Source: Sphingobacteriales bacterium
GTDB lineage: Bacteria > Bacteroidota > Bacteroidia > Chitinophagales > Chitinophagaceae
DNA: 49,465 nucleotides
Reading direction: 5' to 3'
Assembly (NCBI GenBank): GCA_027491165.1
Contig: JAIXWS010000092.1
Location: 1-49,465 of the forward strand
In this document: in pieces, positions 1 to 49,465 of the stretch
Layout: each line of letters starts with the position of its first letter
Position numbering within the stretch: position 1 is the first letter of the stretch
Program-made: the position numbers and the translations under genes
Notes under the pieces: model-generated
Databases searched by the model: none
Told to the model about the DNA's origin: nothing
Seen by the model: the letters and a program-made list of their open reading frames with translations, nothing else

Positions 1-1214
1 AGTTGCTCCGCGCAAATACCAATCATTTTTACACCACGAGCCTTTAATTTTTCGGCTTTATAGGTTGAGTCTAGAGCGGGGATTTCCTTCATACAATGGC
101 CACAGGTAGGATCCCAAATAACAATCAGCTTATATTTAGCTTGTATTTTGGAAATGGTTACCTCTTTACCTGAAGTGTCTTTCATGGTAATATCATAACC
201 TACTTTACCAATAAGATTTGGACGAACATCATTGGCGTGTTGCCTGTGCTTTTCAAGTAATTCGTTGCTCAACCAGCTAGCATCACCTTTTTCATAATAA
301 TTATCTACGAGATGCACATACACCTTGTCCATACCCATTACTTTACTGTCTTGGCTAAAATTAGCCAACCAAGATAGAGTGTAGTTAAACATATCGCCTG
401 TACCGCGTGTTTGGGCCAATATCCAATCAGCTTCTTTGATTACGGAGTCTGGAACTGGAATCACTAATTTCTCAAAATATTCAGTAATACGAGCATCAAA
501 AATGGGTGTATTGATTAGACGAGCTTCTTTTAAATCATAATTATCCCAATAATGACTTTTGTAAAAATTATAGGCATAGTCTTTATCTTCTTTTCCATCT
601 GCAGTATAATGTTTTCCTTCAGGCACTTTAGGTAACTCTAATCCTTTAAAAATTTTAGCTAAAAGGCTATTAGGATTTTTGGCGACGAAATCATTCCTAT
701 AGCTTATAAGGGATTTCATTTTAACACCCATTTTTTCTTTAATGGCAGCACTATCGACACTGTTTTTGGCAAAACTCAATTGGGTCATCAATTGCTGATG
801 CTCATCTCCTACTGATCGAACAAATTCTTCGTACTTGACAAATGATTCATTATCGGGAGAATTTTGAATCTTCAATCCTTTACTGGGCAATTCTTTACTG
901 TTATCAATGGTGATGACAAGGTCATCGCCGTTGTTCAATAAAAATTCAAAATAAGTTTTGCGGTCGGATAACATGATAAGATACATGCCTCCAGTGATTT
1001 TTTTATCACTCTTTAATACCGAAGCACCCATTTTATCGAGTTTCCCCGAATCGGTTTTGTAAATAGTGGGCAAGGGCTTGGCAAAATAATGGGCCAAAAA
1101 ATAAGACGAATCCTTTATGTCCTTGAATTTTAACTGAATTTTGTACCCATCTTTTGCAAAGGACTGCAAGCATAATGCGCCAAGCAAAAAACTAAGTGAA
1201 AAAAGTTTTTTCAT
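1..1214 (-). CDS. Thioredoxin-like (TlpA/AhpC-TSA type) exported protein, 3' end cut by the window edge
   Basis: Partial gene, with 404 residues visible from the ATG at 1214 to the left edge and no stop reached. It opens with a type I signal peptide (Lys-Lys, hydrophobic run, cleavage near SFA-K), so the product is exported. Residues of about 25-320 form a helical and beta N-terminal region like those found before the redox domain in Bacteroidota thioredoxin-fold proteins. From about residue 340 a thioredoxin domain begins, with WDPTCGHC and the redox pair Cys371/Cys374. Families of this type (DUF4369/DUF5106 plus thioredoxin) are thought to act as periplasmic or outer-membrane disulfide oxidoreductases. 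The substrate cannot be inferred. The active-site pair is intact; the remaining C-terminal half of the fold lies outside the window. Confidence 0.85.
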   Translation of the reverse strand, partial: MKKLFSLSFLLGALCLQSFAKDGYKIQLKFKDIKDSSYFLAHYFAKPLPTIYKTDSGKLDKMGASVLKSDKKITGGMYLIMLSDRKTYFEFLLNNGDDLVITIDNSKELPSKGLKIQNSPDNESFVKYEEFVRSVGDEHQQLMTQLSFAKNSVDSAAIKEKMGVKMKSLISYRNDFVAKNPNSLLAKIFKGLELPKVPEGKHYTADGKEDKDYAYNFYKSHYWDNYDLKEARLINTPIFDARITEYFEKLVIPVPDSVIKEADWILAQTRGTGDMFNYTLSWLANFSQDSKVMGMDKVYVHLVDNYYEKGDASWLSNELLEKHRQHANDVRPNLIGKVGYDITMKDTSGKEVTISKIQAKYKLIVIWDPTCGHCMKEIPALDSTYKAEKLKARGVKMIGICAEQ

Positions 1215-1397
1215 AGGGGTGTATTGTTGTTTTGTTAATAGTTTGGTGAAAATAGTTGATTTGCAATTACCAGCATCAAAACTTTGTTTTCAGGGCTTTA
1301 GATTTTTAAGTTGGTTGCCAAAAATACTTTTGTTCCTGACCACTAACCAATTTTATACCCTTAATTTGCATTTTATTAACCACTCAAACACTCTTTT

Positions 1398-2813
1398 TTG
1401 GCAAAGAAAAAACGAATAACCCTTCAAGATTTGGCCATTAACACTTATGCTGCAGAAGGTAAAAGCATAGGCAACATGGCCGATGGCAAAGTAGTATTTG
1501 TAGAAAATGTGATTCCAGGCGATATAGTAGATGTGCGCATCACCAAAAACAAAAAAAGCTATGCCGAAGGAAAAATGACCCGACTTATATCACCCTCTCC
1601 TTTACGTGTAACGCCCTTTTGTAGTCATTTTGGTGTCTGTGGTGGCTGTAAATGGCAAATGCTACCTTATAACAAACAGCTCGAATACAAACAGCAACAG
1701 GTAGCCGACCAAATGCAGCGCATTGGGCATATTGCTTTACCCGAAATGGAACCTATTGCAGGAAGTGCTTTACAAACTTTTTATAGAAACAAACTAGAAT
1801 TTACCTTTTCGAATAAACGCTACCGCACCATTGATGAAATCAATATTTTGGGCGATGCCGAAGTACCCCACGAGCAAGGTTTAGGTTTTCATGCTCCAGG
1901 CCTTTTCGACAAAGTAGTACCAATTGACTTTTGTCATTTGCAAAACGAACCAACGAATAAAATCAGGAATTTGTTGCGCGAATACACCACAGTACATAAT
2001 CTGCCTTATTATGATTTCAGAGCGCATACAGGTTACATGCGCAACCTAATGATTCGAGTGAGTACAACTGGCGAAGTTTTAGTCAATCTGGTATTGAACG
2101 AAGATGATGAGGCAACCAGAAGACCCATGCTAGAATACTTATTGAAAGAAGTACCCGAGATATCTACACTTTGTTACACCATCAATACCAAATGGAATGA
2201 TAGCATTTACGACCTAGAGGTGCATACTTTCTCGGGCAAAGGTTTTATTACCGAAAAATTAGAAGAATACACCTTTAATATTTCTCCGAAATCCTTCTTT
2301 CAAACCAATACTACCCAGGCAGAAAATCTTTACCGCATCACGAGAGATTTTGCAGGGTTGACGGGTAAGGAAGTTTTGTACGATTTGTATTGTGGCACCG
2401 GTAGTATTGGCATTTTCTGTTCTAAAAATGCTCGAAAAATAATTGGTATCGAAGTGGTGGAACAGGCTATTGAAGATGCCAAACTCAATGCTGCTCAAAA
2501 TAATATTAACCACGCACTCTTTTATGCCGGTGACGTTTCGGCTATTTGTACCGATTCTTTTTTTGCTGAGCATGGTAAACCCGATGTAATCATCACCGAC
2601 CCTCCACGTGCTGGGATGAGCGAAAAATTGGTGCAACAGTTATTGAAAATGCGTGCACCTAAAATCGTGTATGTAAGTTGTAACCCAGCTACCCAGGCCC
2701 GAGATTTGGCTTTACTTACAGTTGATTATACAATTACAAGAATGCGCCCTGTAGATATGTTTCCACATACACACCATATCGAAAATGTGGTACTGTTGGA
2801 ATGGGCAAATTAA
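1398..2813 (+). CDS. rlmD: 23S rRNA (uracil-C5)-methyltransferase, RlmD/RumA family
   Basis: This is a SAM-dependent methyltransferase of the TrmA/RumA family, which makes 5-methyluridine in 23S rRNA (U1939 in E. coli numbering). The N-terminus is a TRAM RNA-binding domain (about residues 5-65). Next come the iron-sulfur cysteines Cys75, Cys81 and Cys84, with a fourth probably near residue 178 (DFCHLQ). The SAM-binding motif is YCGTGSIG and the catalytic motif is VSCNPATQARDL with Cys428. At 471 residues it is the usual length. The start is TTG at 1398: an in-frame stop at 1377-1379 leaves no ATG upstream, and AKKKRIT is a typical beginning. RlmD and the related RlmCD have different site specificity, so the exact uridine is an inference. 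Confidence 0.9.
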   Translation: MAKKKRITLQDLAINTYAAEGKSIGNMADGKVVFVENVIPGDIVDVRITKNKKSYAEGKMTRLISPSPLRVTPFCSHFGVCGGCKWQMLPYNKQLEYKQQQVADQMQRIGHIALPEMEPIAGSALQTFYRNKLEFTFSNKRYRTIDEINILGDAEVPHEQGLGFHAPGLFDKVVPIDFCHLQNEPTNKIRNLLREYTTVHNLPYYDFRAHTGYMRNLMIRVSTTGEVLVNLVLNEDDEATRRPMLEYLLKEVPEISTLCYTINTKWNDSIYDLEVHTFSGKGFITEKLEEYTFNISPKSFFQTNTTQAENLYRITRDFAGLTGKEVLYDLYCGTGSIGIFCSKNARKIIGIEVVEQAIEDAKLNAAQNNINHALFYAGDVSAICTDSFFAEHGKPDVIITDPPRAGMSEKLVQQLLKMRAPKIVYVSCNPATQARDLALLTVDYTITRMRPVDMFPHTHHIENVVLLEWAN

Positions 2814-2838
2814 AATTCATGGACAAATCCAATATAAA

Positions 2839-2872
2839 AGCACAAAAGGGACCAGATGGTCCCTTTTGTGCT
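2839..2872 (-). terminator. Perfect 16-bp hairpin terminator between rlmD and the zinc-ribbon gene
   Basis: Positions 2839-2854 and 2857-2872 are exact reverse complements (16 bp) separated by two bases. Read on the minus strand the hairpin is followed by a T-rich tract, so it fits an intrinsic terminator for the leftward gene ending at 2906. It probably also stops rightward transcription of rlmD. Confidence 0.85.
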
Positions 2873-2905
2873 ATAATGATGAATAAATTAGCTCATTAAT
2901 ATTCA

Positions 2906-3127
2906 TTAAAAAAAGCCATACATGTCCTTTTCCTTTTTACTTTCGGCAATCTTTGCTTTTTTATTGGCATAATCACATTCCATACACACCTTGGCGCGCC
3001 ATAAATTAGCCTTTCGGAATGCTTCTTTAGGCTTATTAACGTTGCATTTTTTACACACTAAAAAATCTGGCTCGGGAACACTCTCTTTGGATAAAGGAGT
3101 GAGGGTGATTTGATGCGACTTTTTCAT
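2906..3127 (-). CDS. Small protein with a two-CxxC zinc-ribbon motif
   Basis: A 73-residue protein starting at an ATG. Its centre carries CKKC, the pattern NKPKEAFRKA, and then CMEC. That arrangement resembles the small zinc ribbons found alone or in front of HNH-type nucleases, where four cysteines bind one zinc ion. The rest is rich in Lys and Glu, with no signal peptide or membrane segment, so it should be cytoplasmic. It has its own strong downstream terminator and stands alone between rlmD and the aminotransferase, which supports it being a real gene. No specific function can be assigned; nucleic-acid binding is only a guess from the fold type. Confidence 0.65.
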   Translation of the reverse strand: MKKSHQITLTPLSKESVPEPDFLVCKKCNVNKPKEAFRKANLWRAKVCMECDYANKKAKIAESKKEKDMYGFF

Positions 3128-3249
3128 ACTCTAATTTTGTTTCAGATGGTAAATATAGATTATTTTTTGCTTTGGTTTTAGCTATTTTCCACCAAGTTTT
3201 CCCCAGTTTTGTATTTTTAACCTTATCATTACATATCAGTTATCAATCA

Positions 3250-4410
3250 ATGAAAATGTTTCAAAATTTGCCCCAAAAACATAGGTCTGCAGATATCAGT
3301 ATATTCAGTGTCATGAGTGCCTTAGCCTCACAACATGATGCCATCAACCTTTCTCAAGGATTTCCTGATTTTCCGATAGATCCCGAACTAGGTGCTCTCT
3401 TGCATGAGGCCACTGTCAAAGGCTGGAATCAATATGCCCCGATGACTGGATTGCCCCAATTGCGAGAAGCTATTGCTGCCGATTTTAAGAGAAGATATGC
3501 TGTCAACCTCAATCCTGACACAGAAATAAGCATTACACCAGGAGCCACATACGCAATTTACAGCGCTTTTTCGGCCATATTGGGTCCAGGAGACGAGGTG
3601 ATTGTATTGGAACCAGCCTACGATAGTTATATCCCCAATATAGAAATGAATGGCGCTAAGGCCGTACCCGTAAAACTAGTACCGCATACTTTTGCACCCG
3701 ATTGGCAAGCCATAAAAGACGCCATTTCAACCAAAACCAAAGCCATAATCATCAATACCCCTCACAACCCTACAGGCAGTATTTGGGCCCATAAGGATTG
3801 GAATCAACTAGCCGATTTAGTGCGGGATACCTCTATCTTTATCTTGTCGGATGAAGTATATGAGCAATTGATATTTGATGAACAAAGCCATTACAGTATA
3901 GTACAACACCCTGAATTAAGGGAACGTAGTTTTGCTGTTTTTTCCTTTGGCAAGGCATTTCACAATACAGGTTGGAAAATGGGCTATTGTATCGCAGCAC
4001 CTATGCTAACACAAGCCTTTCGCAGACTGCATCAATTTTTGGGTTTTAGTGTAAACACACCAGCACAATTTGCCCTAGCTCAGTATCTAAGCCTCGACAA
4101 GCGGGAAGCGCCCAACACATTATTGCAAAGCAAACGGGATTATTTTTTAGAATTGATGAAAGAAACCCCTTTTACACTGTTGGCGCCAGCTGCAGGTAGC
4201 TATTTTCAACTCGCATCTTATGCCCATATGTCCGATTTGCCCGATACAGCCTTTGCAAGATTATTGACTGAAAAATATGGTGTTGCCACCATACCTATTA
4301 GTGCTTTTTATAGCGATAAACATGACGATAAAATCTTACGTTTTTGCTTTGCCAAAAAAGAAGAGACATTGAAAGCAGCCATAGAAAGGCTAGCTAAAAT
4401 TGATTTGTAA
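3250..4410 (+). CDS. PLP-dependent aminotransferase, methionine aminotransferase (YbdL/MtnE) type
   Basis: A class I/II aminotransferase of 386 residues. The PLP lysine sits in SFGKAFHNTGWK (Lys235), and the fold motifs NLSQGFPDF, NTPHNPTG and SDEVYE are all present. The SFGK-x-x-H-x-TGWKxGYC block matches E. coli YbdL and related methionine or glutamine/phenylalanine transaminases, which use 2-oxoacids such as 4-methylthio-2-oxobutanoate. An open frame extends upstream to a TTG at 3172, but those 26 residues are hydrophobic and not part of the family, so ATG 3250 is preferred. An omega-amidase gene of the YafV type lies at 38711-39490; such enzymes often remove the 2-oxoglutaramate left by these transaminases. 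Substrate choice is inferred. Confidence 0.85.
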   Translation: MKMFQNLPQKHRSADISIFSVMSALASQHDAINLSQGFPDFPIDPELGALLHEATVKGWNQYAPMTGLPQLREAIAADFKRRYAVNLNPDTEISITPGATYAIYSAFSAILGPGDEVIVLEPAYDSYIPNIEMNGAKAVPVKLVPHTFAPDWQAIKDAISTKTKAIIINTPHNPTGSIWAHKDWNQLADLVRDTSIFILSDEVYEQLIFDEQSHYSIVQHPELRERSFAVFSFGKAFHNTGWKMGYCIAAPMLTQAFRRLHQFLGFSVNTPAQFALAQYLSLDKREAPNTLLQSKRDYFLELMKETPFTLLAPAAGSYFQLASYAHMSDLPDTAFARLLTEKYGVATIPISAFYSDKHDDKILRFCFAKKEETLKAAIERLAKIDL

Positions 4411-4507
4411 ATGATTTTTTACAAGCTTTTTGAGCTGGAAGGAAATGCCCCCAAAATGGAAAAAAATGATAAGCAAAAAATGTAAGGCTAATAGTCAATA
4501 GTGACTT

Positions 4508-4537
4508 ATTGAATTGAATTGAATTGAATTGAATTGA
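4508..4537 (+). repeat. Pentanucleotide microsatellite, six copies of ATTGA
   Basis: Six perfect head-to-tail copies of ATTGA lie in the convergent intergenic space between the aminotransferase gene and the imelysin gene. A 6-bp inverted repeat (4495-4500 with 4507-4512) overlaps its left end. No coding or promoter role is evident. Confidence 0.9.
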
Positions 4538-4549
4538 CTGCAATAACAA

Positions 4550-4578
4550 AAAGCCCAATCCATACTGGACTGGGCTTT
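4550..4578. terminator. Bidirectional hairpin terminator for two convergent genes
   Basis: The left arm 4550-4562 pairs with the right arm 4566-4578, with one internal A/C mismatch and a three-base loop. A-rich sequence before it and T-rich sequence within the arms fit use from both sides. It separates the aminotransferase (ending 4410) from the leftward imelysin gene (ending 4602). Confidence 0.75.
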
Positions 4579-4601
4579 GAAAATAAGGCAAGCTCCAAAA
4601 A

Positions 4602-5675
4602 TTAGTCTGTAATATTGTCTTTTATAAAAGGAATCAATTCTGTAGAAATGGTAGAACGCAAAGAATCTACCGCATCGATAGCGATTTTAACTTCCATCTT
4701 TTTGAAGTAAATAGCAGAATCTAAAGGCATTTTAATAGCACTCACAGCTGAATCCACTGCATTCATTCTCGCTGTTAGTTTGGTATCCAAACTAGCTTTT
4801 TTATCCAAAACGAGGTCTTTAATGCCATAACCCATTGAACCCTTGTAGCGTCCCGTATACACGCTTTTCAAAGAGGATATATTATTTTTGATATCAACAA
4901 TAGAAAGATTAGCGTAGGGTGACTCTACAATAGTAGAATCTACAGCATAAAATGGTGCTCCTAAATTATCTGTTACAAGACGAGAGCATAAATCATTCAT
5001 ACCACCAACCATTACCGTAAACAAGTCTTGTTTTTTCTTAAAAGTGGTACCACCATTACCCGCAAAAATAATTTCAGAACCATAATTTTTAGATCCGGCA
5101 GACCATTCATTAAATAGCGCAACGCTATTATTGAGAAGATCCTTAGCAAGGTTAAATAGATATTTTCTTTGTCTGAAATCTATATCATTAGCAGGTCTAT
5201 TGCCATTGGAACCATACATAACATACTCCATTGCATGAAATCCACGAAAATTCTCACTTAGCTTTTCAACATCGGGCATATCTAATGGATTAGAACTAGC
5301 CAATAATGCGTCAAAATCTGCTGCTTTGGCAGGCCAAGTCTGCATTCTGCTGTTGTATTTGCCATTTTTAACAGGTCCAAAATGAAAACTTTCGGTGCGT
5401 TCCCAAGCTACTCTAGCATTTTTCCAAGCGGCTTTTAGCAGAACCAAATCAGACGAAAATCCTGAGATATAGTAATTTTCAGATGCGGCTTTCAATTGTA
5501 ACATTGAATTATTTAAATCGCTATAGGCAGGGAGAGCTACATCTTCGGCGAAATTATAAATGACGCGCGTCTTCAATTCACCAAAATCTTTAGGCTTTGT
5601 ATCCGTTTCCGTTTTTTTACAAGAGCCCATTAGGAGTACTGAAGTTGCGGTAAATAGTAAAATTTTACTTTTCAT
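4602..5675 (-). CDS. Imelysin-family (M75) lipoprotein
   Basis: A 357-residue outer-surface lipoprotein. The signal peptide ends in a lipobox, LLMGSC, with Cys19 as the lipidation site. The mature part has the imelysin signature GxHxxE at 145-150 (GFHAMEYVMYG) and the upstream AWERTESFHFGP block typical of the family. Imelysin-like proteins (IrpA, EfeO-related) bind metal and are linked to iron uptake; proteolytic activity is doubtful for most of them. In many Bacteroidota an imelysin is followed by a di-heme or HmuY-like partner, but here the gene stands alone between convergent and divergent neighbours. Iron-responsive expression is likely from family knowledge, but I recognise no Fur site. 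Confidence 0.88.
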   Translation of the reverse strand: MKSKILLFTATSVLLMGSCKKTETDTKPKDFGELKTRVIYNFAEDVALPAYSDLNNSMLQLKAASENYYISGFSSDLVLLKAAWKNARVAWERTESFHFGPVKNGKYNSRMQTWPAKAADFDALLASSNPLDMPDVEKLSENFRGFHAMEYVMYGSNGNRPANDIDFRQRKYLFNLAKDLLNNSVALFNEWSAGSKNYGSEIIFAGNGGTTFKKKQDLFTVMVGGMNDLCSRLVTDNLGAPFYAVDSTIVESPYANLSIVDIKNNISSLKSVYTGRYKGSMGYGIKDLVLDKKASLDTKLTARMNAVDSAVSAIKMPLDSAIYFKKMEVKIAIDAVDSLRSTISTELIPFIKDNITD

Positions 5676-5858
5676 AAAAAATGTGATGTTGATAAAAAAT
5701 GTTAGTTGTCTTATTCTTTTGGATACTGAAAAAAAATCAATTTAACGTACTCAGTATTTTTATAAGGCCTAAAGATATTATATTTCTCAAAAGTCAATAA
5801 ACATTTTCTTAAAAAAGTGAAAAGAAAACATAGCTCTACGAAAATCAGAAATCAAATA

Positions 5859-5866
5859 TACATTTG
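5859..5866 (+). promoter_or_regulatory. Candidate -7 element (TACATTTG) of parE
   Basis: Perfect match to the Bacteroidota -7 consensus TAnnTTTG, 27 bp before the ATG at 5894. No convincing TTG -33 element is present. It overlaps an in-frame TTG at 5864, which argues against that codon being the start. Confidence 0.6.
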
Positions 5867-5893
5867 CCATTCTTAAAAGAACGGAACAAAAAA

Positions 5894-7786
5894 ATGGCAG
5901 AACAAGAAGTAATTTATAACGAAGACAGTATTAAATCCCTAGATTGGCGGGAACATATTCGGCTTCGTCCGGGTATGTACATTGGCAAATTAGGAGATGG
6001 GAGCAGTATGGATGATGGGATTTACGTCTTGCTCAAAGAGGTATTAGACAACTGTATCGACGAATACATGATGGGCCATGGCAAACGCATTGAAATTAAA
6101 CTTGATAACGGAGTAGCTAGCATTCGCGACTACGGGCGAGGGATTCCATTGGGTAAAGTTGTCGATGTGGTAAGTAAAATAAATACAGGGGCCAAATATG
6201 ATAGCAAGGCATTTCAAAAATCTGTAGGACTGAATGGCGTGGGTACCAAAGCAGTGAATGCCCTCAGCAATAAGTTTTTAGTAAGCTCTTTTAGAGAGGG
6301 TAAAATGAAAACAGCCGAATTTGAACGCGGTGTTTTACTCAAAGAACATAAAGAGGTTGCTACAACAGAACCGAATGGAACTTTTGTAAGCTTTACGCCA
6401 GACGATACTATTTTCAAACATTATAAATACATTTTCGAATACGTTGAAAACCAAATTTGGAACTATTGTTTCTTGAATGCAGGCCTACAAATCAATTTCA
6501 ATGGTCGGAACTTTATTTCAAAAAATGGCTTACTGGACTTATTGCAGCGCAAAGCAAATCCCGAGTCCATGCGTTATCCTATTATTCACCTCAAGGGAAA
6601 TGATATTGAGGTAGCCATAACCCATACAGGTGATTATGGAGAGGATTTGTACTCATTTGTGAATGGACAACATACCACACAAGGCGGGACACATCAAGGT
6701 GCTTTTCGAGAAGCATTTGTAAAAGTCGTTCGCGACTTCTTTAAGAAGGATTATGATGCGGCAGACGTGCGCCAAAGTATTTGTGCAGCCATCGCCGTAA
6801 GGGTTCAAGAACCTGTGTTTGAGAGCCAAACCAAAACAAAATTGGGTTCGCAATCCGTTTCTGAAGGAGGACAAAGCATGAAAGCATTTGTACTCGATTT
6901 CTTAGCTAAAGAATTAGACAATTATTTACATAAAAATCAGTCCACCGCAGATGCAATAAAAAAGCGCATCGAACAAAGCGAACGCGAGCGTAAAGAATTG
7001 TCGGGCATCAGGAAACTAGCCAATGAAAGGGCTAAAAAAGCTAATTTACACAATAAAAAATTGCGTGATTGCCGTATTCATTACAATGGCGAAGCTCCTG
7101 CCAAAAACAAAGAAGAATATGTTTTAAAACAAAATGAATCTACTGTATTCATCACCGAAGGAGACTCGGCTAGTGGCTCTATTACCAAAAGTAGAAATGT
7201 AGAAAGTCAAGCAGTTTTTAGTCTTCGTGGTAAACCATTAAACTGCTATGGGCTGACCAAAAAAATCGTCTACGAAAACGAAGAGTTCAATTTGCTACAA
7301 CATGCTTTGAATATAGAAGAAGGACTTGAGGGCTTGCGCTACAATAATATTGTTATCGCTACTGATGCCGATGTGGATGGCATGCATATTCGCTTGTTGA
7401 TCATGACTTTTTTCCTCCAATTCTTCCCCGATTTGGTGCGTAACGGGCATGTGTATATTTTGGAAACACCTTTATTTAGGGTTCGAAATAAACAGAAAAC
7501 AATTTATTGCTATAGTGACGAAGAACGTCAAAGAGCCATTCATGAATTGGGTAATAAGCCAGAGATTACCCGATTTAAAGGTTTGGGAGAAATATCACCC
7601 GAAGAATTTGGCAAATTCATTGGTGAGGATATGCGTAAAGTACCCGTAATGTTAAGCCAAGATACACAAATTCAAAAATTATTAGAATATTTTATGGGTA
7701 AAAACACTCCAGATCGACAGGTTTTCATCATCAATAATTTGGTGGTAGAAAAAGACCTTGAAGAAGAATTACTGGCTCTAAAATAA
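5894..7786 (+). CDS. parE: DNA topoisomerase IV subunit B
   Basis: The 630-residue ATPase subunit of topoisomerase IV, which decatenates daughter chromosomes together with ParC. The GHKL ATPase part shows [17 protein letters not shown] and DYGRGIPLG. The TOPRIM domain shows TEGDSASG near residue 422 and DADVDGMH near residue 491, and a C-terminal RFKGLGE block follows. The N-terminus ([17 protein letters not shown], then [10 protein letters not shown]) is that of the Bacteroidota ParE branch rather than GyrB. The frame is open from a TTG at 5864, but that codon lies inside the -7 promoter element, so ATG 5894 is chosen. In many relatives parC follows directly; here the next gene is a convergent transporter, so parC must be elsewhere. 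Confidence 0.9.
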
Positions 7787-7806
7787 CTGAACAATTACAT
7801 GTAGCT

Positions 7807-7836
7807 GCAGCCGAAAACATCCATGTTTTCGGCTGC
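7807..7836 (+). terminator. Terminator after parE
   Basis: A perfect 14-bp inverted repeat (7807-7820 with 7823-7836) around a two-base centre, 20 bp after the parE stop, followed by a moderately T-rich stretch. It lies between two convergent genes and may act on both. Confidence 0.75.
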
Positions 7837-7895
7837 ATTCGTTTGTTGGATAATAGAACCTTTTGAAGGCTAAAAAAGCTTAGTGATCCAAACGA

Positions 7896-8861
7896 TTAAA
7901 CATGCTGCACAATTAAAAAATATAAGGGCAATCCAATAGTAATGTTAATCGGAAAAGTTACCGCCAAAGCCATGGGCAGATAAAGTCCTGGATTAGACTT
8001 TGGCACCGTAATCTTCATCGCTGCAGGAACAGCTATATAAGAAGCGCTAGCTGCTAACACGGCAAAAATAAATCTATTGGTAATATCATCAGTAACAAAC
8101 GAACTTAAAACGGCAAATAAACATCCATTAAATAAGGGGATGAATACTGCAAAGGCAAAAGGGAAAAAACCAAAAGCAAAAAAGGACTTGAGTTTTTTGC
8201 CACTAGTAATACCCATATCTAAAAGAAATATGGCCAAAAAACCTTTGAACAAATCATTCGTAAAAGGCTTAATGCCTTCCGCTTGCTTTGCATCGGCCAG
8301 AAAACCGATCGCCAAACTACCTAGTATTAATAAAACACTTCCATTGGTCAATGAATGCTTCACTACTTGAGGAATTTTAATCCTATTCGTTGGATCCTCC
8401 TTTTGAAATAGGGAAATCAATACCAAACCTACAATAATAGCAGGTGATTCCATCAAGGCCATAATCGCAACCATATGACCATGCAGTGCTAACTGTTGTG
8501 AATCGAGGTAAGAAACGGCGGTTACAAAGGTAACGGCACTAACAGAACCATAGGCAGCAGCTATAGCTCCTGCATCATAAACACTTAATTTTCTTTTAAG
8601 AATAAAAAAAGTATAAAAAGGTATGATGGCAGATATGAAGATACCAAACAACATGGACCAAGCAATTTCGCTCGTAAAACTTTCATGTGATAATTCTTGC
8701 CCCCCTTTAAAACCAATAGAAAATAGCAAGTAAAGTGAGATAAATTTAGAAGAATTGGGTGGAATTTCTAAATCACTTTTGAGATAAACAGCCACAATAC
8801 CCAAAACAAAAAACAACAAAGCTGGATTGGTTAAATTTTCGAGAAGTAGATTATAATTCAT
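7896..8861 (-). CDS. sbtA: SbtA-type sodium-dependent bicarbonate transporter
   Basis: A 321-residue integral membrane protein with about ten hydrophobic segments arranged as two inverted halves. Motifs characteristic of SbtA (formerly DUF897) are visible: GFKGGQELS early, AAAYGSVSAVTF in the middle and ASASYIAVPAAMK near the end. In cyanobacteria SbtA imports bicarbonate with sodium. Relatives in heterotrophs are thought to feed anaplerotic carboxylation. The cyanobacterial partner SbtB (a PII-like protein) is not adjacent. The gene is divergent from a LysR-type regulator across 152 bp, the usual layout for a transporter controlled by its neighbour. Family assignment is firm; substrate in this organism is inferred. 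Confidence 0.85.
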   Translation of the reverse strand: MNYNLLLENLTNPALLFFVLGIVAVYLKSDLEIPPNSSKFISLYLLFSIGFKGGQELSHESFTSEIAWSMLFGIFISAIIPFYTFFILKRKLSVYDAGAIAAAYGSVSAVTFVTAVSYLDSQQLALHGHMVAIMALMESPAIIVGLVLISLFQKEDPTNRIKIPQVVKHSLTNGSVLLILGSLAIGFLADAKQAEGIKPFTNDLFKGFLAIFLLDMGITSGKKLKSFFAFGFFPFAFAVFIPLFNGCLFAVLSSFVTDDITNRFIFAVLAASASYIAVPAAMKITVPKSNPGLYLPMALAVTFPINITIGLPLYFLIVQHV

Positions 8862-8981
8862 AAGGCTATTTTATGCAGAAAGGAATACTGTTCCAAAACA
8901 TCTTGGCTTTTATTCCCTCAGATTATTGTGTACTTAAGTTTGGAATGCAAATTTGTAGTTTAATATTCATTTAAATTCATT

Positions 8982-8989
8982 TATCTTTG
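8982..8989 (+). promoter_or_regulatory. Candidate -7 element (TATCTTTG) of the LysR regulator gene
   Basis: Perfect TAnnTTTG, 24 bp before the regulator's ATG. A TTTG lies at 8952-8955, but the 26-bp spacing is longer than usual. AT-rich direct repeats (TTCATTTA-like, 8966-8982) overlap this region and could hold the regulator's own binding site. Confidence 0.5.
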
Positions 8990-9013
8990 TAATAAATTCC
9001 ATAAATTATTTTT

Positions 9014-9937
9014 ATGAATTATACCTTGAATCAACTCCAAATATTTTTGAGCGTTGTAAAAAGCCAAAGCGTTACAAAAGCCTCAGAAGAATTACATTTA
9101 ACCCAACCTGCTGTTTCTATTCAACTTAAAAATTTTCAAGAACAATTCGAAATACCCCTTACAGAAGTAATTGGCAGAAAAATTTTCATAACCGATTTCG
9201 GAAAGGAAATCGCCATAGCTGCGGAGCAAATTCTCAATCAAGTATATGCCATTAACTATAAAACACTTGCTTTTAAAGGCCAACTATCAGGTCGCTTAAA
9301 AATATCAGTGGTATCAACGGGAAAATATGTAATGCCCTATTTCCTTTCAGATTTCATACAACAAAATGCGGGTGTAGAATTACTAATGGACGTAACCAAT
9401 AAAAATAAGGTTATTGAAAGCTTGGAGCATAATGAGGTAGACTTTGCTTTGGTCTCCGTACTGCCTACCAAAATGAAGATTGAGAAACTGGATCTATTGC
9501 ACAATAAGTTGTACTTAGTAGGAAATGCCCAAGCAACTTTTAAGAAAAAAAACAAATCAAAAGCCATATTTAATGATCTGCCCTTGATTTACAGAGAAAG
9601 CGGATCGGGTACACGACAAACAATGGAACATTTTATTGAAAAAAACAAGATCAAAACGCTCAAGAAATTAGAGCTTACAACGAATGAGGCTGTAAAACAG
9701 GCCATTTTAGCGAAACTTGGTTATTCAATTATGCCCTTGATAGGTATTAAAAGTGAATTACAAAATAACGAATTACAAATTATACCAGTAGCAGGTCTGC
9801 CTATCAAAACTACCTGGAGTTTAATCTGGTTAAAAGGCAAAAAACACTCACCTGTATGCCTTTCCTTTCTGGAGCATTTACAAAAAGAAAAAGAAGCGAT
9901 AGTCCATAATAACTTCAGTTGGTACGAAAACTATTAG
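9014..9937 (+). CDS. LysR-family transcriptional regulator, likely controlling sbtA
   Basis: A 307-residue LysR-type regulator. Residues 1-60 are the winged helix-turn-helix (LNQLQIFLSVVK, TQPAVSIQLKNFQ), and residues of about 90-295 form the periplasmic-binding-like effector domain. The N-terminal helix resembles the RbcR/CmpR/CysB branch, whose members sense metabolites such as 2-phosphoglycolate or 2-oxoglutarate and control carbon-concentrating genes in autotrophs. Here it is divergent from sbtA and therefore probably regulates it. Which effector it senses cannot be read from sequence. The start ATG at 9014 gives a full family N-terminus. Confidence 0.88.
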   Translation: MNYTLNQLQIFLSVVKSQSVTKASEELHLTQPAVSIQLKNFQEQFEIPLTEVIGRKIFITDFGKEIAIAAEQILNQVYAINYKTLAFKGQLSGRLKISVVSTGKYVMPYFLSDFIQQNAGVELLMDVTNKNKVIESLEHNEVDFALVSVLPTKMKIEKLDLLHNKLYLVGNAQATFKKKNKSKAIFNDLPLIYRESGSGTRQTMEHFIEKNKIKTLKKLELTTNEAVKQAILAKLGYSIMPLIGIKSELQNNELQIIPVAGLPIKTTWSLIWLKGKKHSPVCLSFLEHLQKEKEAIVHNNFSWYENY

Positions 9938-9994
9938 TGGATATTTGTGTAAGAGGGGAAAATCGAAAAAAGCTAAATAAAATGATCCAAAACA

Positions 9995-10031
9995 AAAAAA
10001 ACCTGCAAACAAATTGTTTGCAGGTTTTTTT
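9995..10031. terminator. Bidirectional terminator between the LysR gene and sppA
   Basis: The left arm AAAAAAACCTGCAAAC (9995-10010) pairs with the right arm from 10016 to 10031, giving a GC-containing stem flanked by an A run and a T run. It serves the convergent ends of the LysR gene (9937) and sppA (10044). Confidence 0.85.
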
Positions 10032-10043
10032 TGAATAGACTTA

Positions 10044-11834
10044 TTAATTCGTTTTCATTTCGAATGGCAATAGCATCATCGACTGACCATTCATATTGCT
10101 TAATTTTTTGAGACGCACCAATTCCTTTGCTTCATTACCTAATTGATTAACCACTGCAGCAGAGACTGCATCTTGGGCTGAGCTACCTTTAAACATTTTC
10201 AAAAAAGATTTGAACTTATCCACTTTTTCAGGATAAGTGCGTATTTCATAATCTTTGATTTTAGCTAAAACAGCAGCACTAGCAATAGCGCGATCCAAAT
10301 TACCTAAGGCATCAACTAAGCCATTTTGCTTCCCAGCAATACCTGTCCACACGCGACCTTGGGCGATAGAATCTACTGCTGCTTCGGTCATTTTTCGACC
10401 ATTAGCCACTCTGCGCTTAAATAGGGCGTAAATCGAATCAACGCCCCTCTGCATCATAGCACTTTCCTCAAGAGACATGCTACGTGTAGCATTGGGAAAG
10501 TCGGCATAAGGCGCGTTTTTCACCTGATCGAAAGTAATACCTAACTTATTATTCATTAATTTTTCGGTATTAAACATCATCGAGAAGACACCAATACTGC
10601 CCGTAATAGTAGTAGGCATAGCAAAAATACTATCTGCAGCGCAAGCAATATAATAACCACCACTGGCAGCTACATCACCCATAGAAACCACAATCGGTTT
10701 CTTTTGATGCAATAATTGCAATTCGCGCAAGATGATTTCTGAGGCTCTAGCGCTACCGCCCGGGGAGTTGATACGCAATACGACGGCTTTAATTTTATCA
10801 TTATTGCGCACGGAACGGATGGTTTTGGCCATATCCACATCGGTAATTTCATAATCACCATTAGCTTCACCATCACTGATTTGCCCCTCCGCAAAAATGA
10901 CTGCAATGCGCTTGTCACTATCTTTTTCATCATTATCGCTATCTATATCAGAAAAATCACTAAGACTAGCAAAGCTGATTTCCTTGTCCGTTTGTACTTT
11001 TAATTTTGCCTTCATCATTGACTCTACTTCATCCCAATACCGAACAGCATCGACGATTTTATATTTTAAGGCATCCTGAGGAAACTGAATGGCACCTGAT
11101 TGGGCTAAAGCATTTACAGCAGCGGCATCAGTATGGTTGTGTGCAGCAATAGCGGCAGTAAACTCATTCCAAATATCGGTTTGAATGGCAGCTACTTGCT
11201 GACGGTTGGGTTCACTCATTTTGTCGGCACGAAAAGGCTCAGTAGCGCTCTTAAATTTGCCTGCATAAAAAATTTGAGGTTCAACCTCTAACTTGTCCAA
11301 GGCATTTTTGAAAAATGTCAATTCGGTATGCAATCCCTTCAATTCAACATCTCCAGCAGGATTGACAAAAATACTGTCTGCCGCAGAGGCAACATACAAG
11401 GCACCTTGGGTAATGCTTTCGCCATAGGCATATACAAATTTACCTGATTGTTTAAATTTCAATACAGATTCTCTTATTTGTTGTAAGGTGGCAAAGCTAT
11501 TGGGACTGGGTGCTAGCTTGATGTATAAACCCTTAATCTTATCATCTTTGGCTGCAGCCTGCATTGCTTTGGCGATTTCATAAACACCCGATTCTGATCC
11601 ACCACCACTTCCCATAAAGGAAAAAGAATTTTCCTCGCCTTGCTCGTGAAAAGATTCACTAAGATCTAGTTGCAACAAGCTATTTTCTTTAACGCTAAGC
11701 TTGTTTTCATCAGTACTATTCATAGCACTAGTGGCTAATCCAACAATTGCACCAATAAATAAACCGATGGCGATTACACTGGCTACAATTACACCCAATA
11801 AAGAGGCAAAAAACATTTTAAAAAACTGCTTCAT
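10044..11834 (-). CDS. sppA: Signal peptide peptidase SppA, 67-kDa type
   Basis: A 596-residue membrane-bound serine protease of family S49 that digests leftover signal peptides. An N-terminal transmembrane segment spans about residues 8-36. Two tandem crotonase-like domains follow: the first supplies the general base Lys195 in GKFKSATEPF and the second the nucleophile Ser391 in DVAASGGYYIA. Together they form the Ser-Lys dyad, as in the E. coli tetrameric enzyme. An acidic Asp/Ser/Glu-rich linker lies at about 293-307. The length is typical of the long form. A strong promoter is visible just upstream, divergent from folK. Confidence 0.93.
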   Translation of the reverse strand: MKQFFKMFFASLLGVIVASVIAIGLFIGAIVGLATSAMNSTDENKLSVKENSLLQLDLSESFHEQGEENSFSFMGSGGGSESGVYEIAKAMQAAAKDDKIKGLYIKLAPSPNSFATLQQIRESVLKFKQSGKFVYAYGESITQGALYVASAADSIFVNPAGDVELKGLHTELTFFKNALDKLEVEPQIFYAGKFKSATEPFRADKMSEPNRQQVAAIQTDIWNEFTAAIAAHNHTDAAAVNALAQSGAIQFPQDALKYKIVDAVRYWDEVESMMKAKLKVQTDKEISFASLSDFSDIDSDNDEKDSDKRIAVIFAEGQISDGEANGDYEITDVDMAKTIRSVRNNDKIKAVVLRINSPGGSARASEIILRELQLLHQKKPIVVSMGDVAASGGYYIACAADSIFAMPTTITGSIGVFSMMFNTEKLMNNKLGITFDQVKNAPYADFPNATRSMSLEESAMMQRGVDSIYALFKRRVANGRKMTEAAVDSIAQGRVWTGIAGKQNGLVDALGNLDRAIASAAVLAKIKDYEIRTYPEKVDKFKSFLKMFKGSSAQDAVSAAVVNQLGNEAKELVRLKKLSNMNGQSMMLLPFEMKTN

Positions 11835-11861
11835 ATAAACTACTTAATTTTTTTGTTGGCA

Positions 11862-11894
11862 CAAAGGTATCAATGTTTATATCTTCACCGCAAA
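11862..11894 (-). promoter_or_regulatory. Promoter of sppA (TTTG-N21-TACCTTTG)
   Basis: On the minus strand TTTG (11894-11891) is followed after 21 bp by TACCTTTG (11869-11862). Both match the Bacteroidota -33/-7 consensus with accepted spacing, and the -7 lies 27 bp upstream of the sppA ATG. Confidence 0.7.
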
Positions 11895-11913
11895 TTAAAT
11901 CGGTCATAAATCG

Positions 11914-12402
11914 GTGAGTTCTATTTACCTACTTTTAGGGGGCAACCAAGGTAATCGTGCCCAAATATTATCCCAAGCCAAAGCAAAGCTCGAGGAGGAA
12001 TTGGGCCCTATCATGGCCTACTCTCCTCTATACCAAACAGCTGCTTGGGGCAAAACCGACCAAGCTGATTTCTTGAATCAAGCCATCCATATCGATACTC
12101 CTTACAGCCCAATGGAATCTTTAAACATCATCCATCAGATCGAGGATATTTTGGGGCGAAAGCGAACAGAACATTGGGGGCAACGAACAATTGATATCGA
12201 CATTTTGTTGTATGAAGAGCAAGTTGTTCAGAACACAAGATTGGTGGTTCCGCATCCAGAACTGCATAATCGCCGATTTGCTTTAATTCCTTTATCAGCC
12301 ATTGCAGCAGATATAGTGCATCCTATTTTAAACAAAGCAATTGGGCAACTTTTACTGGATTGCCCTGATAAGCTTGAAGTTTTTTTGCATAAAGACCCAT
12401 GA
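11914..12402 (+). CDS. folK: 2-amino-4-hydroxy-6-hydroxymethyldihydropteridine pyrophosphokinase
   Basis: HPPK transfers pyrophosphate from ATP to 6-hydroxymethyl-dihydropterin in folate synthesis; its product is the substrate of FolP, encoded here at 35113-35964. At 162 residues it has family length. Motifs: LLLGGNQGNR at the N-terminus, the pterin loop near FLNQA, and HWGQRTIDIDILLY, which carries the metal-binding aspartates, followed by VPHPELHNRRFALIPL. The start is GTG at 11914; an in-frame stop at 11896-11898 leaves no ATG option. It is divergent from sppA and lies 60 bp before trhO, which has its own -7 element. Confidence 0.92.
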   Translation: MSSIYLLLGGNQGNRAQILSQAKAKLEEELGPIMAYSPLYQTAAWGKTDQADFLNQAIHIDTPYSPMESLNIIHQIEDILGRKRTEHWGQRTIDIDILLYEEQVVQNTRLVVPHPELHNRRFALIPLSAIAADIVHPILNKAIGQLLLDCPDKLEVFLHKDP

Positions 12403-12419
12403 TTTTTAGTCCATTTGGG

Positions 12420-12427
12420 TACCTTTG
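12420..12427 (+). promoter_or_regulatory. Candidate -7 element (TACCTTTG) of trhO
   Basis: Perfect TAnnTTTG, 35 bp before the trhO ATG and just after the folK stop. No clear -33 TTG at normal spacing. It suggests trhO can be transcribed separately from folK. Confidence 0.5.
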
Positions 12428-12462
12428 CGGCATCTTAATAACGAAAAAAAGGAAGGTTCACT

Positions 12463-13524
12463 ATGCGCGTGTTACACAACCGAATTTCGAACGAAGAACT
12501 GAAACGTCGCCTCTACGAAGAAACAGAGCCTCGTACCACAGTATCGTTCTATCAGTATTTTTTTATCGCCGAGCCACAGGCATTCCGCGACAATCTCTTT
12601 ATACAATTTGAAGCCCTTAAGGTTTTTGGAAGAATCTACATTGCTAGCGAGGGAATTAATGCACAGATGAGTGTGCCTTCAAGCAATTTTGAAGCCTTTA
12701 AAGAATCCTTGTATGCGGCAGACCCTGCGCTAAATGGCGTTCGCCTTAATATTGCAGTGGATGATGATGGTAAATCTTTCTGGGTTTTGCGCATGAAAGT
12801 AAGAGAAAAAATAGTAGCCGATGGTATTGAAGATCCTACATTTAATATGGCTAACAAGGGCAAGTATTTAAAAGCTGCCGAAGCCAATGAAATGATGGCC
12901 AAGCCCGATACAATAATCGTGGATATGCGCAACCATTATGAATTTGAAGTGGGACATTTTGAGAAAGCGATTGAAGTACCTTCGGATACATTCCGACAAC
13001 AATTGCCTATGGCCGCTGAGATGTTATCTGATAAAAAAGATAAGAATATTGTGATGTATTGCACAGGTGGCATCCGCTGCGAAAAAGCGAGCGCCTACAT
13101 GTTACACCAAGGCTTTCAAAATGTATACCACATAGAAGGGGGGATTATTGAATATACCAACAAAGCCAAAGAAGAAGGATTACCCTTATTGTTTAAAGGC
13201 AAAAACTTTGTCTTTGATGAACGACTTGGCGAACGCATCACGGATGATGTCATAGCCGAATGCCATCAATGTGGCGCCAAAGCAGATACCCATACCAATT
13301 GTAAAAACGAAGGCTGTCATCTACTGTTTATTCAATGTTCGGAATGTGCTACCAAACATGAAGGTTGTTGTTCAGAGCCATGCCAAGAAACCTTAAAACT
13401 CAGCGCCGAAGAACGTGCTGAATTACGCAAAGGAAAAGACAATGGACAAATGATTTTTAGTAAATCTAAAGATCATCCCTTACGCAAGCACAGAGATGAA
13501 TGGAAAAAAGAAGCGAAATCATAA
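12463..13524 (+). CDS. trhO: tRNA uridine(34) hydroxylase, rhodanese-like TrhO/YceA
   Basis: A 353-residue YceA-family protein. It has an N-terminal acylphosphatase-like domain (about residues 25-125), then a rhodanese domain with the catalytic loop [11 protein letters not shown] (Cys200), and a C-terminal cysteine-rich tail (about residues 267-305, with CHQC and CSEC pairs) that probably binds zinc. TrhO homologues make 5-hydroxyuridine at the wobble position of tRNAs without needing prephenate. The tail is present in many, though not all, family members. The ATG at 12463 gives the expected N-terminus. Confidence 0.92.
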
Positions 13525-13562
13525 AAAAAAGGGGCAATATTTGATATGGCCCCTTTTTTTTA
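13523..13562. terminator. Bidirectional terminator between trhO and the propeller gene
   Basis: An A8 run, GGGGC (13531-13535), a small internal ATAT/ATAT stem, GCCCC (13549-13553) and a T8 run give a strong hairpin that works in both directions. It overlaps the last codons of both convergent genes. Confidence 0.85.
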
Positions 13563-15917
13563 TTGCTTAAAAATTTGCTGTTGATAAAGACCATTAATCG
13601 AAACATAATAGAAACCTGGAAGCAAATGTTCTAAATCGATGCTTATTTCTTTTGCAGCAATACCCTCCTTAGCATAAACTTTTTGACCCATGGTATTGTG
13701 AATAGTGATTGTTTCTAAAGTACCTTGCGATTCAAGATTAAGCCTATCATAAAGGGGATTGGGGTATATTTTGTATTCTACCCTAGCCTTTTCGCTGATG
13801 ACTGAAGGCACTTTAGGAAATGGAAATATAAATTTGGCTAAAAATCCATCATCAAGGCCTGCATGGGTATTTTGGTGTGATGAAGCTGTAGCAATACCAC
13901 TAGTACTTTTAGTTAATCCACAAAGAAAAAGCTGTTCTCCTGAAATTGAAATATGCGAACCGTAATCGGACAAAAGACCGCCATAATAGCTAGCCCATTG
14001 CCTTTGGCCGCTATCATTAAAATGCAAAAGTATCGCATCATATTCGCCACCCAATGTCTTTTGGTATGCAGAGTCTGAAGCAATGTTGAAAATACTATTG
14101 CTCATTCCGGCAACAAAGACATCCTTCATCCCCCTAATTTGCACATCATAAGCCACCTCCTCACCCAAAAAACCATAATAGGTACCCCATTGTCGGATAC
14201 CATTTTTATTGAGCTTAGCTAAAAAGATATCATAAGGGCCACCAGCCCAAGCGCTTTGGTATGCACCAGGGCTAGCAATTTTATCGGTACTAAAAGTAGC
14301 GCCAGCCAGGTATACGTTTAAAGAATCATCTACAGCGGTAGCATAACAAATATCGGAAGCTGAACCGCCATAATAAGTGGCCCATTGTCTTATTCCGTTT
14401 GAATTAAACTTTGCTACAAAGCCATCTGTACTCGTACTGCCAACACTACCACTATAGGCCGGCTGATGGGTGCCTGATGTAGCAATACCTGCAGGGCTAG
14501 GAGTTTGTCCACTGATATAAACATTGCCCAGCCTATCCGTGCTTAATTTATATATCCTCTCAGCCAATACACCCCCGTAATAAGTTGCCCATTGTCGCAC
14601 ACCTGAACTATTAAACTTTGCTAAATAGGCATCGTTCCAATCTGTACTGGCTATTGTTGGCTGATGACTACTAAGAGTAGCTATACCAGAAATGCTGTTT
14701 GTATGCCCACCAAGATACACATTACCCATATCATCAGTAGCTACATAAGCATCGGCTTCTTGATTTTCGCCACCATAATAAGTGCCCCATTCCAAGGCCC
14801 CTTCCAAAGTAAATTTTGCCAAGAAGGCATCCTGCCCAAAACCAACATGCGAAAAAACAGCTTGATGAGACCCAGTTGTTGCAATACCTGAAGCACTGGT
14901 AGTGCTTCCCGATAAAAATAGTGCAGATTTACCCAAGGCTAAGGCTGCACCAATATCTCCACTAAAACCGCCATAATAAGTGGCCCATTCCCTTAAACCG
15001 TCCTGCGTCATCCTGAAAATAAAAGCATCTTGACTTGCGCTAGGATTAGTCGCTTTATAGGACCCCACAGTGGCTATATTACTAGTACTCATCGTTGTAC
15101 CTGCCGCATAAATAGCGTTACCATTTGTTTTAATCATATTGATATTATCTGAACCAGTACCACCATAATAAGTAGCCCAAACCAAGCTAGGATCGATGAT
15201 TAATTCGCCCTGAAAAGCGGCCATTTGATAGGATAGTTGTTGTTGATTTAATACAAATTTGGATGAAATGTGCTTTCCCTTTTTTTGAAAGGATACGGGG
15301 GCAGATTCTTTTATTTCTCCCAAACTACACCGTGCAATTAAATTACCCCTTTGATCTATAAAGAGTGTATCCGCACCAGTATAATTCAATTTGATATCCG
15401 AAACTTTAGCGCCAGGCGACAAATGAAATTCATGTTTTAATTGTTGTCCTTCGACAAAAAGTACCCAATCGATATGGGGATAAATGTTTTTATACCTGAT
15501 TCTCGAATATGAACTAGCCTTGATGTTATTGAACCCTTGTAGATGGTAATACTCATAGTATGGGCTGCTCACTTCTTTAATCGGCGTCACATTAGGGTTG
15601 GCTCCTTCCAGGGTAACTTCCATTCTTGACCAATCAACCCCAATATCAGCAAGTATAGTTGATGCTTGATTGGAGGTATTTACCTTCGAAAACTGATAAA
15701 TTATTTTGTTGGACCCTATAAATACACTCAATCCCTTCGCAGAAGCTATTTTAAAATCAATGTCCTCACGTATCTGATGATATTGATTGTTAATTTGGCC
15801 TTTATTTTCAATAAAACACAAGTCGGCTCCTTTCAATGGGGCAGCTATTAGCCTCAGCTTACCGAACAAAAGGAAAAGACAAATTAAGAGGCAATAGACT
15901 TTAGAATTGAGATTCAT
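13560..15917 (-). CDS. Secreted SBBP-repeat beta-propeller protein with T9SS type A sorting domain
   Basis: A 785-residue secreted protein. An N-terminal signal peptide is followed by a DUF7948-like beta-rich domain (about residues 30-240). Then come seven copies of a roughly 65-residue SBBP repeat, each holding a W-[AGS]-[TS]-YYG motif and a later IA...[SH]Q...DAFLAKF-type strand, predicting a complete seven-bladed propeller. The last 75 residues are a Por-secretion (T9SS type A) domain starting YPNPLYDRLNLES. The product should be exported through the Sec and type IX systems and fixed at the surface or released. No catalytic residues are evident; binding or adhesion is the usual guess. A well-spaced promoter lies just upstream. 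Confidence 0.9.
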   Translation of the reverse strand: MNLNSKVYCLLICLFLLFGKLRLIAAPLKGADLCFIENKGQINNQYHQIREDIDFKIASAKGLSVFIGSNKIIYQFSKVNTSNQASTILADIGVDWSRMEVTLEGANPNVTPIKEVSSPYYEYYHLQGFNNIKASSYSRIRYKNIYPHIDWVLFVEGQQLKHEFHLSPGAKVSDIKLNYTGADTLFIDQRGNLIARCSLGEIKESAPVSFQKKGKHISSKFVLNQQQLSYQMAAFQGELIIDPSLVWATYYGGTGSDNINMIKTNGNAIYAAGTTMSTSNIATVGSYKATNPSASQDAFIFRMTQDGLREWATYYGGFSGDIGAALALGKSALFLSGSTTSASGIATTGSHQAVFSHVGFGQDAFLAKFTLEGALEWGTYYGGENQEADAYVATDDMGNVYLGGHTNSISGIATLSSHQPTIASTDWNDAYLAKFNSSGVRQWATYYGGVLAERIYKLSTDRLGNVYISGQTPSPAGIATSGTHQPAYSGSVGSTSTDGFVAKFNSNGIRQWATYYGGSASDICYATAVDDSLNVYLAGATFSTDKIASPGAYQSAWAGGPYDIFLAKLNKNGIRQWGTYYGFLGEEVAYDVQIRGMKDVFVAGMSNSIFNIASDSAYQKTLGGEYDAILLHFNDSGQRQWASYYGGLLSDYGSHISISGEQLFLCGLTKSTSGIATASSHQNTHAGLDDGFLAKFIFPFPKVPSVISEKARVEYKIYPNPLYDRLNLESQGTLETITIHNTMGQKVYAKEGIAAKEISIDLEHLLPGFYYVSINGLYQQQIFKQ
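13979..15180 (-). repeat. Seven degenerate DNA repeats encoding the SBBP blades
   Basis: The 20-bp block CCGCCATAATAAGTGGCCCA or close variants (encoding WATYYGG) recurs near 13979, 14171, 14366, 14572, 14770, 14967 and 15160, giving periods of about 190-206 bp. These are internal repeats within the propeller gene. Confidence 0.85.
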
Positions 15918-15933
15918 GGCTATGGATTATATT

Positions 15934-15965
15934 CAAATATAAAGCTGAAACAAATCAGAGACCAA
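15934..15965 (-). promoter_or_regulatory. Promoter of the propeller gene (TTG-N21-TATATTTG)
   Basis: On the minus strand TTG (15965-15963) precedes TATATTTG (15941-15934) by 21 bp. The -7 element lies 16 bp upstream of the ATG at 15917. Confidence 0.7.
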
Positions 15966-16061
15966 CAAAGCTAAAGAAAACATTAGAACACCCTTAATTG
16001 CATGAAGCCCTAAACTTTTTCTATCCCTAATATTTACCTTAAACGCATAAAAAAAGAGACC

Positions 16062-16433
16062 CTAAGCCTCTTTCTTTTCCTTCATTTTTTTTACAATTAA
16101 ATTAGTCACCAAACTAATTGCCTTCCATTTAGCATAACCCAACAATAACTCGGATGAAGCTTTCCCAACGAATTGCCTTGTCTTTTTGGCAAGTACTTGC
16201 TTGATCAAAAAAGGCATTGCGATCTCGACAACTGTATTCGCTAGTTCGGCATATGCAGAATTACCCATTAAGCTAGCAGTAAACGAACTGATCTTTTTAG
16301 CCAAGAATGCATCAGTATTTTGATCCTTATCCTTTTCTTCTATTAATTGCCGCTTAAGCTGTACATTTTTCTTTAAGAATAAACGTTCTGCACGCAATTC
16401 TTCAATGCTACTTAATTGTTTATTGTAGAGCAT
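16062..16433 (-). CDS. Hypothetical helical protein, last gene of the YtxH-DUF1469 operon
   Basis: A 123-residue protein without a recognised domain. The first 45 residues are highly charged and predicted coiled coil (EELRAERLFLKK, QLIEEKDKD). The second half has moderately hydrophobic helices (about residues 60-80 and 95-115) and ends in a Lys/Glu tail. It lies 5 bp after the DUF1469 gene and closes a three-gene operon. Its place and composition recall YqjK, the small third protein of the E. coli yqjD-yqjE-yqjK operon, but the resemblance is positional, not a sequence match that I can show. Confidence 0.7.
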   Translation of the reverse strand: MLYNKQLSSIEELRAERLFLKKNVQLKRQLIEEKDKDQNTDAFLAKKISSFTASLMGNSAYAELANTVVEIAMPFLIKQVLAKKTRQFVGKASSELLLGYAKWKAISLVTNLIVKKMKEKKEA

Positions 16434-16438
16434 TATGC

Positions 16439-16828
16439 TTACTTTTTATCTGTTGTTGAAATCCGCGCATCCCCATCCGCCTCTTCTTCATCATCATACT
16501 TTTCGGTGAGAACAGATATGAACATATTGGAAAGTTTGGTTAGGATTTGCTTACGCAAGAGATACAAAAGCACCCCAATTAAAAGGTAAAAGGAAGCGAC
16601 AATTAAATACCCTAAGCCATTACTACCCAAAAGCTCCGAAAAGAATTCTGCTATGCCCAGACCTACAAAAAGGAATATTCCAAAACCTAATAGTATACAA
16701 ACCATTAAAAAGATAAAATTGCTCATGACACTTGAAACACGCTCGATAAAATCAAGCTGCATCAAACGTAGCTTGGTCTCTACGAGTGTGATTATTTTAT
16801 CTTTCCATTTCTGTATTATATCCAGCAA
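16439..16828 (-). CDS. DUF1469/YqjE-like (phage holin superfamily) inner-membrane protein
   Basis: A 129-residue protein with an amphipathic N-terminal helix (KLRLMQLDFIERVS), two transmembrane segments (about 37-62 and 72-92) separated by SELLGSNGLG, and an acidic cytoplasmic tail (DDEEEADGD). This is the layout of the DUF1469/holin-X family that includes E. coli YqjE. The function is unknown; in enterobacteria the operon belongs to the envelope stress and stationary-phase set. The start appears to be TTG at 16828. It sits 12 bp after the YtxH gene and 5 bp before the hypothetical gene, consistent with one transcript. Confidence 0.8.
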   Translation of the reverse strand: MLDIIQKWKDKIITLVETKLRLMQLDFIERVSSVMSNFIFLMVCILLGFGIFLFVGLGIAEFFSELLGSNGLGYLIVASFYLLIGVLLYLLRKQILTKLSNMFISVLTEKYDDEEEADGDARISTTDKK

Positions 16829-16840
16829 AATATGAGGGTA

Positions 16841-17035
16841 TTAGGCGTTAAAAATATCTTCTTCTAATTCTTTGCTTTTTTTGCTCAACTTATCTTTGAG
16901 ATCACTAAATTTATCTTTAAGGTTTGCCAAATCTTCTTGACGCTTATCCTTATCGGTAGCTAATATGTAACCCAAAGCTGCGCCAATAGCTGCGCCTACA
17001 ATTAAAGTTGCTACTGTTTTTCCTGCCTTTGCCAT
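16841..17035 (-). CDS. YtxH domain-containing membrane-anchored small protein
   Basis: A 64-residue protein: a short basic start, one glycine/alanine-rich transmembrane segment (about residues 8-26, IVGAAIGAALGYILA), then an amphipathic charged helix (KDKFSDLKDKLSKKSKEL) that should lie in the cytoplasm as a coiled coil. This matches the YtxH domain (previously general-stress protein YtxH). Related proteins are induced by osmotic or stationary-phase stress. It is first in an operon with the DUF1469 gene. The best -7 match upstream (TACCTTCG on the minus strand, 17068-17075) differs by one base from consensus. Confidence 0.85.
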   Translation of the reverse strand: MAKAGKTVATLIVGAAIGAALGYILATDKDKRQEDLANLKDKFSDLKDKLSKKSKELEEDIFNA

Positions 17036-17165
17036 AGTTTAAAATTTTATGCGTTGATTCAATAAAACGAAGGTAGGATACACATTGCTAACATAAATCC
17101 AATTCTATAATTTTAAGATAAATCTCACATTAGCTGCGCTAAATAGGGGTTTTTTGATACGGCTT

Positions 17166-17194
17166 TTGAATTTGAATATAAAAGTCTATTTTTG
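17166..17194 (+). promoter_or_regulatory. Promoter of sucD (TTG-N18-TATTTTTG)
   Basis: TTG at 17166-17168 and TATTTTTG at 17187-17194, spaced by 18 bp, are a full match to the Bacteroidota housekeeping promoter. The -7 ends 30 bp before the sucD ATG. Confidence 0.75.
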
Positions 17195-17224
17195 CTCGCT
17201 TTTTAAAAAACACAAATTCAAACT

Positions 17225-18097
17225 ATGGGCGTTTTAGTCAATAAAGATTCTAAAGTAATTGTACAAGGATTTACTGGTACAGAAGGTACCTTCCATGCTA
17301 CACAAATGATTGAATACGGTACTAATGTTGTTGGTGGCGTTACGCCCAATAAAGGGGGCACTACACATTTGGACAGACCCGTTTTTAACACGGTAAAAGA
17401 TGCTGTAAACCAAGCTGGTGCAGACACTTCTATCATTTTTGTACCACCAGCATTTGCTGCTGATGCTATCATGGAAGCTGCTGATGCAGGTATCAAAGTG
17501 ATCATTTGTATTACAGAAGGAATTCCTGTTCAGGATATGGTCAAAGCAAAAGCATTTGCTGCTACTAAAAATTGCACCTTAATCGGTCCAAACTGCCCTG
17601 GTGTTATTACAGCGGAAGAGGCCAAAGTAGGCATTATGCCTGGTTTTGTGTTTAAAAAAGGTCGCATTGGTATTGTTTCTAAATCTGGAACTTTAACTTA
17701 TGAAGCAGCTGACCAAACTGTAAAATCTGGAATGGGTATTTCTACTGCCATTGGTATTGGTGGTGACCCCATCATTGGTACAACAACCAAAGAAGCAGTG
17801 GAATTATTAATGAACGATCCCGAAACGGATGGTATCATTATGATTGGTGAAATTGGTGGTGGTATGGAAGCAGAAGCAGCAAAATGGTTGAAAGACAATA
17901 TGCGTAAACCTGTAGTTGGTTTTATTGCGGGTCAAACAGCTCCTGCTGGTCGTCGTATGGGTCATGCGGGCGCGATCGTAGGTGGTGCTGATGATACAGC
18001 TGCAGCTAAAATGAAAATCATGGCTGAGTGTGGCATCCACGTTGTAGCTAGTCCTGCTGATATTGGAAAAACAATGGCTTCAGTTATTGGAAAATAA
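17225..18097 (+). CDS. sucD: Succinyl-CoA synthetase (ADP-forming) subunit alpha
   Basis: SucD binds CoA and carries the phospho-histidine intermediate of succinyl-CoA synthetase in the TCA cycle. The 290-residue length is standard. Visible motifs are the CoA-binding Rossmann start [21 protein letters not shown], the glycine-rich [10 protein letters not shown] and the active-site histidine His247 in GRRMGHAGA. The beta subunit gene sucC is not adjacent, as is common in Bacteroidota where the two subunits are encoded at separate loci. A strong promoter and a UUCG-capped terminator bracket it, so it is probably monocistronic. Confidence 0.95.
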
Positions 18098-18121
18098 TAA
18101 GCACAAAGTGTAATAAATATT

Positions 18122-18158
18122 TTGGTAATTGGGCTTCGGTTCAATTACCAATTTTTTT
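18122..18158 (+). terminator. UUCG-tetraloop intrinsic terminator of sucD
   Basis: The left arm TTGGTAATTG (18122-18131) pairs perfectly with CAATTACCAA (18142-18151). Two G-T wobble pairs and a C-TTCG-G tetraloop (18134-18139) extend the stem to 13 pairs. Seven Ts follow (18152-18158). This is a textbook Rho-independent terminator. Confidence 0.92.
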
Positions 18159-18186
18159 GAGTTTTACGTTCAAATTCTATTCAACA

Positions 18187-19281
18187 ATGGTATACAATGT
18201 GATTGGTTTAATGTCGGGCAGTTCCTTAGATGGATTGGATATTTGTTTTGCGCAAATAGAAGAAACGAGGGGTAAATGGACCGCTCAAATATTAAATGCA
18301 GATTGCTATGCCTATGAAGAGAATTGGACGCAAAAACTGCAACATGCAAGGCAATTATCAGTTCCGGATTTTTTAAAATTACATACCGAATATGGGCGTT
18401 ATACCGGCGAATTGGTGCATCGTTTTATTGCCGCAAATGAGTTGCAACATAAAGTACATTTTGTTGCCTCTCACGGTCATACCATACTACACGAACCCGA
18501 TGCCCATACAAGCTTTCAGCTAGGTGATGGGGCAAGTATTGCCGCGGTATTAGGCTTGCCCGTCATTAACGATTTACGCGCATTAGATGTTGCATTAGGT
18601 GGCCAAGGTGCTCCCATTGTGCCTATTGGCGATAAGTTGTTATTTGGTGATTATGATTTACTGCTCAATATCGGCGGTATTGCCAATATAAGCATCCGAA
18701 AAGAAGATAACCAGTACATAGGTTTTGATATTTGCGTAGCCAATCAAGCACTTAACTTTCTGGCGCAAAAAATGGGTAAAGCCTATGATGAGGGTGGCAC
18801 AATAGCTTCCTCTGGCAAAGTTCTTGAAGAGGAATTAGCCAAACTATTTAACAATGATTTTTTGGAGAAGACTGCGCCAAAATCTTTGAGCAACGAAGGC
18901 GCTATGGACATGGTAAAGGCTTTTGTAGACAATGAAGAATACGGCCTAGCCGACAGAATGAATACAATCGTTCAATTTATAGCAGAACAAATTTGCCGTT
19001 CGATTATACAGAACTTACCCATTGAAAATTTAGCCCACAGAAAATTGTTAGCCACTGGTGGTGGAGCCTTTAATAGTTATTTAATGCAGGTTTTATCCAA
19101 TAAATTGGCCACATTGGATATAGAATTGACCATACCCGAAGCTCAAATTGTTTCGTATAAAGAAGCTTTGGTAATGGCCTTAATCGGCACTTTACGTTGG
19201 CGAGAAGAAACAAATACGATTGCTAGCCAAACGGGCGCTTCTAAGGATAGTGTTGGCGGTGCATTTTGGATAGGAGCCTAA
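18187..19281 (+). CDS. anmK: Anhydro-N-acetylmuramic acid kinase
   Basis: AnmK converts 1,6-anhydro-MurNAc from recycled peptidoglycan to MurNAc-6-phosphate using ATP. Motifs in order: IGLMSGSSLDGLD at the N-terminus (phosphate 1), ASHGHTILHEP, FQLGDGA, NIGGIANIS (phosphate 2) and LATGGGAFNSYL. The 364-residue length is normal. An open frame begins at TTG 18157, but that codon is inside the T tract of the sucD terminator, so ATG 18187 is used. It is convergent with ldcA, another muropeptide recycling gene. Its start is only 28 bp after the terminator, and no consensus promoter is visible between them. Confidence 0.93.
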   Translation: MVYNVIGLMSGSSLDGLDICFAQIEETRGKWTAQILNADCYAYEENWTQKLQHARQLSVPDFLKLHTEYGRYTGELVHRFIAANELQHKVHFVASHGHTILHEPDAHTSFQLGDGASIAAVLGLPVINDLRALDVALGGQGAPIVPIGDKLLFGDYDLLLNIGGIANISIRKEDNQYIGFDICVANQALNFLAQKMGKAYDEGGTIASSGKVLEEELAKLFNNDFLEKTAPKSLSNEGAMDMVKAFVDNEEYGLADRMNTIVQFIAEQICRSIIQNLPIENLAHRKLLATGGGAFNSYLMQVLSNKLATLDIELTIPEAQIVSYKEALVMALIGTLRWREETNTIASQTGASKDSVGGAFWIGA

Positions 19282-19346
19282 ATGTAGGCCTAATCAAGGT
19301 TTAAGCTATAAAGTGTGGAGCTTTCGGGGTTAATAGAAAAGCTAAA

Positions 19347-20255
19347 CTAAATCGTCGCTAGGCGCGTTCCTTCTGGTTCGACTACCAATATGTAGGGCAT
19401 ACCCAACACTAGAGTATGATTCACCTCATCATGACCACAAGCAAAATTAAAAGCCAGAGGAAAATTGTATTCTTTGACTTTATCGCTGATAATTTGTTCC
19501 AATGTTTGACCAAATGGCCGGTCGGTATCCTCGATATCTGTAAAACTACCCACAAGTAGACCTTTCAATTTACTGAGTTGCCCTGAGCGTTTAAGATTGA
19601 GCAACATCCTATCGATATGATATAAATGCTCGCCTATATCTTCTATAAAAAGAATTTTATCGTCGGTATCTATCTGGGCATTTGAACCTGTTAAATGCGC
19701 CAGCATAGCCAAATTTCCACCTACAATTGTTGCAGTTGCCTGCCCTACTCTATTATATTCAGATGATGGAAAATGATAACTCAAAGCCTCACCCAATAAA
19801 GCTTTGCGCAAGCTAAGGATATAATCTTTTTCTTCCGTTTCGGGCTTGAATGCTCCGCACATCACAGAGTGCATTGTAGGAATACCAAACTGAGCTTGAA
19901 TATGACTATGTAAGACCGTAATATCACTGAATCCACAAATCCATTTTGGATATTGTACAAATTGGGTAAAGTCAATTTGATCTATAATACGGCTAAGCCC
20001 ATAACCACCTCGCCCCATAAGAATGGCATCAAGGCTCGGATCATCAAGCATTTCTTGTAAATCCGCCAAACGTGTAGCATCATCACCAGAAAAATAATGA
20101 AATTCATTGCCCACAGTTTTGCCCAAACGCGTTTTAAAACCCCATTTTTCTAACACGATAGTAGCATATTGTACTCTTTCGGCAGACACATAACCCGAAG
20201 GGCATGTAATACCAATTGTGGCGCCGGGCTTTAAAAAGGGAGGAATTTTTTTCAA
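19347..20255 (-). CDS. ldcA: Murein LD-carboxypeptidase (S66 family)
   Basis: A cytoplasmic serine peptidase that removes the terminal D-Ala from murein tetrapeptides during recycling. The 302 residues begin PPFLKPGATIGI, typical of family S66. The nucleophile is Ser110 in GFSDIT, and the probable Glu and His of the triad are in FIEDIGE (near 206) and CGHDEVNHTL (near 274). The start is TTG at 20255, because the frame upstream to the stop at 20310-20312 contains no ATG. It lies 57 bp after dusB on the same strand with no clear promoter of its own, so the two are probably cotranscribed. AnmK, encoded convergently, works in the same process. Confidence 0.92.
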   Translation of the reverse strand: MKKIPPFLKPGATIGITCPSGYVSAERVQYATIVLEKWGFKTRLGKTVGNEFHYFSGDDATRLADLQEMLDDPSLDAILMGRGGYGLSRIIDQIDFTQFVQYPKWICGFSDITVLHSHIQAQFGIPTMHSVMCGAFKPETEEKDYILSLRKALLGEALSYHFPSSEYNRVGQATATIVGGNLAMLAHLTGSNAQIDTDDKILFIEDIGEHLYHIDRMLLNLKRSGQLSKLKGLLVGSFTDIEDTDRPFGQTLEQIISDKVKEYNFPLAFNFACGHDEVNHTLVLGMPYILVVEPEGTRLATI

Positions 20256-20312
20256 TGTTGACTGTTTAATGTTTATCTGGTTTGAATAAAAAGAATTTTC
20301 AATTTGCCATTA

Positions 20313-21302
20313 TCACCTTTCAATTTCACTATATTTCTCTTCTACTTCTTGTAAAATGCCATATAATTCTTGTACATCCATGGTATTAACCAAGCGATTC
20401 CGAAAATCTTTTACGTGCGATAAACCTCTAAGATAATTGGCATAATGGCGACGCATTTCTAAAATACCCAAGCCTTCACCTTTCCACTGAATAGAACCAT
20501 CCAAATGCTTGCGACAAGCAGCCAAACGCTCTTGAATAGTGGGCGCGTCAAGGGTTTCGCCCGTAGCAAGGTAATGTTTTACCTCTCTAAATATCCAAGG
20601 ATAACCTATCGCAGCTCTACCAATCATAATGCCATCTACACCATAGCGCTCTTTATATTCTTTGGCTTTTTGAGGGCTATCAATATCTCCATTTCCAAAG
20701 ATGGGAATTTTGATGCGTGGATTGTTCTTCACTTTAGCGATAAGCGTCCAATCGGCCTCGCCTTTATACAATTGAGCGCGTGTACGTCCGTGAATACTTA
20801 AGGCAGCAATACCCACATCCTGTAATCGCTCTGCAACTTCTTCAATATTTTTGGAATTATCATCCCATCCTAGACGGGTTTTCACCGTAACGGGCAAAGT
20901 AGTGTTGTTGACACAGGCTTTGGTAAGGCGCACCATCAAATCCACATCTTTAAGTACAGCAGCACCCGCTCCTTTACAGACAACCTTTTTTACAGGGCAA
21001 CCAAAATTGATATCCAATAAATCAGGTTGCGTAGCATCTACAATTTTGGCAGAAAGTGCCATGGCCTCTTCATCGCCACCAAAAATTTGAATGCCTACTG
21101 GGCGTTCATAATCGAAAATATCCAACTTCTGCCGACTTTTAATGGCATCGCGAATGAGCCCTTCGGTAGAGATAAATTCGGTATACATAAGGTCAGCACC
21201 ATAATCTTTACAAACAGCACGAAAAGGCGGATCGCTTACATCCTCCATGGGCGCAAGCAAAAGCGGAAAATCTGGTAATTCTATATTGGCAATTTTAACC
21301 AT
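20313..21302 (-). CDS. dusB: tRNA-dihydrouridine synthase, DusB type
   Basis: An FMN- and NADPH-dependent enzyme that reduces uridines to dihydrouridine in tRNA. The 329 residues form a TIM barrel with LLAPMEDVSDPPFR at the start, the catalytic Cys102 in NFGCPVKKV, KTRLGWDD, SIHGRTRAQLYKG and the phosphate-binding GNGDIDSP and GIMIGRAAIG. A helical RNA-binding domain forms the C-terminal third. NFGCP-x-K-K is the DusB-like pattern. The best upstream -7 match (TAACTTCG, minus strand, 21315-21322) has one mismatch. It heads a likely two-gene operon with ldcA. Confidence 0.93.
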   Translation of the reverse strand: MVKIANIELPDFPLLLAPMEDVSDPPFRAVCKDYGADLMYTEFISTEGLIRDAIKSRQKLDIFDYERPVGIQIFGGDEEAMALSAKIVDATQPDLLDINFGCPVKKVVCKGAGAAVLKDVDLMVRLTKACVNNTTLPVTVKTRLGWDDNSKNIEEVAERLQDVGIAALSIHGRTRAQLYKGEADWTLIAKVKNNPRIKIPIFGNGDIDSPQKAKEYKERYGVDGIMIGRAAIGYPWIFREVKHYLATGETLDAPTIQERLAACRKHLDGSIQWKGEGLGILEMRRHYANYLRGLSHVKDFRNRLVNTMDVQELYGILQEVEEKYSEIER

Positions 21303-21378
21303 AATTTCAAGGAGCGAAGTTAAGCCGATAATCCATTCGGGTTACCATTTGTCTAAAAACAAAACGCATCGGAAAAGC

Positions 21379-21386
21379 TATATTTG
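21379..21386 (+). promoter_or_regulatory. Candidate -7 element (TATATTTG) of the DUF1415 gene
   Basis: Perfect TAnnTTTG 17 bp before ATG 21404. A TTTG at 21348-21351 is too far (27 bp) for an ideal -33. The element overlaps the in-frame GTG at 21386, so translation more likely begins at 21404. Confidence 0.55.
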
Positions 21387-21403
21387 TGTCGAGATTATAT
21401 TTT

Positions 21404-21955
21404 ATGGTATTGAGTACAGAGCAGATTATTGCACAAACAAAAAACTGGGTAAAAGAAATAGTGATTGGCTGTGGCTTTTGCCCCTTTGCCCATAAGGTAT
21501 TTATTGAAAATACTATTCGATATGTAGTGATCGAGGGGACATCCCTGCACGAGCATCCTAGTCTTGCTTTATCGGAAATGCAACTTTTAGAAAAAGACAC
21601 AACCATTGAAACGACCTTAATTATTTTTTCGGAGGCCTACCAACAATTTAGCGCTTATTTGCAATTGGTGCAACAAACAGAAAAACTCAGTATTCGGAAA
21701 GGATATGAAGGAATATTTCAGATTGCAAGTTTTCATCCAGAATATATTTTTGGTGATGCACCCGAACATGAGGCCTCCCATTATACGAACCGTTCACCAT
21801 ACCCCATGCTTCATTTACTACGCGAAGAAAGCCTGAGCAAGGCTATTTCTTTTCATCCAAAGCCAGAAGGTATACCCCAAACAAATATTGAATTTACCAA
21901 TAAAAAAGGCATCGAATACATGAAACAACTATTAGAAAAAGTCATGAAGATGTAA
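21404..21955 (+). CDS. DUF1415 family protein
   Basis: A 183-residue protein of a conserved but uncharacterised family. Recognisable blocks are CGFCPFAHK near the N-terminus, FQIASFHPEYIFG and NRSPYPMLHLLREES, followed by a short helical end. The CGFCPFA block contains a CxxC pair, which could be redox or metal binding, but no function has been established to my knowledge. It is soluble and cytoplasmic by composition. It is divergent from dusB and its stop lies 6 bp from that of the convergent glycosyltransferase-like gene. A GTG at 21386 would add six residues but overlaps the -7 element. Confidence 0.85.
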   Translation: MVLSTEQIIAQTKNWVKEIVIGCGFCPFAHKVFIENTIRYVVIEGTSLHEHPSLALSEMQLLEKDTTIETTLIIFSEAYQQFSAYLQLVQQTEKLSIRKGYEGIFQIASFHPEYIFGDAPEHEASHYTNRSPYPMLHLLREESLSKAISFHPKPEGIPQTNIEFTNKKGIEYMKQLLEKVMKM

Positions 21956-21961
21956 GCGCCA

Positions 21962-23704
21962 TTATTTCCTTTGGTAAATAGTAAACCAAGATATTTTTTG
22001 TTTTACCAAATACTGATTAAGGTCAATTAAAGGATTGGGTTGATCATCCTCGGAAAGCACAATCAAATCTTGATTGTGAAAGGTACAATCAAAATTGCCT
22101 TTAGATATTTTTTTATCCAACAGAAAATTAAACATAAAAGACTCGTCAGATAACCAAACACTTTGATGGGGGGCAATCTCTATTCTATCTTGGCTTAAGT
22201 CTTGCATAAAGGCCGCTGTATTCTGTCCATACAAAACAGTGTTGCTTAAAGATCTATTCTCTGCAAAAACCTTAATGGATGCTGCCAACACTAAAGCAAC
22301 AAAAATGGCTTGCTGCCCCATTTTATTGCTTACAAACTGTTGAACAACCGCAACAGTAAAGAGCAAAAATAAAAGCAATGATAGCTGCATTTGAAATCCA
22401 ATAGCTCTAAAAATGGGCACTTGCTTTGTTGCCCATACAATTATAAAAACGGAGGCCCATGACAATAGTCCAAACAAAAAAAAGGGCGCTAGGACATTGG
22501 TTTTTTTCTTGAAAAAAACCAATAGAATAAGGGGTATAAAAAAACAACTAAAGGCAAAAAAATCATGAAAAGCAGCAAATCCAAAAGTAATATCAGCAAT
22601 ATCCTTGGAGTAATACTTAGCCAATTGTTGTAAGACTTGTATTCGATCTAGGCCACCTCCTGCTACATACTTGTTAGCCAAAACAGCGTCTATACCAGAA
22701 TAGCAAAAGACAGGTAAATACAGCAAAAAAGATAGCAAAATAATCAACAAGATTGCCTTCCAAAAATCAACATATAATTGGCGAAAATGAAGCATGACAA
22801 CAAGGGAGGCCATAACCTCAAAAAGCAGCCAATAAAGAAAAGAAGGGATAGTATACAAGCCCAAAACATTACAAATGATAAAGACCAATAGCCAATGCTT
22901 TCTTATCTCCTTTTTACCGAAAAAATATTCATAAAAACAAACGAAAGAAAACCATTGCAATAAATAATAAAGTGAATAGCCTCGGGCTTGTGAACCAAAT
23001 CCCCAAATCATCAATTGCTGCGCCAATAAGGCACTACACAGAAAAGAAATGAATTTATTTTGGATAATTTTTTGAATAAAAAGATAATTACTGCACATGA
23101 GTAAAACATAAAATATACCTGAAAGCACTCTACCCGATAGCAAATAATTCCCCGATATTTTACCCGCAAAATGATTGAGTAAATTGAAGAAAATATGATT
23201 ATTGGGTAAGGGGTAATAAGTGAGTAAATGGGTTAAGGGTTGCTGTGCAAAATTGACAATGGAAAATGCCTCATCGGTACATAATGGTTGAAGTGCATTT
23301 CCATAAAGAAAAAGGCCCGAAGTCCACAATATAAGCAAGCCTATCCAAAAGGCAGAAGCAAGCATTTTGTGCTTTTGCTCAACTAATATTTGTCTTAAAT
23401 CTACCCTAACAAAGGGACGCATTAAAAAGCCAGCAACAAAAAGGAATAAGAAAGACAATAGGCATAAAACATTGCCTTGCTGTTTTAATACATCTGTAAA
23501 AACAGTACTCGTAAACATTGTTTTACGATAAAAGGCAGGAGTGGTATTGCTATAATCATTGAGCAGAGCAACTCTACTCTGCAGCAAATAATACAAAGGA
23601 AAACACAAATACAAAATGCCTAAACAAAGGGCAATGCAAAGGGCTATTTTGTTGGTGCTTTTTTTCAAACGATTTAGAAATTTGAAATAATGAAATAAGG
23701 ACAA
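21962..23704 (-). CDS. Multi-pass GT-C glycosyltransferase-like membrane protein (ArnT/PMT type)
   Basis: A 580-residue protein with about twelve transmembrane segments. The first large loop holds TDEAFSIVNFAQQPL and then YPLPNNHIFFNLLNHF. This is the layout of GT-C/dolichyl-phosphate-mannose transferase-like enzymes, where an acidic pair in that loop acts in catalysis and a downstream N-H-P-type motif follows. Such enzymes transfer sugars from polyprenyl-phosphate carriers to proteins or envelope glycans on the outer face of the inner membrane. The C-terminal domain is short and soluble. The start is probably TTG at 23704, 14 bp after the permease gene, suggesting cotranscription with polysaccharide export. 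Donor and acceptor are unknown. Confidence 0.75.
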   Translation of the reverse strand: MSLFHYFKFLNRLKKSTNKIALCIALCLGILYLCFPLYYLLQSRVALLNDYSNTTPAFYRKTMFTSTVFTDVLKQQGNVLCLLSFLFLFVAGFLMRPFVRVDLRQILVEQKHKMLASAFWIGLLILWTSGLFLYGNALQPLCTDEAFSIVNFAQQPLTHLLTYYPLPNNHIFFNLLNHFAGKISGNYLLSGRVLSGIFYVLLMCSNYLFIQKIIQNKFISFLCSALLAQQLMIWGFGSQARGYSLYYLLQWFSFVCFYEYFFGKKEIRKHWLLVFIICNVLGLYTIPSFLYWLLFEVMASLVVMLHFRQLYVDFWKAILLIILLSFLLYLPVFCYSGIDAVLANKYVAGGGLDRIQVLQQLAKYYSKDIADITFGFAAFHDFFAFSCFFIPLILLVFFKKKTNVLAPFFLFGLLSWASVFIIVWATKQVPIFRAIGFQMQLSLLLFLLFTVAVVQQFVSNKMGQQAIFVALVLAASIKVFAENRSLSNTVLYGQNTAAFMQDLSQDRIEIAPHQSVWLSDESFMFNFLLDKKISKGNFDCTFHNQDLIVLSEDDQPNPLIDLNQYLVKQKISWFTIYQRK

Positions 23705-23718
23705 AATGACTGATAAGT

Positions 23719-24594
23719 CTAAACCGTATCCATAAAGCTCTTTTCTACCTTATTAAAAATAACCGTACCCAAAAGGACCACTATCAGGGTAAAAACACCC
23801 GCATAAACCAAGCCCCCCCATGAAAAGGAGCCCCCACCTGCACCCAAAAATGCATAACGGAAGGTTTCAATAACAGGGGTCATTGGATTGAGCATAAGCA
23901 CAGCCTTAATACCGGGCTTCATACTTAAAGAACTAATGGGATAGATAACAGGAGTAGCATACATGAGCAATTGAACAGCGAAGCTGAGCAAAAAAACAAG
24001 GTCGCGATACTTATTGGTCATTGCGGTAACAATGAGCCCAAAGCCCAAACCTAGCCCGCCCATGATCAATACCAAAAAGGGTAAAAGGGCAATAGTTGCA
24101 TTGGGATGAATTAGATCAGAAGTAGTTAAATAATAAAGCCAATAGATAAAAAACAAAACAAATTGTATACCCAACTTGATCAAATTGCTAACAACAATGG
24201 ACAAAGGCATTATTAATCGAGGAAAATAAACTTTGCCAAAAACGGAGGCATTATCCCTGAAAACAGTTGAGGTTTTGTTGAGACAATCGGCAAAATAGGC
24301 CCAAAGTGTTGTGCCCGCCATATAAAACAAAATTGCAGGCACAGTGCCAGTTTGGATACCTGCTATATTATTGAAAACAAACTGAAAGGTATAGGCGGTA
24401 ATTAAGGGCTGCAGAAAAAACCAAATAGGACCTAAAATAGTTTGCTTGTAGGTAGCCACAAAATCTCTTCTCACAAGCAAAGTTAACAAGTCGCGGTAGC
24501 GCCATACTTCTTTTAGTTGCAAATCGAAAAGACTACTTTGGGGCTGAATCACCTCAGTCCATTGATCCTGTGTATAGCTATGATTTTTTTCCAT
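23719..24594 (-). CDS. ABC-2 type polysaccharide export permease (Wzm-like)
   Basis: A 291-residue membrane component of an O-antigen/teichoic-acid type exporter. It begins with an amphipathic stretch (LLTLLVRRDFVATYKQ) and then ILGPIWFFLQPL, the family hallmark, followed by six transmembrane segments and NPMTPVIETFRYAFLG. Such permeases act with an ATPase (Wzt/TagH) to flip lipid-linked polysaccharide. That ATPase is not encoded beside it; the next genes are a GT-C protein (same strand) and a divergent M1 peptidase. The frame is open back to 24657, but perfect -7 promoter elements at 24608-24615 and 24641-24648 fall in that extension, so ATG 24594 is preferred. Confidence 0.88.
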   Translation of the reverse strand: MEKNHSYTQDQWTEVIQPQSSLFDLQLKEVWRYRDLLTLLVRRDFVATYKQTILGPIWFFLQPLITAYTFQFVFNNIAGIQTGTVPAILFYMAGTTLWAYFADCLNKTSTVFRDNASVFGKVYFPRLIMPLSIVVSNLIKLGIQFVLFFIYWLYYLTTSDLIHPNATIALLPFLVLIMGGLGLGFGLIVTAMTNKYRDLVFLLSFAVQLLMYATPVIYPISSLSMKPGIKAVLMLNPMTPVIETFRYAFLGAGGGSFSWGGLVYAGVFTLIVVLLGTVIFNKVEKSFMDTV

Positions 24595-24607
24595 TGTGAA
24601 TCTCGTG

Positions 24608-24648
24608 CAAATATAGCAGAAAAGGAAGGATATAGCCTCGCAAATGTA
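24608..24648 (-). promoter_or_regulatory. Two candidate -7 elements upstream of the export permease
   Basis: On the minus strand TATATTTG (24615-24608) and TACATTTG (24648-24641) both match TAnnTTTG. The nearer one lies 13 bp before ATG 24594. The TTTG of the distal copy could double as a -33 for the proximal one, though the 25-bp gap is long. Confidence 0.5.
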
Positions 24649-24716
24649 CTTTCGCAATTATTCTATTTTCCTTTATAAAAAGGACCAATTGTGGAGAACA
24701 AATTTGCTTTTACCAA

Positions 24717-24724
24717 TAGTTTTG
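24717..24724 (+). promoter_or_regulatory. Candidate -7 element (TAGTTTTG) of the M1 peptidase gene
   Basis: Perfect TAnnTTTG 35 bp before the ATG at 24760. A TTG at 24689-24691 lies 25 bp upstream, slightly beyond the usual spacing. Confidence 0.5.
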
Positions 24725-24759
24725 ACCAATTTTAAAGCCCTTTTATAAAAATTTAATAA

Positions 24760-27189
24760 ATGAAAAAATCATTGCTTCTATTGGCTTGCCTTTACGGTTT
24801 TGCCACAAATGCACAAAATAGTTATCGCTCTTATCTCAAAGACAATACGAGTTATCGTGAACATTCTTTGGACATCACCAAGATGAAAGTAGAGCTACAA
24901 TTTGTACCAGAAAAAGGTTTGGTGAAAGGAAAAGTAAGTCATAGCTATACCGTGCTACAAAAAAATGTAGACTCTATATTTTTCGACGCTCCAGATATAA
25001 AAATATTGAAAGCCAGTATCAATAATCAACCTGTTGACTTCAAAAAGGTAAAAACAGGGATTTGGATAAAGCCCAATAAAACCCTGCATTGGGACGAAAC
25101 GGGCAAAATCGTTTTTGAATACGAAGCCACACCTCGCAGGGGTATCTATTTTATTGGTTGGAATGTACCCGAAAACAAAGAGCCCAATCCATTTGCCGTG
25201 CGCAAACAAATATGGACCCAAGGGCAAGGCATTGATAATCGTGCATGGATACCCATGTATGATGATATGAATGATAAATTCATCACCGAAACGGTTATCA
25301 CTTTTGACAAAGACTATGAAGTATTATCGAATGGAGTATTACAAAGCAAAACACTCAATAGCGATAATACCTATACCTGGCATTATGCCATGAGTAAACC
25401 GCATGCTGGCTATTTATTGATGTTGGGTATTGGTAAATATGGCATCAAAAAGACTAAAAGTGGGAATGGTGTACCTATGAATTTGTACTACTATCCAGAA
25501 TTTGCCGACAGAGCCGAACCTACTTACCGGTATTCAGAAATGATGGTAGATTTTCTGGAAAAGGAAACAGGCATTGCTTATCCTTGGGAAAGCTATTCCC
25601 AAATCATGGTACAAGATTTTTTGTATGGTGCTATGGAAAATACCACCGCTACAATTTTTGGCGACTTCTTTAATGTAGACAAACGGGCCTATATCGACCG
25701 CAATTATGTAGGTGTAAACTGCCACGAACTTACCCATCAATGGTTTGGCGATTACATTACTGCCCGCGACGGACGCGATACATGGTTACAAGAAAGCTAT
25801 GCTACCTATTACCCCAAAATGCTCACGCGTAAATTATATGGCGAAGATGAATACAATTGGCAACGCCGAATGGAGCATAATACAGCACTGGAGGCCAGTA
25901 AAAAAGATAGGAACCCCATCCGCAGCCAAGGAGGCACCGCTCGCGTTTACCAAAAAGGATCTAGCGTTATCAGTATGTTTAGTTATGTTTTGGGCGAAGA
26001 ACAGTGGAAAAGAGCATTAAATCATTATCTAAAAAATCATGCTTATGCCAATGTTGAAACCAATGACCTACAACAAGCCATACAAGATAAGCTAGGATTA
26101 GATATGAGTTGGTTTATCGAGGAGTGGTTGCAGCATGGTGGTGAGCCACAATACAACATCAAGTATGAAGATGTAAGCATAAGCAATGGCCAAAGACAAA
26201 CCAATATTTATGTGGCACAAACACATGTTCGTGATGAAGTAGTGGGTTTATTTCAAATGCCCATCGATTTTGAAGTGCATTATACAGATGGCTCAATGAG
26301 CAAAAAAACAGAATGGATAAGCGAAGCCAATACCACAGTTAAAGTACCCAATCAGGCAGCCAAAAGGATTGCCTATGTCTTATTCGACCCCAACTCTATG
26401 GTTTTAAAAAGTGTTGTGTTTGAAAAAGACTTTGAAGAATTGAGTGCACAAGTTTTAGATGCCCCACATATGCTGGATCGCTATGATGCCTTATTAGCAC
26501 TAAAAACATTTTCGATAGAAAAAAAGAGAGACTTGTTGATGGAGCTGTTCAAAAAGGAAGAATTCCATCAAATGAAAACCGAGGTAATCAACCAATTGAT
26601 TAATGATGAGACAGTAGCGAATAGCCTACAAAATGGATTTAATAGTCATAAATCATCCACTAAACTAGCGGCCATTAAGGGTTATAAAGGCAAAAGCAGT
26701 TCTTGGAAAAAGCTATTTGTAGCAGCTTTAGAAGATTCAAGCTATGATGTTGTATCAGCGGCATTGGAGCATTTATGCACCCATTATCCTAGCGAATCAA
26801 TGACTTTTTTAAGCAAGACAAAAGATGTGATGGGTATGAATAATAGCGTAAACATCAAATGGCATGAATTAGCGGCCAGTAATGACCATAACAAAGAAGA
26901 GAGTTTGAATAGATTGGTATTTTATGCATCCGATGCTTGGGAATTCCGCACACGCAACAATGCTTTCAGCGCCTTAAAATCTTTAGGTCATTGCGATGCA
27001 CAATTGGTCAAACATTTATTTGATGCCATGTTGAGTACCAATGGAAGATTAGCAGCACCTGCAGCGCAACTGACTGAATATTTTTGTCAGCAAAGGGCAC
27101 AGAAAAATAATTTTTTGAATTATTACCAATCCCAAAAATGGTCGCCACTTCAAAAGGAGCTTTTAAAGAAGTACATGAACTTTTTGTAA
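24760..27189 (+). CDS. Secreted M1-family zinc metallopeptidase
   Basis: An 809-residue aminopeptidase of the gluzincin M1 family with a signal peptide (cleavage after ATNAQ, residue 19). Substrate N-terminus recognition is by GAMEN (290-294). The zinc site is HELTH (His322, Glu323, His326) with Glu345 in WLQESYA, exactly at the family spacing. An N-terminal beta-sandwich precedes the catalytic domain, and residues of about 560-800 form helical HEAT-like repeats. It is probably periplasmic, trimming peptides for uptake. No T9SS domain is visible. The stop codon is 3 bp from that of the convergent alkyltransferase-like gene, so the two transcripts likely overlap. Confidence 0.93.
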   Translation: MKKSLLLLACLYGFATNAQNSYRSYLKDNTSYREHSLDITKMKVELQFVPEKGLVKGKVSHSYTVLQKNVDSIFFDAPDIKILKASINNQPVDFKKVKTGIWIKPNKTLHWDETGKIVFEYEATPRRGIYFIGWNVPENKEPNPFAVRKQIWTQGQGIDNRAWIPMYDDMNDKFITETVITFDKDYEVLSNGVLQSKTLNSDNTYTWHYAMSKPHAGYLLMLGIGKYGIKKTKSGNGVPMNLYYYPEFADRAEPTYRYSEMMVDFLEKETGIAYPWESYSQIMVQDFLYGAMENTTATIFGDFFNVDKRAYIDRNYVGVNCHELTHQWFGDYITARDGRDTWLQESYATYYPKMLTRKLYGEDEYNWQRRMEHNTALEASKKDRNPIRSQGGTARVYQKGSSVISMFSYVLGEEQWKRALNHYLKNHAYANVETNDLQQAIQDKLGLDMSWFIEEWLQHGGEPQYNIKYEDVSISNGQRQTNIYVAQTHVRDEVVGLFQMPIDFEVHYTDGSMSKKTEWISEANTTVKVPNQAAKRIAYVLFDPNSMVLKSVVFEKDFEELSAQVLDAPHMLDRYDALLALKTFSIEKKRDLLMELFKKEEFHQMKTEVINQLINDETVANSLQNGFNSHKSSTKLAAIKGYKGKSSSWKKLFVAALEDSSYDVVSAALEHLCTHYPSESMTFLSKTKDVMGMNNSVNIKWHELAASNDHNKEESLNRLVFYASDAWEFRTRNNAFSALKSLGHCDAQLVKHLFDAMLSTNGRLAAPAAQLTEYFCQQRAQKNNFLNYYQSQKWSPLQKELLKKYMNFL

Positions 27190-27192
27190 AAT

Positions 27193-27537
27193 CTACAGCT
27201 CTGTTCGGGGATTCCAAAAGAGCTCACTAAAAGACAATACCTTATCATTTCGTACAGCAACTCCTTCTTTTTCGAGGAGTTGCTGCATTTTTTCGGGGCT
27301 ACCAAAATGAAATTTACCCGTAAGCAATCCTGCACTATTGACCACCCGATGGGCCGGTACTTCTGGAAAAACAGAATGAGACAAATTCATCGCATAACCC
27401 ACTAGGCGAGCACCGGAGCGCAAACCCAAAGCCTCAGCAATAGCACCATAGGAAGTAACACGCCCCTTGGGCACTAGTCTTACAATTTCATAAATGAGCT
27501 CGTATAGATCTGATTTATCCTTGTCTATTGGATTCAT
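27193..27537 (-). CDS. Alkyltransferase-like (ATL) DNA-damage recognition protein
   Basis: A 114-residue protein with the C-terminal DNA-binding fold of O6-alkylguanine-DNA alkyltransferase: VPKGRVTSYGAIAEALG (helix-turn-helix), then RLVGYAMN (arginine finger region) and PAHRVVNSAG. In active enzymes this motif is PCHRV; here Ala62 replaces the acceptor Cys, so alkyl transfer is impossible. ATL proteins with Trp or Ala at this position bind O6-alkylguanine and hand the lesion to nucleotide excision repair. It is the last gene of an overlapping operon trmB-DUF5522-ATL (23-nt overlap with the DUF5522 gene). Function is inferred from the ATL family. Confidence 0.88.
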   Translation of the reverse strand: MNPIDKDKSDLYELIYEIVRLVPKGRVTSYGAIAEALGLRSGARLVGYAMNLSHSVFPEVPAHRVVNSAGLLTGKFHFGSPEKMQQLLEKEGVAVRNDKVLSFSELFWNPRTEL

Positions 27538-27718
27538 TATTATTTTTTTCGGCTAGCAATACGCTACGCTTGGGTTCGGGAACATTTATAAAATCATAGG
27601 GACAGTGCCGGCATCCTGAACCGCAACAATAGCCTCTTTGAAGATGATATTGTTCGCTAAAAACCAATCGCCCATCGGGCAAGAAATAATAGTCCTCATC
27701 ACTACTGTTCTGTGGCAT
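27515..27718 (-). CDS. DUF5522 cysteine-rich small protein
   Basis: A 67-residue protein with DDYYFLPDGRLVFSEQYHL, then RGYCCGSGCRHCPYDF. The CC-x3-C-x2-C cluster plus histidines is the signature of DUF5522, a small family common in Bacteroidota and sometimes found fused to or beside other enzymes. Four cysteines suggest zinc or iron-sulfur binding. Its 5' end overlaps trmB by 17 nt and its 3' end overlaps the ATL gene by 23 nt, implying translational coupling. No function is known to me. Confidence 0.82.
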   Translation of the reverse strand: MPQNSSDEDYYFLPDGRLVFSEQYHLQRGYCCGSGCRHCPYDFINVPEPKRSVLLAEKNNNESNRQG

Positions 27719-28400
27719 CCTCGATTTCCATTTTTGCTTTGCGTTGGGGCACTACTATAGTCGTTTCGGGCAATGTGAAAGACAAATAATAAATAGTGCG
27801 CCCATCGGCCAAATGCATTTTTTCGTAAAATGTCTGAATCGCCAAAGGCCCTACAGCCATACCTTTTCCATAAATATCCGCAATATTTTCTACAATGCTA
27901 CAACCTTGCTCTTCAATAGTTTCGAGTGTAAAATCGTATAATTCTTTCGAGTCGGTTTTCAGCTTGATGACACCACCCTTTTTCATCACCTGCTGATAAA
28001 TATACAAGAATCGAGGATGCGTTAGTCGATTTTTGGGTTTCCGCAAAAAGGGATCAGAGAAAATAATCCAAATATCATTGACCTCTCCCTCGCCAAAATA
28101 TTCGGCTAAATGATCAATTTGCCCGCGAACAAAACCCACATTGGTAAGCCCTTCTTCCAGACTAATTTTGGCCCCATTATAGATTCGGTTACCTTTTATA
28201 TCAACACCTATATAATTATTGGTTTGGTTTACCCGTCCAAGTCCGACACTATATTCCCCTTTTCCACATGCCAATTCTAGGGTAATAGGATGATTATTTT
28301 TAAAAAAAACATGCCAATTATTGGGCATATTCTTAGGATATTGTAATACATTAGCAAAAGTATCAACTGCTCTGAATCGGATTAGTTTTTTGTGTCCCAT
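27702..28400 (-). CDS. trmB: tRNA (guanine(46)-N7)-methyltransferase
   Basis: TrmB methylates N7 of G46 in the tRNA variable loop using SAM. The 232 residues include the SAM motif LELACGKGEYSVGLG, NYIGVDIKGNRIYNGA, the acidic IIFSDPFLRKPKNRLTHPRFL block (the family has PDPWPKKRHxKRRL here) and a C-terminal TxYE-like QTFYEKM. The variant SDPFLRK is common in Bacteroidota members. It is first in a tightly overlapping operon with the DUF5522 and ATL genes. Its -7 element ends 7 bp upstream of the ATG, predicting an almost leaderless transcript. Confidence 0.92.
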   Translation of the reverse strand: MGHKKLIRFRAVDTFANVLQYPKNMPNNWHVFFKNNHPITLELACGKGEYSVGLGRVNQTNNYIGVDIKGNRIYNGAKISLEEGLTNVGFVRGQIDHLAEYFGEGEVNDIWIIFSDPFLRKPKNRLTHPRFLYIYQQVMKKGGVIKLKTDSKELYDFTLETIEEQGCSIVENIADIYGKGMAVGPLAIQTFYEKMHLADGRTIYYLSFTLPETTIVVPQRKAKMEIEDATEQ

Positions 28401-28407
28401 AAGGCAG

Positions 28408-28415
28408 CAAAGGTA
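28408..28415 (-). promoter_or_regulatory. Candidate -7 element (TACCTTTG) of the trmB operon
   Basis: Perfect TAnnTTTG on the minus strand, ending 7 bp before the trmB ATG at 28400. Transcription would begin within a few bases of the start codon. No -33 TTG at normal spacing is visible. Confidence 0.5.
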
Positions 28416-28463
28416 AATACTCTAATTGGAAATTATTTTTATCGCATCAAAAACAATAAAACA

Positions 28464-29291
28464 ATGAACAAAAAAATTCTACTCACTTCTTTAAGTTTAG
28501 GCATTGCTTACCTTTCTTTAACCAGTAAAGTATCTGGACCAGCAAATGCTTTATCAGCAAATTTAACAAAAACGAGCTGTGGTGGTAGTGGTTGTCATGC
28601 CGCAGGAAGTCCGTCCATTACAACAGGCATAGTAATTACTCCAGAGGGTAGTGGATTGCCCATTTCGAATGGTAGATACACACCCAATACAACTTATACT
28701 GTTGTACTATCTGGATTTAATACAAGTAGCTCCACATTATCAAAGTTTGGATTTCAAATAGCGGCAACAAAATCTGATGGAACACAGGCGGGCACAATAA
28801 GTGCAGCACCAACAGGTACTGCCATCAGAACCGTTTCAGGAATTTCCATTCTCGAACATTCATTAGCCCTAAACCAAGGTACATTGCCTGGTGCATATTC
28901 TGTAACCTTTAAATGGAAAGCACCGGCAGCAGGTGCAGGAGCAATCTCCTTTAACTATGTTGTTATGGGTGTAAATGGAAATAATGCTAGCTCTGGCGAT
29001 ATACCTTCACCATCTAGAGCAACAATATTTAATGAAACACCTGCTTCTATCAATGAAAAAATCAACAACATAGCGAGTACAGTTTACCCAAACCCTTGCA
29101 GCAATGTTTTGAATATTGAAACAGCTTCGGCTACCAAATTTATGGCTACTGTATATGATGTTGCTGGCCGTCAAGTAATGGCGCCAAGCCATCAAAACAG
29201 TATTGATGTATCCACATTAAACAATGGCTTGTATATACTTCGTCTACAAAACGAAGAAGGACAACAAACAGTTAGTTTTATCAAACAATAA
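28464..29291 (+). CDS. Choice-of-anchor V domain protein with T9SS sorting domain (copy 1)
   Basis: A 275-residue secreted protein. A signal peptide (about 1-25) is followed by SGPANAL and a Cys39-x4-Cys44-His45 motif (CGGSGCH), typical of choice-of-anchor V proteins and reminiscent of c-type heme attachment. A beta-sandwich of about 150 residues (PNTTYTVVLSG, KFGFQIAA, GAYSVTFKW) resembles Reeler-like domains. The C-terminus is a type A sorting domain (YPNPCSNVLNIETAS to SFIKQ). Surface location through T9SS is expected; biochemical role unknown. It is followed by a paralogue whose sorting domain is almost identical in DNA. The ATG at 28464 gives a proper signal peptide; an open frame continues upstream to 28392. 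Confidence 0.85.
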   Translation: MNKKILLTSLSLGIAYLSLTSKVSGPANALSANLTKTSCGGSGCHAAGSPSITTGIVITPEGSGLPISNGRYTPNTTYTVVLSGFNTSSSTLSKFGFQIAATKSDGTQAGTISAAPTGTAIRTVSGISILEHSLALNQGTLPGAYSVTFKWKAPAAGAGAISFNYVVMGVNGNNASSGDIPSPSRATIFNETPASINEKINNIASTVYPNPCSNVLNIETASATKFMATVYDVAGRQVMAPSHQNSIDVSTLNNGLYILRLQNEEGQQTVSFIKQ

Positions 29292-29357
29292 TTTATTGAT
29301 TTCTTAAAATTGAAATCGATCAAAAGCCCTTGTAAGCAGTAGCTTGCAAGGGCTTTT
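29083..29357 (+). repeat. 275-bp duplicated module, copy 1 (sorting domain + terminator)
   Basis: Aligns without gaps to 29988-30262 (offset 905 bp) with nine mismatches by manual comparison, about 97% identity. It covers the last 69 codons of the upstream gene, its stop, the 3' untranslated part and the terminator hairpin. Confidence 0.92.
29322..29357 (+). terminator. Terminator of copy 1
   Basis: Sixteen-base arms 29322-29337 and 29342-29357 pair with one G-T wobble around a four-base loop, ending in a T run. Confidence 0.85.
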
Positions 29358-29371
29358 TAATTCCAGACATC

Positions 29372-30196
29372 ATGCCTTCAACAGTTCAATTCTTTAAAAA
29401 AGAAATTTTCATAATTAGTTCTTTTCTATTGCTGTTTGGTTATACGGTTTCGTCTTATTCAAGTGGTCCAGCTGGTACAGTTTTATCCTGTTCGCGCAGT
29501 AGTTGCCATCATTTTATACCCGATAAAACAAGTATTAATATCAAATTGGTAGAAAAATGGAGTGGTTTAAACGTTCATGATGGATTCTATAAACCGAATA
29601 CGGAATATATCATTGAAATAAATGGAACGAATAAAGATAGTCTAGAGCATTTTGGATTTCAAACAATGATAAGTACGGGCACTGGAGCAACGGGAGGGAC
29701 GCTGATCGCTTCATCACCCAAAACAAATACAACATTAATTGGTGCAAATCCCACAATAGCGCACAACACAGTAATTGAGGGAGTAAAAAAAGGACTCTTC
29801 AAAATAAATTTTGAATGGATAGCACCAAACCCTGGGGTTGGTGAGATTAATTTTGCTAGTATTCTGAATGCTGTAAATATGGATGAAAGCGCATCTGGTG
29901 ACCAGCCAAGTGAAATTGTATCCCTAATGCTCAAAGAAAAAATAGACTTAAAAATCCAACCTAATAGAACTATTAAAGCAAGTAGTATTTACCCCAACCC
30001 TTGTAGCAATGTTTTGAATATTGAAACAGCTTCGGCTACCAAATTTATGGCTACTGTATATGATGTTGCTGGCCGTCAAGTAATGGCGCCAAGCCATCAA
30101 AACAGTATTGATGTATCCTCATTAAGCAATGGCTTGTATATACTTCGCCTCCAAAGCGAAGAAGGACAACAAACAGTTAGTTTTATCAAACAATAA
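29372..30196 (+). CDS. Choice-of-anchor V domain protein with T9SS sorting domain (copy 2)
   Basis: A 274-residue paralogue of the preceding gene. It has an N-terminal membrane/signal segment (about 10-30), SSGPAGTVLSC, the motif Cys40-x4-Cys45-His46, a beta-rich middle (YKPNTEYIIEI, EHFGFQTMI, GLFKINFEW) and a C-terminal type A sorting domain. The middle region is clearly diverged from copy 1, whereas the last 69 residues differ at only a few positions. It starts 15 bp after the terminator of copy 1, so it either relies on read-through or on a promoter inside copy 1. Function unknown; exported and surface-displayed by inference. Confidence 0.83.
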   Translation: MPSTVQFFKKEIFIISSFLLLFGYTVSSYSSGPAGTVLSCSRSSCHHFIPDKTSINIKLVEKWSGLNVHDGFYKPNTEYIIEINGTNKDSLEHFGFQTMISTGTGATGGTLIASSPKTNTTLIGANPTIAHNTVIEGVKKGLFKINFEWIAPNPGVGEINFASILNAVNMDESASGDQPSEIVSLMLKEKIDLKIQPNRTIKASSIYPNPCSNVLNIETASATKFMATVYDVAGRQVMAPSHQNSIDVSSLSNGLYILRLQSEEGQQTVSFIKQ

Positions 30197-30262
30197 TTTA
30201 TTGATTTCTTAAAATTGAAATCGATCAAAAGCCCTTGTAAGCAGCAGCTTGCAGGGGCTTTT
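29988..30262 (+). repeat. 275-bp duplicated module, copy 2 (sorting domain + terminator)
   Basis: Second copy of the module at 29083-29357. Identity ends sharply after the terminator stem and begins just at the YPNP start of the sorting domain. Confidence 0.92.
30227..30262 (+). terminator. Terminator of copy 2
   Basis: Duplicate of the copy 1 terminator: arms 30227-30242 and 30247-30262 pair with two G-T wobbles around a four-base loop, followed by a T-rich tract. It separates this gene from the convergent UbiA-like gene. Confidence 0.85.
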
Positions 30263-30272
30263 CTTTTCAGGA

Positions 30273-31148
30273 TTAACTATAAAACATTAGTATTAACAGG
30301 CCATTCAGCAACATTTGACCATCTATAAACAGGATATAATTCTTGTCGGAAGGATGACGACCTACAAAATGAATAGCCCCAAAAGTACTTATAGCTGTAA
30401 GTAAATGAATAACTAATCGATCTTCAAAACCAAAGCGGAAATACTGAACAAAAGCCAATAAAATGTACAGTATGCATAGTATAGCAATGAGCCTATACGT
30501 TTTCGCCAAGCCCATTCTATTCGGGATGGTCAATATCCCGGCCTCTAGATCTACAGCCCTATCTCGAATATCAAATGCTAGGCATAGAATAAACAAAAAC
30601 ACAAATCGCAACAGGATATCAAAAGGATAATGCGACAAGATTTGTTGATGATATAGAAGGGGCAAAAGAGCCGTAACACAAGTCCAAACCACACTCAACA
30701 AAAAAATTTTGAGCCACCCATAATCCTTTAATCGATGCTTATTTTTAAAGGGTAAAAAGGGCAAAGAGTATGCAAAGGAAAGGAGCGCCAAGACTAAGCA
30801 AATTGGCCACATTATGCTGGGCAATTGAAATGCAAAAATGCCAGAAAGCAATAAGCCCAAACCTAAAAAGATGTAGTTAAAATGCTTGTTGTCTTGCACC
30901 CAGGCATTTTGATCAGATAATGGAGCGGTAAATTTCTTGATTAAATAATGAACATTATAAACTACCAATGTACCAGCAACAACAAAGACATGAAGTACTG
31001 AAAAAAGTTGAGTTTTTTTTCCTACAAATAAGCACTCGCTTGCCCAACAAAGCACAAGAGCACAGGCTGCAGAAAATATACTTGTGAAGAATAAAAATTG
31101 TACTAAACGATCTAGCTTTTTCAATAAAAATTGATTAAACATAGGCAT
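30273..31148 (-). CDS. UbiA-like prenyltransferase-family membrane protein with a degenerate first motif
   Basis: A 291-residue protein with about eight or nine transmembrane helices. The second aspartate motif of UbiA prenyltransferases is visible as Asp193, Asp196 and Asp200 in FDIRDRAVD, followed by TIPNRMG. At the position of the first motif (normally N-x3-D-x3-D) it has Asn65 in YNVHYLIKKF, with no aspartate. UbiA enzymes need both motifs to bind magnesium-pyrophosphate, so this protein may be inactive, act on another substrate, or use a shifted motif. It overlaps the 3' end of mutY by 14 nt, as last gene of the DoxX-permease-MutY operon. UbiA fold likely; activity unknown. Confidence 0.7.
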   Translation of the reverse strand: MPMFNQFLLKKLDRLVQFLFFTSIFSAACALVLCWASECLFVGKKTQLFSVLHVFVVAGTLVVYNVHYLIKKFTAPLSDQNAWVQDNKHFNYIFLGLGLLLSGIFAFQLPSIMWPICLVLALLSFAYSLPFLPFKNKHRLKDYGWLKIFLLSVVWTCVTALLPLLYHQQILSHYPFDILLRFVFLFILCLAFDIRDRAVDLEAGILTIPNRMGLAKTYRLIAILCILYILLAFVQYFRFGFEDRLVIHLLTAISTFGAIHFVGRHPSDKNYILFIDGQMLLNGLLILMFYS

Positions 31149-32196
31149 TGATAAAGTCGACTAATGTTTTGGGAAAGGCATAGTCGTTCAGTTGAGCCGC
31201 CTTTATCCAAAAACCATCTGGAGCTAAAGAAAGTTTTTTGTCGCTAAGTTCTATTTCGAAGAATTTACTTTCGATGAGTTGATGCGTTAAGCGCTGTTTG
31301 GATTGGGAAATGAAGGCAAAGTGTTTGATTTTCAGTTTATGGACAATAAAAAAATCATTTTGCCACAGACTATCCTGATCAATACGTTCAGGCGATTCGA
31401 TTAAATAAAATTGATGCAGGTTTTGCCAAATCCCTTTTTCATTGCGGCGTTCAATCCATAATTCGTCTTTATACCTCAAAAGCAAAAAATTAAAATAACG
31501 GTTTTGAACTTTTAACTTCTTCTCCTTGAAAGGCAAAATAGCCACTAAGCCATCTTTACGGGCCACACATTTTTTGATCAAAGGACATTCATCACAAAGT
31601 GCTTTTTTAGGTGTGCAAATTGTTGCCCCTAAATCCATAATAGCTTGGTTGTAGGCGGCAGGATGCTGTCTATCTAGGAGTTGTTGGGCCAAATGTGCAA
31701 TAAATTTCTTGCCCTCGCTACTGTCAATAGCCATTTCAATCCCCAAAAAACGCGACAAAACACGATAGACATTACCATCAACAACAGCATAGGGTAATCC
31801 AAATGCAAAGGAGGCAATGGCTGAGGCTGTATAATTACCTATCCCCTTTAGTGATACTATATTTTCATAATCATGGGGAAATTGCCCATTCAATTCCGAA
31901 TGAATAAAGCGCGCAGTAGCCAACATGTTTTTACAACGATTGTAATACCCAAGGCCTTGCCATAGTCGAAAAACGTCTTCGTCCTTTGCTGCTGCCAAAT
32001 CAGCAATACTGGGGTAGCTTTCTGTAAAACTGAGGTAATATTTTAGTCCTTGCTCGGCACGAGTTTGTTGTAAAATAATTTCGGAAAGCCAAATTTTGTA
32101 AGGGTCTTTTTCTTCTTTCCAAGGCAAAGAGCGCACATTGACTGTACGATGCCAATTCATTAATTGTTGGGTAAAAAATTTATGTGTAGAGCTCAT
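31135..32196 (-). CDS. mutY: A/G-specific adenine glycosylase
   Basis: MutY removes adenine paired with 8-oxoguanine. The 353 residues show the HhH-GPD fold: catalytic Glu39 in SEIILQQT, the hairpin LKGIGNYTASAI and catalytic Asp140 in VVDGNVYRV. The 4Fe-4S loop has Cys194, Cys201, Cys204 and Cys210 (C-x6-C-x2-C-x5-C). A NUDIX-like C-terminal domain of about 120 residues should read the 8-oxoG. It follows the permease gene by 19 bp and overlaps the UbiA-like gene by 14 nt. Confidence 0.94.
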   Translation of the reverse strand: MSSTHKFFTQQLMNWHRTVNVRSLPWKEEKDPYKIWLSEIILQQTRAEQGLKYYLSFTESYPSIADLAAAKDEDVFRLWQGLGYYNRCKNMLATARFIHSELNGQFPHDYENIVSLKGIGNYTASAIASFAFGLPYAVVDGNVYRVLSRFLGIEMAIDSSEGKKFIAHLAQQLLDRQHPAAYNQAIMDLGATICTPKKALCDECPLIKKCVARKDGLVAILPFKEKKLKVQNRYFNFLLLRYKDELWIERRNEKGIWQNLHQFYLIESPERIDQDSLWQNDFFIVHKLKIKHFAFISQSKQRLTHQLIESKFFEIELSDKKLSLAPDGFWIKAAQLNDYAFPKTLVDFINAYV

Positions 32197-32215
32197 TAGA
32201 AATCAACATTAAAAA

Positions 32216-33271
32216 CTACAATCGAACTCGGGGATCAAGTCGAGCATACACTAGATCGGCCACTAAACTCACTACAACAAAAATTAGAGCCGAAACTAAT
32301 ACGGCACCCATTACCAACGGAAAGTCAAATTTTTCGAGTGCATCAACCGTTAATTTTCCTAGTCCTTTCCAACCAAAAATAAATTCTACAAAGAAGGAGC
32401 CAGCCAGTAATTCGGCCATCCAGCCAGAGATAGCCGTTACAACGGGATTTAAGGCATTGGGCAATGCGTGACGCCAAATGACCTGTTGGCTGCTTAAGCC
32501 CTTTGCATAGGCGGTACGAATATAATCTTGAGATAAAACGTCCAACATAGAGCTGCGGGTCAGTTGTGTAATAATGGCCAATGGTCGAATACCCAATGCA
32601 AATGCCGGTAACATTAAATTACGCAGAGCTAGATGCCTCTGCCCGCTCAGCGCATCATATTCCCAAAGGCTCCCCGTCATATCAAGGCCTGTATAATCAT
32701 GCAACAAATAACCAAATACATAAGCAATGATTAAACCAGCAAAAAAACTAGGCATTGATATACCCGCTACACTAGCCGCAATAGAGCCCGAATCGATCCA
32801 TGTCCCTTTATAAAAGGCCGCTAAAATACCTAAAAACAAGCCTACAATAGTGGCCAACAACATGGCCGATAGCGCTAATAATGCTGTTCCAGGTAATGCT
32901 TCTGCAATGACCGAACTCACCAATCGTTTGGTGCGGTAAGATCTACCGAGATAGGGCTTCTTAATCACCAAATCCTTTTCAGTAAAGGAAATAAGGGAAA
33001 CACAAGCGTATTTGGCTTTGGTATCCTGATCATTTGCAACAATCGCAATAGGCGAAAGGTCATTGAGATAAAGCACATAGCGCATAGCCATGCTTTTATC
33101 CAAGTTTAATTCTTTGCGCACATTTTCTAAAGAACTTAAATCGCTACGTTGCCCTAGGGTTAAGCGTGCAGGGTCGGCTGGTAAAATATTAAATAAAAAA
33201 AACACCAAACTCACCACGCCCCAAAGCACGACAATACTATAGCCTATTTTGCGCAGTAAGAAATGAAGCAA
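32216..33271 (-). CDS. ABC transporter permease of the DppB/OppB (peptide/nickel) type
   Basis: A 351-residue inner-membrane permease. The N-terminus (LLRKIGYSIVVLWGVVSLVFFLFNILPADP) is characteristic of OppB/DppB proteins, and the EAA loop DYIRTAYAKGLSSQQVIWRHALPNA is intact. A loop of about 70 residues between the first and second helices (residues ~50-120) is longer than in E. coli DppB. Binding protein, second permease (DppC) and ATPases are not next to it, so partners must be elsewhere. It starts at a TTG 6 bp after the DoxX gene and precedes mutY by 19 bp. Peptide transport is the family default; substrate unknown. Confidence 0.85.
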   Translation of the reverse strand: MLHFLLRKIGYSIVVLWGVVSLVFFLFNILPADPARLTLGQRSDLSSLENVRKELNLDKSMAMRYVLYLNDLSPIAIVANDQDTKAKYACVSLISFTEKDLVIKKPYLGRSYRTKRLVSSVIAEALPGTALLALSAMLLATIVGLFLGILAAFYKGTWIDSGSIAASVAGISMPSFFAGLIIAYVFGYLLHDYTGLDMTGSLWEYDALSGQRHLALRNLMLPAFALGIRPLAIITQLTRSSMLDVLSQDYIRTAYAKGLSSQQVIWRHALPNALNPVVTAISGWMAELLAGSFFVEFIFGWKGLGKLTVDALEKFDFPLVMGAVLVSALIFVVVSLVADLVYARLDPRVRL

Positions 33272-33277
33272 TTTTAT

Positions 33278-34411
33278 TTATTGTTGAAGTGTGAGTGAAG
33301 AACCGTTTAATGTCATTCCTTTTGGGTAAGACTTAAAGGACCATTTATCTTGTATAGTACCTTCTTTGAGTAACATCAAACCGGGATTGCTACGCATAGC
33401 TGTTTTGCTCACTGTACCATCAATGATGAGCCATTGAGCACCCTGCAATTTGTATTCGGCAGCAAATTTATCGGCATCCGATTTGGCCGAAGAACTCAAC
33501 ACATAAAAAGGGATATTAAGCTGATTGGCTGATGTAACAAGAATTTGCAAGCGTTCAATATTTTCGCGACTAGCTTTTTTGACATCCTTAATGTACAATA
33601 AAAAAGTATAACCGGGTTGTTTCAAAATGCCTTCGGTAAGGTCGTTACCTGCATAATCATTCAGCACGAAATCTTTAATGGCAGGATCGGCATTCCCTTT
33701 TTGCACCAAAGTACTTTTACTATCAACAAATTTCCAAGTAGTATCTTGCCAAGGATAATTTGTTTCGTCAAATTCTTGCTGTTTGCCATCCTTTTCATAA
33801 ACCATCATTGTTTTATAAACATCTGGTGTAGAGCCTGGAGGAGCTTGCATTTTCTCCCAAATATTGGCGCCTTTTTTATAGGCAAGGCAATCATAATAAG
33901 GCAAGTAATTCAGTGTGTACCATTGTGTGCCGAAGGCAAATACAACAGTAAGGGTCATCAAGGCAAAAGTTATTTTACCACTAAAAAGGGGCTGTACTTT
34001 TTTGCGATAAGCAAAGAGGATGATCACCAAGATAGTAAGCACCACATCTTTCCAAAAAGTTTCGGCATTAGATATTTTAATACAATCGCCAAAGCAACCA
34101 CATTCTTTAATTTTATCAGTGAGGTAAACGTAAGCGGTAAGAAAGGTAAAAAACAAAGTAAGTAATAACAACAAAAACGAAAAAGCCCGAAAGGCCGCGC
34201 CCAATAATAATCCTATACCCGCTATAATTTCGAAACCAATCATGAGTACTGATAATGTAAGTGAATAAGGAACCATAAAGCCCATATTCCAAACATCAAA
34301 AAACTCATTCATTTTATAGCTCAAACCTAATGGGTCATTGGCTTTAATTAGGCCAGAAAAAATAAATAAGGCCCCAACAATAATGCGTATTAACCAAAGG
34401 ATGTATTTCAT
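33278..34411 (-). CDS. BT_3928-family DoxX/MauE-like membrane protein with a C-terminal thioredoxin-like region
   Basis: A 377-residue protein. Residues 1-165 contain four or five transmembrane helices of the DoxX/MauE type (GLIKANDPLGLSYKMNEF; then KECGCFGDCIKISNAETFWKDV, the cysteine-containing loop typical of this group). Residues of about 220-377 form a soluble domain resembling a thioredoxin fold (YTFLLYIKDVKKASRENIERL) that lacks a CxxC pair. The family is common in Bacteroidota and is linked by context to the oxidoreductase and cofactor-related MauE proteins; its exact function is not established. It heads an operon with the permease, mutY and the UbiA-like gene, with a perfect -7 element upstream. 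Confidence 0.87.
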   Translation of the reverse strand: MKYILWLIRIIVGALFIFSGLIKANDPLGLSYKMNEFFDVWNMGFMVPYSLTLSVLMIGFEIIAGIGLLLGAAFRAFSFLLLLLTLFFTFLTAYVYLTDKIKECGCFGDCIKISNAETFWKDVVLTILVIILFAYRKKVQPLFSGKITFALMTLTVVFAFGTQWYTLNYLPYYDCLAYKKGANIWEKMQAPPGSTPDVYKTMMVYEKDGKQQEFDETNYPWQDTTWKFVDSKSTLVQKGNADPAIKDFVLNDYAGNDLTEGILKQPGYTFLLYIKDVKKASRENIERLQILVTSANQLNIPFYVLSSSAKSDADKFAAEYKLQGAQWLIIDGTVSKTAMRSNPGLMLLKEGTIQDKWSFKSYPKGMTLNGSSLTLQQ

Positions 34412-34436
34412 TGTGTATCGTGATTTTAAGTTGCTT

Positions 34437-34444
34437 CAAAAATA
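34437..34444 (-). promoter_or_regulatory. Candidate -7 element (TATTTTTG) of the DoxX-permease-mutY operon
   Basis: Perfect TAnnTTTG on the minus strand, 25 bp before the ATG at 34411. A TTTG on that strand (34463-34460) sits 15 bp further upstream, slightly short of the normal spacing. Confidence 0.6.
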
Positions 34445-34506
34445 TTAAAAGTTCAATGTCAAATTGTTTTCAGATTGTAAATGCACTTATAAAAAGCGAC
34501 AAAAAA

Positions 34507-35058
34507 CTAATTTTCCTCTCCCATCATGATGAGGGCGAAAATGGCATAATTGATAATATCCGCAAAGTTAGCATCAGCACCTTCAGATACTTTTACGGCC
34601 CCATCATTGGCAATAATTTGGCGTATGCGCAACAATTTTACCAATATCAAATCGACAAAAGATGCCTGCGACATGGCTCGCCAAGCTTCGCCATAATCAT
34701 GATTTTTCTTGAGCATCAATTGCTTTACTTCTTCGGCCCTTTGCTCATAATATTCTTTAGCCATATCTGCGCTTAAATCAACTGGAGCATCTTGGGGCAA
34801 GAAATACTGAATAAGCGCAATAATGCCATAATTGACTATACCCACAAATTCACTTTCGATAGAATCATCCACTAATTGAGATTCTGTTTCTTGAATTTGG
34901 CGTATGCGCCAGGCTTTGATATAAATTTGATCAACAATGGATATGGAGCGCAAAACGCGCCAAGAAGTGCCATAATCAGCAGCTTTTTTGACATATAAAT
35001 CTTTACAACGCGCTACCACGGCATTGTATTGATGCAAGGTTATTTGAGTTGAATCCAT
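34507..35058 (-). CDS. DUF1599 protein with internal duplication
   Basis: A 183-residue protein made of two similar halves. Residues of about 20-90 and 112-180 share the pattern KK-x2-DYG-x2-WR, then [SA]I-VDxI-x-K-x-RIRQI, then INYxIxALI. The repeated Asp-Tyr-Gly, Arg and Asn residues suggest one binding site per half or a composite site. DUF1599 proteins have been associated with nucleotide modification and the MazG-like helical fold by others, but activity is not established. In Bacteroidota this gene commonly sits between the BT_3928 gene and folP, as here, so the neighbourhood is conserved. It is divergent from folP with overlapping promoters. Confidence 0.85.
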   Translation of the reverse strand: MDSTQITLHQYNAVVARCKDLYVKKAADYGTSWRVLRSISIVDQIYIKAWRIRQIQETESQLVDDSIESEFVGIVNYGIIALIQYFLPQDAPVDLSADMAKEYYEQRAEEVKQLMLKKNHDYGEAWRAMSQASFVDLILVKLLRIRQIIANDGAVKVSEGADANFADIINYAIFALIMMGEEN

Positions 35059-35077
35059 TTTGCTTTTTATTTGCGGT

Positions 35078-35102
35078 TACATTTGTATTTTCTACAAAAA
35101 TA
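35078..35102. promoter_or_regulatory. Overlapping divergent -7 elements for folP and the DUF1599 gene
   Basis: TACATTTG at 35078-35085 (plus strand) precedes folP, and TATTTTTG at 35102-35095 (minus strand) precedes DUF1599. Both match TAnnTTTG exactly. The predicted start sites would lie only a few bases apart, so RNA polymerase could probably occupy only one direction at a time. Confidence 0.6.
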
Positions 35103-35112
35103 CTTTTCACCG

Positions 35113-35964
35113 ATGAGTTTCAAAAATACGCATTTAGCTGTTGCCAATTTGCTGCAAAGTAAAGGAAACTTACTCGACCTTTCGCAACCTCTTGTGATGG
35201 GCATCATCAATTGCACGCCAGATAGTTTTTACCAAGAAAGCCGTAAGCAAGAAATAGATGAAATTGTGGCCCAATCCGAAAAAATGATGGAGGAAGGTGC
35301 TGCTATTGTAGATATTGGCGGTGCCTCTACCCGACCACAAGCCACTGAGGTTACGGAACAGGAAGAAATGGATAGGGTCATACCAGCGATTGAAGCTATC
35401 AGCAAGCATTTGCCTAAACTTTGGATTTCTGTTGATACCTATAGAAGTGGAGTGGCAAAGGCCGCTATTGAAGCTGGGGCAAGAATAGTGAATGATATTA
35501 GTGCTGGACTATTTGACCTTCAAATGATGGAAACGGTTGCGTCCCTAAAAGTGCCTTACATAGCCATGCATAACCGAGGCACAGCCCAAACGATGCACCA
35601 AAACCCGAGTTACACCAATATAACAGAAGAAGTCATCAGTGAATTGCAGGCGCTGGTTGTTCGCAGTCACCATGCTGGAATTGTTGATGTGATTCTAGAT
35701 CCAGGCTTTGGTTTCGCTAAAAATATTGAACACAATTTTGAATTGTTGAATCAAATGGCGCAATTGCGCATTCTGGGTAAACCTATTTTGGCGGGTATTT
35801 CCCGCAAATCGATGATTTACAAAAGCCTAAAAACAGATGCCTCAAAAGCCTTGAATGGCACTACAGCATTACATATGGTGGCTTTACAACAAGGAGCCAA
35901 TATCTTGCGGGTGCATGATGTAAAAGAGGCTGTAGAATGTGTGCAATTGTTTGGATGCTTATAA
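35113..35964 (+). CDS. folP: Dihydropteroate synthase
   Basis: FolP joins 6-hydroxymethyl-dihydropterin pyrophosphate with p-aminobenzoate; sulfonamides target it. The 283 residues hold the signatures VMGIINCTPDSFY, DIGGASTRP, VNDISAGL, DPGFGFAKN and GISRKS in the expected TIM-barrel order. The frame is open from a TTG at 35071, but that lies upstream of and through the -7 element at 35078-35085, so ATG 35113 is the better start. FolK, one step earlier in the pathway, is at 11914-12402. In many relatives folP is followed by a diadenylate cyclase gene; here the next gene is the convergent trpS. Confidence 0.94.
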   Translation: MSFKNTHLAVANLLQSKGNLLDLSQPLVMGIINCTPDSFYQESRKQEIDEIVAQSEKMMEEGAAIVDIGGASTRPQATEVTEQEEMDRVIPAIEAISKHLPKLWISVDTYRSGVAKAAIEAGARIVNDISAGLFDLQMMETVASLKVPYIAMHNRGTAQTMHQNPSYTNITEEVISELQALVVRSHHAGIVDVILDPGFGFAKNIEHNFELLNQMAQLRILGKPILAGISRKSMIYKSLKTDASKALNGTTALHMVALQQGANILRVHDVKEAVECVQLFGCL

Positions 35965-35994
35965 GGCATAGCAATGCTCTACAACTTATTAAAA

Positions 35995-36996
35995 TCATCC
36001 ATAATAACTAATACCAATTGCTTTTCTCGCTTCAGCAATAGTTTTAGCAGCACTTTCGCGGGCCTTTTCAGCACCTTCTTTCAGTATTTTTTGGATTTGC
36101 GACTCATCGGCCTGCAAAGCTTGTGCTCGCTCACGAATGGGTGCTATAAAAGCCACCATATCTTCGGCTAATTGCTTTTTGAGATCGCCATAGCGAATCG
36201 TACAATCATTGTAAGTGTTGGTAAAGGTATCAATCGTTTCTTTGCTTGAAACCAAATTCAATAGCTGAAATACATTTTGGATATATTCGGGCATTTCGCT
36301 GTTCATTTCTGTGGGTCCACTATCTGTCTTGGCTTTCATTACCTTTTTGCGGATGGTGTCATCATCATCGGCCAAAAATAAAGTGGCATTGAGGTTTTCA
36401 CTTTTGCTCATTTTACCATTACCATCCAGGCTAGGCACTTTCACCAAAGTATCACCAAAATTAAAGGGAAAAGGTTCGGGAAATAAATCGCCATAACGAT
36501 GATTGAATCGCTGTGCAAAATTGCGGGCCATTTCAATATGCTGCTCCTGGTCTTTACCCACAGGAACATGAGCAGCTTTATGGATTAAAATATCAGCCGT
36601 CATCAATACGGGATAGGTCAGCAAACCAGCATTGACATTATCAGGGTTAAGGCGCACTTTATCTTTGAAGGTGGGCACTTTTTCCAACTCACCCTTGTAG
36701 GCAAGCATATTGAGCATCAAATAAAGTTCAGGAATTTCAGGAATATCGCTTTGTGCATACAGCGCTACTTTATTCGGGTCCAGTCCGCAAGCAACATTCT
36801 CCGCTACTACACGGTAAACGTTGGCGCGAAGGTCTTTTGGATCGGGATGAGTGGTGAGGGAATGATAATCGGCCACAAAAAAATAGCAATTATAGTCGTC
36901 TTGCATTTTGACATAATTGCGCATAGCGCCAAAATAATTTCCTAAATGTAAATATCCCGTAGAGCGAATGCCGCTCACTACAATCTCTTTGCTCAT
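35995..36996 (-). CDS. trpS: Tryptophanyl-tRNA synthetase
   Basis: A class Ic aminoacyl-tRNA synthetase of 333 residues. The HIGH-like motif is YLHLGNYFGA and the KMSKS motif is GKMSKSEN, with PVLMTADILIH and VGKDQEQHIEMARNFA between them, as in bacterial TrpRS. Its ATG overlaps the end of the upstream polX gene by 4 nt, so the pair is translationally coupled. No T-box or trp leader is visible because the transcript starts with polX. Confidence 0.95.
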   Translation of the reverse strand: MSKEIVVSGIRSTGYLHLGNYFGAMRNYVKMQDDYNCYFFVADYHSLTTHPDPKDLRANVYRVVAENVACGLDPNKVALYAQSDIPEIPELYLMLNMLAYKGELEKVPTFKDKVRLNPDNVNAGLLTYPVLMTADILIHKAAHVPVGKDQEQHIEMARNFAQRFNHRYGDLFPEPFPFNFGDTLVKVPSLDGNGKMSKSENLNATLFLADDDDTIRKKVMKAKTDSGPTEMNSEMPEYIQNVFQLLNLVSSKETIDTFTNTYNDCTIRYGDLKKQLAEDMVAFIAPIRERAQALQADESQIQKILKEGAEKARESAAKTIAEARKAIGISYYG

Positions 36997-38675
36997 AAGG
37001 GCTGCAAATTACGTTTTCTCTTTTTCAATTCAACAAATTGCTCCATTTCTGCCAAAGAAAAACTGCTTAAATTTTTGTCAGGCGTCAATCCTGCTTTCTG
37101 AGCAATGATACATCCATAATAAACATCGTCAAAACCGGCCAGCGAATGCGCATCAGGATTGATAGAGAGTAAAACCCCTTTCTCCAAGGCATATTCCACC
37201 CAACGCCAATCCAAATCCAAGCGGCGCGGATGTGCATTAATTTCAATTGCCACATCATAATCGGCACAGGCATCAATAATCATTTTATGGTCAATCGGAT
37301 AGCCCGCCCTCGATAATAAGAGCCGGCCAGTTGGGTGACCTAAAATGGTGGTATGAGGATTTTGAATAGCACTCAATAATCGCTGCATTGCCTTATCTTG
37401 ACTCATCTTGAGGTTACTATGCACCGAGGCAATGACCAAATCGAAAGTGGATAAAACAGATTGGTCATAATCCAAGGCACCATCATTAAGGATATCGGCT
37501 TCGATACTTTTAAAAATTTTAAACGGTTTATATTGTTCATTGAGTACCTCAATTTCCCTATGTTGTGCTGCTACTCTATCTGCTGTTAATCCACCAGCAT
37601 AATAGGCTGCTTGGGAGTGATCACTAATTACCAAATACTGCAAACCCTTACTGATGGCGTGTTGCACCATTATTTCCAAAGTCTCTTGGCCATCACTCCA
37701 TTTAGAATGTGCATGGATTATCCCTTTAATGTCAGATAGCTCTATTGATTGAGTAATGCTATTATCCTTTGCCTTCTGCAAGATATTGGCCTTCTCACGC
37801 AAAGGGGCCGATATGAATTGAAGTTGATTAGCCTCAAAAATATCTTGTTCGGTTGAAGCATTTGTGGGTATAGTAAATGTTTGATTAAAGGCATTTAAAA
37901 ACTCTTCCGAGCATGCCTTTGAAAATTGTGTGGAGGCAAGCTTCTCGTTACTTACAAAATAAAATTTAATGGGAATAGTATCGGGCATTTTAAGCAACAA
38001 AGAATCAGCCTCCTGCTGCATCAGGATACCCGGAACATTTGCCCATAATTTGGGTAAGGTATCGGCAGGCATATTACTTACTATTTCGATTTCGGCAACT
38101 GTTTCTAATTGCCGATAAAATGCACCCGTAAATAAAAATTGGTATTGAGCGAAAGATTGTTTCAGGCGGCTCATCCAATTTTGGGCAATTTGTTCTACAC
38201 TAGCCCATAGCTGAAAACCTTGACTATTGCGGATAAAGGCAATATTTTGCAGGACCGCTTCTTGTGTTTTCTGACCAAAACCCTTGTACAATGTAAGTCT
38301 GTTTTCGTTGCAAGCATATTCCAATTCACCCACACTTTCAATGCCCATTTCTTGCCAAATGGTTCGAACTTTCTTTGGGCCAAGACCTTTAATTTGCATT
38401 ATACCCAAAACGCCTTGCGGGGTACGGCTCAATATCTCATCCAATTGAGATAATTTTCCTGTATCTAAAATTTCACGAATTTTAGTGGCTGTAGAGGCCC
38501 CGATTCCTTTGGCAACGCGTATGCTCGCATCATCCATATCAGCAAGCTTTTCTTCTAATTGGTCGATATTATAGGCAGCAATACTGTAAGATTTTGATTT
38601 AAAACTGTCTTCAGCGTGCAGGTCCATCAATTTGGATAAAGCGGTAAAAAAATCTGAAATTTCTGAATTGGTCAT
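36993..38675 (-). CDS. polX: PolX-type protein: helix-hairpin-helix, degenerate polymerase palm, PHP domain
   Basis: A 560-residue protein with the domain order of bacterial family X polymerases. Residues 1-150 hold the 8-kDa domain and helix-hairpin-helix motifs (VAKGIGASTATKI, IKGLGPKKVRTI, YKGFGQKT). The palm region follows, where the usual GS-x-RR and D-x-D motifs are replaced by TGAFYRQ (183-189) and EIE (195-197). From residue 318 a PHP domain is intact: HAHSKWSDG (His321, His323), SDHSQ, ASVHS, GHPTGR, EINAHPRRLDL and NPDAHS. The PHP nuclease activity (3'-5' exonuclease/AP endonuclease in relatives) is likely kept while polymerase activity is doubtful. It overlaps trpS by 4 nt. Confidence 0.88.
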   Translation of the reverse strand: MTNSEISDFFTALSKLMDLHAEDSFKSKSYSIAAYNIDQLEEKLADMDDASIRVAKGIGASTATKIREILDTGKLSQLDEILSRTPQGVLGIMQIKGLGPKKVRTIWQEMGIESVGELEYACNENRLTLYKGFGQKTQEAVLQNIAFIRNSQGFQLWASVEQIAQNWMSRLKQSFAQYQFLFTGAFYRQLETVAEIEIVSNMPADTLPKLWANVPGILMQQEADSLLLKMPDTIPIKFYFVSNEKLASTQFSKACSEEFLNAFNQTFTIPTNASTEQDIFEANQLQFISAPLREKANILQKAKDNSITQSIELSDIKGIIHAHSKWSDGQETLEIMVQHAISKGLQYLVISDHSQAAYYAGGLTADRVAAQHREIEVLNEQYKPFKIFKSIEADILNDGALDYDQSVLSTFDLVIASVHSNLKMSQDKAMQRLLSAIQNPHTTILGHPTGRLLLSRAGYPIDHKMIIDACADYDVAIEINAHPRRLDLDWRWVEYALEKGVLLSINPDAHSLAGFDDVYYGCIIAQKAGLTPDKNLSSFSLAEMEQFVELKKRKRNLQPL

Positions 38676-38679
38676 AATA

Positions 38680-38706
38680 CAAAAATAAGGAAGCAGACTA
38701 TCTTTA
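38680..38706. promoter_or_regulatory. Divergent -7 elements between polX and the omega-amidase gene
   Basis: On the minus strand TATTTTTG (38687-38680) matches TAnnTTTG exactly and ends 4 bp before the polX ATG. On the plus strand TATCTTTA (38699-38706) has one mismatch and ends 4 bp before the omega-amidase ATG. Both transcripts would be nearly leaderless. Confidence 0.45.
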
Positions 38707-38710
38707 CACT

Positions 38711-39490
38711 ATGGCAAAAAGCGATTTACAAATTAGTCTTGTCCAAACAGATATTGTATGGGAAAATGCTGCGGCAAATAGAAAGTTATTAAGCGAAAAA
38801 TTTGCAAGCCTAAAAGGGAAACAGCAGATCATCATTTTGCCCGAAACCTTTACTACAGGCTTTAGTATGCAGGCAGAAAAACTGGCAGAAAAGATGGATG
38901 GGCAAACTGCGATATGGATGAAGGAAGAGGCCATCAAAAACCGTTGCATCATTGCAGGAAGCCTGATTATTGAAGAGCATGGGCAGTATTTCAACAGAAT
39001 GCTTTGGGTGATGCCTAATGGTGATATAGCTCAATATGATAAGCGACATTTATTTTCTTGCGCTGGGGAAGATGCGGCCTTTAGTGCAGGACAAAAGAGG
39101 ATTATTATGCAGGTAAATGGTTGGAAGATTTGTGTTCAAATTTGTTACGACTTACGTTTTCCAGTTTGGGCACGCAATACAGACGACTATGATATGTTGT
39201 TATATATTGCCAATTGGCCAGAAAAGCGAAATTATGTTTGGGAAAATTTATTGATGGCAAGGGCTATCGAAAACATGAGTTTTGTGATAGGTGTTAACCG
39301 TATAGGCCTAGATGGTAACGGACATCAATATATAGGCAATAGCAGTATCTACAGCCCTTTGGGGGAATTGATTGCAAAAGAAACTGAGAAAGAAGCAGTC
39401 ATCACCCATACTTTTCAATATTCAGATATTGAAGAAAGTAGACAACGCTTTCCTTTTTTAAGCGACCGTGACGATTTTTTATGGCGATAA
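38711..39490 (+). CDS. Nitrilase-superfamily omega-amidase, YafV type
   Basis: A 259-residue carbon-nitrogen hydrolase. The Glu-Lys-Cys triad is Glu45 (LPETFTTGFSM), Lys111 (YDKRHLFS) and Cys145 (QICYDLRFPVWARN). These flanking sequences match E. coli YafV and mammalian NIT2, which hydrolyse 2-oxoglutaramate and 2-oxosuccinamate. They act after glutamine-dependent transaminases in methionine salvage and related repair routes; such a transaminase is encoded at 3250-4410. It is divergent from polX across 35 bp. Confidence 0.9.
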   Translation: MAKSDLQISLVQTDIVWENAAANRKLLSEKFASLKGKQQIIILPETFTTGFSMQAEKLAEKMDGQTAIWMKEEAIKNRCIIAGSLIIEEHGQYFNRMLWVMPNGDIAQYDKRHLFSCAGEDAAFSAGQKRIIMQVNGWKICVQICYDLRFPVWARNTDDYDMLLYIANWPEKRNYVWENLLMARAIENMSFVIGVNRIGLDGNGHQYIGNSSIYSPLGELIAKETEKEAVITHTFQYSDIEESRQRFPFLSDRDDFLWR

Positions 39491-39606
39491 ATTTCTCGAG
39501 GCATTGTATGTTCTAGGGTATCCTCAATATTGTCCAAGCAAATGACTTGATTGGCTTACAGCAGCACCGAAGACAAAAAATAATGATCAACCTATACCCT
39601 ATCAAA

Positions 39607-40197
39607 CTAAACCTTTAGCCATCCTGTAATACTCATTCTTGGTTTGTGGGTAAGCAATACCTCGTGCAATAATTCGCTACTCTTAAAAAACACACTGGTG
39701 CCTGCCATAGGAGCAATACACTGCAAACTATCATCTTCGTGGTGTATACACAATTCACCACCATCTCCTGTTTTCCACTGATGATTCAGGTAAAAAATCA
39801 TTGAATACTGTCTGCTATCATTATTTTTAAACTGATCCAGATGCTTACTATAGAAGCTCCCAGCACCGTATAATGCGTAATGAAACTCATAATCGGTAAT
39901 GCCAGTATAGCAACTTGAATTTAGGTGAAGGACAAAATCATCTATTAAATTGAGAAATTCTGTTTCAAAGGGGTTGTTATGCATTTTGTCGAGCCAAAAA
40001 ATCTGATCGCCACGTACCTCTTTATTGATAACAATAGTACTATTACTGGTTCCAGCTACTTTTAGATTATGGTTAAGGGCTAATTGTACAACATTATTTT
40101 GCAGCTGTGCCACAAGCTCTTCACTTAAGAATTGGGTACTTAGCCCAACTTTGTTTTCTATAAATGTATTGATAAGCTGATCAAAGATGACTTGCAA
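39607..40197 (-). CDS. 2-oxoglutarate/Fe(II)-dependent oxygenase (prolyl 4-hydroxylase type)
   Basis: A jelly-roll dioxygenase of about 196 residues. The iron ligands are His119 and Asp121 in YSKHLDQF and His178 in LLHEV, and the 2-oxoglutarate arginine is Arg187 in KPRMSITGWL. YGAGSFYSKHLDQF and FYLNHQW are typical of P4Hc-like enzymes, which hydroxylate protein side chains. Substrate unknown. There is no ATG near the 5' end; the open frame runs back to a TTG at 40263, which lies inside the terminator of the upstream gene. A -7 element at 40219-40226 favours the TTG at 40197, which also gives a family-like N-terminus. The start is therefore uncertain by up to 22 codons. Confidence 0.85.
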   Translation of the reverse strand: MQVIFDQLINTFIENKVGLSTQFLSEELVAQLQNNVVQLALNHNLKVAGTSNSTIVINKEVRGDQIFWLDKMHNNPFETEFLNLIDDFVLHLNSSCYTGITDYEFHYALYGAGSFYSKHLDQFKNNDSRQYSMIFYLNHQWKTGDGGELCIHHEDDSLQCIAPMAGTSVFFKSSELLHEVLLTHKPRMSITGWLKV

Positions 40198-40218
40198 ATA
40201 GAAAGGATTAAACCTACC

Positions 40219-40226
40219 CAAAAATA
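40219..40226 (-). promoter_or_regulatory. Candidate -7 element (TATTTTTG) of the 2OG oxygenase gene
   Basis: Perfect TAnnTTTG on the minus strand, 21 bp before the TTG at 40197. It lies within the longer open frame, supporting the shorter protein. Confidence 0.5.
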
Positions 40227-40260
40227 TGCGCAAGCCAATGAAGGTAAGTAGTAAAAACAA

Positions 40261-40291
40261 CAAAGCCCCAACAAAAAATGATGGGGCTTTG
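40261..40291 (-). terminator. Terminator of the PT-rich lipoprotein gene
   Basis: CAAAGCCCCA (40261-40270) pairs exactly with TGGGGCTTTG (40282-40291) across an 11-base loop. On the minus strand a T-rich tract follows, fitting termination of the gene ending at 40320. Confidence 0.85.
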
Positions 40292-40319
40292 AAAAAAGTA
40301 AAATATTAATGTGATTGTG

Positions 40320-40892
40320 TTATTTGTAAATTTTAAATTCTCCTTTCACAGTATCTTGTGCACCATCAACACTTGTTAACATGAGGTTTAATTTACCCTC
40401 GGTTACATCATCAGCCCATTTGGTAATGTAGATGGTTGATGCTTGATTGATAGAATAAATAACTTTCTTCTCACCACTCATATCTTCAATGGTAAAAGCT
40501 TTGTTTGAATTGGTTAGTGTTTTGAAAGAATCTACTTGACTTACATTCTTGGTAGCATAGCTTGCACCACTAACGACAATTTTCATATTCCCATTGTAAT
40601 ACCGACCACCAGACAATGAATTAAAACCAAAAGTTTTATCATATAAGTCTGAACTGAAACTATTTTGTACCATTTCAAACTTCTGAAGCATAGGGTAAAA
40701 ATTAGTGGAAGAAAATGGGATAACAATCGTATCTCTTGCTTCTAAGGTTTTACCTTTAATAGTAACCCTAACATAACTTTTGCTGCCTGCAGGTTTTGGT
40801 GCTGGAGTAGGTGTTGGCTTTGGTGGTTCTTCTTTCTTACAAGCAGTAAATATGGAAGTGGATAGGATTAAACCCAAAAGTATTTTTTTCAT
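40320..40892 (-). CDS. Lipoprotein with a Pro/Thr/Lys-rich linker, unknown function
   Basis: A 190-residue lipoprotein. MKKILLGLILSTSIFTAC is a signal peptide ending in a lipobox, with Cys18 as the lipidation site, followed by KKEEPPKPTPTPAPKPAGS, a flexible surface linker. The remaining 150 residues look all-beta (YVRVTIKGKTLEARD, STIYITKWADD, KGEFKIYK) and resemble no family that I recognise. The frame is open to 40937, but a well-formed promoter (40907-40937) covers that extension, so ATG 40892 is chosen. Its own promoter and terminator make it monocistronic. Confidence 0.8.
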   Translation of the reverse strand: MKKILLGLILSTSIFTACKKEEPPKPTPTPAPKPAGSKSYVRVTIKGKTLEARDTIVIPFSSTNFYPMLQKFEMVQNSFSSDLYDKTFGFNSLSGGRYYNGNMKIVVSGASYATKNVSQVDSFKTLTNSNKAFTIEDMSGEKKVIYSINQASTIYITKWADDVTEGKLNLMLTSVDGAQDTVKGEFKIYK

Positions 40893-40906
40893 ACAAAAAA
40901 TTTTTC

Positions 40907-40937
40907 CAAAGATAGAATTTATTCTTTTGAAACGCAA
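40907..40937 (-). promoter_or_regulatory. Promoter of the PT-rich lipoprotein gene (TTG-N20-TATCTTTG)
   Basis: On the minus strand TTG (40937-40935) and TATCTTTG (40914-40907) are spaced by 20 bp; the -7 lies 14 bp before ATG 40892. Confidence 0.72.
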
Positions 40938-40973
40938 TAGCCAAAGAGCTAAGAATTTAATATTCTAGACAAG

Positions 40974-41011
40974 GTAAAAAAACAGAGACTAACTGTGTTC
41001 AGTTAGCCTCT
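40974..41011 (-). terminator. Terminator of the M13 peptidase gene
   Basis: Arms 41011-41000 and 40995-40984 pair over 12 positions on the minus strand, one of them a G-U wobble, around a four-base loop. A run of seven Ts follows in the leftward direction. Confidence 0.85.
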
Positions 41012-41039
41012 ATTAAGATTTTTATTTAAAGAAAGAACC

Positions 41040-43097
41040 TTACCAAACCTTTGCTCTTAGGCTATCGGGACGGTACATTTTATTTCCTTCTTTTACATTG
41101 AAAGCCTTATAAAATTCGGGCATATTACTCAAAGGCCCATTACAACGCCAAAGATTCGGAGAATGTGGGTCCGTTTTGATTCGGTTAAACATTTCCTCAT
41201 CGCGGGTAGCAGCGCGCCAAACTTGAGCCCAGCTTAAGAAAAAGCGCTGGTCAGGTGTAAAGCCATCAATTTTTTCATTGCTTTGTCCTTGTTTGGTTTT
41301 TTTGAAAGCCTCATAAGCAATTGCCAAACCACCCAAATCTGCAAGATTCTCACCCAGGGTAAGCATTCCATTCACGTGAACGGTATCCAACACAGTATAT
41401 TCGTTGAACTGTTTCACAACCATTCCTGTTTTTTGTGCAAATTTCTGAGCGTCTTCTGGCGTCCACCAATTTTTTAAATTTCCCTCTTCATCATATTGAC
41501 TACCTTGATCATCGAATCCGTGGGTCATTTCATGTCCAATGACACCACCAATACCACCATAGTTGAGGGCATCATCTGCTGCGTCAGAAAAGAAAGGATA
41601 TTGCAAAATACCTGCTGGGAAAACAATCTCATTGAAGGCAGGATTATAATAAGCATTAACAGTTGGCGGTGTCATACCCCACTCTGTACGGTCAACAGGC
41701 TTACCTAAGCGGCTAATATTGTGATTGTATTCAAATGCAGAGGCAGAAATAACATTTTTTACAAAATCATTGCCCACTACATTAAGCTTAGAATAGTCTT
41801 TCCATTTGTCAGGATAACCAATTTTTTTAATAAAGGTATTGAGCTTACCCATTGCTTTTTTCTTGGTGGCCTCACTCATCCAATCGAGGCGCATGATGCG
41901 CTCGCCATAGGTTTTCTGAAGATTATTTACCAATTCAAGCATTCTTTGTTTTGCTTCTGGCTTAAAGGTTTTATCGACATACATTTGTCCTAATAGCTCA
42001 CCAACTGAACCATCAACCACATTTAAGATACGCTTCCAACGAACCTTTTGTTCTTTTTGTCCACGAACAGTTTTGCCATAAAAATCAAATCTAGCATTGT
42101 CAAAATCTTTGCTGAGGAATGCAGCCATGCCATTGATTAAATGAAATTTAAGGTAAGCTTTCCAAGCATCAACAGATGTTGCTTTTAACTGTGTACTTAC
42201 TGCAGCTAAAAACTGAGGCTGACCAACAATTAAACTATCTTGACCTTTAATATTCATTTGACCAAAAATTTTGGACCAATTCATATTGGGTGTTTTTTGG
42301 CTTAAAGATGCTAGACTAAACTTGTTATACAATTTATAGGGATCGCGCATTTCTACACGGGTCATAGAGGCACGAGCCAAAGCTGTTTCGAGGTTCAAAA
42401 TAGCGGCAGTATTTTGGGCAACAGCTTCAAAATCTTGACCTTGAAGTTTAAAAATTTTGTTGATATACAATTTATATTCTTCCCTTATTTTAACCGTACG
42501 GGCATCTAAATTAAAATAATAATCTCGATCGGGCATGCCTAAACCACCTTGAAAGATTTGACAAATTTGTTTGGTTACATTTTTATCATCAGGTGATACA
42601 TAAAATGCAAAAACACCACCAATACCTTCTGTGTGTTGTTTGATTATTTCATTAAGCACATCTTCTGATGTTTTGAGCGCATCAATGCGATCTAACCATG
42701 GTTTCAAGGGACTAATACCTGCTTTTTCAATAGCGGCAGTATCCATACCACTGCGGTAAAAGTCGCCTACCTTTTGGTCGGCACTACCAACTGGGGCATC
42801 CTTTTTTGCTGCGGCAGCATCTAGTAATTCATGGAGAACTTTATAGTTATTGTCTTCTAGGGTATTGAAACTTCCCCAACGAGTCTCACTAGCAGGTATC
42901 GGATTTTTTTTGAACCATGTACCATTGGCATACATAAAAAAGTTGTCGGCCGGATTAATAGAGGTATCCATATTGGCAGGATCAAGCAACTTCACATCAG
43001 ACAGTGATTTTTGGGCATTGGCATCTTTAGCGCCACCACCACAGGAGGCAAAAGCGCAAAGAGCTGTTAAGGCAAGCACTATTGGTTTTAATGTCAT
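41040..43097 (-). CDS. pepO: M13-family (neprilysin/PepO-like) zinc metallopeptidase lipoprotein
   Basis: A 685-residue gluzincin. The signal peptide ends in a lipobox (ALCAFASC), so it is membrane-anchored at the periplasm or surface. The N-terminal helical domain (PADNFFMYANGTWFKKNPIP) is the Peptidase_M13_N region. The catalytic part has NAYYNP, the zinc motif HEMTH (His522, Glu523, His526) and, about 60 residues later, GENLADLGG supplying the third ligand. The C-terminus RCNGPLSNMPEFYKAFNV is conserved in the family. These enzymes cleave short peptides. The frame is open to 43196, but the -7 element at 43133-43140 and the signal peptide favour ATG 43097. Confidence 0.92.
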   Translation of the reverse strand: MTLKPIVLALTALCAFASCGGGAKDANAQKSLSDVKLLDPANMDTSINPADNFFMYANGTWFKKNPIPASETRWGSFNTLEDNNYKVLHELLDAAAAKKDAPVGSADQKVGDFYRSGMDTAAIEKAGISPLKPWLDRIDALKTSEDVLNEIIKQHTEGIGGVFAFYVSPDDKNVTKQICQIFQGGLGMPDRDYYFNLDARTVKIREEYKLYINKIFKLQGQDFEAVAQNTAAILNLETALARASMTRVEMRDPYKLYNKFSLASLSQKTPNMNWSKIFGQMNIKGQDSLIVGQPQFLAAVSTQLKATSVDAWKAYLKFHLINGMAAFLSKDFDNARFDFYGKTVRGQKEQKVRWKRILNVVDGSVGELLGQMYVDKTFKPEAKQRMLELVNNLQKTYGERIMRLDWMSEATKKKAMGKLNTFIKKIGYPDKWKDYSKLNVVGNDFVKNVISASAFEYNHNISRLGKPVDRTEWGMTPPTVNAYYNPAFNEIVFPAGILQYPFFSDAADDALNYGGIGGVIGHEMTHGFDDQGSQYDEEGNLKNWWTPEDAQKFAQKTGMVVKQFNEYTVLDTVHVNGMLTLGENLADLGGLAIAYEAFKKTKQGQSNEKIDGFTPDQRFFLSWAQVWRAATRDEEMFNRIKTDPHSPNLWRCNGPLSNMPEFYKAFNVKEGNKMYRPDSLRAKVW

Positions 43098-43132
43098 AAA
43101 AAATAGAATTAAATAATTTTTAAATAGGGTTA

Positions 43133-43140
43133 CAAATGTA
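43133..43140 (-). promoter_or_regulatory. Candidate -7 element (TACATTTG) of the M13 peptidase gene
   Basis: Perfect TAnnTTTG on the minus strand, 35 bp before ATG 43097; no -33 TTG at standard spacing. Confidence 0.5.
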
Positions 43141-43479
43141 CTCGTAAATGTGCATAAAAACACCAGACGCAAGAGGCAGATTTTAACCAAAGACATAGCT
43201 TTTGATGCAAAGGCATCATGCTTATTAAGCCTAAAACAAATATATTAAATATTTAAAACCAGTAGACGATAGACTAGAGCATCGCATGATTTATTAGCCA
43301 TCTTGAGGACTGAAGGCTTTATTGCCTAGCCAAAAACACTATTAAAAATATAAATAGTGTGCTGATATATCCTAATACAATAAGACGATTGATTTTAAAA
43401 AAAAGGTACAAGATTACTAAACTCCTTAAGGCAAAAGGGCTGCCAATAAGTATCTAGGCTTTTTCCGCCTTAAATACCC

Positions 43480-43487
43480 TACTTTTG
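43480..43487 (+). promoter_or_regulatory. Candidate -7 element (TACTTTTG) of der-rimO
   Basis: Perfect TAnnTTTG 19 bp before the der ATG. The upstream region offers only a T-rich -33 without TTG. Confidence 0.55.
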
Positions 43488-43506
43488 CAGCCTAATTTTT
43501 AAGACA

Positions 43507-44976
43507 ATGGCAGGATTTACAGTAGCGATAGTAGGGCGTCCAAACGTAGGAAAATCAACACTCTTCAACAGATTACTGGAGCAACGCAAGGCAATCGTTG
43601 ATAATATAAGTGGGGTAACCCGCGACCGCCAGTACGGTGTAGCCGACTGGAATGGTAAAACATTTAACGTTATCGATACAGGCGGATTCGTGTCGCGCAG
43701 TGAAGATGTATTCGAAAGAGAAATCAGAAAACAGGTATTGATTGCACTAGACGAAGCAGACCTTTTGATGTTTGTAGTAGACACAGCAACGGGTATCACC
43801 AATCTTGATGATGACATGGCCGATTTGCTGCGCAGAAGCACTAAACCCGTGCTTTTGGTGGTCAATAAAGTAGATAATAACACAAGAATGCTAGAGGCTA
43901 GTGAATTTTATTCCATGGGCTTCGATAAATTATTTTTTGTATCGGCCATATCCGGTAGCGGCACTGGCGAACTATTGGATGAGGTAACGGCTTTGATGCC
44001 CGATGATGCTGAAATGGCTACGCCAAATGTTAAGCGTAGCATTAAAAAAGCAAAAAAACAACGTAGTGATAGTGATTTAGAAAAGGAATGGGAAGAAGGT
44101 GATGCAGCAGAAGAAGACGAAGAAGAATTCTACACGGAAGACTATGAGCAGATTGATGAAGAAAATAAAGTGATTGAATTGGATGAATATGTTCCTAAAA
44201 TCGCCATTATTGGACAACCGAATGCAGGAAAATCCACTCTGCTCAATGCTCTAACAGGCGAAGAAAGAACCATTGTCAGCAATATACCAGGTACAACAAG
44301 AGATAGTATTCATACTCATTACAAGCTTTTTGGAAAAGAATTTGTATTGATTGATACGGCAGGTTTGCGCAAGAAAAAGAATGTACACGAAGACTTAGAA
44401 TTCTATTCAGTTATCCGTGCCATCCGCGCGATGGATGAAGCAGATATTTGCCTTTTGGTGATAGACGCATTGAATGGTATTACCATGCAAGACATCAACA
44501 TCTTTAGTCTTGCTGCGCGAAAAGGTAAAGGGATTGTCATTCTCGTTAATAAATGGGATGCCTTTGAAAAAGAAACCAATACGGCACGCGATTACGAACA
44601 AAAAATCAAAGAGAAAATAGCGCCATTCAATGATGTACCGGTCATCTTCATATCGGCAATGGACAAAACCCGTATTTTCCAGGCCATGGAAAAAACAATT
44701 GAAGTACACGAAAACCAAAAACGTAGAATTCAAACATCGAAATTGAATGAGGCCTTATTGAAAGATATTCAGCGCTTCCCACCGCCTATGTCTCGCGGAC
44801 ATAATGTGAGTATTAAGTTTGTACGCCAATTGCCTACCAAAACACCTTCATTTGCCTTTTATGCCAATTACCCTGAAGCTTTGAGCAGTGCTTATCGTAA
44901 TTTCTTAGAAAATAAATTGCGCGGTCATTACAAGTTTTCAGGCGTACCGCTTAGAGTATATTTTAGAAAAAAATAG
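43507..44976 (+). CDS. der: Ribosome biogenesis GTPase Der (EngA) with an enlarged linker
   Basis: Der carries two GTPase domains and a KH-like domain and helps 50S subunit maturation. Domain 1 has GRPNVGKST (10-18), DTGG (57-60) and NKVD (120-123). Domain 2 has GQPNAGKST (236-244), DTAGL and NKWD. The KH-like region fills the C-terminal 110 residues. At 489 residues it is about 50 longer than typical bacterial Der. The extra length is a linker at about 168-229 that is first basic (KRSIKKAKKQRS) and then very acidic (EEGDAAEEDEEEFYTEDYEQ). It lies 14 bp before rimO, so the two form an operon. Confidence 0.94.
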   Translation: MAGFTVAIVGRPNVGKSTLFNRLLEQRKAIVDNISGVTRDRQYGVADWNGKTFNVIDTGGFVSRSEDVFEREIRKQVLIALDEADLLMFVVDTATGITNLDDDMADLLRRSTKPVLLVVNKVDNNTRMLEASEFYSMGFDKLFFVSAISGSGTGELLDEVTALMPDDAEMATPNVKRSIKKAKKQRSDSDLEKEWEEGDAAEEDEEEFYTEDYEQIDEENKVIELDEYVPKIAIIGQPNAGKSTLLNALTGEERTIVSNIPGTTRDSIHTHYKLFGKEFVLIDTAGLRKKKNVHEDLEFYSVIRAIRAMDEADICLLVIDALNGITMQDINIFSLAARKGKGIVILVNKWDAFEKETNTARDYEQKIKEKIAPFNDVPVIFISAMDKTRIFQAMEKTIEVHENQKRRIQTSKLNEALLKDIQRFPPPMSRGHNVSIKFVRQLPTKTPSFAFYANYPEALSSAYRNFLENKLRGHYKFSGVPLRVYFRKK

Positions 44977-44990
44977 TAAATAAACATATT

Positions 44991-46301
44991 GTGAGAAGTA
45001 GAACCCTCAAAAAAAACAAAGTCAACATCATCACCCTTGGTTGTTCCAAAAACCTTGTGGATAGCGAAGTATTGAGTGGTCAATTGGCAGCCAATGATAT
45101 TGCTGTGGTGCACGAAAATTCTAAAAAAGACCACAACATTGTTGTGGTCAATACTTGTGGATTTATTGATAAGGCAAAAGAAGAAAGCATCAATACTATC
45201 CTAGAGCAATTAGAATTAAAAGAGCAAGGCAAATTGGATAAAGTATATGTAACAGGTTGCTTGAGCGAGCGGTATAGAGGAGACTTATCAAAGGAAATTG
45301 CTGATGTAGACGCTTGGTTTGGCACGATGGAATTGCCCCTGTTGCTCAAAGAGTTGGAAGCTGATTACAAAACAGAATTGGTGGGTGAAAGACTTTTGGC
45401 CACACCAAAACACTATGCTTATCTCAAAATTTCGGAAGGTTGCAACCGAACTTGTTCATTTTGCGCTATTCCCTTGATGCGTGGCAATCACGTCAGTAAA
45501 ACCATCGAAGAAATAATTGCGGAGGCCAAAAAATTAGTGCAGATGGGTGTGAAAGAAATCATGCTCATCGCACAAGAACTCACCTATTACGGATTAGATA
45601 TTTATAAAAAGCGTGCTCTATCTGATTTATTAAAACATTTGAGTGATATACCTGGCCTGCACTGGATACGTTTACATTATGCTTATCCATCAAAATTTCC
45701 TTTAGATATTTTGGATGTGATGCGTGAACGTGACAATATTTGCAATTACCTAGATATGCCTCTGCAGCACATTACGGATAATATGCTCAAAGCAATGAAA
45801 CGCCAGATGGATAAGCAAGAAATGCTTGACCTTTTGGATGCGGTGCGCGAAAGAGTTCCGGGTATTGCTTTACGCACTACTTTGATTGCTGGTTTCCCTG
45901 GCGAAACAAGAGATGATGTGGAAGAAGTAAAAGCCTTTCTAGAGCAGCAGCGTTTTGACCGCGTTGGTATTTTTACTTATTCGCACGAAGAAAATACCAG
46001 TGCCTACGATTTGGTAGACAATGTTTCGGCAGAAGAAAAGGAGAAGAGAGCACAAGAAATAATGGAAGTGCAACAAGAAATTTCCTACGAAAAAAATCAG
46101 GAATTGGTAGGTCGTACCTTTAAAGTTTTGGTCGATAAAAAAGAATCTGGGCGTTACCTTGGTCGCACCGAATATGATAGTGTGGATGTAGACAACGAAG
46201 TTATTGTCAACTCTGATAAGGCCATCAAAATTGGAGAATTTGTCAAGGTAAAGATTGACAAAGCTTATGATTTTGATCTAGAGGGAACGGTGGTTCTTTA
46301 A
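44991..46301 (+). CDS. rimO: Ribosomal protein S12 methylthiotransferase
   Basis: RimO is a radical SAM enzyme that adds a methylthio group to an aspartate of S12. The 436 residues hold the N-terminal cluster cysteines Cys18, Cys56 and Cys90, the radical SAM triad Cys151, Cys155 and Cys158 (CNRTCSFC), and a C-terminal TRAM domain. The sequence CNRTCSFCAIPLMRG and YLDMPLQH support RimO over the tRNA enzyme MiaB. Translation probably starts at GTG 44991, 14 bp after der; both proteins act on the ribosome. Confidence 0.92.
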   Translation: MRSRTLKKNKVNIITLGCSKNLVDSEVLSGQLAANDIAVVHENSKKDHNIVVVNTCGFIDKAKEESINTILEQLELKEQGKLDKVYVTGCLSERYRGDLSKEIADVDAWFGTMELPLLLKELEADYKTELVGERLLATPKHYAYLKISEGCNRTCSFCAIPLMRGNHVSKTIEEIIAEAKKLVQMGVKEIMLIAQELTYYGLDIYKKRALSDLLKHLSDIPGLHWIRLHYAYPSKFPLDILDVMRERDNICNYLDMPLQHITDNMLKAMKRQMDKQEMLDLLDAVRERVPGIALRTTLIAGFPGETRDDVEEVKAFLEQQRFDRVGIFTYSHEENTSAYDLVDNVSAEEKEKRAQEIMEVQQEISYEKNQELVGRTFKVLVDKKESGRYLGRTEYDSVDVDNEVIVNSDKAIKIGEFVKVKIDKAYDFDLEGTVVL

Positions 46302-46368
46302 TTTGAATATGGGTTGATTTGAAAATTTGAAGATTAGCTAAATATATCTACCATTTACAAAAAAAACA

Positions 46369-46755
46369 ATGTACAAACCAGCTTTAATTATTGGATTTAT
46401 TTGCGCAGCATTGGGTGTTGTTATTGGGGCTTTTGCGGCACATGGTCTCAAACCTATGATGGAGTTGAGCCAACAACAAACCTTTGAAACAGGGGTTCGT
46501 TATCAAATGTACCACAGCTTTGCCTTGATTGCAATAGGCTTGTTGAGTGCTCATTTCAGCAACAACCACATTAACATTGCTACCCTATTTTTCACTTTGG
46601 GTATACTTTGTTTTAGTGGCTCCTTGTACGCTTTATCTTTACTCCAAATGAATGGTATTGTTGGCCTGAAAGGTGTGGGTATAATCACCCCCATTGGTGG
46701 TGTGTTTTTTATACTGGGATGGATATATAGTTTATTGGCAGTATTGAAGGGGTAA
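46369..46755 (+). CDS. DUF423 small membrane protein (YgdD-like)
   Basis: A 128-residue protein with four transmembrane segments. The signature is GAFAAHGLKP after the first helix, followed by TGVRYQMYHSFAL and FSGSLYALSL. These blocks define DUF423, to which E. coli YgdD and Bacillus YwdK belong. The function is unknown. It lies 67 bp after rimO, with no clear promoter, so it may be read from the der-rimO transcript. Confidence 0.88.
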   Translation: MYKPALIIGFICAALGVVIGAFAAHGLKPMMELSQQQTFETGVRYQMYHSFALIAIGLLSAHFSNNHINIATLFFTLGILCFSGSLYALSLLQMNGIVGLKGVGIITPIGGVFFILGWIYSLLAVLKG

Positions 46756-46838
46756 ATTTCTTTAAAAAGCAAAGTGAACAATGAATGTTTGTAAGAATAT
46801 CCTAAACATAATTATTTCATCACCTATTGCACTTGATT

Positions 46839-47426
46839 TCAGATCTTCTTCAATTCTATCCATAATTCTGACAAGGCTCTTGGCGCAACAGAATTAGGCG
46901 CAGTGGCCATATGTTGCAAATGAAAATAGGGGCTGAATAAGGTTTTATATTCATTGATATTTCCGCCAAATGGTGGTCCACCTTCAAAAGTTCGATTAAA
47001 CAATAGTCCTACTAACAAAGCATTCGGCTTTAAAAGTTGGTGCATCTTCCATACATATTGTTGTCGCATTGTAGGAGCTAAGGCACAAAAAAAAGTTTGT
47101 TCAACAATCATATCATAGGCAGCTTGGTGCTCAAAAAAATCACCAAGCAGAATTTTAATCCCTAATTTTCCCTGAAATTTTTCCTTTAATTTTTCGACCA
47201 AACTTGGTGCAATGTCTACTACTGTAATATCGGTAAATCCTTGCTGCAAAAGATATTCAGCCTCATAGCTATTACCGCCACCGGGAATCAAAATGCTTTG
47301 ATTTTTATCTTCCAGCTGATCAAAATATTTTTTGATAGGAGGCGACACTAGCCCCAAATCCCAAGCCGTTCTACCTACTTGATATTGGTTATCCCAATAA
47401 TTTTGATCTAATATCTTTTCCTGCAT
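46839..47426 (-). CDS. TPMT-superfamily SAM-dependent methyltransferase
   Basis: A 195-residue methyltransferase of the thiopurine/thiocyanate S-methyltransferase group. YWDNQYQVGRTAWDLG near the N-terminus is the family signature, followed by SILIPGGGNSYEAEYL (SAM binding), VVDIAPS and EQTFFCALAP. Family members methylate thiopurines, thiocyanate, halides or bisulfide. Its start is 24 bp after the persulfide dioxygenase-rhodanese gene on the same strand, so the two are almost certainly cotranscribed. That makes bisulfide or a small thiol a reasonable substrate guess, not a demonstrated one. Confidence 0.85.
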   Translation of the reverse strand: MQEKILDQNYWDNQYQVGRTAWDLGLVSPPIKKYFDQLEDKNQSILIPGGGNSYEAEYLLQQGFTDITVVDIAPSLVEKLKEKFQGKLGIKILLGDFFEHQAAYDMIVEQTFFCALAPTMRQQYVWKMHQLLKPNALLVGLLFNRTFEGGPPFGGNINEYKTLFSPYFHLQHMATAPNSVAPRALSELWIELKKI

Positions 47427-47450
47427 TTAAGGCTCCTCTCTAGGGGATTA

Positions 47451-48860
47451 TTAAAGAACTTTGCTTTGACAAACAAAATCTGTCTTGGCTACATTGGTTT
47501 TCGCAATAGCCGAAAACCCACCTTCAACTTCAGAAAAATTTCTATAACCTCGTGCCTGCAAAATAGACGCAGCAATCATACTGCGGTATCCACCGGCACA
47601 GTGTAAAAAGAAATGCTCGTTAGGATTCAGATCCTTTATCCAATCATTGATATAGGCCAAAGGTCTGCTATAAGCCTCATCGACATGCTCGGCGGCATAC
47701 TCCGTTTCTTTTCGTATATCCACCACTTTGCTCTCCCCAATCTTCACTTGCTGCGCAAATTCTGCTGCCGAAATTCTATGAATAGTATCCACTTCAAGAC
47801 CAGCATTTTTCCAATTGTCAAAACCACCTTTTAGATGACCAAGAATATGATCAAAGCCTACACGACTCAATCTGGTTACGGTTTCCTCTTCTTTACCAGC
47901 ATCTGTAACCAATAAAATGGCCTGTTTTACATCCACAATCATTGCACCCACCCAAGGTGCAAAATCACCATTTAATCCAATATTGATCGACTGTGGAATA
48001 AATCCTTTATAGAAATCAGCTGCACTGCGTGTGTCTAATATTAGGGCTGTTGTTTCTTCTGCGGCAGCTTCAAACTCTGCAGGTGTTATAGCGCGCATCC
48101 CCTTATTCAATATAGTTTCGAAACTATCATAACCTTGTTTGTTCATGGCTACATTCATTCCAAAATATCCAGGAGGAGGCGTCAAGCCATCTGTAACCGC
48201 TTTGATAAATGCCTCCCGATTGGGCTGATTGAGCGCATAATTCATTTGTTTTTGATGACCCAAAGTATCAACCGTTTCCTTCATCATGTTTTTACCACAA
48301 GCGCTACCGGCACCATGTGCTGGATACACCATAACGTCATCAGCCAAAGGCATGATTTTTTGGTTAAGGCTATCATAGAGCATACCCGCTAAATCTTCTT
48401 GGGTCATATTGGCTGCCTTTTGGGCAAGATCCGGGCGACCCACATCGCCTAGAAACAAAGTATCACCTGAAAAAATGGCGTGGTCTTTACCCTCTTCATC
48501 AATCAAAAGATAAGTAGTGCTTTCCATAGTATGGCCTGGAGTATGCAATACTTTGATACTGATATTGCCCACTTTAAAAAGCTCATCATCTTTTGCGATG
48601 ATTGCATCAAATGAGGGTTGAGCAGTAGGTCCGTAAACAATTGGTGCAGCGGTTTCCCTGCTTAAATCAAGATGACCACTGACAAAATCGGCATGAAAAT
48701 GGGTTTCAAAAATGTATTTAAGAGCAACAGCATCACGATTAATTCTTTCTAAATAAGGTTTGATTTCCCGAAGAGGGTCAATAATGGCGGCCTCACCATT
48801 AGAAGTAATATAATAAGCCCCTTGGGCTAAACAACCGGTATAAATTTGTTCTATATGCAT
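47451..48860 (-). CDS. Persulfide dioxygenase-rhodanese fusion (CstB-like)
   Basis: A 469-residue fusion. Residues 1-240 are an MBL-fold ETHE1-type persulfide dioxygenase with THFHADFVSGH (His54, His56, Asp58, His63), LHTPGHTMES, FSGDTLFLGDVGRPDL and VYPAHGAGS, the last being the iron ligand set. Residues of about 262-350 are a rhodanese-like domain without a catalytic cysteine (VTDAGKEEE at the loop). Residues of about 360-455 are a second rhodanese domain with Cys421 in HCAGGYRS. This is the layout of Staphylococcus CstB, which oxidises persulfides to sulfite and thiosulfate. It is cytoplasmic. A TauE/SafE exporter gene precedes it and a TPMT methyltransferase gene follows. Confidence 0.9.
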   Translation of the reverse strand: MHIEQIYTGCLAQGAYYITSNGEAAIIDPLREIKPYLERINRDAVALKYIFETHFHADFVSGHLDLSRETAAPIVYGPTAQPSFDAIIAKDDELFKVGNISIKVLHTPGHTMESTTYLLIDEEGKDHAIFSGDTLFLGDVGRPDLAQKAANMTQEDLAGMLYDSLNQKIMPLADDVMVYPAHGAGSACGKNMMKETVDTLGHQKQMNYALNQPNREAFIKAVTDGLTPPPGYFGMNVAMNKQGYDSFETILNKGMRAITPAEFEAAAEETTALILDTRSAADFYKGFIPQSINIGLNGDFAPWVGAMIVDVKQAILLVTDAGKEEETVTRLSRVGFDHILGHLKGGFDNWKNAGLEVDTIHRISAAEFAQQVKIGESKVVDIRKETEYAAEHVDEAYSRPLAYINDWIKDLNPNEHFFLHCAGGYRSMIAASILQARGYRNFSEVEGGFSAIAKTNVAKTDFVCQSKVL

Positions 48861-48902
48861 GATTGACTATTTTAAAAATTTTCTGATTGAATAATGAGTT
48901 AA

Positions 48903-48936
48903 CAAAAGTAAGGATGCCTTGTTGTCAATAAGGCAA
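48903..48936 (-). promoter_or_regulatory. Promoter of the CstB-like gene with an inverted repeat between its elements
   Basis: On the minus strand TTG (48936-48934) precedes TACTTTTG (48910-48903) by 23 bp. An inverted repeat TGCCTT-N9-AAGGCA (48915-48920 and 48930-48935) lies across the -33 and spacer, where a repressor could block polymerase. Confidence 0.6.
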
Positions 48937-48961
48937 CATTAGTTACACAGCCCATAGGTTT

Positions 48962-49465
48962 TTATTTTAATAACAATTCCTTGGCAATAATGTAGAGACC
49001 CATCAAAAGTACAAACCAACCAAATCCTGGCTTAAGCTTATCCCCTGCAATTTTTTTGGACAATTGAACACCAATAAACATGCCTATAATGGCTACCAAG
49101 CTAACACTGAATAATAAATAAATATCCATCTCGACACCATGAATCATATCGCCCGAAAAGCCAATCCATGAATTAATAAAAATGATGAGCAGAGAGGTGC
49201 CAACAGCATTTTTCATAGATAATCCTGCAAAAATCACCAAGGCTGGAATAATTAAAAAACCACCACCAGCACCAAGAAAACCTGTCACCATTCCTACCAT
49301 TAGGCCTATAAAAACAAGCTTCGGTAGATTTTGTTTTGCTACTGCAGCTGCTGTTGATTTTCGAATCATAGACAGGGAGGCAAAAACCATTAATACGGCA
49401 AAAACGAGCATTAACAGTATACTTTTGGTAAGATGAAAGGAGCCGAAATGAAATATGCTCTCAGG
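48962..49465 (-). CDS. TauE/SafE-family sulfite exporter, 5' end cut by the window edge
   Basis: Partial gene; 167 C-terminal residues are visible and the frame stays open to the right edge, so the ATG at 49411 is internal. About five transmembrane segments are present, with the family motif FLGAGGGFLIIPAL followed by MKNAVGTSLLIIFINSWIGF. TauE/SafE proteins export sulfite or other sulfonates. Next to a persulfide dioxygenase, which makes sulfite, export of sulfite is a natural role, as in the Staphylococcus cst locus. The CstB-like gene begins 101 bp downstream with its own promoter. Confidence 0.88.
   Translation of the reverse strand, partial: PESIFHFGSFHLTKSILLMLVFAVLMVFASLSMIRKSTAAAVAKQNLPKLVFIGLMVGMVTGFLGAGGGFLIIPALVIFAGLSMKNAVGTSLLIIFINSWIGFSGDMIHGVEMDIYLLFSVSLVAIIGMFIGVQLSKKIAGDKLKPGFGWFVLLMGLYIIAKELLLK

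Follow-up and report, generated by a model that had tools for sequence, protein, structure and literature searches.

The window, a stretch of 49,465 nucleotides from a Sphingobacteriales bacterium (contig JAIXWS010000092.1), includes two adjacent genes, called A and B here, that are strongly diverged along most of their length and nearly identical at their 3′ ends. The best explanation for this structure, to which we assign a probability of roughly four in five, is a recent intrachromosomal gene conversion that copied a 3′ module consisting of the T9SS sorting domain found at the C-terminus (CTD), the stop codon, a leader and a terminator between the two diverged tandem paralogues, perhaps from A to B. 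CTD-centred homogenisation recurs in tandem arrays of other genomes. The features of the locus are listed below.

27702–28400, minus strand: trmB, the neighbour upstream of A (NF001080, 213 bits)
28464–29291, plus strand: gene A, 275 amino acids, with signal peptide, CX4CH stretch, reeler-like beta-sandwich and T9SS CTD
29083–29357, plus strand: repeat copy 1, including the CTD of A, stop codon, 3′ leader and terminator hairpin
29322–29357, plus strand: hairpin and T run after A, 16 pairs, −25.8 kcal/mol, z −7.1
29372–30196, plus strand: gene B, 274 amino acids, architecture as in A
29988–30262, plus strand: repeat copy 2, including the CTD of B, stop codon, 3′ leader and terminator hairpin
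30227–30262, plus strand: hairpin and T run after B, 16 pairs, −25.5 kcal/mol, z −5.5
30273–31148, minus strand: ubiA-like prenyltransferase gene, converging on B (PF01040, 46.3 bits)

Genes A and B and the repeated block

Genes A and B form a tandem pair flanked by trmB and the ubiA-like gene, the end of the latter being 10 bases away from the hairpin that follows B. The start of A was set at the ATG at 28464, which lines up with the starts of its relatives; the mechanical ORF opens at a GTG at 28392. Both proteins score above the curated cut-off of 42 for NF041895 (choice-of-anchor V; 57 bits for A and 47.6 for B), a model under which their architectures do not differ, and above that of 23 for TIGR04183 at the C-terminus (51.4 and 51.9 bits). 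The scores with PF18962 were 53.7 and 55.3, and those with PF02014 (Reeler) were 21.7 for A and 16.8 for B, the latter being under the cut-off of 21. On the basis of these family models A and B are choice-of-anchor V proteins with a T9SS sorting domain at the C-terminus, and both are predicted to be exported. The front halves share 31% protein identity, B being a diverged member of the family.

The predicted model of A, built from six sequences, has a mean pLDDT of 67, with the CTD blocks mostly at 76–91. It consists of strands at residues 52–191, a low-confidence linker at 195–202 and a second set of strands at 205–274. Comparison of this model with the F-spondin reeler domain (2zou_A) gave a TM by target of 0.59, and comparison with the NucA CTD in the T9SS complex (8glk_D) gave 0.81, with 2.0 Å over 74 columns; the CTD of A is modelled with the fold of a T9SS type A sorting domain. 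PDB matches from sequence alone were weak (best E 0.18). The CX4CH motif is located directly after the signal peptide, at 28578–28598 in A and 29489–29512 in B, and all of 23 V proteins share its last Cys and the His, with conservation of its first Cys at 90% or higher. We take this motif to resemble an unusual haem c attachment motif. A further T9SS cargo gene of the window, at 13560–15917 on the minus strand, includes DUF7948, SBBP beta-propeller repeats and a CTD.

The two copies of the repeat agree in 266 of 275 bases, with no gap and at an offset of 905, and the block is limited by the YPNP codons on its left and by the hairpin and T run on its right; the preliminary description was exact on all of these points. 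The nine mismatches are located at 29090, 29099, 29214, 29221, 29243, 29246, 29251, 29340 and 29349, and exact runs within the block measure 114, 21 and 88 bases. The block encodes the sorting domain completely; TIGR04183 and PF18962 describe this tag as a family, not its copying between genes. From the block onward A and B show 97% identity, with dN 0.02 and dS 0.10 (68 codons), in contrast to 46% DNA identity, dN 0.83 and dS 1.51 upstream of it (198 aligned codons), which bears out the earlier claim that the upstream halves are far more diverged. The same codon is used at 26 of 59 conserved residues upstream and at 59 of 63 in the CTD (Fisher P 9.8e-10). The best-scoring segment between A and B, which runs from CTD codon 0 to 66 bases past the stop, remained unmatched in column permutations (0 of 200). 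A simple tandem duplication of the gene, already doubted in the preliminary description, was rejected because silent-site divergence is so uneven along the two genes. A mobile element carrying the block was also rejected: a search of the bacterium's own genome (2.12 Mb, 145 contigs) returned 12 matches with E values of 1 or less, of which two were full-length, and no third full copy.

The location of both hairpins 3′ of the stop codon, their GC-rich stems and the T runs make them likely intrinsic terminators. The A to G change at 29349 falls in the stem, and the pair is kept as G-U in the hairpin after B. A simple consensus terminator scan listed neither hairpin, we think because its stem rule consumes the A/T run, and the promoter and terminator scans as a whole were uninformative.

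Relatives of the locus and direction of the proposed exchange

V genes are present in all six genomes covered from the genus and in 68 of 294 genomes from the family. They have trmB beside them in 15 of the 21 loci examined, loci L104 and L118 ending on that side at contig ends. Genome G002 carries a tandem V pair between trmB and ubiA, as in the window, and the two CTDs of that pair are 37% identical, its tails not being homogenised. Genome G004 has a single V gene, which was seen by eye to lie beside the start of trmB and corresponds to A in position. In the front half this gene shares 48% identity with A and 35% with B, in the CTD it shares 65% with A and 66% with B, and it is followed by a terminator hairpin similar to the one after A. 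The gene between this V gene and ubiA, which we take to be a corA-like transporter gene (L118, 1243–2337), occupies the place where the window and G002 carry the second V gene.

Among the 36 pairs that can be formed from nine genes of the genus, CTD dS is low for A and B only (0.10), the next value being 0.78. The preliminary description had proposed to see in related genomes whether the 3′ modules cluster by genome rather than by gene. In the CTD tree of the genus A and B are sisters with a support of 95; in the front-half tree A groups with G004 (support 86) and B forms a long branch with an odd residue make-up. The trees point towards such a clustering, but the front halves do not reject a clade of A and B (p-AU 0.66; the constrained tree was 6.5 log units above that of the free quick search), and instead of an old paralogue B may be a copy of A that evolves fast. 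In either case the contrast in dS demands a recent exchange of the tails. A scan of the genome contigs with B identified no relative, and a scan with trmB identified six loci, three of them (L122, L123 and L124) with V genes and none near enough to show the state before the conversion. In two orthologue-like pairs of the genus, G001b–G005 and G003–G002a (loci L102, L117, L119 and L120), the fronts are 59–62% identical and the CTDs 33–38%, and here tails seem to have been replaced between species too.

The gene of G004 also gives some indication of direction. On the left side of the edge there are two codons at which A agrees with G004 and B differs, and at a third codon it is the residue of B that equals that of G004. 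Inside the block, B but not A agrees with G004 at four sites, and the bases matching G004 overall are 152 and 155 of 213 in the two genes, so that the polarisation is mixed. These sites faintly suggest a break within the YPNP codons, with A as the donor and some later change in A. A conversion from A to B would be moderately probable, the donor being judged from G004 only.

Origin of the shared module

A sharp block of identity located between diverged flanks, with the silent sites included, is what characterizes a gene conversion tract, and this is the structure found here. A and B can be considered tandem paralogues that have diverged, each encoding a reeler-like cargo protein for export by the T9SS, and a non-reciprocal recombination inside the chromosome would have copied the CTD, stop codon, leader and terminator of one onto the other. 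We infer that the tract spans the stretch that was still alike and halts at heterology, which would begin on the left at the YPNP start of the CTD and on the right past the T run of the terminator. The cargo halves would have diverged past the tolerance of recombination, with the CTD and terminator being periodically re-homogenised, and a patch of residual similarity amid cargo halves that have diverged would yield tracts of this kind. The outcome would be two different cargoes with one export tag. The preliminary description had offered conversion or modular swapping; recent conversion is supported, and swapping as a dedicated mechanism is not, such a mechanism being unnecessary to account for the data, although the sharp edges in the window and at loci L148 and L141 may leave room for one.

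An identical end structure, including the spacing of 905, could presumably be generated if a 905-base unit consisting of the CTD of A, the terminator and the front of B had been duplicated in tandem at the YPNP junction, with a later deletion of the extra front half and of the old tail of B. This course of events appears unlikely to us, as it requires two precise events and no remnant of the old tail is seen in the 10 bases between the second hairpin and ubiA. The layout in G002 is similarly tight, with 60 bases from the stop codon of the gene in the position of B to the end of ubiA, and the right edge therefore fits a replacement in place. We infer for these reasons that the module was converted rather than duplicated and trimmed. 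The long branch and odd residue make-up of the front of B could also indicate that this half was acquired by transfer and fused onto a duplicated tail of A. The best matches of the B front in the 294 family genomes are, however, V-family genes of the same genus, so that a distant donor is unnecessary and we consider the transfer quite improbable. Slightly less probable still is an artefact of a draft or metagenome-assembled genome, in the form of a collapse or chimaera at the repeat. The assembly is indeed divided into 145 contigs, and the contig scans gave no independent assembly of the locus; against this, the nine differences are scattered with no exact run longer than 114 bases, the order trmB–V–V–ubiA recurs in G002, and both reading frames are open.

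The least credible alternative is purifying selection on the CTD for recognition by the T9SS, with no recombination. The family models appear to mark the CTD as an export signal, as this explanation would have it, but the non-coding leader and hairpin and the silent sites are conserved as strongly as the protein, and for the silent sites the explanation is refuted. In addition, CTDs are not intrinsically slow, because those of close orthologues diverge as much as, or more than, the front halves. The orthologues of G010 and G179 have fronts 93% and CTDs 84–88% identical, those of G266 and G172 have fronts 74–75% and CTDs 65–73% identical, and CTD DNA identity exceeds that of the front in just 8 of the 32 between-genome pairs with a front identity of at least 45%. 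Within the bacterium's own genome, in which the CTD model finds 68 matches, the CTDs of nine other neighbouring gene pairs with unrelated cargoes are merely 21–40% identical.

Gene conversion is an ordinary and well-known process, and for A and B alone nothing else would be needed. Intrachromosomal gene conversion between tufA and tufB of Salmonella has been described as non-reciprocal, with contiguous tracts, and blocked by large differences (PMC5485169). The exchange proposed here would share with that system the non-reciprocal copying between paralogues, the contiguous tract and the block at large differences; it differs from it in that tufA and tufB are far apart and near-identical over their whole length, whereas A and B are adjacent and alike only in the 3′ module. 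Surface proteins of the T9SS are also known to be rearranged in Porphyromonas gingivalis: for the rearrangement of its gingipain and haemagglutinin domains, the authors invoke recombination and gene conversion acting on surface proteins (PMC5266723). There it is adhesin domains and alleles that vary between strains, and homogenisation of the CTD and terminator between tandem genes is not described in the available part of that article. We found no account of such homogenisation in tandem cargo arrays, nor of its recurrence as a pattern affecting export tags, in the open-access collection searched, one that leaves subscription journals and preprints mostly outside.

Tandem CTD arrays in other genomes

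Arrays were chosen as neighbours on the same strand by visual inspection of position lists, a selection that was not exhaustive and that for G136, G172, G140 and G177 drew on the matches listed only. The 57 sources gave 129 ORFs with a CTD. These formed 101 same-strand pairs, of which 71 had cargo similarity (BLASTP E up to 1e-3) and 44 were adjacent; one of the latter was dropped for having fewer than 40 CTD codons and 43 were kept. An excess was defined as a DNA identity at least 0.15 higher in the CTD than in the cargo half. The control was composed of V genes only: of 39 genes, seven that were truncated or had no motif were set aside and 32 used, 4 of the 496 pairs were removed because their front identity was below 25%, and 472 V pairs between genomes were compared.

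An excess was found in 16 of the 43 adjacent paralogue pairs, belonging to 11 of 28 arrays, versus 4 of the 472 between-genome V pairs (Fisher P 1.1e-15, with pairs that are not independent). Three of the four control pairs involve B and the other is A with G004. The arrays with an excess are unevenly spread: six are in G136 and two in G172, and G177, G003 and the window have a single one each, A and B in the window making up the most extreme pair of the survey. For the V family alone the excess was present in 4 of 15 adjacent pairs, at two loci, the window and G136 (Fisher P 3.8e-5 versus the control). The remaining 27 of the 43 adjacent pairs, including that of G002 at the same locus, showed no excess. 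In six pairs from five loci the sequence past the stop codon is also common to both genes. Most of the other tracts begin upstream of the CTD, an exact edge at the start of the domain being found in few cases, namely the window, L148 (one G172 array) and L141. At L162 the segment takes in the entire gene, which makes the permutation meaningless there, and the segments of 13 bases at L158 amount to noise.

One may speculate from this recurrence that in these Bacteroidota the evolution of tandem T9SS cargo arrays is split in two, with cargo halves that diversify freely and a CTD and terminator that behave as an exchangeable cassette, extending from the PNP codons to the hairpin, which is repeatedly copied along the array and keeps new cargoes on a shared tag; the exchange may be anchored at the short conserved ends of this cassette. 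We regard this generalisation as tentative and rather doubtful. Bacteroidota genomes can hold more than 100 T9SS cargoes (at least 150 scored in G136). If tails are re-homogenised along arrays while the cargoes diverge, CTD trees would not track the history of the cargoes and comparisons of export signals inside one genome would not be independent. New surface proteins could then arise through a changed gene front, with a working export tag being kept.

At L109 in G136 (2155–7037) five tandem V genes are located beside trmB, and two neighbours among them have CTDs 93% and fronts 49% identical. At L136 (4036–7049) tandem cargo genes of another family have CTD, leader and terminator in common, as A and B do; it is one of the loci with similarity past the stop codon, leader and hairpin being almost alike in two neighbours. 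At L158 in G177, two array genes that are not neighbours (3203–7171 and 9658–10560) are identical in protein sequence over the aligned front and tail and 98% identical at the DNA level, and this pair is a recent copy of the whole segment.
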